Shown piece after piece: positions 1-64,000 of a DNA stretch of 64,000 nt. The stretch comes from Haloplanus rubicundus (GTDB lineage: Archaea; Halobacteriota; Halobacteria; Halobacteriales; Haloferacaceae): assembly GCF_003342675.1 (NCBI RefSeq), contig NZ_CP031148.1, positions 3,038,001 through 3,102,000 of the forward strand, read 5' to 3'. Positions within the stretch are counted from its first letter, which is position 1, and each line of letters opens with the position of its first letter. The position numbers were made by a program, and so were the translations under genes. Under the pieces are notes generated by a model, which saw only the letters and a program-made list of their open reading frames with translations, was not told the DNA's origin and ran no database searches.

Positions 1-70
1 ACCGTTGCCCGACCGACGGCCGATTCGCCCGGATCGGCCGGCGGTTGGGCGTCCCCGGTCGCCCATACTT
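1..70. other. Window edge, no supported feature
   Basis: These 70 bases precede the stop codon of the first minus-strand gene. They are G+C rich and contain no tRNA-like fold, TATA box or convincing reading frame that I can defend. They may be an intergenic spacer or the end of a gene outside the window. Confidence 0.5.
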
Positions 71-505
71 CTACACCGCTCGGCGAGCGTCTCGATGTGC
101 CGCCTCGACGGCCGTCCGTATCGACTCGATACCCCGACCGACCGCGAGATGCGAGCGACAGCCACAGTCCGAGGCGCCGAAGCCGGCGACCGGGCCGTCG
201 GGGAGGCGGGCGGCAACGGCACACTCGGCGTCGACGCCGGGTGACGTGACGACGCCGACCAGTTCGGTCGTCGGGTGCCCGGTCAGGTAGTCGACGTGCC
301 AGTGTCGAGTGTCGTGGTCGCCGGCCGCGACGCGCCGGTGACGGTCGACGCGGGCGAAGCCGCCGCTGCCGAGGGCGCTCCCGGTGTAGGCGTACGCGCC
401 GGCAGGGAGGGCGTGCGTACCGAGCGCGCCGACGGCGATTTCGGCCGGGTCGGGCAGGGACAACAGGAGGGTGTAGGTGCCACCCGCGGCGTCCGTGTCG
501 TCCAT
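71..505 (-). CDS. DUF123 (GIY-YIG-like) domain protein
   Basis: This 144-residue protein matches the DUF123 family, a small GIY-YIG-nuclease-like fold that often stands alone or fused to endonuclease III in archaea. Visible family signs are the N-terminal strand with GTYTLLLSL, the PAGAYAYTGSALG stretch, the R-x-DRHRR segment, the HWHVDYL core and a C-terminal CGCRSHL motif. The exact activity is unknown; a DNA-repair or nucleic-acid-binding role is an inference from the fold. The start ATG at 505 leaves about 120 bases before the divergent helicase gene, so both probably share a divergent promoter region. Family call good, function weak. Confidence 0.82.
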   Translation of the reverse strand: MDDTDAAGGTYTLLLSLPDPAEIAVGALGTHALPAGAYAYTGSALGSGGFARVDRHRRVAAGDHDTRHWHVDYLTGHPTTELVGVVTSPGVDAECAVAARLPDGPVAGFGASDCGCRSHLAVGRGIESIRTAVEAAHRDARRAV

Positions 506-627
506 GTGGCCGCGTGCGGCGTCGGGGAGGAAAACGGTGTCGTGATCCGCGGCCGCGCGTCGCCCACCCCCGACGCCGAAGTCGGCGGGACCGCAACCGG
601 TATGACCGTGCCGTCCCGAGCGGCGAT

Positions 628-2925
628 GTGGACGCCGTCGACCGACTGCGTGCGCGCGCCGGCGAGGGGCAGCTCGCCGACTACCGCCGCCTCCCGGGCC
701 GCGAGCCGACGTACGCCGACTGTGATCTCGAACCGCGACTGGCGAGTGCGCTCGCCGACCGGGGGATCGACCGCCTCTACCGCCACCAGGTCGAGGCCAT
801 CGAGGCCGTTCGCGACGGCCGGGACGCCGTGCTCGCGACGCCGACGGCGAGCGGCAAGAGCCTCGCGTACACCGTCCCCGCGTTCGAGCGGGCGATGGAT
901 CACGGGGGTCGCACGCTGTATCTCGGCCCGCAGAACGCCCTCATCGCCGATCAGGCCGAGAGCCTCTCCGAACTCGCGTGCGACCTGGGGTTCGGGAGCC
1001 GCGTCTCCGTCGACACCTACACCGGCCGGCTCTCGCAGGCCGAGAAACGGGACGTACGCGATCGACGACCGACGGTCCTCCTCTCGAACCCCGACATGCT
1101 TCACTACGGCCTCCTGCCCCACGGTCACCGGCTGTGGGAGTGGCTCTTCTCCTCGCTGGACCTCGTCGTCGTCGACGAGGTCCACGGCTACCGCGGCGTC
1201 TTCGGGAGCCACGTCGCCCTCGTCTTCCGACGGCTCGCCCGCCTCTGTGAGCGGTTCGGGAGCGACCCGCAGTTCGTCTGCTGTTCGGCCACCATCGGCA
1301 ACCCGGTCGAACACGCCGCGCGCCTGACCGACCGGCCCGAGTCGGGGTTCGCGCTCGTCGACGAGGAGACGAGCGGCCGGGGGCCGCGCCACTGGCTCCT
1401 CTGGAACCCCCCCGAGTACGAGGGCGACGGGGGCTCTGGACGGCGCCGGTCTAGCCACGTCGAGACGAAGCGACTGTTCGCCGACCTGGTGGCTGAGGGG
1501 CACCAGAGCCTCGTCTTCACGCGGGCGCGACAGACCGCCGAACGCTACGCCACCGAGAGCGCCGACACCCTCCGCGACCGGGGCGAGCGGGACCTGGCGA
1601 ACCGGATCGAGGCGTACCAGGCCTCGCTGCGGGACGACCGCCGGCGCGACATCGAGGACGGCCTCCACGACGGCGACGTGCGGGGCGTCTGGAGCACGAG
1701 CGCGCTCGAACTCGGCGTCGACGTGGGGGGACTCGACGCCGTCCTCCTCGACGGCTACCCCGGCACCCGGATGTCGACGTTCCAGCGCGCGGGGCGGGCG
1801 GGTCGCGGATCGGACCCGGCGCTCGTCGGCCTCGTCGCCGGCGAGGACCAGTTGGACCAGTATCTGATGGCGAACCCCGACGACCTCTTTGCCGGCGACC
1901 CGGAGCGGGCGACCGTCGACCCCGAGAACGAACACCTGTTGCCCGCCCACGTCGCGTCGGCGGCCGCGGAGAACTGGCTGTCGCGGGCCGACGAGGCCCA
2001 CTTCGGCGAGGGCTTTCCCGACGTCGTCACCGACCTCGAAGCGGACGGCGTACTGGAGCGCCGCGAGACGGCCGAAGGCGTCCGGTGGACCCACGCGGGC
2101 GACCACAGTCCACAGCACGAGACGAACCTCCGAACCGTCGACGACCGCGAAATCGACCTGCTGGCCGACGGCGACGTGATCGCCTCCCTCGGCTTCGGCG
2201 ACGCGCTCCGTGACGCCCACCCCGGTGCCGTCTACCACCATCAGGGGCAGTCCTACGAGGTGGGGGAGTTGGACCTGGACCGCGACGTGGCCACGCTCCA
2301 GTCGACGTGGGCGGACTACTACACGCGCGTGCTGACCGAGAAGTCGATCACGGTGGACCGGGACCGGGCGGCGACCCCACTGTCGGCCCGGCCCGACGTC
2401 GAGGTGTGCCTCGCGGACGTGACCGTCGCCGAGCGCGTGACCGGGTTCGAACGGCGCGACGCGAAGCGGGGGGAAGTGCTGGGTCGGGAGGCCCTCGACC
2501 TCCCCGAGACGACCCTGTCGACGACGGCGCTGTATGTCACCGTCCCCGACGACGTGGAGATGGCGATGCGGGAGGTGGGCGACTTCGCGGGCGGCATCCA
2601 CGCCGCCGAACATGGCCTCATCTCCCTACTCCCCCTCGAACTCCTCTGTGACCGGGGGGACGTGGGTGGCCTCTCGACGCCGTATCACGACCACACCGGC
2701 GCGAGCACCATCTTCGTCTACGACGGCCATCCGGGCGGCGTCGGCCTCGCGCGCGGCGCCCACGAGCGGATCGAACCCCTGCTGGCCCGGACGGGGCGGA
2801 TGATCGACGCCTGCGGGTGTGCGGACGGCTGTCCGGCCTGCGTCCAGTCGCCACACTGCGGCAACGCGAACGAGCCGCTAGCGCCCGAGCCGGCGGTCCT
2901 CCTGCTGGAAGCGCTGACGCATTAG
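628..2925 (+). CDS. DEAD/DEAH-box helicase with DUF1998 zinc domain
   Basis: A 765-residue superfamily 2 helicase. The order is a RecA1 domain with Walker A TPTASGKS (residues about 71-78) and a DEVH box (VVVDEVHGY), a RecA2 domain with STSALELGVDVGGLDAV and QRAGRAGR, and a C-terminal DUF1998 region with a Cys cluster (CGCADGCPACVQSPHCGN). This architecture is that of the MrfA/YprA and archaeal SftH type DNA repair helicases. I chose the GTG at 628 because the longer frame from 514 begins with an arginine-rich stretch unlike haloarchaeal protein. Its TAG stop interlocks with the TAA stop of the convergent ppk gene within four bases. Confidence 0.88.
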   Translation: MDAVDRLRARAGEGQLADYRRLPGREPTYADCDLEPRLASALADRGIDRLYRHQVEAIEAVRDGRDAVLATPTASGKSLAYTVPAFERAMDHGGRTLYLGPQNALIADQAESLSELACDLGFGSRVSVDTYTGRLSQAEKRDVRDRRPTVLLSNPDMLHYGLLPHGHRLWEWLFSSLDLVVVDEVHGYRGVFGSHVALVFRRLARLCERFGSDPQFVCCSATIGNPVEHAARLTDRPESGFALVDEETSGRGPRHWLLWNPPEYEGDGGSGRRRSSHVETKRLFADLVAEGHQSLVFTRARQTAERYATESADTLRDRGERDLANRIEAYQASLRDDRRRDIEDGLHDGDVRGVWSTSALELGVDVGGLDAVLLDGYPGTRMSTFQRAGRAGRGSDPALVGLVAGEDQLDQYLMANPDDLFAGDPERATVDPENEHLLPAHVASAAAENWLSRADEAHFGEGFPDVVTDLEADGVLERRETAEGVRWTHAGDHSPQHETNLRTVDDREIDLLADGDVIASLGFGDALRDAHPGAVYHHQGQSYEVGELDLDRDVATLQSTWADYYTRVLTEKSITVDRDRAATPLSARPDVEVCLADVTVAERVTGFERRDAKRGEVLGREALDLPETTLSTTALYVTVPDDVEMAMREVGDFAGGIHAAEHGLISLLPLELLCDRGDVGGLSTPYHDHTGASTIFVYDGHPGGVGLARGAHERIEPLLARTGRMIDACGCADGCPACVQSPHCGNANEPLAPEPAVLLLEALTH

Positions 2926-5222
2926 TCCGTGGCGTCGTCCGTCGCGTCGGCGTCGCCAGTCCCGCCGGCGCTACCCGTCACCAACAGATCGCCGGGGCTC
3001 GCGGGGTGGTCGGTATCGATGCCGCGGTCGTCGTCGCACTCGTGGGCGGCCCGGGCCGCGGCCATCAGAATCTCCTGAGTGCCCCAGACGGGGTCGGAGC
3101 CGGGCGTCCGCTGGTCGTAGCTCCCGTCCGCGTTCATCTCCCAGCCCGAGCGGTTGTCGTGCAGCATGACTTCGAGGACGAAGCGGAGCTGCTCGCGGAG
3201 GTCGGGGTCGGTCACGGGCGCGACGGCCTCGACGCGGTAGTCGAGGTTGCGCGTCATCCAGTCCGCGGAGCCGACGAAGTACTGGGGTTCGCCGCCATCG
3301 TCGGTCGCTGGCCGACTGCCCGGGGTGCGTCGCTCCCCGCCGTCGTCGGGGTCGTCCGGTCCCGCGCCGTTCTCGAAGTAGTAGATGCGGGAGTGTTCGA
3401 GGAAGCGTCCGACGACCGAGCGGACGGTGACGGTGTCGCTGACGCCCTCGATGCCCGGGCGCAGGCGACAGATGTCGCGGACGAGCAGGTCGATATCGAC
3501 GCCGGCCATCGACGCCCAGTAGAGCTCTTTCACCATCTCCGGATCTTCGAGCGCGTTCATCTTGGCGACGATCCGTGCCGGGCGGCCGGCGCGGGCGTAC
3601 CTAGCCTCGCGGCGCACCAAGTCGGTGAAGCGCTCGCGCATCGTCACCGGCGCGACGAGCAGTTTGCGGAACTCCTCGTCCAGCGACGGGCCGGTGAAGA
3701 AGTTGAACACCGTCACGAGGTCCTGCCCGACGTCGCGGTCGGCGGTCAGGAGGCCGAGGTCGACGTAGCCTTTCGCCGTCTCGGAGTGGTAGTTCCCGGT
3801 GGCGACGTGAGAGTAGAGTTTCACGCCGTCGTCCTCCTCGCGGACGACGAGGGCCGTCTTGGTGTGTGTCTTCAACCCCACCGTGCCGTAGGCGACGTGG
3901 ATGCCGTTCTCCTCGAGTTTGCGCACCCACTGGAGGTTGTTCTGCTCGTCGAAGCGGGCCTTGAGTTCGACCATCACGGCCACCTGTTTGCCGTTGTCCG
4001 CGGCGTCGATCAGGCGCTGGATCACCTGAGAATCGCTCGCCGTGCGGTAGATGGCGGCTTTGATCGCCAGCACGTCGGGGTCGTTGGCGGCGGCGTCGAG
4101 GAAGCGCTGGACGGTGCCGTCGAAGGAGTGGTACGGGTGGTGGAGGAGTACGTCGTCGCTCGCGATTTCGTCGAACAGGTCGGCGCCGTGGAGGCTCACG
4201 TCGGCGTTCGGCCCCTCCGCGAACCGAGGGTGGGGGAGCGGCGACCACCGCTCGCGTTTCAGGTCGGGGCGGTCGAGGTCGACGAGCGTCGAGAAGTCGC
4301 GGTAGTCGAGCGGTCCGGCGCGGCGGAACACCTCCTCGGGGTCGAGGTCGAGTTGGTTCCGGAGCAGATCGATCATCGCCTCGGGCGCGTCGGCGCCGAT
4401 TTCGAGGCGAACCGCCGTGGCGAAGCGTCGCTGTTCGATCACCTCCTCGATGGCTTCGATGAGGTCCTCCGCCACCTCGCCGTCGCGGTGCACCTCCGCG
4501 TTGCGCGTGATCCGGAAGGGGGCGGTGTCGAGCACCTCGACGTTCGGCATCAGGAGGTCGAGGTGGGCCTCGATCAGGTCCTCGAGGAGAACGTACCGCG
4601 AGCCTTCCTCGACGGGGACGAGTCGCGGGCGGTTCTGGGGCACCTTGATCCGGGTGAAGATGGGGTCCTCGTCGGCGTCGTGGCGGACGAAGACGCCGAG
4701 CGAGAGGCTGAGATTGGAGATAAAGGGGAAGGGATGGGCGGGGTCGAACGCCAGCGGGGTCAGCGTCGGCAGGACGGACTCCTCGAAGTACGCCCGCATC
4801 CGCTCGCGTTCGGCCGCGGTGAGGCCGTCGTAGTCGACGATCTCGACGCCCGCCTCGGCGAGCGCCGGACGGATCACCTCGCGGTAACAGTCCGTCTGGC
4901 GGTCGAACATCGGGCCGGTCGTGTCGAGAATCTCGCGCCACTGCTCGCGGGGTGTCCGCCCGTCGACCGTCGGATCGGTGACGCCGGCGTCGATCTGTTG
5001 TTTCAGGCCGCCCACCCGTTTCATGAAGAACTCGTCGAGATTCTTGGTGAAGAGACCGAGAAACCGCACGCGTTCGAGGAGGGGCGTCCGCTCGTCGAGC
5101 GCCTCGTGGAGGACGCGCTTCTGGAATTCGAGGTGGCTCAACTCGCGGTTCAGGTAGTATCGCGTGTCGTCGAGGTCCGGGGAGTCGCCGCGTGACCCGT
5201 CCGAATCGTCTGAATCTGACAT
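2922..5222 (-). CDS. ppk: Polyphosphate kinase (PPK1 family)
   Basis: A 766-residue PPK1, which reversibly polymerises ATP gamma-phosphate into inorganic polyphosphate. The N-terminal YLNRELSHLEFQKRVL and the FTKNLDEFFMKRVGGL segments are typical. The two conserved histidines lie in GLKTHTK (His453) and YSHVATGNY (His472), spaced 19 residues as in the E. coli enzyme, where the first is phosphorylated. I place the start at the ATG at 5222; an in-frame GTG at 5285 would add 21 residues. A strong TATA-like run (5325-5334, read on the minus strand) implies a leader of roughly 75 bases for the ATG, containing a 9-bp hairpin. Confidence 0.95.
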   Translation of the reverse strand: MSDSDDSDGSRGDSPDLDDTRYYLNRELSHLEFQKRVLHEALDERTPLLERVRFLGLFTKNLDEFFMKRVGGLKQQIDAGVTDPTVDGRTPREQWREILDTTGPMFDRQTDCYREVIRPALAEAGVEIVDYDGLTAAERERMRAYFEESVLPTLTPLAFDPAHPFPFISNLSLSLGVFVRHDADEDPIFTRIKVPQNRPRLVPVEEGSRYVLLEDLIEAHLDLLMPNVEVLDTAPFRITRNAEVHRDGEVAEDLIEAIEEVIEQRRFATAVRLEIGADAPEAMIDLLRNQLDLDPEEVFRRAGPLDYRDFSTLVDLDRPDLKRERWSPLPHPRFAEGPNADVSLHGADLFDEIASDDVLLHHPYHSFDGTVQRFLDAAANDPDVLAIKAAIYRTASDSQVIQRLIDAADNGKQVAVMVELKARFDEQNNLQWVRKLEENGIHVAYGTVGLKTHTKTALVVREEDDGVKLYSHVATGNYHSETAKGYVDLGLLTADRDVGQDLVTVFNFFTGPSLDEEFRKLLVAPVTMRERFTDLVRREARYARAGRPARIVAKMNALEDPEMVKELYWASMAGVDIDLLVRDICRLRPGIEGVSDTVTVRSVVGRFLEHSRIYYFENGAGPDDPDDGGERRTPGSRPATDDGGEPQYFVGSADWMTRNLDYRVEAVAPVTDPDLREQLRFVLEVMLHDNRSGWEMNADGSYDQRTPGSDPVWGTQEILMAAARAAHECDDDRGIDTDHPASPGDLLVTGSAGGTGDADATDDATD

Positions 5223-5233
5223 GGCTGGGAGGT

Positions 5234-5255
5234 GCCACGGCGTCGGCGCCGTGGC
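5234..5255 (-). promoter_or_regulatory. Stem-loop just before ppk start
   Basis: GCCACGGCG (5234-5242) pairs perfectly with CGCCGTGGC (5247-5255) across a four-base loop. It ends 12 bases before the ppk ATG and would sit in the 5' leader if the TATA box at 5325-5334 is used. A role in translation is possible but unproven. If translation starts at the GTG at 5285 the palindrome is instead coding. Confidence 0.5.
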
Positions 5256-5324
5256 GCGAATCACCGTCCCGGACGGCGACACCACGGAAAGCCGTTGGTA
5301 TGATTTCTACGTCGTTCTATCGAG

Positions 5325-5334
5325 AAATATATAT
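5325..5334 (-). promoter_or_regulatory. TATA box for ppk
   Basis: AAATATATAT, reading as an A/T run on either strand, is the most A/T-rich stretch in this region. It faces ppk on the minus strand, predicting a transcript start near 5300. It lies 25 bases from the first iron-type operator of the divergent gene, so cross-regulation is possible. Confidence 0.55.
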
Positions 5335-5358
5335 CGCCACTGCGGCGTGACAGTTACT

Positions 5359-5372
5359 TTAGGCGAGCCTAA
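5359..5372 (+). promoter_or_regulatory. DtxR/IdeR-type iron box 1
   Basis: TTAGGCGAGCCTAA is a perfect inverted repeat (TTAGGC-GA-GCCTAA) and matches the core of the DtxR/IdeR operator consensus. It is the first of two such boxes before the gene starting at 5405. Haloarchaea use DtxR-family repressors such as Idr and SirR with similar sites; the link to this organism is inferred. Confidence 0.8.
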
Positions 5373-5382
5373 TCGCCAGTTA

Positions 5383-5400
5383 CTTTAGGTGGCCCTAAAG
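5383..5400 (+). promoter_or_regulatory. DtxR/IdeR-type iron box 2
   Basis: CTTTAGG-TGGC-CCTAAAG is a 7+4+7 inverted repeat, ending five bases before the ATG at 5405. It repeats the TTAGG-N4-CCTAA core of box 1, with centres 26 bases apart. Its position over the probable transcript start suits repression by an iron-loaded regulator. Confidence 0.8.
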
Positions 5401-5404
5401 AGGG

Positions 5405-6562
5405 ATGAGCATGAGCCAAGACGTCTGTGTGATCGTCCCGACGATCAGGGAGTACGAGTGCGTGCGGTCGTACGTCGCGAACGCGGCGGACCACGGCTTC
5501 GACACCGACCGACTGGAGTTCGTGTTGGTGACCGAGGACCACTGTCCGACGGAGGAGATGGCGGCGATGCTCGACGACCTGGGCGTCGCGGGCGAGGTGT
5601 TCGACGGGAGTCGGCGCGAGGCGTGGCTGGAGGACCACGGCGTCGGCGACTACGACCACCTGATTCCGGCGCGGAGCCACGCACAGACGAGTTTCGGCCT
5701 CCTCTACCTGTGGGCCCACGACCACCCCTACGGCGTCTTCATCGACGACGACACGCGCCCGCACGAGACCGTTGACTTCTTCGGCACCCACCTGGACAAC
5801 CTGACCGCCGACCGCACGGTCGAGTCGGTGCAGTCGGACGAGAACTGGGTGAACGTCCTGTACCACGACGCCGAGAACCACGGCCTCTACCCCCGCGGCT
5901 ACCCGTACGCCGCGATGGACGAGACGATCGAGACGGGGGAGAGAGAGGTCGACGAGGTGGTCGCCTCGCAGGGCCTGTGGACGAACGTGCCCGACCTCGA
6001 CGCGGTGCGCATCCTGATGGACGGCGACCTGCAGGGGCAGGCGGAGACGCGCCTGACGGCCGCCGATTTCGGCCCCGACTTCGTCGTCGAACCCGGCCAC
6101 TACCTCACCGTCTGCTCGATGAACCTCGGCTTCAAGCGCGAAGTCGTCCCCGCCTTCTACCAGTGTCCCATGGACGACAACGAGTGGTCGGTCGGCCGGT
6201 TCGACGACATCTGGAGTGGCGTCTTCCTCAAGCGCGCGGCCGACGTGTTGGGCAAGGACGTGCTGACCGGCGACCCACTCTGCCGCCACGACAAGGCGCC
6301 GCGCTCGACGTTCGACGACCTGCACAACGAGGTGGCGGGGCTGGAACTGAACGAACATCTCTGGAAACTGATCGACGGCGCGGGCGCCGACGCCGACACC
6401 TACGCCGGCGTCTTCGAGGCGATGGCCGACGCCCTGCTGGACGCGGAGGCCGACTACCGCAACGGCGACTTCCTCGCGTACGTCGGCGAACACATGCACG
6501 ACTGGCTGGCGTGTCTCGACGACCTGCAGTCGGCCGAGCGGGCGGTGCCGGCGGACGACTGA
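5405..6562 (+). CDS. RGP-like / alpha-1,4-glucan-protein synthase family protein
   Basis: A 385-residue soluble protein (alternative ATG at 5411) resembling the reversibly glycosylated polypeptide family, relatives of which are UDP-sugar mutases or self-glycosylating proteins in plants. It begins with a GT-A-like strand (VCVIVPTIREYE), has a DDD metal/sugar-nucleotide motif in PYGVFIDDDTRP near residue 115, and later a CSMNLGFKREVVPAFYQCPMDD segment. No signal peptide or membrane segment is visible. The substrate in haloarchaea is unknown. Two iron-type operators directly upstream and an iron transporter downstream suggest expression when iron is scarce. Confidence 0.75.
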   Translation: MSMSQDVCVIVPTIREYECVRSYVANAADHGFDTDRLEFVLVTEDHCPTEEMAAMLDDLGVAGEVFDGSRREAWLEDHGVGDYDHLIPARSHAQTSFGLLYLWAHDHPYGVFIDDDTRPHETVDFFGTHLDNLTADRTVESVQSDENWVNVLYHDAENHGLYPRGYPYAAMDETIETGEREVDEVVASQGLWTNVPDLDAVRILMDGDLQGQAETRLTAADFGPDFVVEPGHYLTVCSMNLGFKREVVPAFYQCPMDDNEWSVGRFDDIWSGVFLKRAADVLGKDVLTGDPLCRHDKAPRSTFDDLHNEVAGLELNEHLWKLIDGAGADADTYAGVFEAMADALLDAEADYRNGDFLAYVGEHMHDWLACLDDLQSAERAVPADD

Positions 6563-6656
6563 GGGGCGTCACACGAGTTCCAACGGGAATTTCTCGTGTT
6601 GAGCCGTAACTCTCGTGAACTCCTCGCAGAGTTTCCGAATCGGCAAATATAAGTGT

Positions 6657-6672
6657 TTTAGGGTAGCCTAAA
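6657..6672 (+). promoter_or_regulatory. DtxR/IdeR-type iron box 3
   Basis: TTTAGG-GTAG-CCTAAA, a 6+4+6 inverted repeat with the same core and spacing as the two boxes at 5359 and 5383. It lies between the TATA-like AAATATAAG (6645-6653) and the ATG at 6680, where a bound repressor would block initiation. It supports iron control of the following ABC transporter operon. Confidence 0.85.
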
Positions 6673-6679
6673 TCAAACC

Positions 6680-7855
6680 ATGAAGGAAAACCGTAGCTCC
6701 CGGCGTCGAGTCCTCCAACTCGGGGGCGCCGCCGGACTGGCATCGATCGCGGGCTGTAGCGGACTCCTCGGCGGTGGCGGCGGTAACGGCACGAACGGCG
6801 GCGATGGCGGCGGTGGCACCGGCGGCGAGAACGTCGTCGGACAGATCGGTTCCGGGCGCTCCCCGTTCGGCTCACGGGACATCTCCGGCGGCGTCTCGAT
6901 GGCGGAGATGCCCGACCTGAGCGGCGAGTTGACCCTCTACTCCGGCCGCGGCGAACCGCTCGTCGGCCAACTGATCACCTTCATCGAGGACCTCTACCCC
7001 GACCTGACGATCCGGCCGCGGTACAACTCGGCCGCGGAGCTGGTAAACCAGATCGAAACCGAGGGATCGGGCAGCCCGGCCGACGTGTTCTACTCCGTCA
7101 ACGCCGGTTCGCTCGGCGCGCTCAAGGACCGCGAACGGACGGTCGAACTCCCGACCGAGGTGCTGGACATGGTGCCCGACCAGTTCCACGACAGCGACGG
7201 GACGTGGATCGGCACCTCGGGGCGCGCCCGGACGATTCCCTACAACACGAACGAACTCTCGGACTCCGACGTCCCGGACGACATCTTCGCGTTCCCGGAG
7301 ACGGAGGCGTTCCGCGACGCCATCGGCTGTGCCCCCACGTACAGCTCGTTCCAGGCGTTCATCACGGCGATGCGCGTGCTCAACGGCGAGGAGGAGACCC
7401 GGCAGTGGCTCAACGGGATGCTCGAACTCGGCCTCGATACCAACTACGCCGACGAGTTCCTGGTGAGTCAGGCCGTCGCCGACGGCGAACTCCGCGCCGG
7501 CTTCGCCAACCACTACTACATCCAGCGGGTGCTCGCCGGGCGACCGAACGCCCCCATCGCCACCGCGTTCACCGAGGGCGACGCTGGCGCCATCTTCAAC
7601 GTCGCCGGCGCCTGCGTCCTCGACACCGCCTCGGACACCGACCTCGCCGCCAACTTCGTCCGGCACCTGCTGTCGGCGGAGGCACAGGACTACTTCGCGC
7701 GGGAGACGTTCGAGTACCCACTGGTGCCCGGCGTCGAACCCATCGGCCGCCTGCCGACAATCGACGAATTGAACCCCCCCGAGGATTTAGACCTCACTCA
7801 GCTGTCCGATCTGGAGGGGACGGTCGATCTCCTCCGGGACGTCGGCGTGCTCTGA
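6680..7855 (+). CDS. Iron ABC transporter substrate-binding lipoprotein
   Basis: A 391-residue binding protein of the FbpA/FutA ferric-iron type. The N-terminus carries a twin-arginine motif (SRRRVLQLGG) and a lipobox (SIAGC), so it is exported folded and lipid-anchored outside the membrane. A flexible Gly/Asn linker follows, then the type 2 periplasmic-binding fold starting at ELTLYSGRGEPLVGQLI. Tyrosines in the second lobe (SNHYYIQRV-like context, FANHYYIQRVL) fit the YY iron ligands of this family. It is the first gene of an operon with the permease 10 bases downstream, the ATPase and a membrane protein, and it has an iron box in its promoter. Confidence 0.93.
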   Translation: MKENRSSRRRVLQLGGAAGLASIAGCSGLLGGGGGNGTNGGDGGGGTGGENVVGQIGSGRSPFGSRDISGGVSMAEMPDLSGELTLYSGRGEPLVGQLITFIEDLYPDLTIRPRYNSAAELVNQIETEGSGSPADVFYSVNAGSLGALKDRERTVELPTEVLDMVPDQFHDSDGTWIGTSGRARTIPYNTNELSDSDVPDDIFAFPETEAFRDAIGCAPTYSSFQAFITAMRVLNGEEETRQWLNGMLELGLDTNYADEFLVSQAVADGELRAGFANHYYIQRVLAGRPNAPIATAFTEGDAGAIFNVAGACVLDTASDTDLAANFVRHLLSAEAQDYFARETFEYPLVPGVEPIGRLPTIDELNPPEDLDLTQLSDLEGTVDLLRDVGVL

Positions 7856-7865
7856 CACACCCCCT

Positions 7866-9467
7866 ATGGCCACGGACCACCCCACCATCGACGACGCGAG
7901 CGACGACCTGCCGCTACCGACGACGATAGCGAGCGGGGCCGTCGCCGCAGCCGTCCTGCTGCCGCTGGTGTGGCTGGTCCGAACCGCGCTCGACGTGGGG
8001 CTGTCGGAGGCCATCGACATCTCGACGCGGCCGTCGACGATCCAGGTGTTCGTCAACAGCGCCGCGCTCGTCGTCGTCGTCACCGTCGCCTCGGTGCTCA
8101 TCGGCGTCCCGCTCGCCTACCTGACGGTGCGGACCGACCTCCCCTTCCGCCGCGGCTTCACCGTCGCCGTCTCCCTTCCGCTGGTGATTCCGAGTTACAT
8201 CGGCGCCTTCGCCTTCGTCTCTGCCTTTGGCCCGCAGGGCGCGTTCCAGCGGCTGCTCGCCCCCCTCGGCGTCGAGCGCCTGCCCGAAATCTACGGCTTC
8301 GTCGGCGCCTCGCTGGTCATCACGCTCTACACCTACCCCTACGTGTTCATCACGACCCGCGCGGCGCTGAAGTCGCTGGATACGACGCTCATCGACGCCG
8401 CGCGGACGCTCGAACACGGCCAGTGGGAGGCGTTCCGCCGCGTGACCATCCCGCAGATCAAGCCAGCGGTCGGCGCCGGCTCCCTCCTCGTTGCGCTCTA
8501 TGCCCTCTCCGATTTCGGCACCCCCGCGATCATGCAGTTCGACGCCTTTACGCGCGTCATCTACGTCGAGTTCACCACCTTCGGCCGCGACGTGGCCTCG
8601 TTGCTCTCGCTCCAGTTGGTCGCGGTTACCCTGCTGATTCTCGGGCTGGAGTCGCACATCCGGGGGAACGAACCGCTGTACGCCGGGCGGCAGGGCGGCC
8701 GCACGAGCGGCACGGTCCGGCTCGGCAAGTGGAAGTACGTCGCGATGGCGGCGTGTCTCGCCGTCTCCGGGCTGGCGCTGTTCGTCCCGCTCGGCATCCT
8801 GCTGACCTGGCTGGCACAGGGCGGCGCCGAAGTCGGGAGCGCGCTCGCCTTCCAGCCCTCCTACGCCCTCAACTCCGTCGGCGTCTCGGCGGGTGCGGCG
8901 CTCGTCGCCACCGTCGCCGGCCTGCCCGTCGCCTACCTCGCCGCCAAACACCGCTCGCGCCTGACCGAAGCCTTCGAGCGGGCGACGTACGTCGGCTACG
9001 CCGTCCCCGGCGTGGTGCTCGGCCTCGCTCTGGTGTATCTGGGGACGTCGTACGCCCAACCCATCTACCAGACGCTCTACCTGCTGATCGCGGCGTACGT
9101 CGTCCGCTTTCTCCCGCAGGCGGTCGGGTCGATGCGGGCGTCGTTCCTGCGGGTCAACCCCGCACTCCCCGAGGCGGCGCGGACCCTCGGGCGCAGTTCC
9201 TTCGGCGCCTTCCGCGCGGTGACGCTCCCGCTCATCGCACCCGGTCTCTTCGGCGGCGCGGCGCTCGTCTTTCTCACCACGATGAAGGAACTGCCCGCGA
9301 CGCTCCTGCTCCGGCCGTCGGGGTTCAAGACGCTCGTCACCCACATCTGGACGGCGACGGCGTCGGGCTACTACGGCCACGCCGCCGTCCCCGCCCTGAT
9401 TCTCCTCGGCGTCTCGGCGCTCTCGATGCTGGTCATCCTCTCACAGGAGGGATACGATGTCAAATAG
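7866..9467 (+). CDS. Iron ABC transporter permease (FbpB type)
   Basis: A 533-residue inner-membrane permease with two homologous halves, each about six transmembrane helices, as in FbpB/SfuB. EAA-type coupling motifs are visible in both halves: IDAARTLEHGQWEAFRRV in the first and PEAARTLGRSSFGAFRAV in the second. It would pass ferric iron delivered by the lipoprotein encoded just upstream, powered by the ATPase whose start codon overlaps its 3' end by 11 bases. The fusion of two permease domains in one chain is normal for this subfamily. Confidence 0.94.
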   Translation: MATDHPTIDDASDDLPLPTTIASGAVAAAVLLPLVWLVRTALDVGLSEAIDISTRPSTIQVFVNSAALVVVVTVASVLIGVPLAYLTVRTDLPFRRGFTVAVSLPLVIPSYIGAFAFVSAFGPQGAFQRLLAPLGVERLPEIYGFVGASLVITLYTYPYVFITTRAALKSLDTTLIDAARTLEHGQWEAFRRVTIPQIKPAVGAGSLLVALYALSDFGTPAIMQFDAFTRVIYVEFTTFGRDVASLLSLQLVAVTLLILGLESHIRGNEPLYAGRQGGRTSGTVRLGKWKYVAMAACLAVSGLALFVPLGILLTWLAQGGAEVGSALAFQPSYALNSVGVSAGAALVATVAGLPVAYLAAKHRSRLTEAFERATYVGYAVPGVVLGLALVYLGTSYAQPIYQTLYLLIAAYVVRFLPQAVGSMRASFLRVNPALPEAARTLGRSSFGAFRAVTLPLIAPGLFGGAALVFLTTMKELPATLLLRPSGFKTLVTHIWTATASGYYGHAAVPALILLGVSALSMLVILSQEGYDVK

Positions 9468-10596
9468 GACGATGCACGCGACGGACGCACGGACCGACGA
9501 ACCGACCGCCGGCGACGCGCCGGTCCTCGAACTGGACGGCGTCTCGAAGTCCTACGGCACCGAACGCGTCATCGAGGAGCTCTCGCTCTCGGTCCACGAG
9601 GGCGAAATCCTCACGCTCCTCGGGCCCAGCGGCTGCGGGAAGACGACGACGCTTCGCCTCATCGCGGGGCTCGAACGCCCGAACGGTGGCGAAGTCGCGC
9701 TGAACGGTGCGGCCGTCTCCAGTCCCGACCGCTTCGTCGAACCCGAGGACCGCGGCATCGGCGTCGTCTTCCAGGAGTTCGCGCTCTTTCCCCACCTCAC
9801 CGCCGCCGAGAACGTCGCCTTCGGGCTGGAGGCCTGGGACGCCGACGCCCGCGAGCGACGGGTCGACGAACTCCTCGACCTCGTGGGACTGGAGGCCCAG
9901 GGCGACTCCTACCCGGACGAACTCTCCGGCGGCCAGCAACAGCGGGTGGCGCTCGCCCGGTCGCTCGCGCCCGAACCCGAGGTGCTCCTGCTCGACGAAC
10001 CCTTCTCCAATCTCGACGTCGACCTGCGCGTGAAGATGCGCGAGGAGGTGCGGCGCATCCTCAAGGAGACGGGCGTGACCGCCATCTCCGTCACCCACGA
10101 CCAGGAGGAGGCCATGTCCATCTCGGACCGCGTGGCCGTCATGAACGACGGCCGGATCGAGCAGGTCGGCGACCCCGAACAGGTGTTCCAACAGCCCGAA
10201 TCCCGCTTCGTCGCCGGCTTCCTCGGCCACGCCAGCTTCCTCCCCGGCTACGTCCACGGCGGCGAGGTGACGACCGGCCTCGGCCCCATCCCGCGTGACC
10301 AGATCAACGGGCTCGCCGGGACGTACGACCGCACCCGGATCGACGTACTCGTCCGTCCGGACGACATCCGGGCCGTCCCCGTCGACGGCGAGGGCGACGG
10401 CCTGGTCGTCTCCCGGCGCTACCTCGGCCCGACGGTCCTCTACGAGGTCCGCCTGGATGACGACACCGCCGTCCAGTGTATGCACAACCACGACGAGTCC
10501 ATCCCACTCGACACCGAGGTTCGGATCGAACTCGACGCCGACCACGAACTCGCCTGGTTCCCGACCGACCAGCGGCCGCCCGAACCCGACGAATAG
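9457..10596 (+). CDS. Iron ABC transporter ATP-binding protein (FbpC type)
   Basis: A 379-residue ATPase: Walker A LGPSGCGKTT, Q-loop in VVFQEFALFPHLT, signature LSGGQQQRVALARSL, Walker B EVLLLDEPF and the switch histidine in SVTHDQEEA. The C-terminal third (from about residue 260) is a TOBE/OB regulatory domain as in FbpC and CysA-like importers. It overlaps the permease by 11 bases and touches the next gene, whose GTG shares a base with its stop, which argues for translational coupling across the operon. Confidence 0.95.
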   Translation: MSNRTMHATDARTDEPTAGDAPVLELDGVSKSYGTERVIEELSLSVHEGEILTLLGPSGCGKTTTLRLIAGLERPNGGEVALNGAAVSSPDRFVEPEDRGIGVVFQEFALFPHLTAAENVAFGLEAWDADARERRVDELLDLVGLEAQGDSYPDELSGGQQQRVALARSLAPEPEVLLLDEPFSNLDVDLRVKMREEVRRILKETGVTAISVTHDQEEAMSISDRVAVMNDGRIEQVGDPEQVFQQPESRFVAGFLGHASFLPGYVHGGEVTTGLGPIPRDQINGLAGTYDRTRIDVLVRPDDIRAVPVDGEGDGLVVSRRYLGPTVLYEVRLDDDTAVQCMHNHDESIPLDTEVRIELDADHELAWFPTDQRPPEPDE

Positions 10597-12692
10597 TGTC
10601 CGTCCCGCGGCCCCGACGCGACCGACTCGTCGCCGCCGGCTTCGCGCTCCTCGCCGGCGTCGTCGTCTACTGGCTCGCAGTCGATCTCTTTCCGTACCAC
10701 TCCGTCAACGACGACGAGGGCGTCTACCTCACGCAGGCGGCCATGCTCTTGGAGGGGCGGCTGTTCCTCCGGCCCGGCGACCTCGGTCCCCTCGTCCGGC
10801 CGTGGTTCTTCGTCGCCGATACCGCGGGCGGCGACCTCCGCTACTACTCGAAGTACTCCCCCGTCGCGGCCGGCGTCTTCGCCGTCGGCAAGGTCCTCGG
10901 CGACTGGAACCTCTCGCTCGGCCTCGTCGCCGCCGGCAACGCCGCGCTGATCTACGCGCTCGCGGCCGACGCCTTCGACCGCCGGACCGGCCACCTCTCG
11001 GTCGCGTTCCTCCTCGGCGCCCCGCTCTTTCTCTTTACCTCCGCCGTCTTCCTCCCTTACGCCCCGACGACGCTTCTCAACCTCGCGTTCGCGTTCGCGT
11101 ACGTGCGGACGATGCGCCGCGACTCGCCGCGGTGGGGCCTCGTCGCCGGCGCCGCCGTCGGTCTCGCCTTCTTCGCCCGCCCCTACACCGCCGTCCTCTT
11201 CGCGTCGCCCTTCATCGCCCACGCCGTCGGGTCGCTGTGGTGGACGTGGGGCACCGACGAGTTCCGCCCGACGCTCACCCGCCTCCTCGCCGTCGCCGGC
11301 CTCGGCGTCGCGGGCGTCGCCGTCACCCTCGCGTACAACCTCGTGATGACCGGCGACCCCCTCGTCTTCCCCTACAAGGCGTTCGGCCCGAACGACGGCA
11401 TCGGCTTCGGCCGCCACGAGTTGCTAGGTTACGACCGCGTCTACTCCCCCGCACTCGCCGCCGAGACGACGGTCCGTCTCCTCCGACTCCTGACGACGGA
11501 GTGGACCGTCGCCGGCCCCGTCGGTACCCTCCTCGCGCTCGTCGGCCTCGCGGAACTCCCGACCGACCGGGAGGCGCTCGCGGACCCGAGGCTCTCCGCG
11601 CCCGCGCTCCGGGTGGTCCTCGTCGGCCTCGTCCCCGCCGTCGTCCTCGGCAACGCCTACTTCTGGGGGACGCTCAACGGGCTGGAGAACGGCCTGATCG
11701 GCCTGCTCGGCCCGTACTACCACTTCGACCTCCTCCTCCCGCTCTCGGCGTTCGGCGCCGCGGGGGCGCTCGTCTGCTGGGACCGCCTGCGGACGGCGAC
11801 GGCCGACCTCGACGCGCCGAAACGGGGGGCCATCCTCGCCGTCGCCCTCCTCCTGTCCGCGGGTGTCGGGGGCGTCGCGGCCGTCGACGCCGTCGAGGAG
11901 CCGTACGACGAGAACCGCCTGCGCACGTCGCATCTGTCCGAGACCTACGAGCCCTTCGAGTCGTGGTCGCCCGAGCGCGCCCTCGTGTTCGTCCCCGACC
12001 CCTACGGCGACTGGCTCCATCACCCCTTCCAGCACCTCCGCAACGACCCCGGCTTCGACGGCGACGCCCTCTACGTCATCAACGACGGCGACGTGGAGCG
12101 GTTCGAGGCCATCGACGCGGCCCCCGACCGCCGTCCGTACCGATTCACGTATCAGGGGGAGTGGACGGGCGCCGTGACGCCGACCGAACCGGCGCTGACG
12201 CCCCTCGACGTGAAACGCGGGGACCGCGTGCGCGCGACGACGACCGTCGGGGTGCCGGCGCGGGCCACCCGTGCCCGCGCCCGCATCGTCACCGAAGACG
12301 GGAGCGCGCGGTACGCGCTCGGACCGGTCGACGGCCCCGTGACCGTCGACTGGGGAGTCGACTCCACCGACGGAACGGCGGGCGTCCTCGCCCCGAACGG
12401 CACCGCGGCGGCGACGGCACCGCTTCCCGCCGGCGTCAGTCGGGTGACGCTCCTCGTCACCTTCGTCGAACCGCAGGGGACGACGGTGACCTACCGGCAG
12501 ACGGCGAGCGTCGACCGGACGGTGCGAGATATCCGTGTCATCTGGCCGCCCGAGGTGAAAATTTGCTCGCTCACCACCGACTGCGGGCGCGACGGGGTGT
12601 ACGTCGGGCCTGACGGCGACTACGTCTCCGGCGTGTCGATCGAAACGAGCGCGCGGGCCTCGAACGTCACAGCAGCGTCAACCGCGTCGTGA
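10596..12692 (+). CDS. GT-C/ArnT-like polytopic membrane protein
   Basis: A 698-residue membrane protein. About ten hydrophobic helices fill the first 430 residues and a soluble C-terminal domain follows. The first extracellular loop carries NDDEGVY, resembling the acidic catalytic motif of GT-C enzymes such as ArnT and protein mannosyltransferases, with KYSPVAAGVFAV after it. That suggests transfer of a lipid-linked sugar on the outer face, but the substrate is not evident. The GTG start overlaps the stop of the ABC ATPase by one base, so it is probably in the iron-regulated operon. Its 3' end overlaps the convergent gene by 26 bases. Confidence 0.72.
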   Translation: MSVPRPRRDRLVAAGFALLAGVVVYWLAVDLFPYHSVNDDEGVYLTQAAMLLEGRLFLRPGDLGPLVRPWFFVADTAGGDLRYYSKYSPVAAGVFAVGKVLGDWNLSLGLVAAGNAALIYALAADAFDRRTGHLSVAFLLGAPLFLFTSAVFLPYAPTTLLNLAFAFAYVRTMRRDSPRWGLVAGAAVGLAFFARPYTAVLFASPFIAHAVGSLWWTWGTDEFRPTLTRLLAVAGLGVAGVAVTLAYNLVMTGDPLVFPYKAFGPNDGIGFGRHELLGYDRVYSPALAAETTVRLLRLLTTEWTVAGPVGTLLALVGLAELPTDREALADPRLSAPALRVVLVGLVPAVVLGNAYFWGTLNGLENGLIGLLGPYYHFDLLLPLSAFGAAGALVCWDRLRTATADLDAPKRGAILAVALLLSAGVGGVAAVDAVEEPYDENRLRTSHLSETYEPFESWSPERALVFVPDPYGDWLHHPFQHLRNDPGFDGDALYVINDGDVERFEAIDAAPDRRPYRFTYQGEWTGAVTPTEPALTPLDVKRGDRVRATTTVGVPARATRARARIVTEDGSARYALGPVDGPVTVDWGVDSTDGTAGVLAPNGTAAATAPLPAGVSRVTLLVTFVEPQGTTVTYRQTASVDRTVRDIRVIWPPEVKICSLTTDCGRDGVYVGPDGDYVSGVSIETSARASNVTAASTAS

Positions 12693-13557
12693 GGAAAGAG
12701 TGGGCGGCGTCGTCGAGGGCCGCGGCCGGATCGCCGCTCGCGTCCACCGCCTGAACGGCGACGGCGTCCCGATCCACGTCGTCGAGGACGGTCCGCTCGC
12801 CGAGCAGGACGAGTCGTTCGGGGTCGCGCCGGTCGAGCACCGCCGCGCAGTCGTCGAGGTGGGTCGCGACCTGTTCGTCGCGGCGGCGCTCGAAGCGCGA
12901 CTGCGAGAACCCACCCTTCGAGTGGGCGGATTTCACGTCCGTCTCGACCGTCTCCACGTCGGTCAGGGCGCCGTCGTCGTAGACGCCGACGGCGAAACGG
13001 TCCGAGCGAACCAGCGCGACGGTGAGACCGTCGGTCGGGTGGAACCAGTCGTCGTCGAGGCGAAAGCCGGCGCCCCACTCGACGAACGGGTCGGGCGCGA
13101 GCGGCGGGTCGAGGGCGACGCTCACGAGGCGGGCGTCGTCGACACAGACCAGACAGGGCGCGGCGCGGGCGACGAGGGGTGCGCGGTCGCCGAGGAGGTC
13201 GGAAACGCCGGCCGGGACGTCGTCGTCGACGAACGCGGTCAGCGCCCCCTCCGGTCCAGCGCCGACGCTCCGGAGACGGTCGAGGACGGCGTCGAGACGG
13301 TCGCCCCGGAGCGACTCCACCCCGCGGGGGGAGAGAGTCGCCGCCTCCGTCTCCTCCGCGTCGTCGAGACGGCCCTCCAGATCCGCGATGCGGTCCTCTA
13401 AGCGGTTGACCCGCTCTTCGGCCTCCTGTCGGGCGGTCACGGCGTCCGCGCGGCGCTCGCTCTCGGCGTCGAGTCGGCGCTCTAGGTGCCGTTTCTCCTC
13501 TTCGAGTTCCTCGATCCGTGCCTTGAGTTCGGCGCGGCCGAGCAACGAGTCGAGCAT
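12667..13557 (-). CDS. Vms1/Ankzf1-type (VLRF1) peptidyl-tRNA hydrolase-like release factor
   Basis: A 296-residue protein. Residues about 10-70 form a charged coiled coil (ELEEEKRHLERRLDAE), followed by an eRF1-like domain whose hallmark is the SKGGFSQSRFERRRDEQ segment at 213-229. That motif corresponds to the GGQ-like loop of Vms1-like release factor 1 proteins, which free nascent chains from stalled 60S subunits in eukaryotes. A role in rescuing stalled haloarchaeal ribosomes is inferred. No zinc finger or ankyrin repeats are present, unlike Ankzf1. It is transcribed divergently from the UbiA/lycopene-cyclase gene. Confidence 0.8.
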   Translation of the reverse strand: MLDSLLGRAELKARIEELEEEKRHLERRLDAESERRADAVTARQEAEERVNRLEDRIADLEGRLDDAEETEAATLSPRGVESLRGDRLDAVLDRLRSVGAGPEGALTAFVDDDVPAGVSDLLGDRAPLVARAAPCLVCVDDARLVSVALDPPLAPDPFVEWGAGFRLDDDWFHPTDGLTVALVRSDRFAVGVYDDGALTDVETVETDVKSAHSKGGFSQSRFERRRDEQVATHLDDCAAVLDRRDPERLVLLGERTVLDDVDRDAVAVQAVDASGDPAAALDDAAHSFLTTRLTLL

Positions 13558-13634
13558 GGACGTACGACCGACCCCCGGCGCCTTCTACCCTGCGGCCGGC
13601 AGTATATGTGAGTGTAACACGTATCCACGGTGGC

Positions 13635-14798
13635 ATGGCTATCGCCCGGCACGGAACCGGTCCGCGCGCGACCCTCGGCGCCGTCGCCTCGCAGATCCAC
13701 CCCGTCTTCATGACGCCGCCGCTCGCCGCCTCGGGCTTCGGCGCCGTCCTCGGCGGCCTCCAGGACCCGAGTCTGGCCGTCTTCCACGTGGGTGTCGCCT
13801 TCTTCGCGCTCTACACCGCCCACGTCAAGGACGGCCTCGTCGACTTCCACCACCGCGGCGAGGACGACGACCACCCGCTCACGCGCCGGGGCTGTCACCT
13901 CGCGCTCGCCGGGTCGACGGCGCTGTTTTTCGTCGGGGCCACGGCCCTCGGCGTCCTCGTCGACCCCGTGGCCGCCCTCCTCACCCTGCCGGGGTGGCTG
14001 GTGGCCGTCCTCCACGCACCGCAGTTGGACACCAACCCCTTCGGCGCGACGCTCGGCTACCCCGTCGGCATCGGCTTCGCCCTCCTCGGCGGCCACTACG
14101 TCCAGACCCAAACGCTCTCGACGGCTGCCGTCGCTTTCGCCGTCGTCTTCGTCGTCGTCCTCGCCGGGATCAAGGTGATCGACGACACGACCGACTACGA
14201 CTACGACCGCTCGGTCGAGAAACGCACCGTCGCCGTCGTCCTCGGTCCCCCGGCGGCGCGGCGCCTCGCGACCGGGCTGATGACGGCGGGGATGGTCGCC
14301 GTCGTCGCCCTGTCCGTTACCGCGGTCGTCCCCCGCGGATCGGCGCTCGCCGTCGTGCCCTTCGCCGCCGTCGCCGTCGTGGCCCGCCGTGCCGACGCCG
14401 AACTGGCGACCAAGCTCTTGGTCCGTGCCTCCTACCTCTTCTTCGCGCTCCTCGTCGTCGCCGTGTGGCTCCGGCCGCTCGCGGGCCTCGCGCTCCCCGA
14501 TATCACCGCCCTCGGACCGTACACCTACCTCGCGACCGAGGTGCTGTGGGGCACCGTCGCCGTCGCGCTCGTCGTCCGTGCCGACGCCGTTCGGGCCGCC
14601 CTCCGGACGACGGCCGTTCTCTACCCCTTCGCCTACGTCTGGGACTGGTACACGCTCGAAGTGGGCGTCTTCGCCATCCCGATGCGGACGGGGGTCGAAC
14701 TCCTGGGGATTCCGCTGGAGGAACACCTGTTCATGCTGATCGTGCCCGCGATGGTCGTCGGCGTCCACGAGACGCTCGCGGACGTATTCGACGAGTGA
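13635..14798 (+). CDS. UbiA prenyltransferase fused to a lycopene cyclase domain
   Basis: A 387-residue polytopic membrane protein. The first two thirds look like the UbiA fold: an Asp-rich site in KDGLVDFHHRGEDDD and a second in IDDTTDYDYDRSVEKRT, the two prenyl-diphosphate/metal motifs. The last third is a single CrtY-d/CarR-type lycopene cyclase half with FAYVWDWYTLEVGVF and PLEEHLFM. Haloarchaea make C50 bacterioruberin by UbiA-type lycopene elongation and retinal via a CarR-type cyclase, so a carotenoid or prenyl-lipid role is likely. Which reaction the fusion carries out is unresolved. The ATG at 13635 follows a TATA-like GTATATGT about 35 bases upstream. Confidence 0.75.
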   Translation: MAIARHGTGPRATLGAVASQIHPVFMTPPLAASGFGAVLGGLQDPSLAVFHVGVAFFALYTAHVKDGLVDFHHRGEDDDHPLTRRGCHLALAGSTALFFVGATALGVLVDPVAALLTLPGWLVAVLHAPQLDTNPFGATLGYPVGIGFALLGGHYVQTQTLSTAAVAFAVVFVVVLAGIKVIDDTTDYDYDRSVEKRTVAVVLGPPAARRLATGLMTAGMVAVVALSVTAVVPRGSALAVVPFAAVAVVARRADAELATKLLVRASYLFFALLVVAVWLRPLAGLALPDITALGPYTYLATEVLWGTVAVALVVRADAVRAALRTTAVLYPFAYVWDWYTLEVGVFAIPMRTGVELLGIPLEEHLFMLIVPAMVVGVHETLADVFDE

Positions 14799-14908
14799 AC
14801 TGGGGGCGAGCGTGACGGCGGTGCCACGGAACCGCCACTCGTCGGCGACGGCGCGGCGTCGGCGTACGCGCTGTTGTGGAACCGCAATCTACAAATGCGC
14901 ACGGAGTA

Positions 14909-14932
14909 ATCTAAAGATTAGATAAGTCTAAT
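14909..14932 (+). promoter_or_regulatory. Overlapping metal-regulator operators (Mn/Zn type)
   Basis: Two perfect palindromes overlap here: ATCTAA-AGA-TTAGAT (14909-14923) and ATTAGA-TAAG-TCTAAT (14917-14932). The second keeps the 4-base spacer and TTAG/CTAA arms of the iron boxes at 5359-6672, but with A for G at the inner position. They end 21 bases before the metal ABC transporter ATG. A DtxR/TroR/MntR-family repressor with a different metal specificity is the natural candidate, by inference. Confidence 0.75.
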
Positions 14933-14952
14933 TTGGGGTTTCGAGATAGATC

Positions 14953-16029
14953 ATGACATACGACACAGACGGCGAGCGAACGGTGACGCGACGGGACGCG
15001 CTCCGCGCCGGCGGGGCGGCAGCATTGGCGGGGGTGGCCGGGTGTACGTCGTTGCCGAGTGCGCCGGGACAGACCGGGGGCGACGGCGACGGCGACGGGC
15101 CGGTCGCGGTGGCCTCGTTTTTCACCTTCTTCGATTTCGGCCGGCAGGTCGCCGACGGGACCCCGCTGACGGTGGAGAACCTCGTCCCGACTGGACTGCA
15201 CGGCCACGGCTGGGAGCCGAACGCCAGCATCACCCAGCGGATCATCGAGGCGGACGCGTTCGTCCACGTCGGCGCGGACTTCCAGCCGTGGGCCGACCGC
15301 GCCATCGAAACGATCGAGGGCGACGGCGTCGACACGGCACTCATCAACGCTCGGGAGGGCGTCGAACTGGTCGACCTGGCCGCGACGCTCGATCGGGACG
15401 AGGAGGGCGTCGGTGCCCAGCGGGGGAAGGACCCGCACTTCTGGCTCGACCCCCGGCGCGCGAAGCGATCCGTCCACAACATCGCCGAGGGATTCGTCGA
15501 CCTGCTACCGGAGTACGCCGACACCTTCCGTGACAACGCCGAGTCGTACACCGCCGACGTCCTCGACCGCATCGACGCGGACTACGAGGCCATCTTCGAC
15601 CGTTCCGATCGCGACATCGTCCAGTTGGCCGCGCACAACGCCTTCCAGTACATCGGCGTGCGCTACGGCGTCCGGATGCGCCCGCTGGTGACGAACCTCG
15701 CGGCGAGCGGCGACGTCAAACCCGCGGACATCCGCGAGGCGGCGCGGGTCATCCGTGAGAACGACATCCGCTACATCGCCAACGGCGTCTTCGAATCCCA
15801 GCGCCCGGCCCAGCAACTCGTCCGCGAGACGGCCGTGGACGCGTACTTCCCCGTGACTCCCTACGCCGGCGTCCGCGAGGAGTGGGTCGCGGAAAACTGG
15901 GGGTACGAGGAGATCGCGTACAACATCAACATGCCGACGTTCGAGATCGTCCTGGGCAACGAGACCCCCGAGAACGCGGCCCCGTCCGAGGGCTGGCTCG
16001 AACAGTGGCGGAACTTCGAGCCGGTATGA
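14953..16029 (+). CDS. Metal (Mn/Zn) ABC transporter substrate-binding lipoprotein
   Basis: A 358-residue ZnuA/TroA/MntA-type binding protein. The N-terminus has a Tat motif (TRRDALRAGG) and a lipobox (GVAGC). Likely metal-ligand histidines appear in LHGHGWEPN, in KDPHFWLDP and in AAHNAFQYIGVRYG, the usual three-histidine layout of cluster 9 binding proteins; the fourth acidic ligand cannot be assigned by eye. It lacks the His-rich loop common in zinc-specific members, which slightly favours manganese. It starts a three-gene operon with four-base overlaps between genes. Confidence 0.92.
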   Translation: MTYDTDGERTVTRRDALRAGGAAALAGVAGCTSLPSAPGQTGGDGDGDGPVAVASFFTFFDFGRQVADGTPLTVENLVPTGLHGHGWEPNASITQRIIEADAFVHVGADFQPWADRAIETIEGDGVDTALINAREGVELVDLAATLDRDEEGVGAQRGKDPHFWLDPRRAKRSVHNIAEGFVDLLPEYADTFRDNAESYTADVLDRIDADYEAIFDRSDRDIVQLAAHNAFQYIGVRYGVRMRPLVTNLAASGDVKPADIREAARVIRENDIRYIANGVFESQRPAQQLVRETAVDAYFPVTPYAGVREEWVAENWGYEEIAYNINMPTFEIVLGNETPENAAPSEGWLEQWRNFEPV

Positions 16030-16814
16030 CGCGGGATGCCGACGCCACGGCGGCGACCGCCGGGACCGACCGGGAGGGGGCGATCATCGACCTCGCGAGC
16101 GTCACCTTCGGCTACGCGGCGACGCCCGTCGTCGAGGACGTGTCGCTGACCGTCGACGCGGGCGAGTACGTCGCCATCGTTGGTCCAAACGGGTCGGGGA
16201 AGTCGACGCTGATGCAGTTGATGCTCGGGCTACTCGACCCCGACACGGGGACGGCCCGCCTGTTCGGCGAGCGTGCCGACCGCTTCGACGACGGCGAACG
16301 GATCGGCTACGTCGCCCAGGGGGCCAGCGCCGCCAAGGAGATGCCCATCACCGTCCGCGAGGTGGTGAAGATGGGCCGCTTCCCACACGTCGGGATCGGC
16401 CGGCTGTCGAGCGAGGACTGGACCATCGTCGACGACGCCCTCTCGACCGTCGGCATGAGCGCCTTCGCCGACCGACGCGTGACGCAGCTCTCGGGTGGCC
16501 AGCGCCAGCGCGCGTTCATCGCGCGGGCGCTGGCGAGCGAGGCCGACCTGCTCGTCCTCGACGAGCCGACCGTCGGCGTCGACGCCGAATCGGTCGACGC
16601 CTTCTACGACCTGCTGGCGGCGCTCAACGGGCGGGGCATCACCGTCCTCCTGATCGAGCACGACCTCGGGGCGGTCGTCGAACACGCCGACCGCGTCGTC
16701 TGCCTGAACCGCGAGATCTACTTCGACGGGCCGACCGACGAGTTCGTCGACAGCGACGCGCTGGCCCGAGCGTTCGGAACCGAGGCGCGGTTCCTCGCGG
16801 AGGTGGACGGATGA
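16026..16814 (+). CDS. Metal (Mn/Zn) ABC transporter ATP-binding protein
   Basis: A 262-residue ATPase of the ZnuC/MntB type with Walker A VGPNGSGKST, signature QLSGGQRQRAFIARAL, Walker B DLLVLDEPTVGVD and the H-loop in IEHDLGAV. The ATG overlaps the TGA of the binding-protein gene (ATGA), and the longer open frame upstream is only a shadow. It energises uptake through the permease encoded next. Confidence 0.94.
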   Translation: MTRDADATAATAGTDREGAIIDLASVTFGYAATPVVEDVSLTVDAGEYVAIVGPNGSGKSTLMQLMLGLLDPDTGTARLFGERADRFDDGERIGYVAQGASAAKEMPITVREVVKMGRFPHVGIGRLSSEDWTIVDDALSTVGMSAFADRRVTQLSGGQRQRAFIARALASEADLLVLDEPTVGVDAESVDAFYDLLAALNGRGITVLLIEHDLGAVVEHADRVVCLNREIYFDGPTDEFVDSDALARAFGTEARFLAEVDG

Positions 16815-17872
16815 GCGCGGGCGCGGTCGTGGCCCCCGCCATCGCCGTGGACCCGTCGGTGCTGCTCCCGTTGCAGAGCGGGCTGGGCGCCGTCGGCGAC
16901 GCCGTCTTCGGCGTCCTCCTGTGGGTCCTGGAGCAGTGGTACTGGCTGATGGACTGGGTGTACTACGTCACGGGCTTGGAGATGCTGAACCCGCGGTACC
17001 GGTTCATGCACCGGGCGATACTCGTCGGGCTCTGCGTGGGCGTGATGGCGCCACTCATCGGCACCTTCCTGGTCCACCGACAGCTCGCGCTCATCGGCGA
17101 CGCGCTGGCCCACACCGGCTTCGCCGGGGTGGCCGTCGGCCTGTTCCTGAACGCCGTCATCGACCTCGGCGTCTCGCCGTATCTCACCGCCGTCGTCGTG
17201 GCGATGATCGCCGCGCTGTTCATCGAACTCATCTCCGAGGTGACGGACGCCTACAACGACGTGTCGATGGCCATCGTCCTCTCGACGGGGTTCGCGCTGG
17301 GGACGACACTCATCAGCCTCAACGCGGGCGGGCTCGCGGTCGGCGTCAACCAGTTCCTCTTCGGCAACCTCTCGACGGTATCGCCACAGAGCGCGGCCAT
17401 CCTGCTTGTGCTCTTCGCCGTCATCGTGGGGACGGTGGCCGTGACGCGCAACCAGCTCCTGTACGTCACCTTCGACGAGACGGCGGCCGCCGTCTCCGGC
17501 ATCCCCGTCAACTGGTACAACCGGGTGATGGTGATGCTGACGGCGATGGTCGTCGTCGGCGCGATGCAGATCATGGGCGTCATCCTCGTCGCGGCGATGC
17601 TCGTCGTTCCGGTCGCGGGTGCGACGCAGGTGTCCCGGAGCTTCTCCGAGTCGCTCGTCGTCTCGGTCGTGCTCGCGGAACTCGCGGTGTTGCTCGGCAT
17701 CGGCGCCGCCTACTACGGCGGCGTCACGGCCGGCGGGATCATCGTCCTCTTCGCCGTGGCCATCTACGTCTGTGCCGTCGTGCTGGGCAAACTCCAGTCC
17801 GCCCGCGGCGAGCGGGCCACGCCCGAGATGGGGAGCATCGAGGCCGGCGCCGGCGCCGGTGCGGACGACTGA
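16811..17872 (+). CDS. Metal (Mn/Zn) ABC transporter permease
   Basis: A 353-residue ABC-3 family permease (ZnuB/TroC/MntC). After an amphipathic N-terminal extension of about 60 residues there are eight or nine hydrophobic helices, with the family segment LIGDALAHTGFAGVAVG after the second. MQIMGVILVAAMLVVPVAGA is the other recognisable core. It overlaps the ATPase gene by four bases and is the last gene of the operon. The downstream convergent gap contains a duplicated copy of the ilvD end. Confidence 0.94.
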   Translation: MSAGAVVAPAIAVDPSVLLPLQSGLGAVGDAVFGVLLWVLEQWYWLMDWVYYVTGLEMLNPRYRFMHRAILVGLCVGVMAPLIGTFLVHRQLALIGDALAHTGFAGVAVGLFLNAVIDLGVSPYLTAVVVAMIAALFIELISEVTDAYNDVSMAIVLSTGFALGTTLISLNAGGLAVGVNQFLFGNLSTVSPQSAAILLVLFAVIVGTVAVTRNQLLYVTFDETAAAVSGIPVNWYNRVMVMLTAMVVVGAMQIMGVILVAAMLVVPVAGATQVSRSFSESLVVSVVLAELAVLLGIGAAYYGGVTAGGIIVLFAVAIYVCAVVLGKLQSARGERATPEMGSIEAGAGAGADD

Positions 17873-17906
17873 CGGTCGCTACGGACGAACGCTAACGGAA
17901 AACCCA

Positions 17907-17974
17907 CTGCTGGCTCGCTCCGCTCGCCAGCAGTCTTCGACCTACTCCCGCTTCGCGCCCGGATCAGTCACCGC
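17907..17974. repeat. 68-bp direct repeat, copy 1 (stray copy of ilvD end)
   Basis: These 68 bases match positions 18052-18119 with one mismatch. The copy contains a hairpin with 8-bp arms (CTGCTGGC and GCCAGCAG) and a duplicate of the final ten codons and stop of ilvD, here outside any gene. The period is 145 bases. Confidence 0.92.
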
Positions 17975-18051
17975 CCCAGTTCCACCGTTTCCATCCTCGG
18001 GTCGCTCCCTCCCGTCGCGACCACTCGTCGCAAACGCTGGACCGAAACTTC

Positions 18052-18119
18052 CTGCTGGCTCGCTTCGCTCGCCAGCAGTCTTCGACCTACTCCCGCTTCG
18101 CGCCCGGATCAGTCACCGC
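18052..18119. repeat. 68-bp direct repeat, copy 2 (ilvD end plus hairpin)
   Basis: The resident copy: 33 bases belong to the end of ilvD and 35 lie beyond its stop. The 8-bp-arm hairpin just past the stop may act in termination or 3'-end stability of the ilvD message, though no long T run follows it. Confidence 0.9.
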
Positions 18120-19829
18120 GCCGTTGGCCGCGGAGTCGAACAACTGACCGTACTTCGCGAGGACGCCCGACGTGTAGTTCGGTTCGGCCGCGTAGCCCGC
18201 CAGTCGAGACTCGATCTCCTCGTCCGAGAGGTCGACGGAGAGTTCGAGTTCGTCGATGTCGATGGTGATCACGTCGCCGTCTTCGAGCGCGGCGATGGGG
18301 CCGCCGACGAACGCCTCGGGGGCGACGTGGCCGATGGAGAAGCCACGGGTGGCGCCGGAGAACCGGCCGTCGGTAAAGAGCGCAACGTCCTCGGCGTGGC
18401 CCTGTCCGGCGACGGCGGAGGTGACGCCGAGCATCTCGCGCATGCCGGGACCGCCGCGCGGCCCCTCGTTGCGGATGCCGATCACGTCGCCGGATTCGAC
18501 GTGGCCCTCCTGGACGTACTCCATGGCGTTCTCCTCGTCGTCGAAGATGCGGACCGGTCCCTCGTGGTGGAGGTGGTCCTCGCCGGTGATCTTGATGACC
18601 GCGCCCTCGGGGGCGAGGTTGCCGGTGAGGATGCGGATGGCGCCGCGCTCGTGGATCGGGTCGTCGACGGTGTGGAGGAAGTCGACGTCCAGATCGTCGA
18701 TTGCGGGCGGGTCGTAGCGGTCGATGGCCTCGGCCATCGTCTCGCCGGTCACGGTGCGGGCGTCGCCGTGGAGCAGGCCGGCGTCGAGCAGTTCACGCAG
18801 GACGACGGGCACGCCGCCGACCTCGTGGAGGTCGTTCATCACCCGCTCACCGCCGGGCTGGAGGTTGGCGATTTTGGGCGTCCGTTCGCTGATGCGGTTG
18901 AAGTCCTCGATGTCGAGGTCGACGCCGGCCTCGGCCGCCATCGCCAGCAGGTGGAGGACGGCGTTGGTCGAGCCACCGACCGCCACCTGCAGGGCGATGG
19001 CGTTCTCGAAGGATTCGACGGAGAGGAAATCGGAGGGTTTGCGCTGCTGGTCCACCACGTCGAGGACGAGTTCGCCGGTCTCGTGGGCCACGTCGTAGCG
19101 CCCCTCGTCCTCCGCGGGCGGGGAGGCCGAGCCGAGCGGCGCGAAGCCGATGGCCTCGCTGATCGAGGCCATGGTGTTGGCGGTGAACATGCCGCCACAC
19201 GAGCCGGCGCCGGGGCAGGCGTTCCGTTCGAGCGTGTCGAGTTCGTCGTCGGACATGTCGCCGGAGGCGACGGCACCGACGCCCTCGAAGACGTTCTGGA
19301 TGGTGACCTCGCGGCCGCCGTGTTCGCCGGGCATGATCGAGCCGCCGTAGAGGAAGACGGAGGGCAGGTCGGTCCGGATGGCCGCCATCATCATGCCGGG
19401 CATGTTCTTGTCACAGCCGCCGACGGTGACGAGAGCGTCCATGCGCTCGCCGAAGGCGACGAGTTCCACGGAGTCGGCGATGACCTCGCGGGAGATCAGC
19501 GAGGACTTCATCCCCTCGGTCCCCATCGAGATGGCGTCGGAGATGGTGATGGTGCCGAACTCGATGGGCATGCCGCCCGCGTCGTCGATGCCATCGAGGG
19601 CCGACTCCGCCACGTCGTCGAGGTGGACGTTACACGGCGTGATGTCCGCGGCGGGGTTGGCGACGCCGACCATCGGTGATTCGAGGTCCTCGTCGTCGAA
19701 CCCCATCGCGCGGAACATGGATCGGTGGGGGGCGCGGTCACGCCCCGCGGTCACCTCGTTGCTCCGGAGTTCCGGGTCCTTGCTCCCGGCGTACGGCTCC
19801 TCGTTGTCGGGCTCTTGCTGTTGGCTCAT
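18087..19829 (-). CDS. ilvD: Dihydroxy-acid dehydratase
   Basis: A 580-residue iron-sulfur dehydratase that converts 2,3-dihydroxy-3-methylbutanoate (or the pentanoate) to the 2-oxo acid in valine/isoleucine synthesis. The cluster cysteines are visible at Cys66 (ITPCNVH), Cys139 (GGCDKNMPG) and Cys211 in [16 protein letters not shown]. Length and motif order match the family along the whole chain. It has its own upstream region and no branched-chain pathway neighbours here. The last ten codons are duplicated downstream. Confidence 0.97.
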
Positions 19830-19878
19830 GTGCCACCCCTACTCACTCGGGTGATTAAAACCCTGCCGACCGGCGGGC

Positions 19879-20430
19879 TCACTCCTCCCGCGTCGCCAGC
19901 CCCGACAGGTGCCCGGCCTCGGGGACGATTACCTCTTCGGCGCCGAGCCGGGCGGCGTTCTCGCTCCCCGGCAGACAGAAGACGGGCGTCCCCTCGACGA
20001 TTCCCGCGACGGCCCGCGTGCCCACGATACGCGTCCCGATTTCGTCGTACGAGAGCCGGCGGAACAGTTCGCCGAAGCCGGGCAGCGTCTTCTCGAACAG
20101 CGGGTCGGCCGCCTCGACGGTCACGTCGTCCGGCGTCACGCCCGTGCCCCCGGTGCTCACGACGGCGTCGACGTCACCCCGCCGCGCGACGTTCCGGAGC
20201 GTCGCCTGCACGCGGTCGTAGTCGTCGGGGACGAGTTCCCGCGTCGCTACCTCGTGGCCTGCGGCCTCGAACGCCGCCGCGATGGCGTCGCCGGCGGGGT
20301 CGTCGTCGAGCGTGCGCGAGGACGACACGGTGACGATGCCGGCGCCGAGGGTCTCGACGTCGTGGTGGTGATGGTGGTCGTCGTGTTCGTGGTCGTCGTG
20401 TTCGTGGTCGTCGTGTTCGTGGTCGCTCAT
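19879..20430 (-). CDS. moaB: MoaB/Mog-type molybdenum cofactor protein with His-rich leader
   Basis: A 183-residue MoaB/MogA-fold protein, which adenylylates molybdopterin or is associated with molybdenum cofactor assembly. The core [30 protein letters not shown] and [11 protein letters not shown] segments are typical. The first 23 residues are unusual: HEHDD repeated three times and then a run of five histidines, encoded by a 15-bp tandem repeat (20377-20421). Such leaders bind Ni, Zn or Cu in other metallochaperones; here that is inference. No other Moco gene is nearby. The start at 20430 is the only one that includes the leader. Confidence 0.88.
20377..20421 (-). repeat. Three 15-bp tandem repeats encoding HEHDD units
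   Basis: Three identical 15-bp units inside the moaB reading frame encode HEHDD three times. In-frame expansion or contraction by slippage would lengthen or shorten the acidic histidine leader without disturbing the enzyme core. Confidence 0.88.
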
Positions 20431-20521
20431 GCCCCGCGATTCGGTCGCCGCCCACTAAACAGCCCCGCGTTCCGCCCCAAAACGAGAAAACCCTATGACA
20501 GATCGACCCGTACCCGCGGGT

Positions 20522-20680
20522 ATGGTCGACGGATCCACCACCGCGAGTCGCGTCGTCTGTCTGAACTGTGGGTTCGAGACGCCGGCGGGAAGCGACGCGT
20601 GGGCGACGGCCGACCACCCGTCGCTCGGCGCTCTCACCCAGTGTCCCGAATGCGGGAGCACGAACACGACGAGTCGATAG
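20522..20680 (+). CDS. Small CPxCG-type zinc-finger protein
   Basis: A 52-residue protein with two Cys pairs, CLNCGF near residue 14 and CPECGS near residue 43, the rubredoxin-like zinc-finger layout abundant in haloarchaea. Binding of zinc and a regulatory role are inferences. An in-frame ATG at 20495 would add nine residues. I prefer 20522 because the upstream ACGAGAAAACC stretch then lies about 35 bases before the start. Confidence 0.7.
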   Translation: MVDGSTTASRVVCLNCGFETPAGSDAWATADHPSLGALTQCPECGSTNTTSR

Positions 20681-20755
20681 ACCGACTCGCTCGGTGCACG
20701 CGACCGCTCCGGGTCGAACCACAGCGTTTTGTCGATGCCGGTGGTTCTCCGTGGT

Positions 20756-21796
20756 ATGAAAGCGGTTCAGTTCGTGGAACACGGGGGGCCGGCAGTCATC
20801 GAGTACGCCGACGCGCCGGCGCCGACGGTGGGTCGGGACGAGGTACGCGTCGACGTGAAGGCGGCGGCGCTCAACCATCTCGACGTCTGGACGCGTCGGG
20901 GGTTGCCCGGCATCGACCTCGACTTGCCACACACGCCGGGCAGCGACGCGGCGGGCGTCGTCCGCGAGGTGGGCGCGGACGTGACCCGGTTCGAGCCGGG
21001 CGATCACGTCGCCGTCACCGCCGGCGTCTCGTGTGGCGACTGCGAGTTCTGTCGCCACGGCGAGCCCTCGATGTGCGTCTCCTATCACATCCTCGGCGAA
21101 CACGTCCCCGGCGTCCACGCCGAAGAGGTGGCGGTGCCCGAGGCCAACCTCGTCCCCGTTCCGGACGACGTGGACTGGACGGTCGCGGGGTCGGCGTCGC
21201 TCGTCTTCGGCACCGCGTGGCGGATGCTCGTCGACCGCGCCGACCTCGGCCCGGAGGAGTCGGTGCTCGTCCTCGGCGCCTCGGGCGGGGTCGGCCACGC
21301 CGCCGTCCAGATCGCCGACCACCTCGGCGCGGCGGTGTTCGCCACCGCGAGCACGGACGCGAAACTCGACCACGCCGTCGACTGCGGCGCGGATCACGCC
21401 ATCGACTACACCGCCGTCGACTTCGCCGGCGAGGTGCGGGACCTGACCGACGGCCGCGGGGTCGACGTGGTGGTCGACCACGTCGGCGCGGAGACGTGGG
21501 GCGACTCCCTGAAGAGCCTCGCGAAGGGCGGCCGCCTCGTCACCTGCGGCGCCACCACGGGGCCGAACCCGGAGACGGACGTCAATCGCATCTTCTGGAA
21601 CCAACTGGAGGTAATCGGCTCGACGATGGCGACGCCCGGCCAGTTCGACGACGTGCTCGACCTGGTGTGGGACGGCACCTTCGAGCCACGAATCCGGGAG
21701 ACGCTGCCGATGAGCGAGACGGCCCGCGCACACGAACTGCTGGAGAACCGCGAGGGGTTCGGAAAGGTCGTCGTCGTGCCCGACAGTGAGCGGTGA
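20756..21796 (+). CDS. Zinc-type alcohol dehydrogenase / quinone reductase (MDR family)
   Basis: A 346-residue medium-chain dehydrogenase/reductase. The GroES-like half shows GSDAAGVV and a structural zinc lobe with cysteines in SCGDCEFCRHGEPSMC. The Rossmann half shows VLVLGASGGVGHAAVQIA for NAD(P)H. The substrate cannot be read from sequence. A TATA-like GTTTTGTC lies about 30 bases before the ATG. The last 11 bases overlap the following membrane-protein gene, so the two are probably co-transcribed. Confidence 0.9.
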   Translation: MKAVQFVEHGGPAVIEYADAPAPTVGRDEVRVDVKAAALNHLDVWTRRGLPGIDLDLPHTPGSDAAGVVREVGADVTRFEPGDHVAVTAGVSCGDCEFCRHGEPSMCVSYHILGEHVPGVHAEEVAVPEANLVPVPDDVDWTVAGSASLVFGTAWRMLVDRADLGPEESVLVLGASGGVGHAAVQIADHLGAAVFATASTDAKLDHAVDCGADHAIDYTAVDFAGEVRDLTDGRGVDVVVDHVGAETWGDSLKSLAKGGRLVTCGATTGPNPETDVNRIFWNQLEVIGSTMATPGQFDDVLDLVWDGTFEPRIRETLPMSETARAHELLENREGFGKVVVVPDSER

Positions 21797-22088
21797 CGAC
21801 GCGGCCGACGGTGACGGACCGACGGTGACGGTCACCACCGGCGAGGTCCCGACCGACGCCGAGGCGGAGGCCGAACTCCCCGAGGAGGGACTCGGCCGCT
21901 CCGGCTGGGTGCTGGTCGCCGCCGTCGTCGTCGCCGTCCTCGTGATCCCCGGGATGGTCTACCTCTGGCCCGCCGGCGGCCGCGTCTTCGGCGCCACCTA
22001 CCGCACGGCGATGCTCGTCCTCCCGATGATCCCCGCCTTGATCCTCGGCCTGATCGCCGTCTGGTCGATGCGCGACCGGCGCCGGTGA
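21786..22088 (+). CDS. Small two-helix membrane protein
   Basis: A 100-residue protein starting at GTG within the end of the dehydrogenase gene. An acidic N-terminus of about 37 residues precedes two hydrophobic helices (WVLVAAVVVAVLVIPGMVYL and AMLVLPMIPALILGLIAVW) and ends RDRRR. I do not recognise a named function. Its coupling to the dehydrogenase suggests a membrane-related partner, but that is only context. Confidence 0.75.
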   Translation: MSGDDAADGDGPTVTVTTGEVPTDAEAEAELPEEGLGRSGWVLVAAVVVAVLVIPGMVYLWPAGGRVFGATYRTAMLVLPMIPALILGLIAVWSMRDRRR

Positions 22089-22189
22089 CTGCGGACCGTT
22101 AGACGCCCCCTGACGGTTGCATTGCGGTTCGATATAAACGCTGCCGACAAGACTTATACCGTGTGGTGTGGTACCATCTACCGAACCGC

Positions 22190-22540
22190 ATGTTCGAAGA
22201 GTTCTCCGCGGGCTACTACCTCGGGCGACTGTACGTCGAACCCCACGACGGCGGCCACGCCGTCATCCACCGCACGGACCACGAGCGGATGAACCGGCGG
22301 CTCTACGCCTCCGGCGAGGGCGTCGAGCGCCTCGACGCACCGCTCGTGATGAAACTCGACGGGCGTCACTTCCCCGTCCTCGGCGAGGAGGGCGTCCCCT
22401 CGGGGACGCTGGGGCTCCCCCCGGACGTTGCCGAGTCCGATCTTCCGGACCGGCGCGAGGTGTTTCTCGCCAAACCCGACCGCGCCGCGGAACTCCTCCG
22501 CTACGCAGGCTACGGCGACGGGCGGAGCGAGGCCGTGTAA
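22190..22540 (+). CDS. DUF5802-type haloarchaeal protein
   Basis: A 116-residue soluble protein beginning MFEEFSAGYYLGRLYVEP, the conserved opening I associate with the haloarchaea-specific DUF5802 family. No enzymatic motif is visible and its function is unknown. A clear TATA box (ACTTATAC, near 22149-22156) about 35-40 bases before the ATG supports this start over the GTG at 22163. Confidence 0.8.
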   Translation: MFEEFSAGYYLGRLYVEPHDGGHAVIHRTDHERMNRRLYASGEGVERLDAPLVMKLDGRHFPVLGEEGVPSGTLGLPPDVAESDLPDRREVFLAKPDRAAELLRYAGYGDGRSEAV

Positions 22541-22588
22541 ACGAACCATCCCGACAGCTTATCGGACCCCCCGCCGTAGCGGTCGCTC

Positions 22589-23806
22589 ATGACCGCACGT
22601 AAGCGACAGGGACCGCTCGACGGCCTCCGGGTCGTCGACTGCTCGGGCATGATCGCCGGCGGCTTCGCCACGACCCAGTTGGCCGACTTCGGCGCCGACG
22701 TGATCAAGGTCGAACACCCCGAGGGCACCGACCCGCTCCGCGAGTGGCCGCCCTACGACGAGGGCGTCTCGCTCTGGTGGAAGTCCATCGCCCGCAACAA
22801 GCGCTGCGTGACGCTCGATCTGAGCACGGCGGCGGGGAGCGCCCTCCTCCTCGATCTGATCGACGACGCGGACGTCCTCGTCGAGAACTTCCGGCCGGGG
22901 ACGATGGAGAAGTGGGGGCTCGGCCCCGACCGGTTGCACGAGGAGAACCCGGGCCTGATCGTCGTCCGGCAGTCGGGCTACGGACAGACCGGCCCCCGCT
23001 CCGACAAGCCGGGGTTCGGCACCGTCGCCGAGGGCATCTCGAACTGGGCGCACGTCAACGGCTTCCCGGACAGCAAGCCCCTGCTGCCACCCATCAGCCT
23101 CGGCGACCTCACCGCTGCGAACTTCGCGGTGCAGGGTATCATGTTCGCCCTCTTCGAGCGGGACGTCGGCCGCGGAGGCGGCAGCGGCGAGGGACAGGTG
23201 ATCGATATGAGCCTCTACGAACCCCTCTTCCGACTCTTCGTCTCCGAAGTCGAGGCGTACGACCGCCTCGGCGAGGTCCGCGAGCGGATCGGCAACCACC
23301 ACGAGAGCGCGGCACCGCGGAACGTCTACGAAACCGAGGACGGCTACATGACGCTCTCGGCGTCGGCCCAGTCCATCTTCGAGAACGTCGCCGAGGCCAT
23401 CGACCGCCCGGACATCGTCGACGACCCCCGCTTCGCCACCAACGAGGCGCGCGTCGACCACGCGGACGAACTCGACGAGATCATCGAGGCGTGGACCCGC
23501 GAGCGCTCGACCGACGAGGCCATCGCGGCGATGGAGGCCGCCGACGCCATCGTCGGTCCCGTCTACGACATGGCCGACATCTTCGAGGACGAGCAGTACG
23601 CGGCCCGCAACGACATCGTGGCGATGGACGACGAAGACCTCGGCAGTCTGCGGACGGCGGCGCCGGTGCCGCGACTCACGCGCACGCCGGGGACCGTCGA
23701 CCACGCCGGCCCCGGTCACGGCCAGCACAACGACGAGGTGTTCCGCTCGGAACTCGGCCTCGACGAGACGGAGTACGACCGACTCCGCGAGGAGGGCGTG
23801 ATCTGA
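22589..23806 (+). CDS. CaiB/BaiF (family III) CoA-transferase
   Basis: A 405-residue family III CoA transferase, which moves CoA between carboxylic acids. Landmarks are GLRVVDCSGMIAGGFATTQLADFGADVIKVEHP at the N-terminus, the NKRCVTLDL strand, the catalytic-Asp region DVLVENFRPG and SGYGQTGP. The natural acids are not identifiable by eye; succinate, mesaconate or carnitine-type substrates occur in the family. A TATA-like CTTATCG lies 27-30 bases upstream, implying a leaderless message. The next gene starts within its stop codon. Confidence 0.93.
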   Translation: MTARKRQGPLDGLRVVDCSGMIAGGFATTQLADFGADVIKVEHPEGTDPLREWPPYDEGVSLWWKSIARNKRCVTLDLSTAAGSALLLDLIDDADVLVENFRPGTMEKWGLGPDRLHEENPGLIVVRQSGYGQTGPRSDKPGFGTVAEGISNWAHVNGFPDSKPLLPPISLGDLTAANFAVQGIMFALFERDVGRGGGSGEGQVIDMSLYEPLFRLFVSEVEAYDRLGEVRERIGNHHESAAPRNVYETEDGYMTLSASAQSIFENVAEAIDRPDIVDDPRFATNEARVDHADELDEIIEAWTRERSTDEAIAAMEAADAIVGPVYDMADIFEDEQYAARNDIVAMDDEDLGSLRTAAPVPRLTRTPGTVDHAGPGHGQHNDEVFRSELGLDETEYDRLREEGVI

Positions 23807-24912
23807 TGACCGTATCGCTCCGCGACGTGACGATCCGGGAGGGCGCACAGATGCCCGGCCGGGAGTACGGCGTCGAAGACCGGTTGGCGGCCGCACGGGC
23901 GCTCGACCGCCTCGGCCTCGACGCGATTCAGTCGGGCTTTCCCGCCGTCGGCGAGACGGACCGCGAGGCGATCCGACGGCTCGCAGGCGACGGCGACGTG
24001 GACGCCGACGTGGTCGGCATCGCCCGCGCGACGACCGGGGACGTCGAGGCCGCCCTCGACGCCGAGGCGGACGTGATCGAGGTGTTCGTCCCCACCTCCG
24101 AGCGGCAGCTCGACCACGTCCTCGGGAAATCGCGGGACGAGGCGATGGCGATGGCGGCCGGGACGCTGGACCGCGCCCGCGACGGCGGCGCGGCGGTCCA
24201 CCTCACCCTCGTCGACGGGTTCCGAACCGATCCGGCCCACCTCGCGGCCGTCTACGAGCGCTTCCCGTCGGTGCCGACGATCACCGTCGCGGACACGGTG
24301 GGGGCGCGGACGCCCGACAGCGTGCGAGAGATGGTGACCGACCTCGTCGACCGGGGCGTCGACGGCGACCGACTGGGCGTCCACTTCCACGACGACATGG
24401 GCGTCGCCGTCGCGAACACGCTGGCCGCGGTGGACGCGGGGGCGACGGCGGCGGACGTGAGCGTCGCCTCGCTCGGCGAGCGCGCGGGCAACGCGGCGCT
24501 GGAGCGGGTGGTCGTCGCGGACGGGGTCGACGGACCCGGCGGCTGCGCGGCGGCCGTCGACCGCACCGAACTCGTCCCCGCCTGCGAAGCGGCGCTCGAC
24601 GCCCTCGACGAGTCGGTCGACCCGCGGACGCCGGTGCTGGGCGCGGACGTGACGACCCACGAGTCGGGCATCCACACCGCGGCGATGCTCCGCGATCCGG
24701 GGACGTTCGAGCCGTTCGACCCCGCCACGTTCGGCGGGGAGCGCCGCCTCGTCTTCGGCGCCGGGAGCGGCCGCGGGAGCGCCCGTGCCCTGCTGGAGCG
24801 GGCGGGCGTCGAGCCGACCGACGACCGGGTGGCGCGGCTGCTCGACCTGCTGGCCGAGCGGGGACCGATGGGCGAGCGCGAGGCGGCGGCGCTGGTCGAC
24901 GCGGAGTTCTAG
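23806..24912 (+). CDS. LeuA-like DRE-TIM metallolyase (acyltransferase family)
   Basis: A 368-residue protein of the isopropylmalate/homocitrate/citramalate synthase family. Catalytic-site features are DVTIREGAQMPG (a variant of the usual TLRDGEQ), HFHDDMGVAVANTLAA with metal-binding histidines, and SLGERAGNAALE. The C-terminal LeuA allosteric dimer domain is absent, so it resembles catalytic-only relatives. The overlap ATGA with the CoA-transferase gene implies coupled expression, and therefore a shared CoA-thioester pathway rather than leucine synthesis. The product acid remains unknown. Confidence 0.85.
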   Translation: MTVSLRDVTIREGAQMPGREYGVEDRLAAARALDRLGLDAIQSGFPAVGETDREAIRRLAGDGDVDADVVGIARATTGDVEAALDAEADVIEVFVPTSERQLDHVLGKSRDEAMAMAAGTLDRARDGGAAVHLTLVDGFRTDPAHLAAVYERFPSVPTITVADTVGARTPDSVREMVTDLVDRGVDGDRLGVHFHDDMGVAVANTLAAVDAGATAADVSVASLGERAGNAALERVVVADGVDGPGGCAAAVDRTELVPACEAALDALDESVDPRTPVLGADVTTHESGIHTAAMLRDPGTFEPFDPATFGGERRLVFGAGSGRGSARALLERAGVEPTDDRVARLLDLLAERGPMGEREAAALVDAEF

Positions 24913-24934
24913 TAGGGGGTATCGTAACTGTCCA

Positions 24935-24968
24935 GAGATTCTCGCAGGGCCGTCACGGCGAGAATCTC
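24935..24968. terminator. 11-bp-stem hairpin after the LeuA-like gene
   Basis: GAGATTCTCGC (24935-24945) pairs perfectly with GCGAGAATCTC (24958-24968) over a 12-base loop. It sits 23 bases past the stop codon of the LeuA-like gene. It may mark the 3' end of that transcript; archaeal terminators do not require hairpins, so the role is uncertain. Confidence 0.6.
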
Positions 24969-24974
24969 CGATGT

Positions 24975-24986
24975 TCCCTATAGGGA
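24975..24986. promoter_or_regulatory. 12-bp perfect palindrome TCCCTATAGGGA
   Basis: A perfect palindrome with an A/T core between the hairpin and the aIF-2 beta gene. It may be an operator or an alternative TATA element. The usual TATA position for the gene at 25040 is the GATTTACG stretch near 25011. Confidence 0.4.
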
Positions 24987-25039
24987 CGTGTCATCGCGAC
25001 TCACGGAATCGATTTACGACGTGAGACCATCCAGACAGT

Positions 25040-25651
25040 ATGAACTACGATTCTGCGCTCGACCGTGCCTACGACACGCTGCCCGAGCGAACCCGTGAGG
25101 CGGGCGACCGCCTGCAGGTCCCCGACCCGGCGGGCGAGACCGACGGCGCGTTCACGCGCTTGACGAACCTCGGCGACATCGCGGAGGCGCTGGGGCGCAA
25201 GCCCGAACACCTCCACCGCTCGATCCAGCGCGAACTCGGGACGAACGGCCAGTTCGACGGCGACCGGGCGCGCTACAACGGCTCCTTTACCGCGAGCGAC
25301 TTCGACGCCGCCATCGACGCCTACGTCACCGAGTACGTCACCTGTTCGGAGTGTGGGCTACCGGACACCAACCTCGTGCGCGAGGACGGCGTCGACATGC
25401 TCCGCTGTACGGCGTGTGGGGCGTTCCGACCCGTCGAGAAGCGGCCGAAACAGACCTCGTCCGCGAGTACGCCCACGCTGGAGGAGGGCAAGACCTACCA
25501 GCTACAGGTCACGGGCACTGGCCGCAAGGGCGACGGCGTCGCCGAGCGCGGCAAGTACACAATCTTCGTCCCCGGCGCACAGGAGGGACAGACCGTCGAG
25601 GCGAAAATCGACAACATCAGCGGAACGCTCGCGTTCGCGAGCCTGGCGTAG
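25040..25651 (+). CDS. Translation initiation factor aIF-2 beta with TRAM domain
   Basis: A 203-residue protein. Residues 1-135 are aIF-2 beta, with the conserved RLTNLGDIAEALGRKPEHLHRSIQRELGTNG core and a C-terminal zinc ribbon with pairs CSEC and CTAC. Residues about 145-203 form a TRAM RNA-binding domain (GKTYQLQVTGTGRKGDGVAERGKYTIFVPGA). This fusion is characteristic of haloarchaea. The protein would join the aIF-2 heterotrimer delivering initiator tRNA. The start is supported by a TATA-like GATTTACG about 28 bases upstream. Confidence 0.93.
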   Translation: MNYDSALDRAYDTLPERTREAGDRLQVPDPAGETDGAFTRLTNLGDIAEALGRKPEHLHRSIQRELGTNGQFDGDRARYNGSFTASDFDAAIDAYVTEYVTCSECGLPDTNLVREDGVDMLRCTACGAFRPVEKRPKQTSSASTPTLEEGKTYQLQVTGTGRKGDGVAERGKYTIFVPGAQEGQTVEAKIDNISGTLAFASLA

Positions 25652-25694
25652 ACGAAACCGAAACCGATAGCCGACCGGCGGTCGTCGTCGGCCC

Positions 25695-26429
25695 ATGCGA
25701 CTGGCCCGCATCTGCACGGCGAAGGGGATTTTCACCGGCGAGTACGAGGACGGCGTCGTCACGACCGACGGCGACGGCGAGACGTACGTCGTCGGCGAGG
25801 ACGCCGAACTGATGGCGCCCTGTGATCCCGCGGCCATCTTCTGTACCGGCCGGAACTTCGGCGCGAAGATCGAACAGATGGGCGAGGGCGACCGACCGGA
25901 CCGCCCGGACTGGTTCGTCAAGCCGCCCCACGCCCTCCACCCGCCGGAAGCACCCATCGAGTACCCCGAGTGGGTGGAGTCGTTCACCTACGCGGGCGAA
26001 CTCGCCGCCGTGATCGGCGAGCGGTGTCACGATCTCACCGTGGACGAGGTCGAGGACGCCCTCCTCGGCTACACCATCCTCAACGACCTCGATGCCTACG
26101 AACAGGACCGCCGGACGGCGCGGAAGGCGTTCGACGGATCGGCGCCGCTGGGACCGTGGATCGAGACCGACGTCGACCTCGACGGGATGGCGATGGAGAC
26201 GGTCATCTCGGGCGAAAACCGGCAGTCGGCGACGACCGACGAGATGATCTTCCACCCCGAGGAAATCGTCGCCTTCCTCTCGGAGCGCTACACCTTCCGC
26301 CCGGGCGACGTGATCTCCTTCGGCAGCCCGGCCAACCCGGGCCTCCTCGAACCCGGCGACACGGTCGAGATCACGTACGAGGGCGTCGGAACCTTGCGAA
26401 ACGAGATCGTCGCCAGCCACAACGCCTAA
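25695..26429 (+). CDS. Fumarylacetoacetate hydrolase (FAH) family protein
   Basis: A 244-residue single-domain FAH enzyme of the type that hydrolyses or decarboxylates 2-oxo or acylpyruvate acids. Typical blocks are IFCTGRNFG, FVKPPHALHPP, YAGELAAVIGERCHDL with the metal-binding acidic residues, YTILNDLDA, and DVISFGSPANPG. The substrate is not determined. It lies 44 bases after aIF-2 beta and near the CoA-transferase/LeuA-like pair, which hints at an organic-acid pathway. Confidence 0.9.
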   Translation: MRLARICTAKGIFTGEYEDGVVTTDGDGETYVVGEDAELMAPCDPAAIFCTGRNFGAKIEQMGEGDRPDRPDWFVKPPHALHPPEAPIEYPEWVESFTYAGELAAVIGERCHDLTVDEVEDALLGYTILNDLDAYEQDRRTARKAFDGSAPLGPWIETDVDLDGMAMETVISGENRQSATTDEMIFHPEEIVAFLSERYTFRPGDVISFGSPANPGLLEPGDTVEITYEGVGTLRNEIVASHNA

Positions 26430-26453
26430 CGCCGTCGCCCGCGGTCCCCGTGT

Positions 26454-26702
26454 ATGGCCGAGCGTCTCGACCTCTCGGACGGCTTCGACGTCCACGACTA
26501 CCGCGCGGGGCTGAAACTCCACACGCAGGACGGCGCGTCGATGTATCTTGAGAACCGGAACGGATACGAGTGCCCGGCCTGCGGGCGGCCGTTCGAGCGA
26601 CTGTTCGTCTCGACGGACGACCGGGTGACCTTCGGCAACCCGCCCGACGCGCCGTTCTGTCTCGCGCGGACGGCGGAGCGACTGCTCCTGTTGACTCACT
26701 GA
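26454..26702 (+). CDS. Small haloarchaeal CPxCG protein
   Basis: An 82-residue protein with one CPAC pair near residue 39 and a lone Cys near residue 72. The opening RLDLSDGFDVHDYRAGLKL is followed by a short acidic core. I do not know a function. It follows FAH by 24 bases on the same strand and may be in its transcript. Confidence 0.68.
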   Translation: MAERLDLSDGFDVHDYRAGLKLHTQDGASMYLENRNGYECPACGRPFERLFVSTDDRVTFGNPPDAPFCLARTAERLLLLTH

Positions 26703-26758
26703 CCCACCGCGGAACCGAAAAGGGTGAGAGCCCGCGCGTCGAACCGACGACGTACACG

Positions 26759-27190
26759 ATGTACGAGGACATCCTGCTCCCGACGGACGGGAGCGAGTCG
26801 ATGGACGTGGTGATCGAGCACGCGGCCGACGTCGCCGCGCGCCGGTCGGCCACCGTCCACGCCCTGTACGTGATCGACGACCGCTCGTTCCTGACGCTGC
26901 AGGAGGACATGAAAGGCGACGTGGTCGACGGCCTCCGGGCCGAGGGAGAGACGGCGACCACCGAGGTGGCGAGCCGACTCGAGGCCGAGGGTGTCACCGT
27001 CCGGACGGCGATCAGGCAGGGCAACCCCGCCGACGAGGTACTCGCCTACGCCGACGAGGCGGGAATCGACCTCGTCGTCATGGGCACTCACGGCGCCGAC
27101 TACGAGCGAAACATGCTCGGGAGCGTCTCACAGAAGGTGGTCACGATGTCCGACGCGCCCGTGTTGACCGTCAATATCGGCGGCGACTAG
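26759..27190 (+). CDS. Universal stress protein (UspA family)
   Basis: A 143-residue single-domain UspA protein opening MYEDILLPTDGSE. The nucleotide-binding signature GTHGADYERNMLGSVSQKV matches G-2X-G-9X-G(S/T), so ATP binding is likely. It is a soluble stress-related protein whose target is unknown. Its TAG stop is embedded in CTAG, which is also the stop of the convergent msrB gene. Confidence 0.94.
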   Translation: MYEDILLPTDGSESMDVVIEHAADVAARRSATVHALYVIDDRSFLTLQEDMKGDVVDGLRAEGETATTEVASRLEAEGVTVRTAIRQGNPADEVLAYADEAGIDLVVMGTHGADYERNMLGSVSQKVVTMSDAPVLTVNIGGD

Positions 27191-27594
27191 GCGTCCTCGC
27201 CGAACTCGAGCGCGACGGAGTTGATGCAGTAGCGCTCGCCCGTGGGGTCGGGACCGTCCTCGAAGACGTGGCCGAGGTGGCCGCCACAGGTCGCACACAG
27301 CACCTCCGTCCGCCGCATCCCGTGTCGGGTGTCGGTCTCCAGTTCGACGGCGCCGTCGACGGCGTCGTAGAAGCTCGGCCATCCGCTCCCGGAGTCGAAC
27401 TTGGTGTCGGCGTCGAAGAGCGCGGCGCCACACCCCGCGCAGGTGTACGTGCCGTCCGCCTTCTGATCGAGGTAGTCGCCGCTGAACTTGGGTTCGGTGC
27501 CGCGTTCGCGCAGGATATGATACTCGTCGTCGGTGAGTCGGTCGCGCCACTCGTCGTCGGACAGGTCCGCGAGGGAGCGTTCGTTCTCGCTCAT
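27187..27594 (-). CDS. msrB: Peptide-methionine (R)-S-oxide reductase
   Basis: A 135-residue MsrB, which repairs methionine-R-sulfoxide. Two zinc-binding CxxC pairs are visible (CAGC and CATC), with GSGWPSFYDAV, HLGHVFEDGP, and RYCINSVALEF holding the catalytic cysteine. I start at the ATG at 27594; an extra 15 residues upstream look non-conserved. It overlaps the convergent universal stress gene by four bases. Confidence 0.96.
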   Translation of the reverse strand: MSENERSLADLSDDEWRDRLTDDEYHILRERGTEPKFSGDYLDQKADGTYTCAGCGAALFDADTKFDSGSGWPSFYDAVDGAVELETDTRHGMRRTEVLCATCGGHLGHVFEDGPDPTGERYCINSVALEFGEDA

Positions 27595-27635
27595 ACGCGA
27601 GGTAGGGGCTGGAGGGGTATAGCCCCGGCGCCCGC

Positions 27636-28310
27636 TCACCGCCCGCGAACCGGCACCCCGTCGATGTCGAGGAGGTCGGCCAGCCCGTCGAGTTCGTAGG
27701 TGGGCTCGACCGAGAGCTCGTACGACTCGCGGTGGGGACGGCGGACGAACGCGGCGTCGAGGCCGGCGTTCCGTGCCGCCAGCACGTCGGACTCGCTGTC
27801 GCCGACGAAGAGGGCGGCGTCGGCGTCCAGATCCGAGAGCGCGCGGTGGAGGTAGTACGGATCGGGTTTCTTCCGGGACAGACTCCGTATCGTCGGATCG
27901 CGCCCGTAGGCAGTGGCGAAGAGGTCGCGGGTGGCGAAGAAGTCGTGCATGAACTCGACGGTCTCCTGCTGGTTCGAACTCACGATGCCGCGCGGGGCGT
28001 CGATATCGCGGACGGCGTCGAAGTCGTCGTAGAGGGCGGCCCGGCCGGCGCGGAGTTCGACGCGCTGGGCGTGCGAGGAGTGGTAGTCGCGGGCGCGCCA
28101 GAAGCGCTCGGGATCGAGGTCGTAGGTCGCACAGACCGTCGAGAGCAGATCTGGCGTGACGCCGATGGAGATCCGGTCGACGTCGTCGGGGTCAGGGTCG
28201 GACACGCCGAGGGCGTCGAAGGCCTCCCACGTCGCCCGCCGGAGGACCGACCGGCCGACGGGTTCGACGAGGACGCCGTCGTTGTCGAACAGCACCGCCT
28301 CGTAGCTCAT
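27636..28310 (-). CDS. HAD-superfamily hydrolase
   Basis: A 224-residue phosphatase-type HAD protein. Motif I is FDNDGVLVEP (Asp9 and Asp11), motif II is near GIVSSNQQ, motif III is KKPDPYYL and motif IV is FVGDSESDVLAA. The cap lies between motif I and II, as in phosphoglycolate phosphatase-like enzymes. The substrate is unknown. Translation from the ATG at 28310; the longer upstream frame reads through the tandem-repeat region and is not coding-like. Confidence 0.92.
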   Translation of the reverse strand: MSYEAVLFDNDGVLVEPVGRSVLRRATWEAFDALGVSDPDPDDVDRISIGVTPDLLSTVCATYDLDPERFWRARDYHSSHAQRVELRAGRAALYDDFDAVRDIDAPRGIVSSNQQETVEFMHDFFATRDLFATAYGRDPTIRSLSRKKPDPYYLHRALSDLDADAALFVGDSESDVLAARNAGLDAAFVRRPHRESYELSVEPTYELDGLADLLDIDGVPVRGR

Positions 28311-28344
28311 AGGTGATGGTAGTGGGGAGTGAGCAAAAGGGTTC

Positions 28345-28598
28345 GCGAGGCCTCGGTCGCCGTGCTCCACCGTCCCGCGGTTCGCTACGCTCGTCTCGCG
28401 GGTCGTCTCTCCCCGCTCGATTCGAAACCGACTGACCGTTGGCCTCGCCGCCGCTCCACCGCGAGGCCTCGGTCGCTCTGCTCCACCGTTCCGCGGGTCG
28501 CTCCGCTCCCCGCTCCACCGCGAGGCCTCGGTCGCTCTGCTCCACCGTTCCGCGGGTCGCTCCGCTCCCCGCTCCACCGCGAGGCCTCGGTCGCTCTG
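28345..28598. repeat. 59-bp intergenic tandem repeats
   Basis: Two identical 59-bp units (28461-28519 and 28520-28578) are followed by a 20-base partial third (28579-28598). A diverged unit begins at 28345 with the same GCGAGGCCTCGGTCGC opening. They fill most of the 352-base gap between the HAD gene and a lipoprotein gene. The rest of the gap contains no gene I can support. Purpose unknown. Confidence 0.92.
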
Positions 28599-28662
28599 CC
28601 CCCTTCGGCCTCGCTCTCGGCACTGAGAATCGAAGGGCGAGCTTTATTCTTCCCCGGCCGCG

Positions 28663-29256
28663 ATGTCCGCCTCGATGGGCGACGACCGTATCGGACGCCG
28701 GACGATTCTCGGCGCCGGGGCTGGGCTGCTCGCGTCGCTGACCGGCTGTAGTGGCCTGTTCATCGAACCCGAAACGACGGGCACGCCCGGCTCCGGGGAC
28801 GGGGACGCGGGGTCGACGGCGACGCCGACGCCGGCGCCGACACCGGCGCCCACGGCGACGCCCGCGCGAACCCCCCTGACGGAGACGCCGGCGCCGCTTC
28901 CGAGCGAGGACATCGAGGTGCAAAACCGCCGGCTCGCCGTCCGCCTGACCGAACTGGAGAAGTTCGCCGTCGTCTCCTACCGGTTCGGCGTCGAGAACAC
29001 CGGCACCCGGACGATACGCGACGTCGAGTTCCGGGTGCGCGTCCGCTACGAACACGAAGAGGTGTCCCGGATCGTCGCCACCGACTACCCGCGGTTCTGG
29101 TTCGACGACGGGGACGACGACGACGGCCTCGACACCGACGACACCACGACGGTGGCCGACCAGGTGCGGTTCGAGCGCGACGGCCGGGCGCAGAACTCGG
29201 TCGCCCCGAACCGGTTCGAACTCGAACTCTCGATCCGTCGAATTCGGTACGTATGA
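28663..29256 (+). CDS. Tat-exported lipoprotein, function unknown
   Basis: A 197-residue lipoprotein (ATG at 28675 would remove four residues). It has a twin-arginine sequence (GRRTILGAGAG), a lipobox (SLTGC), and a Thr/Pro/Ala-rich linker (residues about 45-80) typical of surface-exposed haloarchaeal lipoproteins. The remaining domain, with acidic Asp-rich loops, has the look of a FxLYD or immunoglobulin-like beta-sandwich (NTGTRTIRDVEFRVRVRY). I do not know its partner. Confidence 0.78.
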   Translation: MSASMGDDRIGRRTILGAGAGLLASLTGCSGLFIEPETTGTPGSGDGDAGSTATPTPAPTPAPTATPARTPLTETPAPLPSEDIEVQNRRLAVRLTELEKFAVVSYRFGVENTGTRTIRDVEFRVRVRYEHEEVSRIVATDYPRFWFDDGDDDDGLDTDDTTTVADQVRFERDGRAQNSVAPNRFELELSIRRIRYV

Positions 29257-29434
29257 GCCGTCGAACACCCGATGATTCACGAACGAGTTAGCGAGGTGTC
29301 TGGCGATCACGGTTTGGGCCGTCGACGACTGGGGAGTTCCGGCGCGGGCACGGGGCGTTATCGGGACTGAGAGCGCGGGCGAATAACTAAGTCGGTCGAC
29401 GACCGAGCGGAAGCAACGTCGCCGGTCTCTCATC

Positions 29435-30496
29435 ATGCTTCCGCTCGCCTCGTTTATGCTCGTTCTCGCCGTCGTTCTCGCCGTCGGTGCGTACGTAGTC
29501 ACCCGGATCGACGCCCTGGACCACCGAACCCTGCTCGTCGTCGTGGCGGTGGGGCTGGCGGTCGGTGGGGTGGCCGCGCAGTCGGCACCGCCCGCGCCCG
29601 TCGAGGTGGCGACGACGGTGGCGAGCGACCCGGTCCCGAACGCGACGACGCCCGCCGCGAGCGACGACCGCCGGACGGTCGCCGAGCGCCACGGCGAGAC
29701 GGGCGCCGTCGCGGCCGCGAACGCGTCGGCGACGGTCGTCGGCGTCGCGGGCGGCGGCCGGATCACCTACCGGACCGCGGCGGGCGAGCGGCGGACGATC
29801 CGACTCGCGGGCATCGACGCCCTCGGAGCCGGCGGGGGCGACCCCGAGCGGTTCGACGGGGTCGTGACCGGGAGTTACGGCCGGACGTGTCTCGCCGAGG
29901 TGGGCCGACGGGCGCTGATCGACGCGCGCACGGCGGTGGTCGGCGAGTCGGTCACGGTTCGCTCGGTGACGGGCAGCGCCGGCGCGCCGACCGCCGTCCT
30001 GGCTGCCGACGGGCGGTCGCTCAACCGCCGGTTCGTCGAACGGGGGTACGCCCGTGCCACGGACGACCGATACGCCGACGCGGAGCGGGCGGCCCGGAGC
30101 GCCGGGCGTGGCGTCTGGTCGTGTGCGACCGTTGAGCCGACGCCGCCGCTCCGCGAGTCGGCGGAACCGGCCCTCCGCATCGCCGCCGTCCACCCCAACC
30201 CGCCGGGTGACGACGCGGCGGCGCTCGACGACGAGTACGTCGTCGTCGAGAACGCGGGCGAGGAGAGCGTCGACCTCTCGGACTGGTACCTCACCGACGG
30301 CGGCGACCGAACGTACTTCTTCTTCGACGGGCGGACGCTCAGGCCGGGCGAGCAACTCGTCGTCCACGTCGGCGACGGTCGGAACCGCGACGGACACGTC
30401 TACTGGGGCGCCTCGGCACCCGTCCTCGACAACGATCGCGAGACGTTGAAACTCGTCGACGGTGACACGGATCGAGTGGTTCGACTGTCGTACTGA
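29435..30496 (+). CDS. Membrane-anchored thermonuclease-like protein with lamin-tail domain
   Basis: A 353-residue protein. Two hydrophobic helices open it (residues about 3-24 and 33-48), then an SNase-like OB domain (residues about 95-230) with TIRLAGIDAL, SVTVRS, RSLNRRFVERGYARA and the trailing YADAERAARSAGRGVWSC. The last 110 residues form a lamin-tail domain (NPPGDDAAALDDEYVVVENAGEESVDLSDWYLTD). Staphylococcal nuclease relatives cut DNA or RNA with calcium. Extracellular nuclease activity is therefore plausible but not shown. Confidence 0.82.
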   Translation: MLPLASFMLVLAVVLAVGAYVVTRIDALDHRTLLVVVAVGLAVGGVAAQSAPPAPVEVATTVASDPVPNATTPAASDDRRTVAERHGETGAVAAANASATVVGVAGGGRITYRTAAGERRTIRLAGIDALGAGGGDPERFDGVVTGSYGRTCLAEVGRRALIDARTAVVGESVTVRSVTGSAGAPTAVLAADGRSLNRRFVERGYARATDDRYADAERAARSAGRGVWSCATVEPTPPLRESAEPALRIAAVHPNPPGDDAAALDDEYVVVENAGEESVDLSDWYLTDGGDRTYFFFDGRTLRPGEQLVVHVGDGRNRDGHVYWGASAPVLDNDRETLKLVDGDTDRVVRLSY

Positions 30497-30623
30497 CCGC
30501 GAGTTCCGATAGCAGGGCCAGCGGTCGTCGTCGTCTCCGAAACAACTCGATTCTAGTTGAATGCTGTTGTCGTTGTATCGACGTAATCGTCATCGTTATC
30601 CCCGGCGCACCGCAGGTGCCACC

Positions 30624-32255
30624 ATGAGGCGGATCACGATTTTGGCGGTCGTCGGCTGTCTGCTGTTGGCGCCGGTCGTTCCCACGGTGGCGTCGAGCGT
30701 CGTCACCGGGAACCCCGAGTTGAGTCACAGCGTCGCCGACAACACGTTCCAGCCGAATCAGCGGGCACAGCTGACCGTCGTCACGACCAACGACGGCAAC
30801 ATCGAAGACGGCGGTGTCGGGCGCTTCGAGGAGCAGGTACAGACGGCACGGAGCGTCCAGATGCGCGTCCGCCAGGGGCGGATCGACGCGCCCATCGACG
30901 TGAAGACGGGGACGGTGACGGCCGGAAGCATCGGTCCCGGCGGCGTCAGTGAGTTCACGTTCGCCCTCGAAATCGGCGACGTCGAACCCGGCACGTACAC
31001 CGTGCCGGTCGAAGTCACCTACCGTCACGCCCGTGCGGTGATCTACGACGAGACGGCGTCGGGACCCTCGGAGATCGAGTACGTCTGGCTCGACAAGGAG
31101 CGGACGGTCGATCTGACGATCCGCATCGAGGAACGGGCGTCGTTCGACATCGTCTCCGAGGGAACGAACCACCTGTTCGCGGGCGATACGGGGTCGCTGG
31201 CATTCACGATCAAGAACACGGGGACGCAGACGGCACGGAACGCGTCGATCCGGCTCTCCTCGGGCGCGTCGGGGCTCTTCTTCGGGAGCCCGGCGACGCC
31301 GGCGGCGGAGACGGGCGTGTTCGTACGGTCGCTCGACCCGAACGAGACACGGCGGGTGTCGGTACAGGTCGGTGCCACTGACGACGTCACGCCGGGTGCG
31401 TACCCCGTCGACGCCGTCGTCTCCTACCGCGACGAGAACGACATCGGCCAGCGCTCGGACGCGCTGACGACGGGCGTGACGGTGCGCCCGGAGCGGACAT
31501 TCACGCTGTCCGATCTCGACACGTCGAACTTCCGCGTCGACGAGAACGAGGCGACCGTCTCGGGACAGATCACGAACACCGGGCCGGCTCCCGCCCGGAA
31601 CGTCGTGGTCAGGATGCGCGACCACGGGACGGTGACGCCGACGAACGGCGAATCGGCGGTCGGGACGCTCGCCCCCGGCGAGTCCGCCGACGTCTCCTTC
31701 ACCGCCGCCATCACGAGCGACGCCGAACCGGGAGCGAACTCCTTCACCTTCGACGTGGAGTACGAGAACGCCGACGGCGACGTGCTGACGGCGTCGAACC
31801 CGATCCGGAAGACGGCGGTGATCGAGGCCGAGCGCGACCGCTTCGAGGTGTCGAACGTCTCGACGACGGTGACGCCGGGCGGGACGGCACAGCTCTCGGC
31901 CGACGTTCGCTACGTCGGTAACGAGCCGATTTCGGCGGTCAACGCCCGCCTGTTCACCAGCGACCCGCTCTCGACGTCCGACGACGGGGCGTTCCTCGGG
32001 CGGATGGCACCGGGCGAGACGTCGACGGCCACGTTCCGGATCAGCGCGACGAGCGACGCCCTCCCCAAGGAGTACGCCTCCTCGATCGAAGTGCGATACG
32101 ACGAGGCCGACGGCGACACGGAGTTCACGGACGGCATGCCCATCGGCGTGCCGGTCGACGAGCCGTCGGGCGGCCCGCCGGTCCCGCCGGTCGTCATCGG
32201 CGTCGTCGTCGTGCTGGCCGTGATCGGTGGCGTCGTCTGGTACCGTCGGCAATGA
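30624..32255 (+). CDS. COG1361-type S-layer/CARDB-like exported protein
   Basis: A 543-residue exported protein. A Sec signal (residues about 4-25) is followed by four or so immunoglobulin-like NEW3/CARDB-type repeats with recurring IKNTGTQTARNASIRL and APGESADVSFTAAI segments, then a C-terminal anchor (PVVIGVVVVLAVIGGVVWYRRQ). Proteins of this kind commonly precede RND exporters in archaea, as here. The longer open frame from 30561 adds an unlikely arginine-rich N-terminus. Function inferred as a periplasmic or surface partner of the exporter. Confidence 0.82.
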   Translation: MRRITILAVVGCLLLAPVVPTVASSVVTGNPELSHSVADNTFQPNQRAQLTVVTTNDGNIEDGGVGRFEEQVQTARSVQMRVRQGRIDAPIDVKTGTVTAGSIGPGGVSEFTFALEIGDVEPGTYTVPVEVTYRHARAVIYDETASGPSEIEYVWLDKERTVDLTIRIEERASFDIVSEGTNHLFAGDTGSLAFTIKNTGTQTARNASIRLSSGASGLFFGSPATPAAETGVFVRSLDPNETRRVSVQVGATDDVTPGAYPVDAVVSYRDENDIGQRSDALTTGVTVRPERTFTLSDLDTSNFRVDENEATVSGQITNTGPAPARNVVVRMRDHGTVTPTNGESAVGTLAPGESADVSFTAAITSDAEPGANSFTFDVEYENADGDVLTASNPIRKTAVIEAERDRFEVSNVSTTVTPGGTAQLSADVRYVGNEPISAVNARLFTSDPLSTSDDGAFLGRMAPGETSTATFRISATSDALPKEYASSIEVRYDEADGDTEFTDGMPIGVPVDEPSGGPPVPPVVIGVVVVLAVIGGVVWYRRQ

Positions 32256-32312
32256 CCGACGCGTCCGACCGACGGGTGACGACCGCCGGGCCGCGACGGG
32301 GGGTGGGCTGAC

Positions 32313-34715
32313 GTGTCCGCGCTCCGACGGCTGTTCCGGACCGTCGGCCACGAGATTCAGGCCCACCCGGTCGCGACGCTCCTGATCGCCGCGCTCCTCC
32401 TCGTCACCGCGTTCGGCGGGGCGGCACAGATCACGAGCGTCACCGGCGATCAGGCCTTTACCGCCGAGAACCCCACCCTCGAGAAGTTCGGCGACTCGTT
32501 CGACCGCGGGTCGATATCCGTCCTCGTCAGGGGCGAAGTGACCGACCCGGCGACGCTCAGGGCCATGGCCCGGTTCGACGACCGGATGTCGACGGTGGAG
32601 AACGTCGCGTACGTCTCCAGCCCGGCCGATCGGGTGCGCGCGGAGTACGGCCGGATTCCGGACTCGGAGGCGAAAATCGAGCGCGTCCTCGGGCGTCCGA
32701 ACCTGGCGTTCGTGCAGGTGGTGTTCGAGCCGGGACTCACCCAGCCGGAGGAGCGGCCCATCTACACCGAGGCGCTCTCCGCCGAGGAGTGGGCGCGATT
32801 CCCCGCCGGCGTGGACGTGATCATCACCGGCTCGGCCGCCTTCTCGGCACAGCTGTCCGTGCTCATCCAGCAGAGCACGAACCAGTTGCTCGGTCTCGCG
32901 GTCGGGCTGATGATCGTCGCGCTCTTTTTCCTCTTCCGGGGGGTTCGACTGCGCCTCCTGCCCATCGTCGCCGTGTTCGTGGGCGTCCTCTATACGTTCG
33001 GCGCCATCGGCTACGCGGGGGTGCCGAACTCGACCCTGACGAGCGCCGTCTTCCCCATCCTGATCGGCCTCGGCATCGACTACTCCGTCCAGTTCCACGA
33101 GCGCTACGAGGAGGAGTTGGAGACGGCGCCGCCGCGGGAGGCGCTCCCGCGGGCGCTGGCGGGGATCGGACCGCCGGTGTTCGTCGCGATGCTCGCCGCG
33201 GCGCTCGGCTTCGGCGCCACCTGGATTTCGACCCAGGGGACGCCCGCATTCGTCTGGTTCGCCCAGACCTCCATCTTCGGCGTCCTCCTGACCTTCCTCG
33301 CGGGGTTGATCGTCCTGCTGCCGGTGCTGACGCTATACGCACGCTTCCGTCGGCGCGGCTTCGGCGAACTCGGGCTTCACGAACTCGCCGACGGCGGGTG
33401 GAAGGAGATGTCGGGCGAGGCGTCGACCGATGCGGACGACGGCACCGACGACGACACGCCGGACGGGACGCCGCCCACCGACCCGGCCGTCGACGGCGAC
33501 GCGGTCGGCCCGGCTCAACCGGGGTTCGACGGCGACGACGACCCCACCGACTCCGAACGGGTCGGCGCGTTCGGCCGGGCGCTCGGGCGCACCTCGCGGA
33601 CGCTGGCGGCCAACCCGGCGGTCGTGCTGCTGGTCGCCGTCCTGCTGATGGGCGCGGGCTTTCAGGCCGGCACCGGACTCGACACCCTCGCCGACACCGA
33701 GGAGTTCATCCCGCAGGACCTGCCGGCGTACGTCGACCTCCAGCAGTTCCGTGCCGCGACGGGCGGCGGGACGGCCGTCCAGTACGACGTGATACTCCTC
33801 GGGAGCGACCTCAGACATCCGGCGGTGTTGCGCTGGATGGAGGACTTCGAACGGGTGGCCGTTGGCGCGCCGCTCGTTCAGGGCGTCGACTCGCCGGCGA
33901 CGCTCGTCAAAGAGTACAACGGCGGCGAGATTCCACAGACGCAGGCGGGCGTCGAGCGCGTCCTCGACCGCGTTCCGGCCCGGGAGCGCGCCCGATACTA
34001 CAGCGACGGCTACGCACACATCACGGTGATCGCGGCCCAGGACATGACGACCGACGAGACGCTCTCGTTCATCTCGAACGTCGGGGAGGCCATCGAGTTC
34101 AGCAACCCGCCGCCGGGCGTGCAGGCGGAGCTCACCGGAACGGCCGCCATCTCCCCGCCCTCCATCGTCGATCAGATCGAGAGCCGGAACGTCACGACGG
34201 GGCTCGGCGTCGCCCTCATCTTCGGCTTGCTGCTGGCGTACTACCGGCGGCTGGTGAAGGCGATTGCACCGCTGGTGCCGATGTTTTTCGTCATCGGCTG
34301 GCAGAACCTCTACATGGCGGCGCTCGACATTCCGGTGTCACCGCTCGGCGCCAGCCTCGGGGCGCTGACCGTCGGTATCGGCGCCGAGTACACCATCATC
34401 GTGATGGAGCGGTACTACGAGGAGAAGTCGCGAGCGGGCGCGAGCAAGCTCGACGCCGTGGAGACGGCCGCCACCCGCGTGGGGAAGGCCATCTCCGTCT
34501 CGGGGATGACGACGGTGTTCGGCTTCTCGGCGCTGACGCTCTCGCCGTTCCCCATCCTCGCCGACTTCGGCTTCCTGACGGTGGGCGTCATCTTCCTGAC
34601 GCTGGTGGCGGCGCTGGCGACGCTCCCCCCGACGCTGGTCGTCCTCGACACGCTCGAGGACCGAATTCTCGACGCCTTCGGGCGGTCGGGGGCGGGCGCC
34701 GATCCGGCGCCGTAA
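32313..34715 (+). CDS. RND superfamily exporter (MMPL / HAE3-type)
   Basis: An 800-residue transporter with two homologous halves. Each has a helix, an extracellular domain and five further helices. Family motifs are GLGIDYSVQFHERYEEE in the first half and GIGAEYTIIVMERYYEEK in the second, with an Asp/Thr-rich cytoplasmic linker around residues 370-420. Proton-coupled export of a lipid or hydrophobic compound is typical of MMPL/HAE3 proteins; the substrate is unknown. The GTG start lies 57 bases after the COG1361 gene. Confidence 0.92.
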   Translation: MSALRRLFRTVGHEIQAHPVATLLIAALLLVTAFGGAAQITSVTGDQAFTAENPTLEKFGDSFDRGSISVLVRGEVTDPATLRAMARFDDRMSTVENVAYVSSPADRVRAEYGRIPDSEAKIERVLGRPNLAFVQVVFEPGLTQPEERPIYTEALSAEEWARFPAGVDVIITGSAAFSAQLSVLIQQSTNQLLGLAVGLMIVALFFLFRGVRLRLLPIVAVFVGVLYTFGAIGYAGVPNSTLTSAVFPILIGLGIDYSVQFHERYEEELETAPPREALPRALAGIGPPVFVAMLAAALGFGATWISTQGTPAFVWFAQTSIFGVLLTFLAGLIVLLPVLTLYARFRRRGFGELGLHELADGGWKEMSGEASTDADDGTDDDTPDGTPPTDPAVDGDAVGPAQPGFDGDDDPTDSERVGAFGRALGRTSRTLAANPAVVLLVAVLLMGAGFQAGTGLDTLADTEEFIPQDLPAYVDLQQFRAATGGGTAVQYDVILLGSDLRHPAVLRWMEDFERVAVGAPLVQGVDSPATLVKEYNGGEIPQTQAGVERVLDRVPARERARYYSDGYAHITVIAAQDMTTDETLSFISNVGEAIEFSNPPPGVQAELTGTAAISPPSIVDQIESRNVTTGLGVALIFGLLLAYYRRLVKAIAPLVPMFFVIGWQNLYMAALDIPVSPLGASLGALTVGIGAEYTIIVMERYYEEKSRAGASKLDAVETAATRVGKAISVSGMTTVFGFSALTLSPFPILADFGFLTVGVIFLTLVAALATLPPTLVVLDTLEDRILDAFGRSGAGADPAP

Positions 34716-34761
34716 CCACAGGGGAACGCCTAACTATCCGCGCGCCGAGACGCCAACCACT

Positions 34762-35670
34762 ATGCCAACTGCACCCGCAGACTCGGAGTACGGCACGTCC
34801 CTCGTGCCGACGGTGACGCCCTTCGCGAACGGTTCGGTCGACGCGGACGCGGTCGCCGACCTCTCGGAGTTCGTCCTCGAGAACGGCGCCGACGGCCTCG
34901 TCCCCTGCGGGACGACCGGCGAGTTCGCCAGCCTCACCCTCGAGGAGTACGAGACGGTCGTCTCGACGAGCGTCGACGCCGCGGACGGCGCGCCCGTCCT
35001 CCCCGGCGCCGCGTCGACGTCGGTCGCCGGCACCCTCGAACGCATCGACGTCGCGGCCGACGCCGGCGCCGACGCCGTGTTGATCGTCCTGCCCTACTTC
35101 CACGGCGCGAACGACCCCGCGGGCAACGAGCGGTTCCTGCGGGCCGTCCTCGACGACACGTCGCTCCCGATCGTTCTCTACAACATCCCCTCCTGTGTCG
35201 GGCAGTCAATCGACGCCGACCTGATCGAGGCGGTGGCGGACCACCCCGATCTCGCGGGCATGAAGGATACGAGCGGCGATCTGACCCACCTCATCGACGT
35301 GATCCGGCGGACCGGCGACGACTTCCACCTGTTCCAGGGGTGGGACAGCCAGCTCGTCCCCGCCGTCTCGCTCGGCGCCACCGGCGGCATCAACGCGGTG
35401 TCGAACTACCTGCCCGGACTGATGGCGGAGGCCATCGACGCGGCGGCGGAAAACGACGTGTCGCGCGGACGTGACCTCCAGTTGAACCACATCGCGCCCC
35501 TGTTCGACACGTCCCTGGAGTTCGGCTTCGCGCCCACGACGAAGGCGGCGCTGATCGAACGCGGCGTCATCGACGACGACGGGGTGCGGCCGCCGCTGGT
35601 CGAACTCGACGACGACCAAGTGGCGACGGTGCGGGACGTCCTCGAGGAGACGCTCGCCGTCGCCGAGTGA
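34762..35670 (+). CDS. DapA/KDG aldolase family enzyme
   Basis: A 302-residue (beta/alpha)8 class I aldolase of the dihydrodipicolinate synthase/N-acetylneuraminate lyase family. The Schiff-base lysine is Lys168 in GMKDTSGD and the catalytic tyrosine is Tyr140 in VLYNIP. The substrate-binding GTTGE is at 50-54. It may make dihydrodipicolinate (lysine/diaminopimelate) or cleave 2-keto-3-deoxy acids. Haloarchaea have members with either role, and no lysine or sugar genes sit beside it to decide. Confidence 0.88.
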   Translation: MPTAPADSEYGTSLVPTVTPFANGSVDADAVADLSEFVLENGADGLVPCGTTGEFASLTLEEYETVVSTSVDAADGAPVLPGAASTSVAGTLERIDVAADAGADAVLIVLPYFHGANDPAGNERFLRAVLDDTSLPIVLYNIPSCVGQSIDADLIEAVADHPDLAGMKDTSGDLTHLIDVIRRTGDDFHLFQGWDSQLVPAVSLGATGGINAVSNYLPGLMAEAIDAAAENDVSRGRDLQLNHIAPLFDTSLEFGFAPTTKAALIERGVIDDDGVRPPLVELDDDQVATVRDVLEETLAVAE

Positions 35671-35802
35671 GACGGGGTGTTGGAAGTCAGTTCCGTCCGT
35701 CATCGCCCGCGCTGACGGCGACGGACGGTGAACAGTTACGACGGGTCGTCCCCTGCGGCCCCGAGCCACGAGGCTTATCCTTTCGCCGAGCGAATAGATG
35801 GT

Positions 35803-36570
35803 GTGCAGACCACGCTCCGAATCGACCCGCACGTTCACTCCGAGGGCTCCTACGACGGCCACGACCCCGTGGAGCTGCTGCTGGAGCAGGCGGCGGAAAT
35901 CGGGCTGGACGGCATCGTCGTCACCGACCACGACGTGATCCACGAGTCGCTCCGGGCGGCCGAACTCGCCCCGGAGTACGGTCTGATCGGGATTCCGGGC
36001 GTCGAGGTGTCGACGAACGTGGGACACCTGCTGGCTATCGGCGTGACCGAGATGCCGCCGCGGCGCGCGCCGCTCGACGAGACGGTCGAGTGGGTTCGCG
36101 ACCACGGCGGCGTGGCGGTGGTTCCACACCCGTTCCAGCGGAGTCGCCACGGGATTCCGCGGCGCCACCTCGTCGACTGCGACGCGGTCGAAGTGTTCAA
36201 TTCGTGGCTGTTCACGGGGTTTCGGAACCGGCGGGCGCGGCGGTTCGCGGCCGAACGCGGCTACCCGGCGCTGGCCGCCAGCGACGCCCACTCCGTCCCC
36301 CACGTCGGCCGGGCGTTCACCGAACTCGTCATCGACGGCGTGGCGCGGGCGGACCTGGACGGTGACACGGTGCTCGACGCGATGCGTAACGGCTCGACGC
36401 GGATGCAGGGTCGCAGACAGCCCATCCCGGCCTCGGCCCGTCACTACGCCGTCGGGTCGGCGCGGAAGAGCGGCTACTACGCGAAGGCGGGGGCGCTCAA
36501 AGGGCAGGCGGCGGCCAGAGCCGGCGCCCTCCGCGGGGCACAGCTGTTGGCGAGACTCTCACCGCTGTGA
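35803..36570 (+). CDS. PHP-domain phosphoesterase
   Basis: A 255-residue PHP protein with the metal-binding opening IDPHVHSEGSYDGHDP, a VTDHD motif, GVEVSTN, a HPFQRSRHG segment and SDAHSVPHVG, matching the four PHP motifs. It probably hydrolyses a phosphate ester or nucleotide with Zn/Mn. I start at the GTG at 35803 because the TATA-like GGCTTATCC lies about 27-30 bases before it; the frame extends to 35728. The C-terminal 50 residues are Ala/Gly-rich. Confidence 0.86.
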   Translation: MQTTLRIDPHVHSEGSYDGHDPVELLLEQAAEIGLDGIVVTDHDVIHESLRAAELAPEYGLIGIPGVEVSTNVGHLLAIGVTEMPPRRAPLDETVEWVRDHGGVAVVPHPFQRSRHGIPRRHLVDCDAVEVFNSWLFTGFRNRRARRFAAERGYPALAASDAHSVPHVGRAFTELVIDGVARADLDGDTVLDAMRNGSTRMQGRRQPIPASARHYAVGSARKSGYYAKAGALKGQAAARAGALRGAQLLARLSPL

Positions 36571-36617
36571 TCGGTCGTAGCCGACGTTTTTTGTAGTGGT
36601 ACACCTTCACGTACGTC

Positions 36618-37604
36618 ATGGCGAGCAGAATAGGGGCCCTCCTTCGGCGAATCGCACGGTCGTACGTGCTGTTCGTCGTCATCGGAGTGGTCGTCGGCCT
36701 CGCGTTGGCACCCGTCGCGTGGAACGCCACGTCCTCGGACGGAACGGTCGCGGTCGTTCCGGTGGCGGGAACCATCGACGGCGGGACGTCCGCCGGGGTA
36801 TCGGCCATGCTACAGCGGGCCCGCTCCGATTCCGACGTGAAGGCGGTCGTGTTGCTCGTAAACAGCGGGGGTGGTGGCGCCGCCGCCAGCGAGGAGTTGT
36901 ATCTCCAGACGAAGCGGACCAGCCAGGAGATGCCGGTGATCACCAGCGTCGACGCCGCGGCGGCCTCCGGCGCGTACTACACCATCGCGCCGAGCGATCA
37001 CATCTACGCCAAGCCGGCCTCGACGGTCGGGAGCGTGGGCGTGCTCGCGACGACGCCGAGGGCACTGGAACCGACGACGGTCATCTCCACCACCGGCCCG
37101 AACAAGCTGACCGGCGGCGACGAACGCGAGTTCAACTACATCCTGGAGTCACTGGGTAACGCCTTCATCGGCGCCATCTTCGAGCAGCGCGGCTCGGAGC
37201 TTCAGCTCTCCCGGACCGAACTCGAACAGGCGCGCATCTACAGCGGCACCCAGGCGGTCCAGAACGGCCTCGTCGACTCCATCGGTGGGCGGCAGGCGGC
37301 GGTCGAACACGCCGCGGACGAGGCGGGACTCGACAACTACGACGTGCGCGTCATGCGCCCCGACGGGACCGCGCGGTTCCTCTCGCGCTCGAACTACGTC
37401 GCGTCGACCGCGCCGAACAAGACGATGGTGTCGGCCACGTATCTCTACGGCGAGGAGCCGTCCGGACCGGTGTTCCTGATGGTGCCGGCGACGTATCTGA
37501 ACCCGGCCAACGACTCGGCGGCGGAAACGCGACCGACCGCGGCGACCCGCCTGTCGCCGTCTCCGGCCGTCGCCGCGGCGTCGGGAGGCACCCATGTGGC
37601 GTGA
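36618..37604 (+). CDS. sppA: Signal peptide peptidase SppA-like serine protease
   Basis: A 328-residue S49-family protease with one N-terminal transmembrane helix (about residues 15-34), so the catalytic domain faces outside. LLVNSGGGGAAASEELY and VDAAAASGAYYTIAPSDHIYA contain the nucleophilic serine, and the later lysine (NKLTGGDE context) would form the Ser-Lys dyad. It is predicted to cleave residual signal peptides or membrane-protein fragments. It overlaps the DUF4350 gene by 11 bases, implying co-expression. Confidence 0.9.
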   Translation: MASRIGALLRRIARSYVLFVVIGVVVGLALAPVAWNATSSDGTVAVVPVAGTIDGGTSAGVSAMLQRARSDSDVKAVVLLVNSGGGGAAASEELYLQTKRTSQEMPVITSVDAAAASGAYYTIAPSDHIYAKPASTVGSVGVLATTPRALEPTTVISTTGPNKLTGGDEREFNYILESLGNAFIGAIFEQRGSELQLSRTELEQARIYSGTQAVQNGLVDSIGGRQAAVEHAADEAGLDNYDVRVMRPDGTARFLSRSNYVASTAPNKTMVSATYLYGEEPSGPVFLMVPATYLNPANDSAAETRPTAATRLSPSPAVAAASGGTHVA

Positions 37605-38610
37605 ACTGGGGAAGCGGCTGGTCGTCCTCGTCCTGACCGTCGCCGTCGTCCTCGCGGTGGTCGCCGGGGGCTCGACGCTCCTCCAGAGTGAGGACGGGCG
37701 AACGTCGCTCCAGAACCCCGAGTACGAACCCGACGCCGTCGTCCCCGACCCCATCGAAGCGACGGGGACGGTCGATCCCGACCCCGATCCCGACGCCGAC
37801 GACACGGGGACGGTCGTCATCGACCGCGGGCACGCCAACCGCTTCAGCCGGTCGGACATCGAACCGCTCGTCGACGCGCTGGTTCGGGAGGGGTATCACG
37901 TCGAGTTCTACACCGACGGCGACCTGGCCGTCGCGCTCGAGGACGCGGACGCGTTCCTCGTGATCGATCCCGGGTCGGAGTACCTGCCCGGCGACATCGA
38001 CGACGTGCGGCAGTTCACGGGCAACGGCGGTCGCTTGGTGATGATCGGCGAGCCGGACCGGACGGCCGTCAGCGCCAGCATCTTCGGAACCAGCATCGCG
38101 ACACAGGAGAGCCGGCTCACGACGCTCGCGTCCCGGTACGGGATGAGCGTCGACACCCAGTACCTCTACAACCAGGAGAACGCCGACGGGACGTTCAAAC
38201 ACGTCCTCGCCCGGCCGACGAGCGGCGAACTGGACGGTGTCGAGCAGACGACGATGTACACGGCGGCGGCCGTCACCGCCCGAAACGGGAGCGTCCTCCT
38301 CCGGAGCGCGCCGAACACGATCAAGTCGGGGAGCGACGAGGTGACCGGCGAGTATCCGGTCGCCGTGGAGCGAAACAACGTCCTCCTGCTCGGCGACAAG
38401 ACGTTCATGCAGGGAGACCGGTACCGCGTCGCCGACAACGAGCAGTTGGTGGCGTACGTCGCCGAGTTCATGATCGAGGGCGACTACGAGGCGCCGCCCG
38501 AGGAGGACGAGGAAGACGAACTCGGCGCGGACGATGATTCGGAGTCGGGGACGCCGTCGGGGAACGCGACCACGACTGCGACCGCGGCGCCGGTGACGGC
38601 GGAGTCGTAA
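37594..38610 (+). CDS. DUF4350-type membrane-anchored protein
   Basis: A 338-residue protein with an N-terminal helix (residues about 8-27) and a long extracellular domain. [30 protein letters not shown] and [22 protein letters not shown] match DUF4350, related to class I glutamine-amidotransferase-like folds. The C-terminal 50 residues are acidic and Thr/Ala-rich. Its activity is unknown. Translational overlap with sppA suggests they act together in membrane-protein quality control, by inference. Confidence 0.78.
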
Positions 38611-38704
38611 CGTCACGGCGGGACCGCCCCGCGGACCGTCCGGACGGAACGACGACCCCGCGACGGGACAGCAACGTTATCCCGCCGGCCCGCGAGGAGT
38701 TCGT

Positions 38705-39250
38705 ATGAGCAATCCGACTGCGACGCTGCATACGACACACGGCGACATCACGGTCGAACTGTTCGCGGATCGGGCGCCGAAGACGGTGGAGAACTTCGTC
38801 AACCTCGCCGAACACGACCCGGCGGCGAACGACGACCCGGCTCCCGAGACGGTGACGTGGGAGGACCCTGAGACCGGCGAGACGCGCGGCGATTCGCTGT
38901 ACGCCGACATCCCCTTCCACCGGATCATCCACGGCTTCATGATCCAGGGCGGCGATCCCACCGGCACCGGCCGCGGCGGCCCGGGCTACACCTTCGACGA
39001 CGAGTTCCACCCCGAACTCCGCCACGACGGCCCGGGCGTCCTCTCGATGGCCAACCGCGGTCCGGACACCAACGGCTCGCAGTTCTTCATCACCCTCGAC
39101 GCCCAGCCACACCTCGACGACAAGCACGCCGTCTTCGGCGAAGTGATCGAGGGGATGGACGTCGTCGAGGAACTCGGCTCGGTGAAGACGGACCCGAACG
39201 ACCAGCCACTCGACGAGGTCCGCCTCGAATACGTCGATGTGGACCGCTGA
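38705..39250 (+). CDS. Cyclophilin-type peptidyl-prolyl isomerase
   Basis: A 181-residue cyclophilin. Diagnostic segments are [66 protein letters not shown], and [38 protein letters not shown]. The acidic [22 protein letters not shown] insertion is a halophile-style loop. It is probably cytoplasmic, since there is no signal peptide. A TATA-like CGTTATCC lies 30 bases upstream. Confidence 0.96.
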
Positions 39251-39304
39251 GGGGGCGACGCGGGCGGCGGGCGGTGATCGCCGCAGCGCGGGGGTGGAGC
39301 GCGC

Positions 39305-40750
39305 GTGAGCGACGACGCGACGGTCGAGACGTCGCTCGACACCTTCCGTGACGCGGCGGCCGGTGCGGCGCCCGGAACGCGCGTACCGGTCGTCGTTCGG
39401 CTGGGCGCGGAGCCGTTCGAGGCCTACCGCCGCGCACGGGGCGACGCCCCTTCCGTCTTCTTCGAAACCTCGGGCGGGCAACCCGGCTGGGGCTACTTCG
39501 GCGTCGACCCCGACGCGGTCCACGAGGTCGAGGAGGGCGTCCTCGACGCCATCACCGACCTCGTCGCGGACGAGTCGCTCGCCCGCGGCGACTGCGAGGT
39601 TCCCTACCCCGGCGGCTTCTTCGGGTGGCTCTCCTACGACACGGTCCGGGAGATCGAGGACCTGCCGTCGTCGGCCGTCGACGACCGGGGACTCCCGCGG
39701 CTCCAACTCGCACGCTACACCTGTCTCGCGGCGTGGCGAGCGGGCGAGTCGACGCTGCGGATCGTCGCGACGCCGCGCGTCGACGGCGATACGGAGGCGG
39801 CCTACGAACGCGGCGTCGAACGGGCGCTGGAACTGGCCACGGCGGCGACGATGGGCGATCCGTCGGTCGGCGACCCGCCGACGACGGGGCCGGTGAACTT
39901 CACGAGTTCCTGTGATCGGGCGGCGTACGCCGACCGGGTGCGCCGGGTGCAGGCGTACATCCGCGACGGCGACACCTTCCAGGCGAACATCTCCCACCGG
40001 CTGACGGCGCCGGCGGCGGTCCACCCGGTCGAGGCCTTTGCCGCGCTCCGGGACGTGAACCCGGCGCCGTATTCGGGGCTGGTCGAGTTCCCCGGCGTCG
40101 ACCTGGTGAGCGCGAGTCCCGAGTTGTTGCTGGAGCGGGACGGCGACCACCTGCGGACGGAGCCCATCGCTGGCACCCGACCGCGCGGGGACACCGACGC
40201 CGAGGATCGGCGCCTCGAATCGGATCTGCGAAGCGACGAGAAAGAGCGAGCGGAACACGCGATGCTCGTCGACCTCGAACGCAACGACCTGGGGAAGGTG
40301 AGCGAGTACGGCTCGGTCACCGTCGACGAGTACCGGCGCGTCGACCGCTACTCGGAGGTGTTTCACCTCGTCTCCGAGGTGACCGGGCGACTGGCCGAGG
40401 GGTACGATCTCGGCGACGCCATCGGCGCGACGTTCCCCGGGGGCACCATTACGGGCGCACCGAAACCACGGACGATGGAGATCATCGACGAGGTGGAGGC
40501 GCGCCGGCGTGGGCCGTACACGGGGAGCATGGCGGCCATCGGCTTCGACGGCCGCGCGACGCTCAACATCATCATCCGGACGCTGGTGCGCCACGGCGAC
40601 GAGTACCACCTCCGGGTGGGCGGCGGCGTCGTCCACGACTCGGTGCCGGACCGCGAGTACGACGAGACGCTGGCGAAGGCGCGGGCGCTGGTCAACGCCG
40701 TCGACGCCGCCCTCGGCGACGGGATGGAGATGGAGGTGACGGGGGGATGA
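39305..40750 (+). CDS. pabB: Chorismate-utilising enzyme (PabB/TrpE family), component I
   Basis: A 481-residue chorismate-binding enzyme. The active-site motif is PIAGT (287-291), followed by [30 protein letters not shown] and the C-terminal [22 protein letters not shown]. The Ala of PIAGT is the anthranilate-synthase-type residue; E. coli-type PabB has Lys (PIKGT). The gene is followed by a glutaminase and an aminodeoxychorismate-lyase-like gene, which favours p-aminobenzoate formation for folate. The GTG start at 39305 is chosen because the frame does not extend plausibly upstream. Confidence 0.86.
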
Positions 40751-41328
40751 GTCGGATTCTGGTCGTCGACAACTACGACTCCTTCGCGTACAACCTCGTC
40801 CAGTACGTCGGCGAGGCGGCCGGCGAGGTGCTCGTCCGCCGGAACGACGCGGTGGACGTAGACGGGATTCGGAAGCTGGACCCGGACGGCATCGTCGTCT
40901 CGCCGGGGCCGGGCACCCCGCAGGAGGCGGGCGTGTCGATGCCCGTCTTCGCCGACCTCGAGTATCCGACCCTGGGGGTCTGTCTCGGCCATCAGGCGCT
41001 GTGTGCGGTCCACGGCGCGACGGTCGGCCACGCCCCGGAGGTGGTCCACGGCAAGCGGTCGACGATCACCCACGACGGCGGCGGCGTCTTCGACGGCCTG
41101 CCCGAGCGCTTCGACGTGGGGCGATATCACTCGCTGGCGGTCGGCCGCGACGACGTGCCCGACGCACTGGTGGAGACGGCCCACACCGACGACGGCAACG
41201 GCGTCGTGATGGGTGTCCGCCACCGCGAGAAGCCGCATATCGGCGTCCAGTTCCACCCCGAGAGTATCCTGACCGACGACGGGAAACGGCTCGTCCGCAA
41301 CTTCCTCGAGCTATGCAGTACCACGTGA
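40747..41328 (+). CDS. pabA: Glutamine amidotransferase, component II (PabA/TrpG family)
   Basis: A 193-residue class I glutaminase that supplies ammonia to the preceding chorismate enzyme. The opening [19 protein letters not shown], the nucleophile in GVCLGHQ and the HPES motif with the catalytic histidine are all present. The ATG overlaps the component I gene by four bases, fitting a two-subunit complex. Its 3' end overlaps the following aminotransferase by 16 bases. Confidence 0.95.
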
Positions 41329-42185
41329 ACGGCCGGCTGGTCGAGTCGAGCGAGGCGACGGTGAGCGTCGAGGACCGCGGGTTCCTCTACGGCGACGCCG
41401 CGTTCGAGACGTGTCGCGCCTACGGCGGCGCGGTGTTCGAGTGGGACGCCCACCTGACGCGACTGGCGAACACCTGCCAGACGCTGGGGATGCCCGACGC
41501 CGTGCCCGACGACCTCCACGACCGGATCGACGCGACGCTGTCGGCGAACGGCCTCGCGGACGCGTACGTCCGCGTCTCGGTCACGCGCGGCGTCCAGCCG
41601 GGGAAGCTGACGCCCGCGGACGACGTGGAGCCGTCGGTGGTGATTATCGTCAAGCCGCTCCCCCGCGGCGGCGTCGACGGCGAGGACGTGTGGGACGGCC
41701 CCGCCGACGTGCGGACGGTCGAGCGGCGCCGGATTCCGGAGACTGCGATGCCCGCCGCCGCCAAGACGCACAACTACCTCGACGGAATTCTGGCGCGACT
41801 GGAACTGCGGGGGACGGGGGCAGACGAGTGTCTCGTCCGCGACGTGGACGGCGCCGTCGCGGAGGGGGCGACGAGCAACGTCTTCTTCGTCGACGGCGGG
41901 ACGCTCAAGACGCCCTCGCTCGCGGGACCGATCCTGCCGGGCGTGACGCGGGCCGTCGTGCTCGAACTGGCCGCCGAGCGTGGGATTCCGGTCGAGACGG
42001 GGACCTACGACGTGGACGCGGTGCGCACGGCCGACGAAGCGTTCCTGACGAACACGACGTGGGAGGTGCGGCCGGTGGCGGCCGTCGACGGCGCCGCCGT
42101 CGGCGGCGGGGCAACCACCGACGCCCTCGCCGACGCGTTCGACCGACGGGTCGAGGCGTGCTACGGGGCCGCCGACCGGTCGTGA
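41313..42185 (+). CDS. pabC: Class IV aminotransferase / aminodeoxychorismate lyase-like
   Basis: A 290-residue fold-type IV PLP enzyme, the family of aminodeoxychorismate lyase, branched-chain aminotransferase and D-amino-acid transaminase. EDRGFLYGDAAFETCRAY begins the fold, and the PLP lysine is in AAAKTHNYLDGILAR. EGATSNVFFVDGGTLKTPSLAGPILPGVTR is the cofactor phosphate region. Translational overlap with pabA and position after pabB support the lyase role (pyruvate release to p-aminobenzoate). Without the context it could be a transaminase. Confidence 0.88.
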   Translation: MQYHVNGRLVESSEATVSVEDRGFLYGDAAFETCRAYGGAVFEWDAHLTRLANTCQTLGMPDAVPDDLHDRIDATLSANGLADAYVRVSVTRGVQPGKLTPADDVEPSVVIIVKPLPRGGVDGEDVWDGPADVRTVERRRIPETAMPAAAKTHNYLDGILARLELRGTGADECLVRDVDGAVAEGATSNVFFVDGGTLKTPSLAGPILPGVTRAVVLELAAERGIPVETGTYDVDAVRTADEAFLTNTTWEVRPVAAVDGAAVGGGATTDALADAFDRRVEACYGAADRS

Positions 42186-42270
42186 GGTCGGTCGGCACGG
42201 CGAAGGTCGTGTCTCGAAAGTTACCATTGTCTGACAATAATTTATCAGGAGACGGTCCGAACGCGGGAGT

Positions 42271-42771
42271 ATGAAGATCGATCCGGCAGAGCGGAGTACG
42301 GAGACGGACGACACGGCCGAGGCGACCGTGGTCGACGACGAAGACGAATCGGAGACGGCGACGGACGGCACGGCCGAGGCGACCGTGATCGACGGCTCGG
42401 ACGAGTCGGCGCCCGAGAGCGCGGTCACGGGCGAGGTGGAGCCGTTGACTATCGGGTTGCCCGACGGGAGCGAGAGCGTCTCGGAGGCGATTCTCTCCCA
42501 CCGACGGATGCTCACCAACCCGTCGGAGCACGGCCTCGTCGCGGCGTCGGAGGCCGAGGAGGTACAGGAGACGGTCGCGGACCTCTCGGAGCGGGTACCC
42601 GAGGAGTTGGAAGGCGAGTTGGCGGAACTGGAAACGTCGGTCGAGGGGTTGGCGGACCGGCTCGACCGGCAGGACCGACAGATCGAGGAGCTTCGGGCGA
42701 CCGTCACGTCGCTGGCGGACATCCTCGGCGCGTCGGTCGAGTTCCGGACGTTCGACGAGGACGACGAGTAA
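42271..42771 (+). CDS. Acidic coiled-coil protein
   Basis: A 166-residue, extremely acidic protein. Residues 1-65 are low complexity with two near-repeats (DTAEATVVDDED and GTAEATVIDGSD). Residues about 90-150 form a heptad coiled coil (EEVQETVADLSERVPEELEGELAEL and RLDRQDRQIEELRATVTSLADIL). No catalytic domain is seen. The AT-rich AATAATTTATC near 42234-42244 puts a leaderless start at the ATG. Function unknown; a scaffold or oligomerisation role is only structural inference. Confidence 0.72.
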   Translation: MKIDPAERSTETDDTAEATVVDDEDESETATDGTAEATVIDGSDESAPESAVTGEVEPLTIGLPDGSESVSEAILSHRRMLTNPSEHGLVAASEAEEVQETVADLSERVPEELEGELAELETSVEGLADRLDRQDRQIEELRATVTSLADILGASVEFRTFDEDDE

Positions 42772-42837
42772 CCGGCCGGCGTCGGTTCACCGACCGAAAG
42801 CCACTTGCGGCGGAACGGGAAACGGGGAGTGTAGCGC

Positions 42838-42922
42838 GCGAGGGTGGCCGAGCCAGGCCAAAGGCGGCGGGCTTAAGACCCGCTCTCGTAGGAGTTCGGG
42901 GGTTCGAATCCCCTCCCTCGCA
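42838..42922 (+). tRNA. tRNA-Leu (UAA)
   Basis: An 85-nt tRNA. GCGAGGG pairs with CCCTCGC, discriminator A. The anticodon stem GCGGG/CCCGC encloses the loop CTTAAGA, giving anticodon UAA. A class II variable arm (about TCTCGTAGGAG) and the T-arm GGGGGTTCGAATCCCC are clear. No intron and no encoded CCA. A series of 101-bp repeats carrying 3'-end fragments follows. Confidence 0.97.
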
Positions 42923-42940
42923 CTGCCGCTCCGAACGAAC

Positions 42941-43163
42941 GTGAGGAGCGTGCAGTGTGCCGAGGGGATTCGAATCAGGGAGTGGAGCGTAGCGGAACGA
43001 CCGTGGTTCGAATCCCCTTCCTCGCACCCCGTCCAACGAACGTGAGGAGCGTGCAGTGTGCCGAGGGGATTCGAATCAGGGAGTGGAGCGTAGCGGAACG
43101 ACCGTGGTTCGAATCCCCTTCCTCGCACCCCGTCCAACGAACGTGCGGAGCGTGCAGTGTGCC
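42941..43163. repeat. 101-bp tandem repeats with tRNA-Leu 3'-end remnants
   Basis: Units begin at 42941, 43042 and 43143 (period 101; the third is a 21-base remnant with one change). Each full unit has a direct copy of the tRNA-Leu T-arm/acceptor end (43005-43026 and 43106-43127, one mismatch over 22 bases) and an inverted T-arm-like GAGGGGATTCGAATC upstream of it. There is no gene in these bases that I would defend, and no integrase. Confidence 0.92.
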
Positions 43164-43199
43164 TCCCACGCACCCGCTTAGCAGTACGGAACGTGCACC

Positions 43200-43382
43200 G
43201 TGTCGTACGAAACGGACAGCATCGACGAGCCGTCGGCTCGAACGATGAAAGCGGTAAAGCGAAAAGCGATTCGACGGGGAAAGAGGGTCCGTCGAATCGC
43301 TTGCCGCCCTGAATTGGTCCCCGCTGACGCTTCGGCCCTCCAGACGAAGCGTCACGTGGACAAAGCAGGGGGAGAAACTTAA
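43200..43382 (+). CDS. Possible small basic protein (doubtful)
   Basis: A 60-residue frame from GTG with an acidic start and then MKAVKRKAIRRGKRVRRIACRP, which is untypically basic for this organism. A CGCTTAGC stretch about 27 bases upstream could be a TATA box. The same bases hold three strong hairpins, so a structured RNA is an equally good reading. I recognise no homology. Confidence 0.25.
   Translation: MSYETDSIDEPSARTMKAVKRKAIRRGKRVRRIACRPELVPADASALQTKRHVDKAGGET
43226..43354. other. Three consecutive hairpins downstream of the tRNA repeats
   Basis: CGAGCCG/CGGCTCG (43226-43240), AAGCGATTCGACGG/CCGTCGAATCGCTT (43264-43277 and 43289-43302, 14 bp, 11-base loop) and TGACGCTTCG/CGAAGCGTCA (43325-43334 and 43345-43354, 10 bp). 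All arms are perfect. They may be an RNA gene or the remnant of a small mobile element. The bases from 43163 to the DUF5813-type gene otherwise show nothing. Confidence 0.65.
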
Positions 43383-43473
43383 GCGTGCCGCAGTCGGCAG
43401 GATGGCGGGGGTGCCGAAAGCGACGGCGGGGCGAACGCGAGGGGCTTTTGGCCGCGCGGTGCCTGTCACGGAC

Positions 43474-43959
43474 ATGACCGAGACATCCGGACGGGTCGCA
43501 CGGGCGTTCCGCGATCACGACGGCTTCGAACGCGCCGACGACGGTCGGTTCGAGGCGACGACGACGGCGTTCGACGCCGTCGTGACGGCGCGTGAATCCG
43601 ACGGACGGATCGACTACGAGGTGGGCGTTCGCGTGCCCTCGCTCTCGACGGCCGTCGACGGCGACGTGGCGCCGGTGATCGAGGAGGGATGGCTGGAGAC
43701 GTTCGAACTCCGCGTGGCCGACGCCGACGGCGTCGTGCGCGGCGACCACGACTTCGAGCCGAGCGTCGACCCCACGGCGGGCGAGGTGGTCGTCAGGTTC
43801 GCGTACACCGACATCGACGAGCGCCGCGGCGTCGAGGACGCGGCCGCGATCATCAACTACGTAGAGGGGACGTACGTCCAGGGGATCATCCCCGGGTACG
43901 ACTACGTCGACCCGGTGGCGGGGCTCGTCGACCGGGCGCGAGGGGCGGGCGAGCGGTAG
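43474..43959 (+). CDS. DUF5813-type haloarchaeal protein
   Basis: A 161-residue soluble protein opening MTETSGRVARAFRDHDGFERAD, which I associate with haloarchaea-specific DUF5813. It has a beta-rich middle and IDERRGVEDAAAIINYVEGTYVQGIIPGYDYVDPVAGL near the end. No catalytic motif is evident. I choose the ATG at 43474, with the TATA-like GCTTTTGG about 28 bases upstream. An in-frame ATG at 43402, with CTTAAG about 24 bases before it, is possible. Confidence 0.75.
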   Translation: MTETSGRVARAFRDHDGFERADDGRFEATTTAFDAVVTARESDGRIDYEVGVRVPSLSTAVDGDVAPVIEEGWLETFELRVADADGVVRGDHDFEPSVDPTAGEVVVRFAYTDIDERRGVEDAAAIINYVEGTYVQGIIPGYDYVDPVAGLVDRARGAGER

Positions 43960-44000
43960 GGAGTCGACAGGCCAAAGCCGGTCGAGGTTCTATCACCGCC

Positions 44001-44321
44001 ATGGCGACGATACTGGATTTCGCCCTGATGGCCGCCGTCTTCGCCGGCAACACGGCCATCGCCGCGGTCATGACCCGCTTTTTCCGCCTCCAGCTGAAGA
44101 CGCGGTGGGGATCGGTCGTCTACACCGCGTTGCTGGTGCCGCTGGCCCTCGTCGTGACGACCATCGTCGCGTTCAGCCTCGGCGTCGGCGTCGACCTCGG
44201 AAGCGCGGCGGCCGTCCTCGGCCTGATGGTCGGGCTCCCGATGGGACTGGGCGTGACCATCGACGTGCTGTACGTTCCCGCGCCGGACGAGTACGAGTTG
44301 CCCGAGACGACGGGACGTTAA
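44001..44321 (+). CDS. Three-helix membrane protein
   Basis: A 106-residue hydrophobic protein with helices about 4-24, 40-62 and 68-92, and a short acidic tail ([14 protein letters not shown]). No known function. It lies 41 bases after the DUF5813-type gene on the same strand. Its TAA stop shares TTAA with the stop of the convergent thymidylate kinase gene. Confidence 0.72.
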
Positions 44322-44896
44322 CGGAGTCGCTCGACGGCGGCCAGGGCCTCGTCGACGACGGCGGCTTCGGACTGCGTGGCGTCGATGCGGACGAACCGCT
44401 CGGGGTCGCTGGAGACGAGGCGCTCGTAGTTCTCGCGGACGGCCCGCAGGTAGTCGGCGCGCTCGAACTTGTTGGTGCCGCCACTTCGCTCCGCGGCGGT
44501 TTCGGGGTCGACGTCGAGATACAGCGTCGCGTCGGGCGGGCGCGAGAACGGCTCGTGGAGGTCGCGGACGTACCCGAACGGGTCGTCGAGGTGGTCGACG
44601 AGCGTCGCCGCCTGGTAGGCGATGCGGGAGTCGGAGTAGCGGTCGGAGACGACGAACGACCCGTCGGCGAGCGCCGGGCGGATCACGCGGGAGAGGTGAT
44701 CGGCGTGGTCGGCGGCGTAGAGGAAGAGTTCGGCCAGCGGGTCGGCGTCGTCGTCGGCGATGGAGCGGGAAACGGCCTCGCCGTACCACGAGTCGGTGGG
44801 TTCGCGGGTGAAGACGGCCGACGGGTAGCGGTCGCGGAGCGCCCGCCAGATCGTCGTCTTGCCGCTGCCGTCGAGACCCTCCAGCGTGAGGAGCAT
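44318..44896 (-). CDS. tmk: Thymidylate kinase
   Basis: A 192-residue dTMP kinase making dTDP. The P-loop is [13 protein letters not shown], the DRx motif is [14 protein letters not shown], and [13 protein letters not shown] and [13 protein letters not shown] follow. Haloarchaeal length and order are typical. It overlaps the convergent membrane-protein gene by four bases. Confidence 0.96.
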
Positions 44897-45060
44897 AGTG
44901 GTGCATACGGGAGCGAGCGTTTAACGATCCGGGTCGCCGACGCGGCGATAATATCTGTTTTTTGATACTATCTCGGTGGCGTCGTGGGGCGACCGAAACC
45001 CGCCGTGTGAACGGTTCACAGCGCGTTAGCTTTAGGTCGATACGCGGATATGTATCGGCT

Positions 45061-45948
45061 ATGAAGATTCTGGTAACCGGCGGCAGCGGGTTCGTCGGCG
45101 GACACCTGTGCCGCGAACTGAAATCGCGGGGGCACTCGGTGACGGCGCTCTCCCGACGACCGAGCGAGGGCGACCTTCCCGGGGGCGTCGAGAAGGCGAT
45201 GGGCGACGTGACGGCGTACGACTCGCTGCTCGAACCGATGCGGGGGATGGACGCCGTCGTCAACCTGGTCGCGCTGTCGCCGCTGTTCAAACCCTCGGGT
45301 GGCGATAAAATGCACGACGTCGTCCACCGTCAGGGCACGCAGAACGTCGTCGACGCGGCCGAGGAGACGGGCGTGGAGAAGATCGTCCAGATGAGCGCGC
45401 TGGGCGCCGACCCGAACGGCGCGACGGCGTACATCCGGGCGAAAGGCGAGGCCGAGGAGATCGTCAGGTCGTCGTCGCTGCGCTACGTCATCTTCCGTCC
45501 GTCCGTCATCTTCGGTGACGGCGGCGAGTTCGTCTCGTTCACGAAGAAGCTCGCGCCGCCGTATCTCACCCCCCTGCCGGGCGGCGGCAAGACCCGGTTC
45601 CAGCCCATCTGGATCGGCGATCTGGCCCCCATGCTCGCCGACGGCGTCGAAGACGACGCCTACGACGGCGGTGTCTACGAAATCGGCGGCCCGGAGAAGC
45701 GCACGCTCGCGGACATCGCGCGCCTCGTTCACGGGAGCGAGGGGCGTCCGGCGACGGTCGTTCCCGTCCCGATGGCGCTCGCCAAGGTCGGACTGTCGGT
45801 GCTGGGATCGCTACCCGGCGCCCCGATGGGTGCCGATCAGTACCGGTCGCTCCAGTTCGACAACACCACCGCCCACAACGACGTGGAGGCCTTCGGCGTC
45901 GACGAGGCCAACCTGCGGACGCTCGGTGACTACCTCGGCGAGCGCTGA
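45061..45948 (+). CDS. NDUFA9-like atypical SDR (NAD-dependent epimerase family)
   Basis: A 295-residue Rossmann protein of the atypical SDR type related to the complex I NDUFA9 subunit. The NAD(P) motif is GGSGFVGGHLC, with SALGADPNGATAYIRAKGEAEEIVR and VIFRPSVIFG later. Its substrate is unknown; quinone-pathway or structural roles are known for relatives. A TATA-like GCTTTAGG near 45028 is about 30 bases before the ATG. Confidence 0.88.
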   Translation: MKILVTGGSGFVGGHLCRELKSRGHSVTALSRRPSEGDLPGGVEKAMGDVTAYDSLLEPMRGMDAVVNLVALSPLFKPSGGDKMHDVVHRQGTQNVVDAAEETGVEKIVQMSALGADPNGATAYIRAKGEAEEIVRSSSLRYVIFRPSVIFGDGGEFVSFTKKLAPPYLTPLPGGGKTRFQPIWIGDLAPMLADGVEDDAYDGGVYEIGGPEKRTLADIARLVHGSEGRPATVVPVPMALAKVGLSVLGSLPGAPMGADQYRSLQFDNTTAHNDVEAFGVDEANLRTLGDYLGER

Positions 45949-46106
45949 CGGACGGCAGACGCCCGTCGGACGGGACCGGATCGGCGCTCGTCCCCTCGCA
46001 GTCAGCCGATTCGGTCGTCGAAACCGCCCGTCAATCGAGCAATCGCCCACAAGGTTTATGTCCGTTTTGCGCCTGGGTTCTTCCCAATGAAGAGGGGTCT
46101 GAAACT

Positions 46107-47294
46107 ATGAAACTGGCCATGATCGGTTTCGGACAGGCCGGTGGGAAGATCGTCGACAAGTTCCTGGAGTACGATCAGCGGACGGGGAGCGAAATCGTCC
46201 GTGCGGCCGTCGCGGTCAACACGGCCAAGGCCGACCTGATGGGACTGGAGCACATCCCACAGGAACAGCGCGTGCTCATCGGCCAGTCCCGCGTGAAGGG
46301 ACACGGCGTGGGTGCGGACAACGAACTCGGCGCGGAGGTCGCCGAGGAGGACATCGGCGAGGTGCAGGGGGCCATCGACGGCATCCCCGTCCACGAGGTC
46401 GACGCCTTCCTCATCGTCGCGGGTCTCGGCGGCGGCACCGGGAGCGGCGGCGCGCCCGTCCTCGCGAAACATCTCAAGCGCATCTACACCGAACCCGTCT
46501 ACGGACTGGGCATCCTCCCCGGCAGCGACGAGGGGGGCATCTACACGCTCAACGCCGCCCGCTCGTTCCAGACGCTCGTCAACGAGGTGGACAACCTCCT
46601 CGTCTTCGACAACGACGCCTGGCGACAGACCGGCGAGTCCGTCCAGAGCGGCTACGACGAGATCAACGAGGAGATCGTCAAGCGCTTCGGCATCCTGTTC
46701 GGCGCCGGCGAGGTCCGGCAGGGACAGGAAGTGGCCGAATCCGTCGTCGACAGCTCCGAGATCATCAACACGCTCTCCGGCGGCGGCGTCTCCACCGTCG
46801 GCTACGCCCGCGAGACGGTCGAGCGCAAGGGGAAATCCGGTGGCCTGCTCTCGAAGCTCACGGGCAACGACGAATCGATCGAAGACCAACTCGACTCCGC
46901 GAACACCACCAACCGCATCACCAGCCTCGTCCGCAAGGCCGCCCTCGGTCGCCTCACCCTTCCCTGCGAAATCGACGGCACGGAACGCGCCCTCCTCGTG
47001 ATGGCCGGCCCCTCCGCCTACCTGAATCGGAAAGGGATCGAGCGTGGCCGCAAGTGGCTCGAAGAGCAGACCGGCAGCATGGAGGTCCGCGGCGGCGACT
47101 ACCCAATCAACAACAGCGACTTCGTCGCCTCCGCCATCCTGCTCTCCGGCGTCACGAACGTTCCCCGCATCAAGGAACTCCAGCAGGTCGCCATCGAAGC
47201 ACAGGACAACATCAACGAAATCCGCGAAGAGAGCGAAGCTAATCTCCAGAATCTAGTCGAAGATGACGAGGACGAACTCGAATCACTCTTCTAG
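46107..47294 (+). CDS. cetZ1: Tubulin-like cell-shape protein CetZ1
   Basis: A 395-residue tubulin/FtsZ-superfamily GTPase of the CetZ group, which controls haloarchaeal cell shape and motility. The opening MKLAMIGFGQAGGKIVDKF and T4 loop GGGTGSGG (108-115) bind nucleotide. In SSEIINTL the T7 catalytic acid is Glu218, the same residue number as studied in Haloferax CetZ1. A GAGGGG sequence about ten bases before the ATG, plus a TATA at GTTTATG near 46054, suggests a leadered message with a Shine-Dalgarno-like site, unlike most neighbours. Confidence 0.95.
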   Translation: MKLAMIGFGQAGGKIVDKFLEYDQRTGSEIVRAAVAVNTAKADLMGLEHIPQEQRVLIGQSRVKGHGVGADNELGAEVAEEDIGEVQGAIDGIPVHEVDAFLIVAGLGGGTGSGGAPVLAKHLKRIYTEPVYGLGILPGSDEGGIYTLNAARSFQTLVNEVDNLLVFDNDAWRQTGESVQSGYDEINEEIVKRFGILFGAGEVRQGQEVAESVVDSSEIINTLSGGGVSTVGYARETVERKGKSGGLLSKLTGNDESIEDQLDSANTTNRITSLVRKAALGRLTLPCEIDGTERALLVMAGPSAYLNRKGIERGRKWLEEQTGSMEVRGGDYPINNSDFVASAILLSGVTNVPRIKELQQVAIEAQDNINEIREESEANLQNLVEDDEDELESLF

Positions 47295-48063
47295 GGTCGT
47301 CCTCGCCACCATCGTCGTTCTGCTCGCCGCGACCGTCCCGGCGGCAGCAGTCTCCGTCACTGGCGAGGACGTTCCGGAGGAAGGGCAGGTCGGCACGCAA
47401 GTATCGGCGACGGTCACCCTCGACGAGCTGTATCGGAACCCCCAGAGCGAGCAGTGGCAGCTCTCGGGAACGACCGAACTGACCGACGTGTCCTGGACGG
47501 TCGTCTTCTACGACCAGACGGGCTCGCAGGTCGAACTGGTCGAACCCACCGGCCAGTCCTTCTCGGGGGTCGACATCGCGGCGAGCACCGGCACCGCGGA
47601 GGTCGAGGTCCGGGTGACGGGGACCGTCCCCGAAGTCGGGTCGTACAGCTACGACCCGGCCCAAGCGTTCACCACGATGGAGCTCACCCGCGGGCAGTCC
47701 GGCGGCGCGAGTAGCACCATCGACAGCTGGGAGTCGCACCACTACACCGAGCGAAGCGACGCGGCTCGGCAGGCCATCGACGAGGCCGGCGCCGCCATCG
47801 AGGAGGCCCGCGCCGCCGGCGCGAACCCCTCGGACGCCCAGGCCAACTACGACGACGCCATCGCGGCGTACGAGGACGGCAGCTTCGACGTGGCGACCAA
47901 CCTCGCCAACCGCGCGACCGAGCAGGCGAATCAGGCCGAGCAGTCCAGTCAGACCCGCCAGACGATTATCTACGCCGTCGGCGGGCTGGTCGTCCTCGCG
48001 CTCCTCGTGGGCGGCGTCCTCTACTGGCGCTCCCAGCAGGGTCCCGAGGACCCGCTGGGATAG
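47263..48063 (+). CDS. Exported membrane-anchored protein overlapping cetZ1
   Basis: A 266-residue protein whose ATG lies inside the last 32 bases of cetZ1. It has a Sec signal (about residues 11-30), a beta-rich ectodomain (35-150), an alpha-helical coiled region (ARQAIDEAGAAIEEARAAG and later), and a C-terminal helix (TIIYAVGGLVVLALLVGGVLYW). Function unknown. Overlap with cetZ1 implies translational coupling, so it may be a membrane partner of CetZ1 filaments; that is inference. Confidence 0.82.
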   Translation: MTRTNSNHSSRVVLATIVVLLAATVPAAAVSVTGEDVPEEGQVGTQVSATVTLDELYRNPQSEQWQLSGTTELTDVSWTVVFYDQTGSQVELVEPTGQSFSGVDIAASTGTAEVEVRVTGTVPEVGSYSYDPAQAFTTMELTRGQSGGASSTIDSWESHHYTERSDAARQAIDEAGAAIEEARAAGANPSDAQANYDDAIAAYEDGSFDVATNLANRATEQANQAEQSSQTRQTIIYAVGGLVVLALLVGGVLYWRSQQGPEDPLG

Positions 48064-48128
48064 GCCGACGGCCGAACCGTCGATCATCGGAAAGCTATCT
48101 ATACGCACCCACGTGAATCACGACAGAG

Positions 48129-48746
48129 ATGCGCATTCTCGTCCCGTTCGAGGCGACCGATCCGAAGACGCGCCTCGACGGGGTGCTCGACGCCGACGAA
48201 CGCGAGGACGTGGCGCGGGCGATGCTCCGTGACGTCCTCGACGCCTGTCTCGACGCCGGCCACGACCCCGAAGTGATCGCCACGGCGCCGGTCGAGGTGG
48301 CCGACGCGCCGGTGACCGTCGACGACCGCCCGCTCTCCGCGGCGGTGAACGCTCGCCTCGGCGGGGCGGAACCGCTCGGCGTCGTCGTCGCGGACCTCGC
48401 GCTCGCGACGCCGAGGGCCGTCGACCGTCTCGTCGACGTCGCGGCCGACGCCGACGTCGCCATCGCGCCCGGACGGGGCGGCGGCACGAACGGGCTGGTG
48501 ATCGACCATCCGGACTTCCGCGTCGACTTCCACGGCGTCTCCTATCGCGACCACGTCGCCGCCGCCCGCGAGGTGGGTGCCGACATCGCCGTCGTCGACT
48601 CGATGCGCCTGTCGACCGACGTGGACGAACCGACCGACCTAGTGGAGGTCCTGCTCCACGGCGAGGGCGAGGCAGCGGCGTGGCTCGGGGCGCGGTTCGA
48701 ACTCGACGCGGGCGAGGGGCGGGTCGGTCTCGACCGCGTGGGGTGA
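48129..48746 (+). CDS. cofC: 2-phospho-L-lactate guanylyltransferase
   Basis: A 205-residue CofC, which activates 2-phospholactate (or a related phosphoacid) with GTP for F420 assembly. The opening MRILVPFEATDPKTRLDGVLDADER, the nucleotide-site ATPRAVDRLVD and the PGRGGGTNGLVI loop match the family. The TATA-like CTATCTATAC lies about 30 bases upstream. It precedes cofG by 32 bases, forming a biosynthetic pair. Confidence 0.94.
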   Translation: MRILVPFEATDPKTRLDGVLDADEREDVARAMLRDVLDACLDAGHDPEVIATAPVEVADAPVTVDDRPLSAAVNARLGGAEPLGVVVADLALATPRAVDRLVDVAADADVAIAPGRGGGTNGLVIDHPDFRVDFHGVSYRDHVAAAREVGADIAVVDSMRLSTDVDEPTDLVEVLLHGEGEAAAWLGARFELDAGEGRVGLDRVG

Positions 48747-48778
48747 GGTTTTTCCCCTTCCGGCGCGGAACCGGGGCC

Positions 48779-49915
48779 ATGCCACGGGCGCCGGAGGCGG
48801 ACGACGAGCGGGTCGCCCCCGAGACCCTCGTCGACGACGCCGCGGTCGACGCCCTCCTCGACGTGGCGCCCGACGACGTGGCGTCCGCTCCCGAACTCAC
48901 CTTCGCGCGGAACGTCTTTCTGCCCCTCACGACCGCCTGTCGGTACACCTGCACGTACTGTACGTTCTACGACGTCCCCGGCGAGGCGACGCTCATGCCC
49001 CCCGAGGCGGTCCGGGAGCAGCTGCGGGTGGGCGCCGACGCCGGCTGTACCGAGGCGCTCTTTACCTTCGGCGACGCGCCCGACGAGCGCTACACGGCCG
49101 TCCACGACCAGCTCGACGACTGGGGGTACGACGACGTGCTCGACTATCTCTACGACGCCTGCGAGATGGCGCTCGACGTCGGGCTGCTCCCCCACAGCAA
49201 TCCAGGTGACTTGCGGCGGGCGGAGCTGGTGCGACTGGCCGAGGTCAACGCCAGCATGGGCGTGATGCTGGAGACGACGGCGGACGTGAGCGCGCATTCG
49301 GGCGGCCGGCGGAAGACGCCCGAGCGCCGACTGGGGACGATTCGGGCGGCGGGCGAGGTGGGCGTTCCCTTCACCACCGGGATTCTGGTCGGCATCGGCG
49401 AGAATCGCCGGGACCGCGCGGAGAGCCTGCTGGCCATCCGCGCACTCCACGAGCGATACGACCACGTTCAGGAGGTGATCGTCCAGACCGTCGTCCCGAA
49501 CGAGCGCTCGGACTTCGAGCGCCCGAGCGTCGAGACGATGCGGGAGACGACGGCGATGGCGCGGGCGGCCCTGCCGCCGGAGGTATCGGTGCAGGTGCCG
49601 CCGAACCTCTCGCCGACTCGTGAGCTATTGGACTGCGGCGTCGACGACCTGGGCGGCGTCTCGCCGGTGACGGACGACTACATCAACCCCGACTACGCGT
49701 GGCCGGCGCTGGACGAACTCGAATCGCTCGCGTCCGAAGCGGGCGTCCCCCTCCGGGAACGTCTCCCGACCCACGAGCGGTACCTCCCCGCCGCGTTCCG
49801 GCGGGCGGACGTCGAGAGTACGCCGGGGACGTGGCTCCGGCCGAAGATTCGGGAGGCGCTCGACGCGGACGACGACGCGGGGCGGCGGTATCGCGCCGTC
49901 TCGGACGCATCGTAA
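48779..49915 (+). CDS. cofG: FO synthase subunit CofG
   Basis: A 378-residue radical SAM protein. The [4Fe-4S] motif is CRYTCTYCTF (CX3CX2C). With CofH it makes the 7,8-didemethyl-8-hydroxy-5-deazariboflavin chromophore of F420. TEALFTFGDAPDERY and PNERSDFERP are family landmarks. I begin at the ATG at 48779; the frame upstream reads through the end of cofC and is non-coding. The GTTTTTCCCC stretch is a likely TATA. Confidence 0.96.
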   Translation: MPRAPEADDERVAPETLVDDAAVDALLDVAPDDVASAPELTFARNVFLPLTTACRYTCTYCTFYDVPGEATLMPPEAVREQLRVGADAGCTEALFTFGDAPDERYTAVHDQLDDWGYDDVLDYLYDACEMALDVGLLPHSNPGDLRRAELVRLAEVNASMGVMLETTADVSAHSGGRRKTPERRLGTIRAAGEVGVPFTTGILVGIGENRRDRAESLLAIRALHERYDHVQEVIVQTVVPNERSDFERPSVETMRETTAMARAALPPEVSVQVPPNLSPTRELLDCGVDDLGGVSPVTDDYINPDYAWPALDELESLASEAGVPLRERLPTHERYLPAAFRRADVESTPGTWLRPKIREALDADDDAGRRYRAVSDAS

Positions 49916-49942
49916 GGCTCACCCGCGACGGCGAACGTCGGT

Positions 49943-50431
49943 ATGTCGATGAACCGCCGCGACGCACTCGAAGGGCTGGCCGTGGCTGGGAGCGTCGCGC
50001 TCGCCGGCTGTGCGTCCGGTCGGTTCGGGTCGGGGACGGTGCTCGGGCGAGTCGAGATCATCAACTCCTCGTTCGTGTCGAACCGAATCCGCCTCATGAT
50101 CGAGCGCGGCGACGAGACGCTCCTCGACCGCAGGATTGAACTCTCGGCACTCGACGCCGGCGACGCCGGGGCGTCGGTGATCGTCGAGCCGTCGTGGTCG
50201 GCGCGGCGAGCGCAGTACACGGTCCGGGCGCTCCACGTCGGCGACGACGGCGACCGTGAATCCAGCGGTCGGGAGTATACGTTCACCCGCGACGACTACA
50301 CCACGTACTACGGTGACGACCACGAGGACCCGGGGTGTGTCGCCGCCGTCGTCACGGTCGGGAGTCGGAGCGAAACCGAGAACGGCCCGATCGGAATCGG
50401 TCCGACGTACGTCGATACCCCCTGTGGGTGA
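49943..50431 (+). CDS. Tat-exported lipoprotein, function unknown
   Basis: A 162-residue lipoprotein: MNRRDALEGLAVAG twin-arginine motif and LAGC lipobox. The rest is a small beta-sandwich-like domain with NSSFVSNRIRLMIERGDETLLDRRIELS and an acidic YYGDDHEDPGC segment. I do not recognise a family. It starts 28 bases after cofG but no functional link is evident. The stop is three bases from the convergent membrane-protein stop. Confidence 0.75.
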   Translation: MSMNRRDALEGLAVAGSVALAGCASGRFGSGTVLGRVEIINSSFVSNRIRLMIERGDETLLDRRIELSALDAGDAGASVIVEPSWSARRAQYTVRALHVGDDGDRESSGREYTFTRDDYTTYYGDDHEDPGCVAAVVTVGSRSETENGPIGIGPTYVDTPCG

Positions 50432-50434
50432 CGG

Positions 50435-50989
50435 TTACAGGAGCCGTTCCTCGAGGTCCGGCAGGCGCTTGCGGACGAGCGTGTAGGCGCCGCCGACGAG
50501 CAGACAGGCGAGGGCGACGCGGCCGACGGTCGGCCCGAACAGGATCAGCCCCGGCGACATGCCGAGGACGGTGAGCAGGTAGTCCTCGGGGGCGCCGTCG
50601 TAGCGCACCCAGTAGCGCGGCCGGAGCCACCGGCTGCGGGAGTGGAGGTAGACCGCCTCGGCGGACGTGCGCTCCCACGGCCGGGGTTCCGTGCCGGCGC
50701 CGAAGGCGTCGCTGACGGAGTGGACGGCGGCCGAGAGGAGGAAGTACGCGACGGCAACTGTGAGGGCGGACGGGAAGAGAACGGTGGCGGCGAGAGCGGG
50801 AAGCGCGCCCAGCCAGTAGTAGTCGGGGAAGTGGAGCGTCCGGCGGTGGACGCCGGCGAACAGGTCGAGGTCGGGGAAGACGCCGCCGGCGATGGCGGCG
50901 AGGGCGCCGGCGGCGGCCAGGTCGGGGGCGAGGACGGCCAACGGCACCGCGAGTAGGAGTCCGACCGCCGCGTGGGTGGTCGCCATCAT
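50435..50989 (-). CDS. YbcI/YdjM-type (DUF457) membrane metal-dependent hydrolase
   Basis: A 184-residue membrane protein of the YdjM/YbcI DUF457 group, with THAAVGLLLAVPL at the start, GVFPDLDLFAGVHRRTLHFPDYYW, and AAVHSVSDAFGAGTEPRPWE. The conserved H/D residues are thought to bind a metal, and the family is called metal-dependent hydrolase without a defined substrate. Four or five helices. It starts two bases after the cofH stop and is probably read from the cofH transcript. Confidence 0.86.
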   Translation of the reverse strand: MMATTHAAVGLLLAVPLAVLAPDLAAAGALAAIAGGVFPDLDLFAGVHRRTLHFPDYYWLGALPALAATVLFPSALTVAVAYFLLSAAVHSVSDAFGAGTEPRPWERTSAEAVYLHSRSRWLRPRYWVRYDGAPEDYLLTVLGMSPGLILFGPTVGRVALACLLVGGAYTLVRKRLPDLEERLL

Positions 50990-50991
50990 CG

Positions 50992-52368
50992 TCAGTCGTC
51001 CGCCGCGGGAGAGGAGGGGAGCGACCGGTCGAGCATCGGCGTCCCGTCGGCGCGGGGGCCGAGTCGGGGACCGTAGGGGGCATCGTCGGGGTCGATGGGC
51101 CGGCGGCGCTCGTAGTCCGTCGACCGCTCGACCGGCCGACGGCCGATGGCGGTCACCATCTCCACGTAGTCGGCGACGGAGCGGAACTCGCCGTAGTCGC
51201 CGCCGGCGCGCTTGGTTATCTCCTCGGACAGCAGGGTCCCCATGAAGTCGTTGGCGCCACAGGAGAGCGTCTTCAGCGACTTCTCGTCGCCGAACTTCAC
51301 CCACGAGGTCTGGACGTTCTCGACGTTGTCGAGAAAGAGCCGGGAGACGGCGATCATGAGTTCGTCCTCGGCGTCGGTGGCGCCGCCCGAGACGAGGCCG
51401 CGGTCGTAGAGCGGCGTCCGCTGGTGGACGAAAGAGAGGGGGACGAACTCCGTAATGTTGCCAGTGCGGTCCTGCAGGTCGCGCACCCGCTTCAGGTGCA
51501 TGGCGCGGTGCATCTCGTTTTCGACGTGGCCGTACATGATCGTCGCGGTGACGGGGAGGCCGGCGGCCATCGCCCCCTCCATGGCGTCGAGCCACTCCGC
51601 CGTGTCCATCTTCCCCGGACAGATCACGTCGCGCACCTCGTCGACCAGAATCTCCGCGGCGGTGCCGGGTGCGCTGTCGAGGCCGGCCGAACGCAGGCGG
51701 CGGTACACCGCCTCGTAGGACCAGTCGGTGCCGCGGCGGGCGTGGTAGGCCTCCTCGGGGGTCACGGAGTGGACGTGGACGCCGTCGACGGACATGGCGC
51801 GGACCTGTTCGGCGTAGGTGCCCGGCGAGGTGGTGTACGCCTCGGGCGGGCGGTAGTTCAGGCGGCCCGGGTCCGCGGCCGATTCGAGCAGTTCGCGGTG
51901 GTCGGCGTCGAGGGCGAACGCGGGGTGGAGACCGCTGACCGAACACACCTCCGAGATGCCCAGTTCGACCGCGTCCTCGACCGCCCGGCGCGACTCGGCC
52001 GGCGTCTTGGTGAAGCCGCCGTGGTCGTCGGGGGCGTCGGCCTCGAACGCCGACGCGCGGTCCTTGAAGTTACAGAACAGACAGCCCGTGTCGCAGGCCG
52101 TCGTGACGTTGTTGTTGAGGTTGACGACGAACGTCACGTCGTCGCCGACGACGTCGGCGCGGCGGTGGTCGGCCGCCTCCAGCACCCGCTCCTTCCGGAC
52201 GGGGTCGATCCCCGCCCGATCCGTCCCGGTCGTCAGGAGTTCGACCCCGTCGTCGACGGTGAGACGGTGACCGTTCCGCGCCTTCGCGAGCGCGTTCTCG
52301 AACGACTGGTCGGTCTCGGGGACGTGCTCGAAATCGGGGTCCCCGACCGCCGCGTCGGCGTCACTCAT
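50992..52368 (-). CDS. cofH: FO synthase subunit CofH
   Basis: A 458-residue radical SAM protein, the second half of archaeal FO synthase; it joins the tyrosine-derived unit. The cluster motif is CDTGCLFCNF (CX3CX2C), followed by SEVCSVSGLHP and TATIMYGHVENEMHR. The N-terminal extension of about 40 residues is acidic. I start at the ATG at 52368, with TATA-like CTATTAGC on this strand about 30 bases upstream. It lies opposite the cofC/cofG pair rather than in one operon. Confidence 0.95.
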   Translation of the reverse strand: MSDADAAVGDPDFEHVPETDQSFENALAKARNGHRLTVDDGVELLTTGTDRAGIDPVRKERVLEAADHRRADVVGDDVTFVVNLNNNVTTACDTGCLFCNFKDRASAFEADAPDDHGGFTKTPAESRRAVEDAVELGISEVCSVSGLHPAFALDADHRELLESAADPGRLNYRPPEAYTTSPGTYAEQVRAMSVDGVHVHSVTPEEAYHARRGTDWSYEAVYRRLRSAGLDSAPGTAAEILVDEVRDVICPGKMDTAEWLDAMEGAMAAGLPVTATIMYGHVENEMHRAMHLKRVRDLQDRTGNITEFVPLSFVHQRTPLYDRGLVSGGATDAEDELMIAVSRLFLDNVENVQTSWVKFGDEKSLKTLSCGANDFMGTLLSEEITKRAGGDYGEFRSVADYVEMVTAIGRRPVERSTDYERRRPIDPDDAPYGPRLGPRADGTPMLDRSLPSSPAADD

Positions 52369-52461
52369 CGTGAAATCACAGACGCCCGAAGCTAATAGGG
52401 GTTGTCGTCGTCGAAGCCGCGTGTCAAAAGAACCATACCAATCGGTGCCGACGCCACGGAT

Positions 52462-53391
52462 ATGCACACGCGGGTCCCCCGACTGGTCGAGCGCGCCTAC
52501 GAGCGGCTTCTCCGGCGCGACATCGACGGCACCCCCGACCACGTCGCCGTCATTCAGGACGGCAACCGACGCTACGCCCGCGAACGCGGCGACGGCGCCG
52601 CCGACGGCCACCGGGAGGGTGCCCGGACCACCGAGCGGGTGCTCCGCTGGTGTCAGGAACTCGGCGTCGAGGAACTCACGCTCTATGCCTTCTCGACCGA
52701 GAACTTCGAGCGCCCGCCAGAGGAGCGCGACCACCTGTTCGACCTCATCGAGTCGAAGCTGCGGTCGTTCGCGGACAGGGAGGAGGTCCACGAGAACGAG
52801 GTGTGTATCCGCGCGCTCGGGGAGGTCGACCGCCTCCCCGAACGCGTCCGCGACGCCGTCGCGTACGCCGAGGAACGGACGGCGGGGTACGACCGCTTCC
52901 GCCTGAACGTCGCGCTGGCGTACGGCGGCCGGGCGGAGCTGCTCGGCGCCGCCCGCGAGACGCTACGGTCGGTCGCGGCCGGCAACCTCGATCCGGCGGA
53001 CGTGGACGCCGCCGAGATCGAGCGCCGGCTCTACGCCCGCCCCGTCCGCGACGTGGACCTCATCGTGCGGACGGGCGGCGACGAGCGGACGAGCAACTTC
53101 CTGCCGTGGCACGCCAACGGCAACGAGGCCGCCGTCTTCTTCTGTGCGCCGTACTGGCCCGAGTTCTCGAAGATCGACTTCCTGCGGGCGATCCGCACCT
53201 ACGAGTCCCGCGAGGCGTCGTGGCGGCACACCCGTCGGGAGCGGGCGGCGGCCCTGGTTCGGGCCGTCGCGGGCTCCTCACTCGTCGAGACGCGCGAGGT
53301 GATCGGTCGCCTGCGCGAGCAGCTCCCCCACGCCGGCACCGACGAACTGACGGCCGAACTCGACCGGCAGGACGCCGGGACGACGGAGTAG
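52462..53391 (+). CDS. uppS: cis-Prenyltransferase (undecaprenyl diphosphate synthase family), catalytic type
   Basis: A 309-residue UPPS/cis-prenyltransferase that builds the long polyprenyl diphosphate for glycosyl-carrier lipid. The catalytic Asp is Asp33 in VAVIQDGNRRYAR. LTLYAFSTENFERP and DLIVRTGGDERTSNFLPWHANGNEAAVFF are also intact. Unlike homodimeric bacterial enzymes the C-terminus does not end in the RRFG-type motif; it has TYESREASWRHTRRERA and a further 60-residue tail. See the Nus1-like gene at 56962, which has what this lacks. Confidence 0.93.
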   Translation: MHTRVPRLVERAYERLLRRDIDGTPDHVAVIQDGNRRYARERGDGAADGHREGARTTERVLRWCQELGVEELTLYAFSTENFERPPEERDHLFDLIESKLRSFADREEVHENEVCIRALGEVDRLPERVRDAVAYAEERTAGYDRFRLNVALAYGGRAELLGAARETLRSVAAGNLDPADVDAAEIERRLYARPVRDVDLIVRTGGDERTSNFLPWHANGNEAAVFFCAPYWPEFSKIDFLRAIRTYESREASWRHTRRERAAALVRAVAGSSLVETREVIGRLREQLPHAGTDELTAELDRQDAGTTE

Positions 53392-53437
53392 CCAGGCGAC
53401 GCCGAGGAGCTTTGTACCGTCCGACCGTGGCGTCGGT

Positions 53438-54367
53438 ATGCTCCAGGTCGCACTCCAGACGGCCACGCCGACGCCGGTGCCGACGCCGGTCGTCGGCCCG
53501 GAGGGCCTCGCCGCCTACTGGGCCCTCATCCGTCGGGCGGTGTGGTTCGTCGCCGGCTTCGTCGCCGTCGTCCTCGTCGGGTGGTTCGCGGTCGAACCGC
53601 TGGTCGCACGGTTCGTCCGCCGACGCAACAGCAACAACCCGACGATCCAGGAGGCGGTCTCGCGGTACGTCCGCCTGCTCGTCCTCGTCGTCGCCTTCTT
53701 CGTCGCCGCGGGCACCGCGGGCTACGGTCGGTTCATCGGCGATTCGGCGCTCGTCATCGCGGCCGGGACCCTCGCCGTCGGCGTCGCCGGGCAGACCGTC
53801 ATCGGCTCCATCGTCAGCGGCCTCGTCCTCGTCGTCGACCCCGAGTTCAACGTCGGCAACTACATCGAGTGGGCGGACCGCGAGGGGACCGTCCAGTCCA
53901 TCACGCTCCGGGTGACGCGGATCCTGACCCCGGACGGCGAACTCGTCACGGTACCGAACACGCTCCTGACGGGACAGGCGATCACCCGACCGTACGGTCG
54001 GGGGCGACGACGCATCGTCGAACACGTCGGCGTCGCCTACGAGGCGGACGTGGCGGCGGCGCTCGATCACCTGACGGCGGCGACGGAAGCCGTCGACGAC
54101 ATCGTAGCCGAGCCGACGCCGAAGGCGTACGTCGACGACTTCGGCTCCGATTCGGTGGTGCTCCGCGTCCACTACTGGATCGAGGACCCGCGTCGGCGGG
54201 ACATCTTCGCCGTCCGGTCGGCGTACGCCCGGGCGGCCAAGGAGCGACTGGAGGCGGCTGGGATCACGATCAGCCCGGCGTCGAAGCGGGAGCTTCAGGG
54301 CCGGATCGGCGTCGACGGCGCCGCCGACGGCACCGCCGGCGGTGAGACCGACGGCCGCGCCGACTAG
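53438..54367 (+). CDS. MscS-family mechanosensitive channel
   Basis: A 309-residue MscS-like channel with helices about 30-50, 73-90 and 95-115 and the pore-lining GTLAVGVAGQTVIGSIVSGLVLVVDPEFNVGNYIEW segment, then a cytoplasmic beta/vestibule domain with VTVPNTLLTGQAITRP. Gated by membrane tension, it would release solutes on hypo-osmotic shock. Its TAG stop shares CTAG with the stop of the convergent regulator. Confidence 0.94.
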   Translation: MLQVALQTATPTPVPTPVVGPEGLAAYWALIRRAVWFVAGFVAVVLVGWFAVEPLVARFVRRRNSNNPTIQEAVSRYVRLLVLVVAFFVAAGTAGYGRFIGDSALVIAAGTLAVGVAGQTVIGSIVSGLVLVVDPEFNVGNYIEWADREGTVQSITLRVTRILTPDGELVTVPNTLLTGQAITRPYGRGRRRIVEHVGVAYEADVAAALDHLTAATEAVDDIVAEPTPKAYVDDFGSDSVVLRVHYWIEDPRRRDIFAVRSAYARAAKERLEAAGITISPASKRELQGRIGVDGAADGTAGGETDGRAD

Positions 54368-55044
54368 TCGTCCCGGGCCACCGTCGCCAGCAGGAGCCGT
54401 TTCATTCCGCGCCGAAGCAGCCCGCCCGCCGCCGGCTGTGAGATGTCGAGTTCGGCCGCCACCGCCGCGAGCGTCGCCTCGCGTGGTTCCTCGAAGTAGC
54501 CCGCGTCGAGGGCGGTGAGGAGCGCCTCGCGCTGGGCGGCGGTGAGGTCGACCGCCCCCTCGACCGGGCCGGCGTAGTCGTTGACGCGCCGGAGGTCGAT
54601 ATCGACGTCGTGGGCATCGGCAAAGGCAAAGAGGCGAGCCAGTCGGTCGCGGTCGGGGAGCCAGACGGTCATCGTCCAGCCCGTCCCGTCGTTCTCGATG
54701 TCGAGGGCGAGACCGTTCGCCCGCGTGATCTCCGGCGAGAAGAGGATGGCCCGGTCCGTGTAGGCGACGCGGTAGAGCCGTCCCTCGTCGAACGCGGTGA
54801 CGGGATCGAACTCGGCGACGGTCGGGTCGGCGGAAAGCGCCGCGTCGAAGCGCTCGAACGAGTCCGACCGGACAACGAAGTGGTGGTGGCCGGATTCGGC
54901 GTCGGTGCCCGCCTCGCGGACGGGATGGATCGTCGCGCTCCGGTCGCGCGCCGCCGTCTCGGTCAGCGCGAGATCGGGGTGTTCGACGCCGAGGACGGCC
55001 GTCAGCCCGCTCCCGCTTCCGCTTTCGCTTTCGGGGTCGCTCAT
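54364..55044 (-). CDS. HTH_10 (bacterio-opsin-activator type) transcriptional regulator
   Basis: A 226-residue regulator. The N-terminal 160 residues are a sensory BAT-like domain and the C-terminus is the HTH_10 domain: LTAAQREALLTALDAGYFEEPREATLAAVAAELDISQPAAGGLLRRGMKRLL. These control carotenoid, retinal, phosphate and other genes in haloarchaea. It overlaps the EamA transporter gene by four bases and is probably its autoregulator or partner. Confidence 0.9.
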   Translation of the reverse strand: MSDPESESGSGSGLTAVLGVEHPDLALTETAARDRSATIHPVREAGTDAESGHHHFVVRSDSFERFDAALSADPTVAEFDPVTAFDEGRLYRVAYTDRAILFSPEITRANGLALDIENDGTGWTMTVWLPDRDRLARLFAFADAHDVDIDLRRVNDYAGPVEGAVDLTAAQREALLTALDAGYFEEPREATLAAVAAELDISQPAAGGLLRRGMKRLLLATVARDD

Positions 55045-55991
55045 CCGCCGGGACCCTCCGTCCGCTGCGGACCGACGCGACGGAGTCGGTCGGTCACGGC
55101 GCGTTCGACCGCCGGCGACGCGAGGACGACGCTCGCGAGGATGGCCGCGCCGCCGGCGGCGACGGCCGGCGTGAACGGTTCGTCGAGGAGCGCCACCCCG
55201 AGGACGACGGTGGTCAGCGGTTCGCTCGTACTGACGATGCTGGCGGTGCTCGCGGGGATGCGCGCCAATCCGGCGGTGAAGAGGATCATGGGCAGGAGCG
55301 TCCCGACGACGGTGATGCCGGCGATCAGGCGCCAGTGTGCTGGCGTCGCCGGCGCCGAGAGCGTGCCGGTCACGACCCCGTACAGCAGGACGGCGGCCGT
55401 CACGCCGAGGAAGACGTAGGCGGCGTGCACCAGCGGCGACACCGTCCGAACCGCGACGCGCGAGCCGACCGAGTAGACGGTGTACGCGAGCGACGCGACG
55501 CCGACGAGGACGAGTCCCGGGAGGCCGAAAGCCGTCCCGCCGCCCGCGACGAGGGCGACGCCGCCGAGGGCTGTACACAGGGCGAGCGCCTTCGGCGCCG
55601 TCACCGGTTCGTCGAGGGCGAGCGCCGAGACGAGCGTCACCTGTACCGGGTAGGTGAAGAGGACGAGCGTCGCGACACCCGCCGAGAGCCACGCCAGACT
55701 CTCGAAGTACGCGACCGACATGAGGCCGTACACCAGCCCGAGACCGAGTTCGGCGACGAGGGTCCGGCGGCCGAGTCGGATCGGCACGCCGCGGCGGACG
55801 AGATACGCCCAGAGAATCGCGCTGGCGGCGAGAAAGCGAGCGGCGAGAAGCGTCGCCGTCGACAGCTCGGCGGCGCGGGCGAGTTCGCCGAAGACCCCGA
55901 GCGTCCCGAACAGCGCCGCCCCGGCGACGACGAGGGCGACGCCGGTGCCCGTCTCCGCCTCGGACTCGACGTCGGCGCGCCCGCGGTCCAT
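55041..55991 (-). CDS. EamA/DMT-family transporter
   Basis: A 316-residue drug/metabolite transporter with ten hydrophobic helices in two EamA repeats; GTLGVFGELARAAELSTATLLAARFLAASAILWAYL and PAVAAGGAAILASVVLASPA are recognisable. Export of an amino acid or related metabolite is typical but the substrate is unknown. Start at the ATG at 55991. Four-base overlap with the regulator gene downstream. Confidence 0.9.
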   Translation of the reverse strand: MDRGRADVESEAETGTGVALVVAGAALFGTLGVFGELARAAELSTATLLAARFLAASAILWAYLVRRGVPIRLGRRTLVAELGLGLVYGLMSVAYFESLAWLSAGVATLVLFTYPVQVTLVSALALDEPVTAPKALALCTALGGVALVAGGGTAFGLPGLVLVGVASLAYTVYSVGSRVAVRTVSPLVHAAYVFLGVTAAVLLYGVVTGTLSAPATPAHWRLIAGITVVGTLLPMILFTAGLARIPASTASIVSTSEPLTTVVLGVALLDEPFTPAVAAGGAAILASVVLASPAVERAVTDRLRRVGPQRTEGPGG

Positions 55992-56136
55992 ACGTCCTCC
56001 GAGTGGCTCCCGGGACAACTACCTGCCGGATATGAGTATAAGCCCTTTAAGTGTCGACGGGAATCGTCGGCGAGCGAGGCCGGGAGACAACTCGACTGAA
56101 TTCGGGTTTATTCGCCCCGAAGGGTTTCACCCCCTT

Positions 56137-56832
56137 ATGTGTGAGCGGCCGGTGGGGTGGGACGTGACCGAACGCGACCACGAGTCGGCGACTGCAACGC
56201 GACGCGACTATCTGCGAGTGACGGGCGGCCTCGCCGCCGCCGGCGTCGCCGGACTGGCGGGCTGTATGGGCGGCGCCGAGGCGACGACCGGCACGCTCGC
56301 GACGCGGGTGAGCGACCAGCCCGGCGACATCTCGGATTTCGAAACCTGCGTCGTCACCATGGCGGGGTTCTGGGTGGCGCCGGAATCGGACGGCGACGCG
56401 ACCGCCACGTCGACGGAGACCGAGACCGAGACGTCGTCGGACGGCGAGGACGAGGACACGGACCGCGAGTATCACGAGTTCGAGGAGCCACGGGAGGCCG
56501 ACCTCGTGGAGCTACAGGGCGACCGGTCGGCGCTTCTCGGCGAACAGGAACTGGAGACGGGGACGTACGCGTACCTCCAACTCGACGTGACGGGCGTCGG
56601 CGCCACGCTCGCGGACGGCGGCGAGGCGACGGTGGAGACGCCCGGCGAGGCGCCGCTCAAGTTCAACCAGTCCTTCGAGATTCGGGCGGACGAGCGGACG
56701 GTGTTCACCGCCGACTTCACGCCGGTTCGGCGGGGACGGAGCGGGTCGTACCTCCTCCAGCCGGTCGCCAGCGAGACGAGCGTGCGGTACGAGTCGACGG
56801 CCACGTCGACGGCGACGGAAACGAGCGGATAG
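56137..56832 (+). CDS. DUF4382-type Tat lipoprotein
   Basis: A 231-residue lipoprotein: ATRRDYLRVTGGLAAAG twin-arginine motif with lipobox LAGC, then ATTGTLATRVSDQPGDISDFETCVVTMAGFWVAP, typical of DUF4382. A Thr/Glu-rich, low-complexity linker (about residues 85-112) follows. Function unknown. The TATA-like GTTTATTC near 56105 favours the ATG at 56137; a GTG at 56164 is an alternative. Confidence 0.8.
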   Translation: MCERPVGWDVTERDHESATATRRDYLRVTGGLAAAGVAGLAGCMGGAEATTGTLATRVSDQPGDISDFETCVVTMAGFWVAPESDGDATATSTETETETSSDGEDEDTDREYHEFEEPREADLVELQGDRSALLGEQELETGTYAYLQLDVTGVGATLADGGEATVETPGEAPLKFNQSFEIRADERTVFTADFTPVRRGRSGSYLLQPVASETSVRYESTATSTATETSG

Positions 56833-56846
56833 GCGTTCACGGCGCG

Positions 56847-56864
56847 ATTCGGCCTATCGACCGA
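56847..56864. repeat. 18-bp direct repeat, copy 1
   Basis: ATTCGGCCTATCGACCGA matches 56955-56972 with one mismatch. The second copy crosses the stop codon of the convergent prenyltransferase-like gene, so this is a stray copy of that gene's end. It resembles the arrangement seen at the end of ilvD. Confidence 0.8.
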
Positions 56865-56901
56865 CCTTCCGTGGGACTCGCTGACGCTCGTTCCGCGGCG
56901 C

Positions 56902-56931
56902 TTGGACGCTTCGCTACCGCTCAGCGTCCAA
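56902..56931. terminator. 9-bp-stem hairpin between convergent genes
   Basis: TTGGACGCT (56902-56910) pairs with AGCGTCCAA (56923-56931) over a 12-base loop. It lies in the convergent gap between a lipoprotein gene and a prenyltransferase-like gene, a plausible bidirectional 3'-end structure. Confidence 0.55.
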
Positions 56932-56954
56932 ACTACCGTCGGCAAACCGACGTA

Positions 56955-56972
56955 ATTCGGTCTATCGACCGA
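56955..56972. repeat. 18-bp direct repeat, copy 2 (also a palindrome)
   Basis: ATTCGGTCTATCGACCGA, extended by two bases, forms ATTCGGT-CTATCG-ACCGAAT, a 7-bp-arm palindrome spanning the stop codon of the prenyltransferase-like gene. The copy at 56847 differs by one base. Confidence 0.8.
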
Positions 56973-57570
56973 ATCGCCGCTGCCGGTTCTGGTAATCCAG
57001 CACCGCGCGGAGGTAGTCCCGCTTGCGCACGTCCCGCCAGTTCACGTCGGTGAAGTAGAGCTCGGAGTAGACGGACTGCCAGATCATGAAATCGGAGAGC
57101 CGTTCGGCGCCGGTCTTGATCAGGAGGTCGGGCTCGTCGGGGAAGACGAGGCGACGCTCCACGTCGGCCTCGTCGACGTCCGCGGGGTCGAGTTCCCCGG
57201 CGTCGACCTCCTCGGCGAGCGAGCGGACGGCGGCGGCGAACTCGCCTTTCCCACCGAGTCCGACGTTCACCTGCACGGGTGCCGTGACGGGTTCGGTGTC
57301 GTCGGGGTCGCGGACGGCGACGGGGCGAGGAGCGTCGATGTCCCGCAGTTCGCGTGTCAGCGTCGGTACCACCGCCTCGTCGAGGACGCTCACCGAGACG
57401 GTGGCGCGCTCGGCGCCGTAGTCGAAGACCCACGCGAGGACGCGTTCGAGGCGGTCGTACGCCCCCTGTTCCAGCAGGTCCCGCTCGGTGAGGACGAGGG
57501 CGACGTGCGCTGGCGGGTCGCCGGGATGGAGACGCTGTCTGAGCGCGAGATAGCGGTCGTACAGGCCCAC
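56962..57570 (-). CDS. Nus1/NgBR-like cis-prenyltransferase paralogue (non-catalytic type)
   Basis: A 202-residue member of the UPPS family. The C-terminal half keeps DLLIKTGAERLSDFMIWQSVYSELYF and ends YQNRQRRFGR, with an RxG motif at 199-201. The N-terminal catalytic segment is lost: where the canonical enzyme has HVAVIQDGNRR this one has HVALVLTERD, so the essential Asp is replaced by Thr28. That pattern matches the Nus1/NgBR regulatory subunit of heteromeric cis-prenyltransferases. Its partner would be the gene at 52462. The divergent DUF92 gene strengthens the polyprenol theme. Confidence 0.84.
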   Translation of the reverse strand: MGLYDRYLALRQRLHPGDPPAHVALVLTERDLLEQGAYDRLERVLAWVFDYGAERATVSVSVLDEAVVPTLTRELRDIDAPRPVAVRDPDDTEPVTAPVQVNVGLGGKGEFAAAVRSLAEEVDAGELDPADVDEADVERRLVFPDEPDLLIKTGAERLSDFMIWQSVYSELYFTDVNWRDVRKRDYLRAVLDYQNRQRRFGR

Positions 57571-57677
57571 GTCCGATCCAGGCGGCGGGAGCGCAAAAAC
57601 GCACGGATTCGGGGAACTCGGTGACGTAAGCGGGGCGTGTCGGGACCGTTAAGTGGCCGTCCGAGGTAGCAGACACC

Positions 57678-58991
57678 GTGACGTCCACCCTTCGTCGGGC
57701 CGGAGGGTTCGCGGCGGTCGGGACGCTCGCGCTCGCCGCCCCCGAACTCGGGCGGGCGGCCGCCGCGCCCTTCGCCGTCGTGGCGCTCCTCGCCGCGTTC
57801 GTCGTCGACGAGGGGCCGGTGTTCGAACTCTTCGCCCGGCCCCAGGACCGGCGCGACGGCCGGCTCAACGGCCTCGCCGGCTTCGCCCTGGCCGCGACGG
57901 GGCTCGCCATCCTCGCCACCGCGCCCCGCGAGTCGATGCCGACGCCCGTCTTCGTCGCGGCCGTCCTCGTCGTCGCCTACGGCAACGTCGGCGCCCGGGC
58001 CGTCGAGCGGCTGTGGACCGACCCCGGCCGGTCGGTCGCCGGCTTCAGCCTCGCGGCCTTCCTCGCTGCCCTCGCCGGCCAGCTCGTCGTCGGGTGGAAT
58101 CTCGGACGGCTCCCCGAAGCGGCGTCCGTCGTCTTCCTCGCCGCTGCCGGGGCGCTCGTGGCGGCGCTTCTGCGGTCGATGCTCTACGAACGCGACGACC
58201 CCATCGTGATGCTCTCGACGGGACTGCTGCTCTGGCTGTTCGCCACCATCGGCGTCGAGTCGGGACTCACGGAGGTGGGCGCCGCCCTCCTCGTGACCGT
58301 CGCACTCGGCTACGTCTCCTACCGGACCGGCACCGCGTCGGTGCCGGGGATGGTGACCGGCGTCCTGCTCGGACTCCTGACAATCGTCTTCGGCGGCGTC
58401 GGCTGGTTCGCCATCCTCATCGCCTTCTTCGGTATCGGCGGCCTCTCCGCGAAGTACCGGTACGACGAGAAGAGCGAACGCGGCGTCGCCGAGGACAACG
58501 AGGGCGCCCGCGGCAGCGGGAACGTCCTCGGGAACGCCGCCGTGGCGCTCGTGGCCGTCATCGGCTTCGCCGCCAGCGCGGGCATGGGCGTCGATAGCGC
58601 GCTCTTCCGGTTCGCCTTCACCGGGTCGCTCGCCGCCGCGATGAGCGACACGCTCTCCAGCGAGATCGGCGTCCTCTTCGACGACCCGCGACTCATCACG
58701 ACGCTCGAACGCGTCGACCCCGGTACCGACGGGGGGATCACGTGGCAGGGCTACGTCGTCGGCGTCGTCGGCTCCGGCCTCGTCGCCGGCGTCGCCGCCG
58801 CCACCTTCGCGTTCGACGCGCCGGCGCTCGCCGCCCTCACCGTCGTCTGCGGGGGGGTCGCGGGCATGACCGTCGACAGCGTCCTCGGCGCGACGCTCGA
58901 AGGTGGTCGGGTCGGTAACCAGACTGTCAACTTCTTCGGCACGCTCGCCGGCGCCGTCGTGAGCGCCGCGCTCGCCGTGGCGCTGCTGTGA
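57678..58991 (+). CDS. DUF92/TMEM19-family membrane protein (phytyl-phosphate kinase-like)
   Basis: A 437-residue polytopic protein with about twelve helices. Family hallmarks are in the second half: VPGMVTGVLLGLLTIVFGGVGWFAILIAFF, KYRYDEKSERGVAEDNEGARGSGNVLGN, MSDTLSSEIGVLF and ERVDPGTDGGITWQGYVVG. Plant VTE6 of this family phosphorylates phytyl phosphate. Here a prenyl or polyprenyl phosphate kinase is inferred from family and from the divergent prenyltransferase-like gene. The GTG start is 107 bases from that gene. Confidence 0.86.
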   Translation: MTSTLRRAGGFAAVGTLALAAPELGRAAAAPFAVVALLAAFVVDEGPVFELFARPQDRRDGRLNGLAGFALAATGLAILATAPRESMPTPVFVAAVLVVAYGNVGARAVERLWTDPGRSVAGFSLAAFLAALAGQLVVGWNLGRLPEAASVVFLAAAGALVAALLRSMLYERDDPIVMLSTGLLLWLFATIGVESGLTEVGAALLVTVALGYVSYRTGTASVPGMVTGVLLGLLTIVFGGVGWFAILIAFFGIGGLSAKYRYDEKSERGVAEDNEGARGSGNVLGNAAVALVAVIGFAASAGMGVDSALFRFAFTGSLAAAMSDTLSSEIGVLFDDPRLITTLERVDPGTDGGITWQGYVVGVVGSGLVAGVAAATFAFDAPALAALTVVCGGVAGMTVDSVLGATLEGGRVGNQTVNFFGTLAGAVVSAALAVALL

Positions 58992-59407
58992 TCCGCCCGG
59001 CGACCCCCGCGGATCGGCCGGCGCTCGTCCGTCTCCAGTCACACCTCCCGGAGCCGAGCCCGGCCCTGCTCGACGCGGCACTCGACGACGCGGCGCTGAC
59101 GCCGGCGACGGCGCTGGTCTCGACGGACGAGGACGGGACGCCAGTCGGCTCCCTCCTCGCCGTCCCCGGCGACGGGACGGTCTACGTCGCGGAACTGGTC
59201 GTCGACCCGGATCACCGCCGCGAAGGACGGGCACGGGCGTTGCTCGCGGCGTGTGCGGAGCGTGCCGACGGCGCGGCGCTGACCGTCACCGTCGCCCCCG
59301 ACAACGAGACGGCGCGGTCACTCTACCGGGAGTGTGGCTTCGAGAAACGGGACCGTCTCCCCGACTTCTTCGACGACGGGGCGGCAATCCGATACCGCCG
59401 CGACTAG
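58988..59407 (+). CDS. GNAT-family N-acetyltransferase
   Basis: A 139-residue GNAT protein. The acetyl-CoA site is [23 protein letters not shown] (V/I-x-x-x-x-R-x-x-G-x-A/G) and a C-terminal [21 protein letters not shown] strand. It could acetylate a protein terminus or small amine. The GTG overlaps the DUF92 stop by four bases, implying coupled translation, but no functional link is evident. Its TAG stop shares CTAG with the dnaG stop. Confidence 0.9.
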
Positions 59408-60771
59408 TCGGCGACCGCCAACTGGTCGACTGTCCGCACGCGAACGTCGACCGGCGTCTTCACCATCTCGGCGGCCGAGCGGGCGACGACCTGTTCGACG
59501 CCGCGCTGGGCCGCCACGTCCAGCACTCGCTGGGTCAACTCGCCGTCGAGGACGAGCGCGTAGGGGGCCGTCTCGGCCCCGCTGACCGCGTCGAACGCCT
59601 CGTCCGTGGGCACCGTCGCGATGGCCTCGAAGTCGGCGTCGAGGAGGCGCGCCGACCCCGTCTCGGCGTCGACGACCGCGCGAACGTGTTCCCGGAGCGT
59701 CGACGGCGCGTCGTCGGTGTCCGAATCGTCCGTGTTCGCGTCGTCGGTCTCCGCGTCCGCGTCGTCGGTCTCCGCGTCCGCGTCGTCGGTCTCCGCGTCC
59801 GCGTCGTCGGCAGCAGCGACGGCGGTGTCCGCGTCCGTGCCCTCGGTAGCCGCAGCCGTCCGTTCGGCGTCCGCCGACAGCCCCCCGCCCGCGTCGGCGC
59901 CGGCCGCCTCGCCGACGGGAACGGCGACGGTCTCGTTCGATCGCTCGGCCACCGTCGGCTCGTCGCCCTCGAATAGGTCGCCGTAGGGCGTCTTGTCCCG
60001 CAGGGCGGACATGACCTCGTGGCGGGCGAGGTCCTCGACCGACCGGCCCTCGGGCGCGAAGACGACGTAGTCCACGTCGCCGACCTGCGCGAGTTCGCGA
60101 AGGATGAGTTCGCCGCCCCGGTCACCGTCGAGGAAGGCGGTGACCGTCCGCTCCTCGGTGAGTTTCGCGACCGGTTCGGGGACGTTCGTCCCCTCGACGC
60201 CCACGGCGTTTTTGATGCCGTACTGGAGGAGCGTCAGCACGTCCGCACGCCCCTCGACGACGATGATGGCGTCGGAGTCGGCAACCCGCGGCCCGGCGGG
60301 GAGACCGTGGTACTCCGTGATGTCCTCGATGCGGACGCTCTCGCGGACCTCCTCCAGAATCTTGGAGGAGTCCATGACGCTCTCGTCGAACGACCCCGCG
60401 AGCAGTTCCTTGGCACGGTCGATCACCTGCCGGCGCTTGGCCTCGCGCACGTCCTCGATGTCGGTGACCTCGACGGAGGCCTGACACGGCCCGACGCGGT
60501 CGATGGTCTCCAGCGACGCCGCGAGGATGGCGGTTTCGACCTTGTCGAGGCTGCTGGCGATGGTGATGCGACCGAACGACTGGCCGTTTTCGCTGTCGAT
60601 CTGTACGTCTATCCGGCCGACCTTCGAGGACTGCTGGAGGTCCCGAAGGTCGAGTTCGTCCCCGAGCAACCCCTCGGTCTGCCCGAAGACGGCGCCGACC
60701 ACGTCGCTTCGCTCCACGACGCCGTCGGCCGCGATGGATGCGTGAATGAGGTATTTGGCTGTGTCGTCCAT
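59404..60771 (-). CDS. dnaG: Archaeal DnaG-like primase
   Basis: A 455-residue archaeal DnaG with the TOPRIM site [13 protein letters not shown] (173-185) and [11 protein letters not shown] (214-223). An archaeal N-terminal domain opens [28 protein letters not shown]. In archaea it makes RNA primers and is also found with the exosome. Residues about 280-355 are an acidic low-complexity insert with three exact DADAETD units (21-bp repeats at 59741-59803), a length-variable halophile feature. A 6-bp palindrome (60813-60827) lies in its leader just below the TATA-like CCTATATAC at 60832. Confidence 0.96.
59741..59803 (-). repeat. Three 21-bp in-frame tandem repeats in dnaG
   Basis: Three copies of a 21-bp unit (starting at 59741, 59762 and 59783) encode the seven-residue acidic unit DADAETD. 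They are identical at the base level, a sign of recent slippage or selection for acidity rather than an ancient fold. Confidence 0.93.
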
Positions 60772-60812
60772 TGATGATCCCCTCGTGGGGGTGATGATGG
60801 TAATGACGAGTC

Positions 60813-60827
60813 CATGGGCGACCCATG
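60813..60827 (-). promoter_or_regulatory. Palindrome in the dnaG leader
   Basis: CATGGG-CGA-CCCATG, a 6+3+6 perfect inverted repeat between the TATA-like run at 60832-60843 and the dnaG ATG. It could be an operator or leader hairpin. GAGGGG eight to thirteen bases before the ATG resembles a Shine-Dalgarno site, consistent with a leadered dnaG message. Confidence 0.55.
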
Positions 60828-60936
60828 TACGCCTATATACTTTTCGGGCGGGCGGGAAATACCTGTCGTACTTGCAGTTCGACCCCCCTCGGAGTCGACG
60901 CCAACGTTATGCGGCGTCCGGGTGTACCCCGCGTCG

Positions 60937-61788
60937 ATGGCCCACATCGAGCGATTGCGACTGTATCCGGTCAAGGGACTCGACGGCATCGACGTCGACA
61001 CCGTCCGGATCACGGACGCGGGCACGCTCGCCGGCGACCGGGAGTTCGCCATGTGCGACCCCGAGGCCGAGGCGGTCGAAACCGGCGCCGACATGCAGAC
61101 GCTCGCCTACAACGGCAAGCAGACCGACCGCATCCACGACGTGCGGACGACGTTCGACCCCGAGACGGCCACCCTGACCGTCGAGCCGAAGACGGGCGGA
61201 GAGCGACGGGCGTTCGACCTCTCGACCGAGGCGGGCCGCGCAGACGCGGGCGCGTGGTTCGGCGATTTCGTCGGCGACCCGGTCGAGTTCCGGCGACACG
61301 AACCCCCGGCGTTCGTCGACCGGCCCGACGCCGGCCCCTCGATCATCAGCACGGCCACGCTATCGGAAGTCGCCTCGTGGTTCGAGGGAATGAGCGTCGA
61401 GGGCGCCCGCCGCCGGCTCCGCGCCAACGTCGAAGTCGACGGCGTCCCCGCGTTCTGGGAGGACCGGTTCGTCGGGGCGGACGCACCCGAATTCGTCGTC
61501 GGCGAGGGCGACGGGGCGGTCCGGTTCGAGGGCGCCGAGCCCTGCGCCCGGTGTGTCGTCCCCAGCCGCGACCCGGAGACGGGCGACCCCCTGCCCGCGT
61601 TCCGGGAGCGCTTCGTCGAGCGCCGAGAGGCGACCTTTCCCGAGTGGGCGGACCGCGACGCGTTCGACCACCTCTACACCGTCATGCTCATCTCGCGGGT
61701 GCCCGAGGTGTCGCGGGAGCGGGCGATTTCGGTGGGGGACGACGTGACGGTGCGGACGACGGCGGGGAACTCGAAGGGTAGTGTTTAG
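60937..61788 (+). CDS. MOSC N-terminal/MOSC-domain protein, 3' end altered by a MITE
   Basis: A 283-residue protein with the MOSC N-terminal beta-barrel (MAHIERLRLYPVKGLDGIDVDTVRI) and the MOSC core with the presumed catalytic Cys in FEGAEPCARCVVPSRDPETGDPLPAF. MOSC domains move sulfur or bind molybdenum cofactor, as in the mARC family. The stop TAG belongs to the left inverted repeat of a MITE. Removing the element and one 8-bp target copy gives a longer end, with GPNI before a TAA at about 62118, replacing GSV. The protein is probably still functional since only the last few residues differ. Confidence 0.9.
   Translation: MAHIERLRLYPVKGLDGIDVDTVRITDAGTLAGDREFAMCDPEAEAVETGADMQTLAYNGKQTDRIHDVRTTFDPETATLTVEPKTGGERRAFDLSTEAGRADAGAWFGDFVGDPVEFRRHEPPAFVDRPDAGPSIISTATLSEVASWFEGMSVEGARRRLRANVEVDGVPAFWEDRFVGADAPEFVVGEGDGAVRFEGAEPCARCVVPSRDPETGDPLPAFRERFVERREATFPEWADRDAFDHLYTVMLISRVPEVSRERAISVGDDVTVRTTAGNSKGSV
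61769..61776. repeat. 8-bp target-site duplication, left
   Basis: ACTCGAAG, immediately outside the left terminal inverted repeat. The identical sequence is immediately outside the right one at 62098-62105. Confidence 0.9.
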
Positions 61789-62097
61789 ATAAGCCTGTGA
61801 AACTGGGACCACCTCGAAAGCCCCCGGCGTCTCGGCTCCCGGGACTCGCTGCGCTCCTCACTACGTTGCGGTGCTTACTTCGTCCGGGTTCGCCGAGACG
61901 CTGGCCCCTTTCAGTCCCGCCCGGCGGCGGCCGGTTGGCCAGCCGATGCGGGCGGGACTGAAAGGGGCGACTCGCTGGGGGAAGGCGGCCGACGCAAGCA
62001 CGCGAGCGAAGCGAGCGCGCGCAGCGAGGCCCCCGACCCCAGCGAGTCGGGGCTTTCGAGGTGTCCTCAATCTAATTGCGCTAATCTAAACAGTGCC
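61777..62097. mobile_element. 321-bp MITE with nested palindromes
   Basis: A non-autonomous element. Terminal inverted repeats are 61777-61790 and 62084-62097 (14 bp, two mismatches, GGTAGTGTTTAGAT versus GGCACTGTTTAGAT), with 8-bp target duplications on both sides. Inside are nested perfect arms: 15 bp (61810-61824/62049-62063), 10 bp (61845-61854/62019-62028) and 19 bp (61904-61922/61950-61968), so the whole element is an imperfect giant palindrome. No transposase is encoded. An 8-bp duplication fits an IS1595-like mobiliser, by inference only. Confidence 0.9.
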
Positions 62098-62105
62098 ACT
62101 CGAAG
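62098..62105. repeat. 8-bp target-site duplication, right
   Basis: ACTCGAAG, matching 61769-61776 exactly. Continuing from here, the interrupted MOSC codons read on to a TAA about 15 bases later. Confidence 0.9.
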
Positions 62106-62145
62106 GGCCCCAACATATAAGACATTACTCTGACAACTTAGGCCC

Positions 62146-62382
62146 GTGACCGACATCGAATCGAAAAAAGAGTTCACGGGAGAGACGATCTGGCTCGTCG
62201 TCGGCGTCCTGTTTTGCTTCCCGTTTGCGATCTACTACTACTTCGCAAACAAGGAGCAGGTGTGGGTGTGTCCGGAATGTCGGGAGTCGATCACGGTTGG
62301 TGCCGGGACGTGCAAACACTGCGGGACCGACCTTTCGGAGTACACTGGGGACGATGAGGAATCCGCTTCGGTGGACGATTGA
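62146..62382 (+). CDS. Membrane-bound zinc-ribbon protein
   Basis: A 78-residue protein: a helix (TIWLVVGVLFCFPFAIYYYF), then a zinc ribbon with pairs CPEC and CKHC, then an acidic tail. Function unknown; such proteins may anchor or sense at the membrane. The GTG start lies about 30 bases after the TATA-like CATATAAG (62113-62121), just beyond the MITE and overlapping the original MOSC stop. It overlaps the next gene by 29 bases. Confidence 0.78.
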   Translation: MTDIESKKEFTGETIWLVVGVLFCFPFAIYYYFANKEQVWVCPECRESITVGAGTCKHCGTDLSEYTGDDEESASVDD

Positions 62383-62884
62383 ACGCGTCGATCGATCGAA
62401 CCCGTTTCTCCTCTCACATCACCCGAGCTGTCGGTACTACGACCACCACACGTTCGAACTGTACGGCGCCGACCTGTGTCTGGGCTGTTTCGTCGTCTAC
62501 CCAGTCGGGGCGCTCGCGCTCGCGACGCTGATCGTCGCTCGACTGGTCACACCGGGTGCGTTCGGCGTCGAAACGCTCGGTCTCTACGGCCTCGGCGCCG
62601 CACTCGTCGCCCCGATGGTGCTGCTGAAACTCGTCGGTGGCAGACGGTCGATGCGGACTCGCATCCTCGCCAAGGCGGGCTTGGCGTGTGGGCTGGCCGT
62701 CCTCGCCTTCCCACTCGTGTTTCGGCCGGACGACCGGCTCCTCACGTTCGGCCTGCTCGCGGGCTTCCTAGCCGTCTACGTCGGCTACAAGGGAGCCACG
62801 GCGCTGGACGACTGCGAGGGATGTCCGGAGTGGGAGCAGGGGGAGTTCCCGGACTGTACGGGGATGGACCTCGACCGGGAGTGA
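62354..62884 (+). CDS. DUF2085-like membrane protein
   Basis: A 176-residue protein with LLSHHPSCRYYDHHTFELYGADLCLGCFVVYPVGAL, the Cys/His pattern and helix of DUF2085-type predicted membrane proteins, and about four further helices; another Cys pair is in DDCEGCPEW near the end. Function unknown. It overlaps the zinc-ribbon protein gene by 29 bases, so the two are co-expressed. Confidence 0.74.
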   Translation: MRNPLRWTIERVDRSNPFLLSHHPSCRYYDHHTFELYGADLCLGCFVVYPVGALALATLIVARLVTPGAFGVETLGLYGLGAALVAPMVLLKLVGGRRSMRTRILAKAGLACGLAVLAFPLVFRPDDRLLTFGLLAGFLAVYVGYKGATALDDCEGCPEWEQGEFPDCTGMDLDRE

Positions 62885-62934
62885 CGCCCGGGCAATACCG
62901 CTCTTTTTTACGCTCAGGCGCGGACGTGACGCCC

Positions 62935-63855
62935 ATGCAGACCCACATCGTGCCGGTCGGCTTCGACTACGACCGGCTCATCGCGCCGCTGATCCGCGAC
63001 CAGTTCGACGTGGATCGGGTGATCCTCCTGGAGGGGGCCGTGGGGAGCGAGGCCAACGTGGAGTATTCGCGGAACATCTCGGCCAAGCTCGAACAGGACT
63101 TCCGGAACCTGCTGGGCGCGGAGACGAGCCGGGTCGTCATCGAGGACGTCTACGACTACGACGCCGCCTTCGAGCACGCCTACGACCTCATCAACGACGA
63201 ACTCGACGCCGGCGCCCCGGACGGCGAGGTGTGGGTCAACGTGAGTTCGATGCCCCGGCCCGTGAGCTTCGCCTTCGCCACCGCCGCCCACTCCATCACG
63301 CTCGAACGGCAGGCGGACCGCGACCGCATTCACACCTACTACACCGCCCCGGAGAAGTATCTGGAGACGGAACTGGCGGAGGAGCTACGGGCGAATCGGG
63401 AGCTCCTGACCGACCTGCTGGACGACGGCGACGTGACGGACGAGCGCATCCGCGACCGACTCGACGGCACGACCGCACTGCTCGACGAGTTCGACGAACG
63501 CGGCACCACCATCGGCGCCAAGCGCATCGGCGACAACCACATCGTCGAACTCCCGGTCGCCTCCTTCTCGAACGTCAAACCGTTCGAGGAGGTGATCCTC
63601 TTCGAACTCGGCGACCACGGCGAGTTCGAGTCGGTGTCGGAACTCGCGGAGGCGCTCGCGGCGGAACTCGGCGAGGAGTACACCGACAGCTTCCGGTCGA
63701 AGGTCATCTACAACGTCGACCGACTCGGCCCCGGTGGGAAGGGGTACATCGAACAGGAAGAACACGGGAAGTCCTACCGGACGCGACTCTCGCGGATCGG
63801 CGAACTCTGGGTGCGTGCCCACGCCGACCGGGAGGACGTGCCAGTGCGCGACTAG
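62935..63855 (+). CDS. HFX_2341-family transcriptional regulator with CARF-like domain
   Basis: A 306-residue protein. The N-terminal ~140 residues have a Rossmann-like CARF look (MQTHIVPVGFDYDRLIAPLI, then WVNVSSMPRPVSFAFATAAHSI), and the C-terminal ~100 form a winged-helix HTH (SVSELAEALAAELGEEYTDSFRSKVIYNVDRLGPGGKGYIE). I associate it with the haloarchaeal HFX_2341 family (DUF6293). CARF domains bind cyclic or linear nucleotides in CRISPR-associated regulators; here ligand and targets are unknown. A CTTTTTTTA TATA lies about 27 bases before the ATG, so it is leaderless. Confidence 0.82.
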   Translation: MQTHIVPVGFDYDRLIAPLIRDQFDVDRVILLEGAVGSEANVEYSRNISAKLEQDFRNLLGAETSRVVIEDVYDYDAAFEHAYDLINDELDAGAPDGEVWVNVSSMPRPVSFAFATAAHSITLERQADRDRIHTYYTAPEKYLETELAEELRANRELLTDLLDDGDVTDERIRDRLDGTTALLDEFDERGTTIGAKRIGDNHIVELPVASFSNVKPFEEVILFELGDHGEFESVSELAEALAAELGEEYTDSFRSKVIYNVDRLGPGGKGYIEQEEHGKSYRTRLSRIGELWVRAHADREDVPVRD

Positions 63856-64000
63856 AAGTCCAGCCCGGTCGCGTCGTCGCTCGGGGCGAGCGGACTCCCC
63901 GGCAGGTCGGCGGGCAGGTCGGGCAGGTTGTAGCCGCCGGGGGCCACGTCGTTCGGCGCGTCGGGGTAGAACGTCGCCGCGAGCGTCTGGATGTGCGCCC
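63852..64000 (-). CDS. C-terminal end of an unidentified protein (partial)
   Basis: The window ends inside a minus-strand gene. The visible 48 residues read QTLAATFYPDAPNDVAPGGY followed by NLPDLPADLPGSPLAPSDDA and TGLDF at the end, an acidic tail with no recognisable domain. Its TAG stop shares CTAG with the stop of the preceding convergent gene. Product cannot be assigned. Confidence 0.6.
   Translation of the reverse strand, partial: AHIQTLAATFYPDAPNDVAPGGYNLPDLPADLPGSPLAPSDDATGLDF

Follow-up and report, generated by a model that had tools for sequence, protein, structure and literature searches.

A conserved haloarchaeal gene pair as the likely subunits of a heteromeric cis-prenyltransferase

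In cis-prenyltransferases (CPTs), a subunit extends its RxG motif into the active site of its partner. The bacterial homodimer UppS holds the catalytic Asp and RxG on the same chain (D26 and R242-F-G244 in E. coli), whereas in the DHDDS/NgBR arrangement (Rer2/Nus1, CPT/CPTL), which is mutated in human disease, the Asp and the tunnel lie in one subunit and RxG in the other. The motif contacts Mg2+ and the diphosphate of IPP (summarized in PMC8131916). An archaeal heteromer has also been described: the same paper reports that MM_0618 and MM_1083 of Methanosarcina mazei form a CPT with C45-50 products. A further M. mazei enzyme, MM_0014, is an active homodimer without RxG that yields C25-40 and irregular products (PMC8131916).

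The Haloplanus rubicundus DNA analyzed here, a stretch of 64,000 nucleotides referred to below as the window, contains two CPT genes, and no further match to Pfam PF01255 was found in the genome of this organism. The uppS-like gene at 52462..53391 on the plus strand encodes a catalytic-type subunit of 309 residues that has all of the catalytic residues, with Asp33 of the DGNRR motif located within VAVIQDGNRRYAR, and that covers profile positions 1-216 of 219 (E 7.5e-69). Its C-terminal helical extension ends AELDRQDAGTTE and holds no RxG. The gene at 56962..57570 on the minus strand has a GTG start and encodes a protein of 202 residues, NgBR/Nus1-like in anatomy, that matches PF01255 only in the C-terminal half (115-219, E 9.1e-25). 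This accessory protein has Thr28 at the Asp position, in VALVLTERDLL (VALVLTERDLLEQG), lacks the tunnel residues and terminates in RQRRFGR. The two genes are convergent, their stop codons lying about 3.6 kb apart, and the stretch between them contains genes for an MscS channel and an EamA transporter among others. A first-pass annotation of this DNA had described an Asp-containing chain without RRFG and a Thr-substituted paralog ending in RRFGR; the translations bear out both descriptions, the second on the minus strand, and the first holds as well for 101 of 101 aligned relatives. The divergent neighbor of the accessory gene, at 57678..58991 on the plus strand, encodes a DUF92 membrane protein (PF01940) and is kept in 57 of 69 haloarchaeal loci; it is possible that this protein is a functional partner of the CPT pair, outside the enzyme itself.

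Division of the conserved motifs

Distinct proteins of the accessory type (164) and of the catalytic type (101), taken from the haloarchaea and from families elsewhere in the phylum Halobacteriota, were aligned with E. coli UppS, whose numbering is used for the columns. Among the catalytic-type proteins, D26, G27, N28, R30, S71, N74, R77, R194, R200 and S202 are each present in 101/101, and none of the 101 has R242 and G244 jointly in the exact alignment columns. Column 242 is Ser in all 53 haloarchaeal catalytic proteins, and the catalytic protein of one family (L179) has an RAG that is offset by one residue from the RxG column. A regular-expression count of RxG within the last eight residues was discarded in favor of the exact-column count, as it produced spurious matches in the variable catalytic tails.

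The accessory-type proteins have the opposite pattern. Column 26 is Thr in 79/79 haloarchaeal proteins and mostly Ser, Thr, Ala or Lys elsewhere; Asp occurs there in 16 of the 85 non-haloarchaeal proteins, mostly as DE(T/S)DLL and without GNxR, so that the DGNxR motif is found in 0/164. The H43, N74 and R77 columns are gaps in every one of the 79 haloarchaeal accessory proteins. All 164 end in R241-R/K242-x-G244 (137 RRFG, 24 RRYG, 2 RKFG and 1 RRRG). Each CPT chain thus retains what its counterpart lost, throughout the phylum; the split is not due to chance, as these residues recur at the same columns among the 164 proteins of one type and the 101 of the other. The loss of the Asp and of the tunnel residues could be taken to mean that the short paralog is a functionless, decaying duplicate, yet it is conserved across the phylum, is 63-78% identical to most of its haloarchaeal orthologs and shares with them many invariant residues that include RRFG, which makes decay hardly credible.

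Distribution, gene order and ancestry

A CPT was found, as a PF01255 match, in all members of a sample of 391 haloarchaeal genomes. Every haloarchaeal genome among those listed has at least two such matches except one assembly of 120 contigs (G072), whose single match has an E-value like that of the accessory type; most haloarchaea have these two CPT genes only. The first-pass annotation had regarded the absence of the paralog from related species as evidence against its proposal. The proposal withstood this check: a direct search with the accessory protein was positive in each of the 59 haloarchaeal genomes searched. A profile built for this protein (A1) matched 195 of the 197 phylum genomes, and in most of them the catalytic gene gave a further match. 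The two genomes without an A1 match are drafts from one family, one of which (G397) gave no CPT match of any kind. The same two CPT types occur in about 20 other families, each represented by one genome.

The two genes also tend to be neighbors. Of the 59 haloarchaeal genomes, 45 have them less than 10 kb apart, in every case convergent; in ten others they are on the same contig at more than 10 kb, and in four they are on different contigs. All 58 named haloarchaeal loci that contain both genes have them in convergent orientation, with an intergenic gap of less than about 190 bp in half. Outside the haloarchaea, both genes are held by 21 of 60 fetched regions and are convergent in 20 of these 21, several with overlapping ends, and in the Methanosarcina-type genomes examined (f13) the two genes are not adjacent. 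A convergent gene pair is not a co-transcribed operon; it is nonetheless unlikely that convergent linkage would be kept across a phylum without a functional link.

A tree of 80 proteins (LG+C20, 264 columns), which includes human DHDDS and bacterial UppS and was built without NgBR, resolves the two subunit types as separate single clades (accessory 99/100, catalytic 97/82), with family groupings that are alike in the two halves. A third archaeal CPT type, with an ITLGG ending, falls outside both clades. One accessory sequence (L168) sits on a very long branch and the root was placed for drawing only, so that a single origin of each CPT type within the phylum is compatible with the tree, which hardly informs on older events. 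The archaeal catalytic clade excludes human DHDDS, bacterial UppS groups elsewhere in the tree, and nothing in the topology supports a particular relationship between DHDDS and the archaeal catalytic subunit. We give slightly less than an even chance to the idea that the split into a catalytic chain and an inactive, tail-donating chain was already present on a convergent pair in the ancestor of the Halobacteriota and arose independently of DHDDS/NgBR, and so evolved twice. If this were true, the R200, S202 and E213 equivalents of the helper would have kept a phosphate or structural role that NgBR has lost.

The tree also bears on the relation to the Methanosarcina enzymes. One genome (G500) has an ITLGG-type CPT whose match to PDB 7vq9, an entry titled MA1831 of Methanosarcina acetivorans in the fold search, spans 223 residues at 452 bits and whose match to MM_0014 (7caq) reaches 441 bits, from which we take the genome to be that of a Methanosarcina or a close relative. 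Its other two CPTs are a DGNRR protein without RxG and a protein that lacks DGNRR and ends in RRYGR, and the proteins of this genome and of a second Methanosarcina-type genome (G488) fall inside both the accessory and the catalytic clades. Since the third CPT of G500 is of the MM_0014 type, the remaining pair would be, by exclusion, the counterparts of MM_0618 and MM_1083. Judged by these sequence relationships, the pair in the window is orthologous to the Methanosarcina-type pair, its match to MM_0618 and MM_1083 themselves going through the exclusion step. The first-pass annotation was correct that a heteromeric archaeal CPT had been reported in Methanosarcina (PMC8131916).

A proposed two-subunit enzyme

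Our results suggest that the two genes very likely encode the subunits of a heteromeric CPT that would work in the manner of DHDDS/NgBR as the haloarchaeal dolichol-chain synthase. The 309-residue subunit would contain the elongation tunnel and, at its Asp33/DGNRR loop, the binding site for the allylic diphosphate. The 202-residue subunit, which no longer has an allylic site or a tunnel of its own, would use the dimer face typical of CPTs to pair with it and would insert its C-terminal R-F-G across the interface into the active site of its partner. As the catalytic chain has no RxG and the helper has neither allylic site nor tunnel, a heteromer would give a complete active site, one per heteromeric pair. 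The complex would make a cis-polyprenyl diphosphate, presumably with the C55-60 chain found in dolichyl phosphate, and later reduction of this product would yield the dolichyl phosphate that serves as carrier in glycosylation; a C60 dolichyl phosphate has been reported in Haloferax volcanii (PMC10821996). The binding of the two proteins to each other, their stoichiometry, their product and their physiological role are what we infer from the combined evidence. The claim of the first-pass annotation that haloarchaea make their carrier lipid with such a heteromer gains support from the strictness of the split, the co-occurrence of the two types and the orthology with the Methanosarcina pair, with mutual binding and a dolichol product as its conjectural parts.

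Predicted structures agree with this assignment in outline. The AlphaFold2 monomer model of the accessory protein (from 64 sequences, mean pLDDT 83.8) has a CPT fold with a shortened tunnel region and low confidence at residues 157-170 and at the C-terminus, the RxG tail having a pLDDT below 50 in the monomer. Its top-ranked matches are human NgBR chains (7pax_B, Z 13.0, rmsd 4.8, 180 residues), with DHDDS and bacterial CPTs tied at a difference of no more than 1 Z. The catalytic model (from 46 sequences, mean pLDDT 81.6) ranks DHDDS first (7pb1_A, Z 27.3, rmsd 2.8, 250 residues), tied with bacterial CPTs, and ends in three predicted helices (237-270, 274-287 and 290-305), of which the second and third have pLDDT near 60. 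The models support membership of the CPT family and the proposed anatomy, not a specific kinship, and a phmmer comparison of the accessory protein with NgBR gave no match at E<=1. The 202-residue protein has no N-terminal membrane anchor: it starts MGLYDRYLALRQRLHPGDPPAHVAL, contains no long hydrophobic segment by reading, and the first helix of its model spans residues 3-14 only.

The activity of MM_0014 as a homodimer (PMC8131916) means that the absence of RxG is no proof of partner dependence and that some activity might be left in the haloarchaeal catalytic chain on its own, and it provides a precedent for a simple alternate explanation, in which the haloarchaeal catalytic subunit is likewise a working homodimer without RxG and the short paralog does another job, as a regulator or a carrier-binding protein. 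We consider this very unlikely, because the helper retains exactly the element that the catalytic chain has lost in 164/164 proteins, the two types co-occur almost universally and their genes are neighbors, the Methanosarcina counterparts are reported as heteromeric (PMC8131916), and the MM_0014 type is a distinct clade with its own ITLGG ending. A related explanation is that a catalytic homodimer and a heteromer both form and make chains of different length, with the helper tuning length or rate and not being required. The coexistence in M. mazei of MM_0014 (C25-40) with the MM_0618/MM_1083 enzyme (C45-50; PMC8131916) is in line with such a division; however, most haloarchaea have only these two CPT genes, and throughout the phylum nothing conserved in the catalytic C-terminus takes the place of RxG, so that an optional helper also seems improbable. 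Rate covariation across 55 haloarchaeal sequence sets was uninformative on pairing, since the partial correlation for the CPT pair (0.28) was not above those of the controls, catalytic subunit with DnaG (0.26) and accessory subunit with DUF92 (0.47). On balance, the heteromer described above is the reading that we prefer.

Comparison with known cis-prenyltransferases

The heteromeric kind of CPT was already known, and the haloarchaeal pair would be a further member of it. The phylum-wide strictness of the split and the conserved convergent gene pair appear to be new, as we found no earlier report of them, and no earlier work on haloarchaeal CPT proteins was found in the literature searched, with most subscription journals lying outside that search. 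Although the undecaprenyl diphosphate synthase family matches both genes, one of the two products almost certainly has no activity on its own. Chain formation for haloarchaeal dolichol would then take two genes, and expression of a single gene may fail. The pair could serve as an anchor-free natural model for the DHDDS/NgBR arrangement, and as a clear prokaryotic case it raises the question of how often homodimeric enzymes split in this way.

Bacterial homodimeric UppS has the Pfam family and the fold in common with the haloarchaeal pair and differs from it in having Asp and RxG on one chain. The division of labor in DHDDS/NgBR is the same as in the pair, and the haloarchaeal catalytic chain resembles DHDDS also in its predicted C-terminal helical extension; the helper, in contrast to NgBR, has no N-terminal membrane anchor and retains the equivalents of R200, S202 and E213. 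The statement of the first-pass annotation that the elements are divided exactly as in the eukaryotic enzymes accordingly stands for the division of labor only, the membrane anchor being absent from the helper and a specific kinship with DHDDS finding no support in the tree.

MM_0014/MA1831 shares with the haloarchaeal catalytic chain the absence of RxG, both being archaeal CPTs, and is unlike the pair in its separate clade, ITLGG end, homodimeric state and C25-40 and irregular products (PMC8131916). Among the closest described enzymes is that of MM_0618 and MM_1083, a CHARACTERISED enzyme from the same phylum, to which the haloarchaeal proteins would correspond by the tree and by exclusion. 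Methanosarcina-type genomes, like haloarchaea, encode a catalytic chain without RxG and a chain without DGNxR, the latter there ending in RRYG, and the two systems differ in gene order, the pair being unlinked in the Methanosarcina-type genomes seen and adjacent and convergent in most haloarchaea. They differ as well in chain length, the haloarchaeal carriers being longer, with C60 in Haloferax volcanii (PMC10821996) against the C45-50 given for MM_0618/MM_1083 (PMC8131916).

Residues retained by the helper

The helper, the cis-prenyltransferase (CPT) paralogue encoded at 56962-57570 on the minus strand, lacks the allylic site, yet it retains R157, S159, E170, R196 and R198, the equivalents of R200, S202, E213, R239 and R241 of E. 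coli UppS. In the alignment columns, the equivalents of E213, R239 and R241 are retained in all 164 of the 164 accessory proteins, and those of R200 and S202 are retained in the haloarchaeal helpers. Asp occupies the catalytic column in 16 non-haloarchaeal accessory proteins (L157, L209, L215, L218-L222, L224, L229, L230 and L241 among them), where the motif is mostly DE(T/S)DLL and the remainder of the loop is lacking.

Divergent and additional copies

The most divergent accessory protein (L168; genomes G399 and G407, family f20) has a 164-aa frame and a very long branch in the tree, and its C-terminus is still RRFGA. In the Methanosarcina-type family f13, one genome has an accessory gene (L206; G533:C1:2055464-2056111) with a single in-frame TAG, which could be either pyrrolysine or the mark of a broken gene. 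A few genomes (G195, G226 and G408) have four CPT matches each, which include additional catalytic-type copies.

Neighboring genes

The catalytic gene is adjoined by genes for CofH (50992-52791, minus strand) and CofG (48680-49915, plus strand), of F420 precursor FO synthesis; a CofH relative lies inside the fetched stretch at 29 of 69 haloarchaeal loci. Near the accessory gene is that of a DUF92 membrane protein (57678-58991, plus strand), present in 57 of the 69 haloarchaeal loci and divergent from the accessory gene in 54 of those 57; among 60 non-haloarchaeal loci it is found near the accessory gene in 15. Plant VTE6, a phytyl-phosphate kinase, belongs to the DUF92 family, and by this analogy the DUF92 protein may be a prenyl-phosphate kinase adjoining the CPT helper, a candidate that we regard as a lead.

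Follow-up and report, generated by a model that had tools for sequence, protein, structure and literature searches.

A MITE with IS6-type ends and a conserved haloarchaeal cloverleaf repeat at the end of a MOSC gene in Haloplanus rubicundus

The window analysed here (the whole stretch of 64,000 nucleotides from Haloplanus rubicundus, contig NZ_CP031148.1, positions 3,038,001 to 3,102,000) contains a gene for a MOSC-domain protein, recognized by Pfam MOSC_N and MOSC matches that both exceed their cut-offs, and a small downstream ORF. The end of the MOSC gene is occupied by a 321-bp MITE (Table 1). A preliminary description of this DNA had reported 14-bp terminal inverted repeats, exact 8-bp flanking duplications and three nested perfect inverted arms, all of which are reproduced from the sequence: the left end matches the reverse complement of the right end at 12/14 positions (15/18 when extended), the same octamer stands on both sides, and the arms of 15 bp (61810–61824 / 62049–62063), 10 bp (61827–61836 / 61892–61901) and 19 bp (61904–61922 / 61950–61968) are found in place. 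A fourth perfect pair of 12 bp (61969–61980 / 62037–62048) was absent from that description. From these four sets of arms, one strand of the element is predicted to fold into a cross, with an outer stem enclosing three hairpins. As single-stranded DNA, the element reaches −116.9 kcal/mol, compared to −70.6 ± 4.4 for shuffled sequences (z = −10.5). It contains no transposase gene, its only ORFs being chance ORFs of 69 and 72 aa.

Table 1. Features at the MOSC locus (positions in the window).
Feature	Position	Strand	Basis
Gene for a MOSC-domain protein with inferred start; the element provides its TAG at 61786–61788	60937–61788	+	
Target site duplication ACTCGAAG, left copy, 8 bp	61769–61776	+	
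MITE, 321 bp, IS6-family type ends, without transposase	61777–62097	+	sequence, copies, fold
Left terminal inverted repeat, L type, GGTAGTGTTTAGATAAGC, includes MOSC stop codon	61777–61794	+	
Cloverleaf interior between perfect arms of 15 bp, CACCTCGAAAGCCCC / GGGGCTTTCGAGGTG	61810–62063	+	
Haloarchaeal structured unit, copy 1	61816–61922	+	covariance model R1, 112.8 bits
Palindrome at the center, with a 27-nt loop between perfect arms of 19 bp, GCCCCTTTCAGTCCCGCCC	61904–61968	.	
Haloarchaeal structured unit, copy 2, inverted	61950–62057	-	covariance model R1, 96.5 bits
Right terminal inverted repeat, R type, GGCACTGTTTAGATTAGC	62080–62097	-	
Target site duplication ACTCGAAG, right copy, 8 bp	62098–62105	+	
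Downstream ORF's TATA-like box CATATAA, ending in the TAA of the element-free MOSC frame	62114–62120	+	
Small downstream ORF, zinc-ribbon-like motif, under Pfam cut-offs	62146–62382	+	

The MOSC stop codon indeed lies within the left repeat, as had been described, and removal of the element lets the MOSC frame end in GPNI-TAA (62118–62120) in place of GSV-TAG. The TATA-like box of the next gene, also correctly placed just outside the element, lies 26 bases upstream of the GTG of the downstream ORF. MOSC orthologues in 11 other Haloplanus genomes have a normal end a few codons earlier, and all 11 lack the element, indicating that the insertion struck a dispensable, non-conserved tail. Since the insertion point lies past the conserved MOSC end, the earlier suggestion of little cost to the host gene is plausible. 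A search with joined flanks across the genus returned no contiguous empty site for the window copy in any congener, which is explained by a right flank and downstream genes that are specific to the H. rubicundus genome. The description of the insertion as recent has its basis in the perfect duplication and the absence from congeners, not in an empty site. In two congeners (G004 and G011), MOSC is directly followed by the counterpart of the gene at ~62936 of the window. The two small genes that separate them in H. rubicundus (62146–62884) are missing here in both, so that the MITE borders an insert specific to this lineage.

Other copies, which the preliminary description had proposed to look for, are present in the genome itself (two more of full length and one decayed) and across the genus, with dozens of matches over 12 Haloplanus genomes, most of them 227–493 bp long. 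Exact 8-bp duplications, each of different sequence, flank 13 of the 24 copies with located ends (the window copy and 12 others), where ~0.02 would be expected by chance (our own estimate, from 49 end combinations / 65,536 8-mers per copy in a ±3-base search). The remaining 11 copies have no exact duplication, one pair among them being accounted for by an inversion (see below). When the joined flanks of eleven copies were compared against the genus, base-exact empty sites were found for two: the H. rubicundus copy at C2:2945216 corresponds to a single TGTCGCGG in G009, and the G009 copy at 1782047 to a single GGCGAGCG in H. rubicundus. The expected empty site is therefore clean for two other copies but not found for the window copy, for which element-free MOSC orthologues stand in. 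These independent duplications and empty sites show, at the sequence level, that the family is mobile in Haloplanus. A 64–65-bp miniature (L135, G004:C7:1459888-1459951) consists of the left end, one arm and the right end and is flanked by TGTGACAG as an exact 8-bp duplication. Insertion may thus not require the cloverleaf, or the cloverleaf may have been lost later. A larger cloverleaf copy in the H. rubicundus genome (L021, C2:43014-43391) has IS6-type ends that are decayed or missing.

Two further copies in G004 have mismatched ends: L139 (G004:C7:1576970-1577345) has two L ends and L136 (G004:C7:1814107-1814484) two R ends. The duplication CTCGCGAC, which stems from one original insertion, is divided over the two in inverted orientation, and the ancestral junctions are contiguous elsewhere, one in G000 (H. 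rubicundus), G009 and G001, the other in G009 and G007. As read from these junctions, G004 has undergone a 237-kb inversion through recombination between two MITE copies. A replicative inversion was rejected in view of the L..L and R..R ends and of only one of the two duplications being split.

Searches with the end pattern led to insertion sequences of 697–698 bp in four congeners. Exact 8-bp duplications are found at L126, L128, L129 and L134, with one GGTAGTGTTCAGATAAG-like end and one GGT[GA]CTGTTCAGATTAG-like end. These congeneric insertion sequences have the ends GGTAGTGTTCAGATAAG and GGTGCTGTTCAGATTAGC and overlap PF13610 matches, and they encode a 211-aa transposase of the IS6 family (NF033587, 207.8 bits at a cut-off of 125), the ISH6 model scoring far under its cut-off. 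The two ends of the MITE can be told apart, each resembling the corresponding end of L128/L129 (L 16/18, R 15/18). IS6 members are known for 8-bp duplications and GG...TGTT ends (PMC7986276). Within the H. rubicundus genome, the end-pattern search returned MITE ends only, and no insertion sequence with these ends. The predicted insertion sequence with the same terminal repeats thus exists in congeners, together with an IS6 transposase, but not in the MITE's own genome, whose IS6 ends differ. Its four IS6 copies (L279–L282, at C2:2383k, 1407k and 658k and C3:95k) end in CTTCGTGTTTAGTT, with exact 8-bp duplications at 3/4. The proposal of a transposase encoded elsewhere likewise agrees with the congeners' matching-end IS6 elements and not with the intact resident copies. 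Because the ends of the latter are different, the helper has probably been lost, is external (plasmid-borne or in a congener), or is a cross-acting relative. On the plasmids searched, no MITE ends were found.

We consider it very probable that the feature in the window is a non-autonomous element whose ends are served in trans by an IS6-family transposase, and that it was inserted with an 8-bp duplication into the MOSC tail. An archaeal ISH14/ISH29-like transposase of the IS6 family would recognize the MITE ends in trans, insertion would create the 8-bp duplication as the element lands in the unconserved tail, and the left repeat would then provide the new MOSC stop codon. Movement would presumably follow a replicative cointegrate route, with host recombination resolving the cointegrate. 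The terminal matches are short, and we infer IS6-driven movement from the likeness of the ends.

By its ends and lack of a transposase, the element is an IS6-type MITE, an already known kind. Two IS6-family MITEs are on record in ISfinder, MITEBth2 and MITEHarch3, of 227 and 336 bp (PMC6807381, PMC7986276), both transposase-less and close in length to the Haloplanus copies. MITEHarch3 is haloarchaeal by its name. The Haloplanus MITEs probably form a new family; going by name and listed length, they may be identical or related to MITEHarch3. The archaeal IS6 group of ISH14, ISH29 and ISHarch12 has elements of 696–698 bp encoding a 211-aa transposase (PMC6807381), with the same 8-bp duplications, GG ends and TGTT core; the Haloplanus 697–698-bp elements with their 211-aa product have nearly the same ends, whereas the interior of the MITE is unrelated and encodes no transposase. 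Transposition in the IS6 family normally produces cointegrates. In haloarchaea, which are polyploid and recombine at high levels, the success of an IS6 family without a transposase therefore offers a natural test of the spread and resolution of such elements.

The preliminary description missed that the interior of the element is an independent, structurally conserved repeat. Positions 61810–62063 consist of two inverted copies of one unit around a short core, resulting in a four-way cloverleaf. Each unit is laid out as GAAAGCCCC-stem-loop-stem'-GCCCCTTTCAGTCCC(A/G)CCC, where stem and stem' pair with each other. Among 55 aligned units, 17/19 consensus pairs show compensatory changes, 91.5% of cells are paired (65.7% for shuffled sequences), and covariation scores 0.601 (0.158 shuffled). 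The P2 stem pairs at 9.15/10 positions; exchanging arms from one unit to another lowers this to 4.51, and the 84 units have 70 different arms. The rarity of G–U wobbles (1.9% of consensus pairs) was considered as proof of a structure at the DNA level and not adopted, equal-treatment folding having given 5.3%, versus 6.9% for tRNAs. Complete copies without IS6 ends have terminal inverted ends of their own (AACAnnnnGAAAGCCCC), in which the variable bases also pair. No Rfam family matched the unit at gathering score, by which a known RNA family was rejected, and a conserved 18-mer of the unit had no occurrence in the searched literature. The cloverleaf repeat thus appears undescribed in Rfam and the literature searched, an absence that does not prove novelty. 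Its conserved C motif GGGTGGGACTGAAAGGGG (61950–61968) may resemble to some extent the 3′ end of haloarchaeal type I-B CRISPR repeats (GTGGGATTGAAG).

The exact unit pattern occurs in at least 120 stretches from many haloarchaeal genera. Among the matches listed, 84 distinct units were read, only 23 of which have an IS6-type left end (61/84 without). Genome scans with covariance model R1 gave matches in 110/146 Halobacteriales genomes and 44/57 genera, with at least 25 per genome in many. A phylum-wide sample had matches in 16/120 genomes, every listed match being inside Halobacteriales, and ~100 genomes of the phylum outside this order had none. The interior is therefore not derived from IS6: it is a cloverleaf repeat of conserved structure, found across the haloarchaea and also existing without IS6 ends. 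Five interior matches examined on plasmids had no IS6 ends. Viral or phage carriage was rejected, as neither an exact match to the pattern in IMG/VR nor a match to a phage turned up. A dispersed cloverleaf, present in most haloarchaeal genomes with its structure conserved by covariation, is an expected signature of function or of structure-dependent mobility, and model R1 renders the cloverleaf directly testable.

Several known repeats resemble the unit in part. SMR-A of Haloquadratum walsbyi are numerous ~110-bp repeats that have inverted ends and lack a known transposase (PMC3119063), and the ~110-bp unit fits them in length and inverted ends; SMR-A insert in palindromes of IS605-type elements, have no similarity to each other and make no target duplication (PMC3119063). 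REP/REPIN palindromes and PATEs (IS200/IS605-type) are likewise short structured repeats that form inverted pairs and are dispersed between genes, but the unit differs from them in its length of ~110 bp, its covarying stem and the lack of a TnpB-type motif at the loci examined. An IS200/IS605 end or PATE was rejected as an identity for the unit, given its inverted ends and a strict, weak test that detected no TnpB-like motif in the loci of the 84 units.

The interior is flexible in its arrangement. In L002, L034, L036 and L050 it runs forward relative to the window interior while the outer ends are swapped; several longer copies have the opposite arrangement, with the interior inverted, and in L049 one single hairpin is inverted. 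Interiors are up to 96% identical where the ends have diverged far more. Orthologous IS6-less copies in Haloarcula differ by the loss of whole hairpins, with one site lacking the element, and presence/absence differences between Haloarcula species occur at three sites. The perfect nested arms may promote such inversions and deletions via recombination or replication template switching. Uncultured haloarchaea have single-unit IS6-ended elements of 208–220 bp; among 17 IS6-ended copies, one has an exact duplication and a few have one mismatch. Double-unit IS6-ended elements are found in Haloplanus and Halonotius. As single-unit and double-unit forms both exist, the repeat would have been captured between, or colonized by, IS6 ends at least twice. 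Tentatively, and with somewhat more doubt than confidence, we propose that the interior is an undescribed Halobacteriales-wide four-way-junction repeat, with helices maintained by compensatory changes as their sequence drifts, that acts as folded DNA or RNA, spreads by a route of its own and has repeatedly been hijacked as IS6 cargo.

Could the cloverleaf itself be the mobile entity, moved by an unknown enzyme, with the IS6-like ends incidental or degenerate? The prevalence of units without an IS6-type left end, the inverted repeats of complete IS6-less copies, the many copies per genome and the Haloarcula presence/absence differences all agree with this. In Haloplanus, however, it is the IS6-type ends that define the transposing unit, since the 8-bp duplications directly flank them. 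Moreover, the IS6-less copies showed neither a duplication nor a clean boundary, and some of the Haloarcula differences resemble hairpin deletions in a shared copy, making this reading unlikely for the element in the window.

Duplications of 8 bp are also created by the IS1595/ISH4, ISH6 and IS5/ISH1 families, and IS1595-type genes are encoded in 7/12 Haloplanus genomes. Mobilization by one of these families nevertheless seems very improbable, as the matching-end 697–698-bp elements encode a transposase far over the NF033587 cut-off and far under that of ISH6; an IS1595/ISH4 helper was dropped once the elements sharing these ends turned out to carry an IS6 transposase. Finally, a strong fold at a gene boundary might be expected of an ancient fixed structure, such as a MOSC-operon terminator or regulatory RNA, instead of an insertion. 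With the exact flanking duplication, unrelated flanks around the other copies and 11 element-free MOSC orthologues against it, this reading is scarcely credible, and the dispersed copies and empty sites already refute it.

In Haloparvum sedimenti (L213 4159-4351, also L196 and L203), the left end of the unit lies within a 75-bp tandem duplication containing GAAAGCCCC. The 75-bp periodicity beside these units was considered as CRISPR-like, a reading rejected in favor of a plain tandem duplication.
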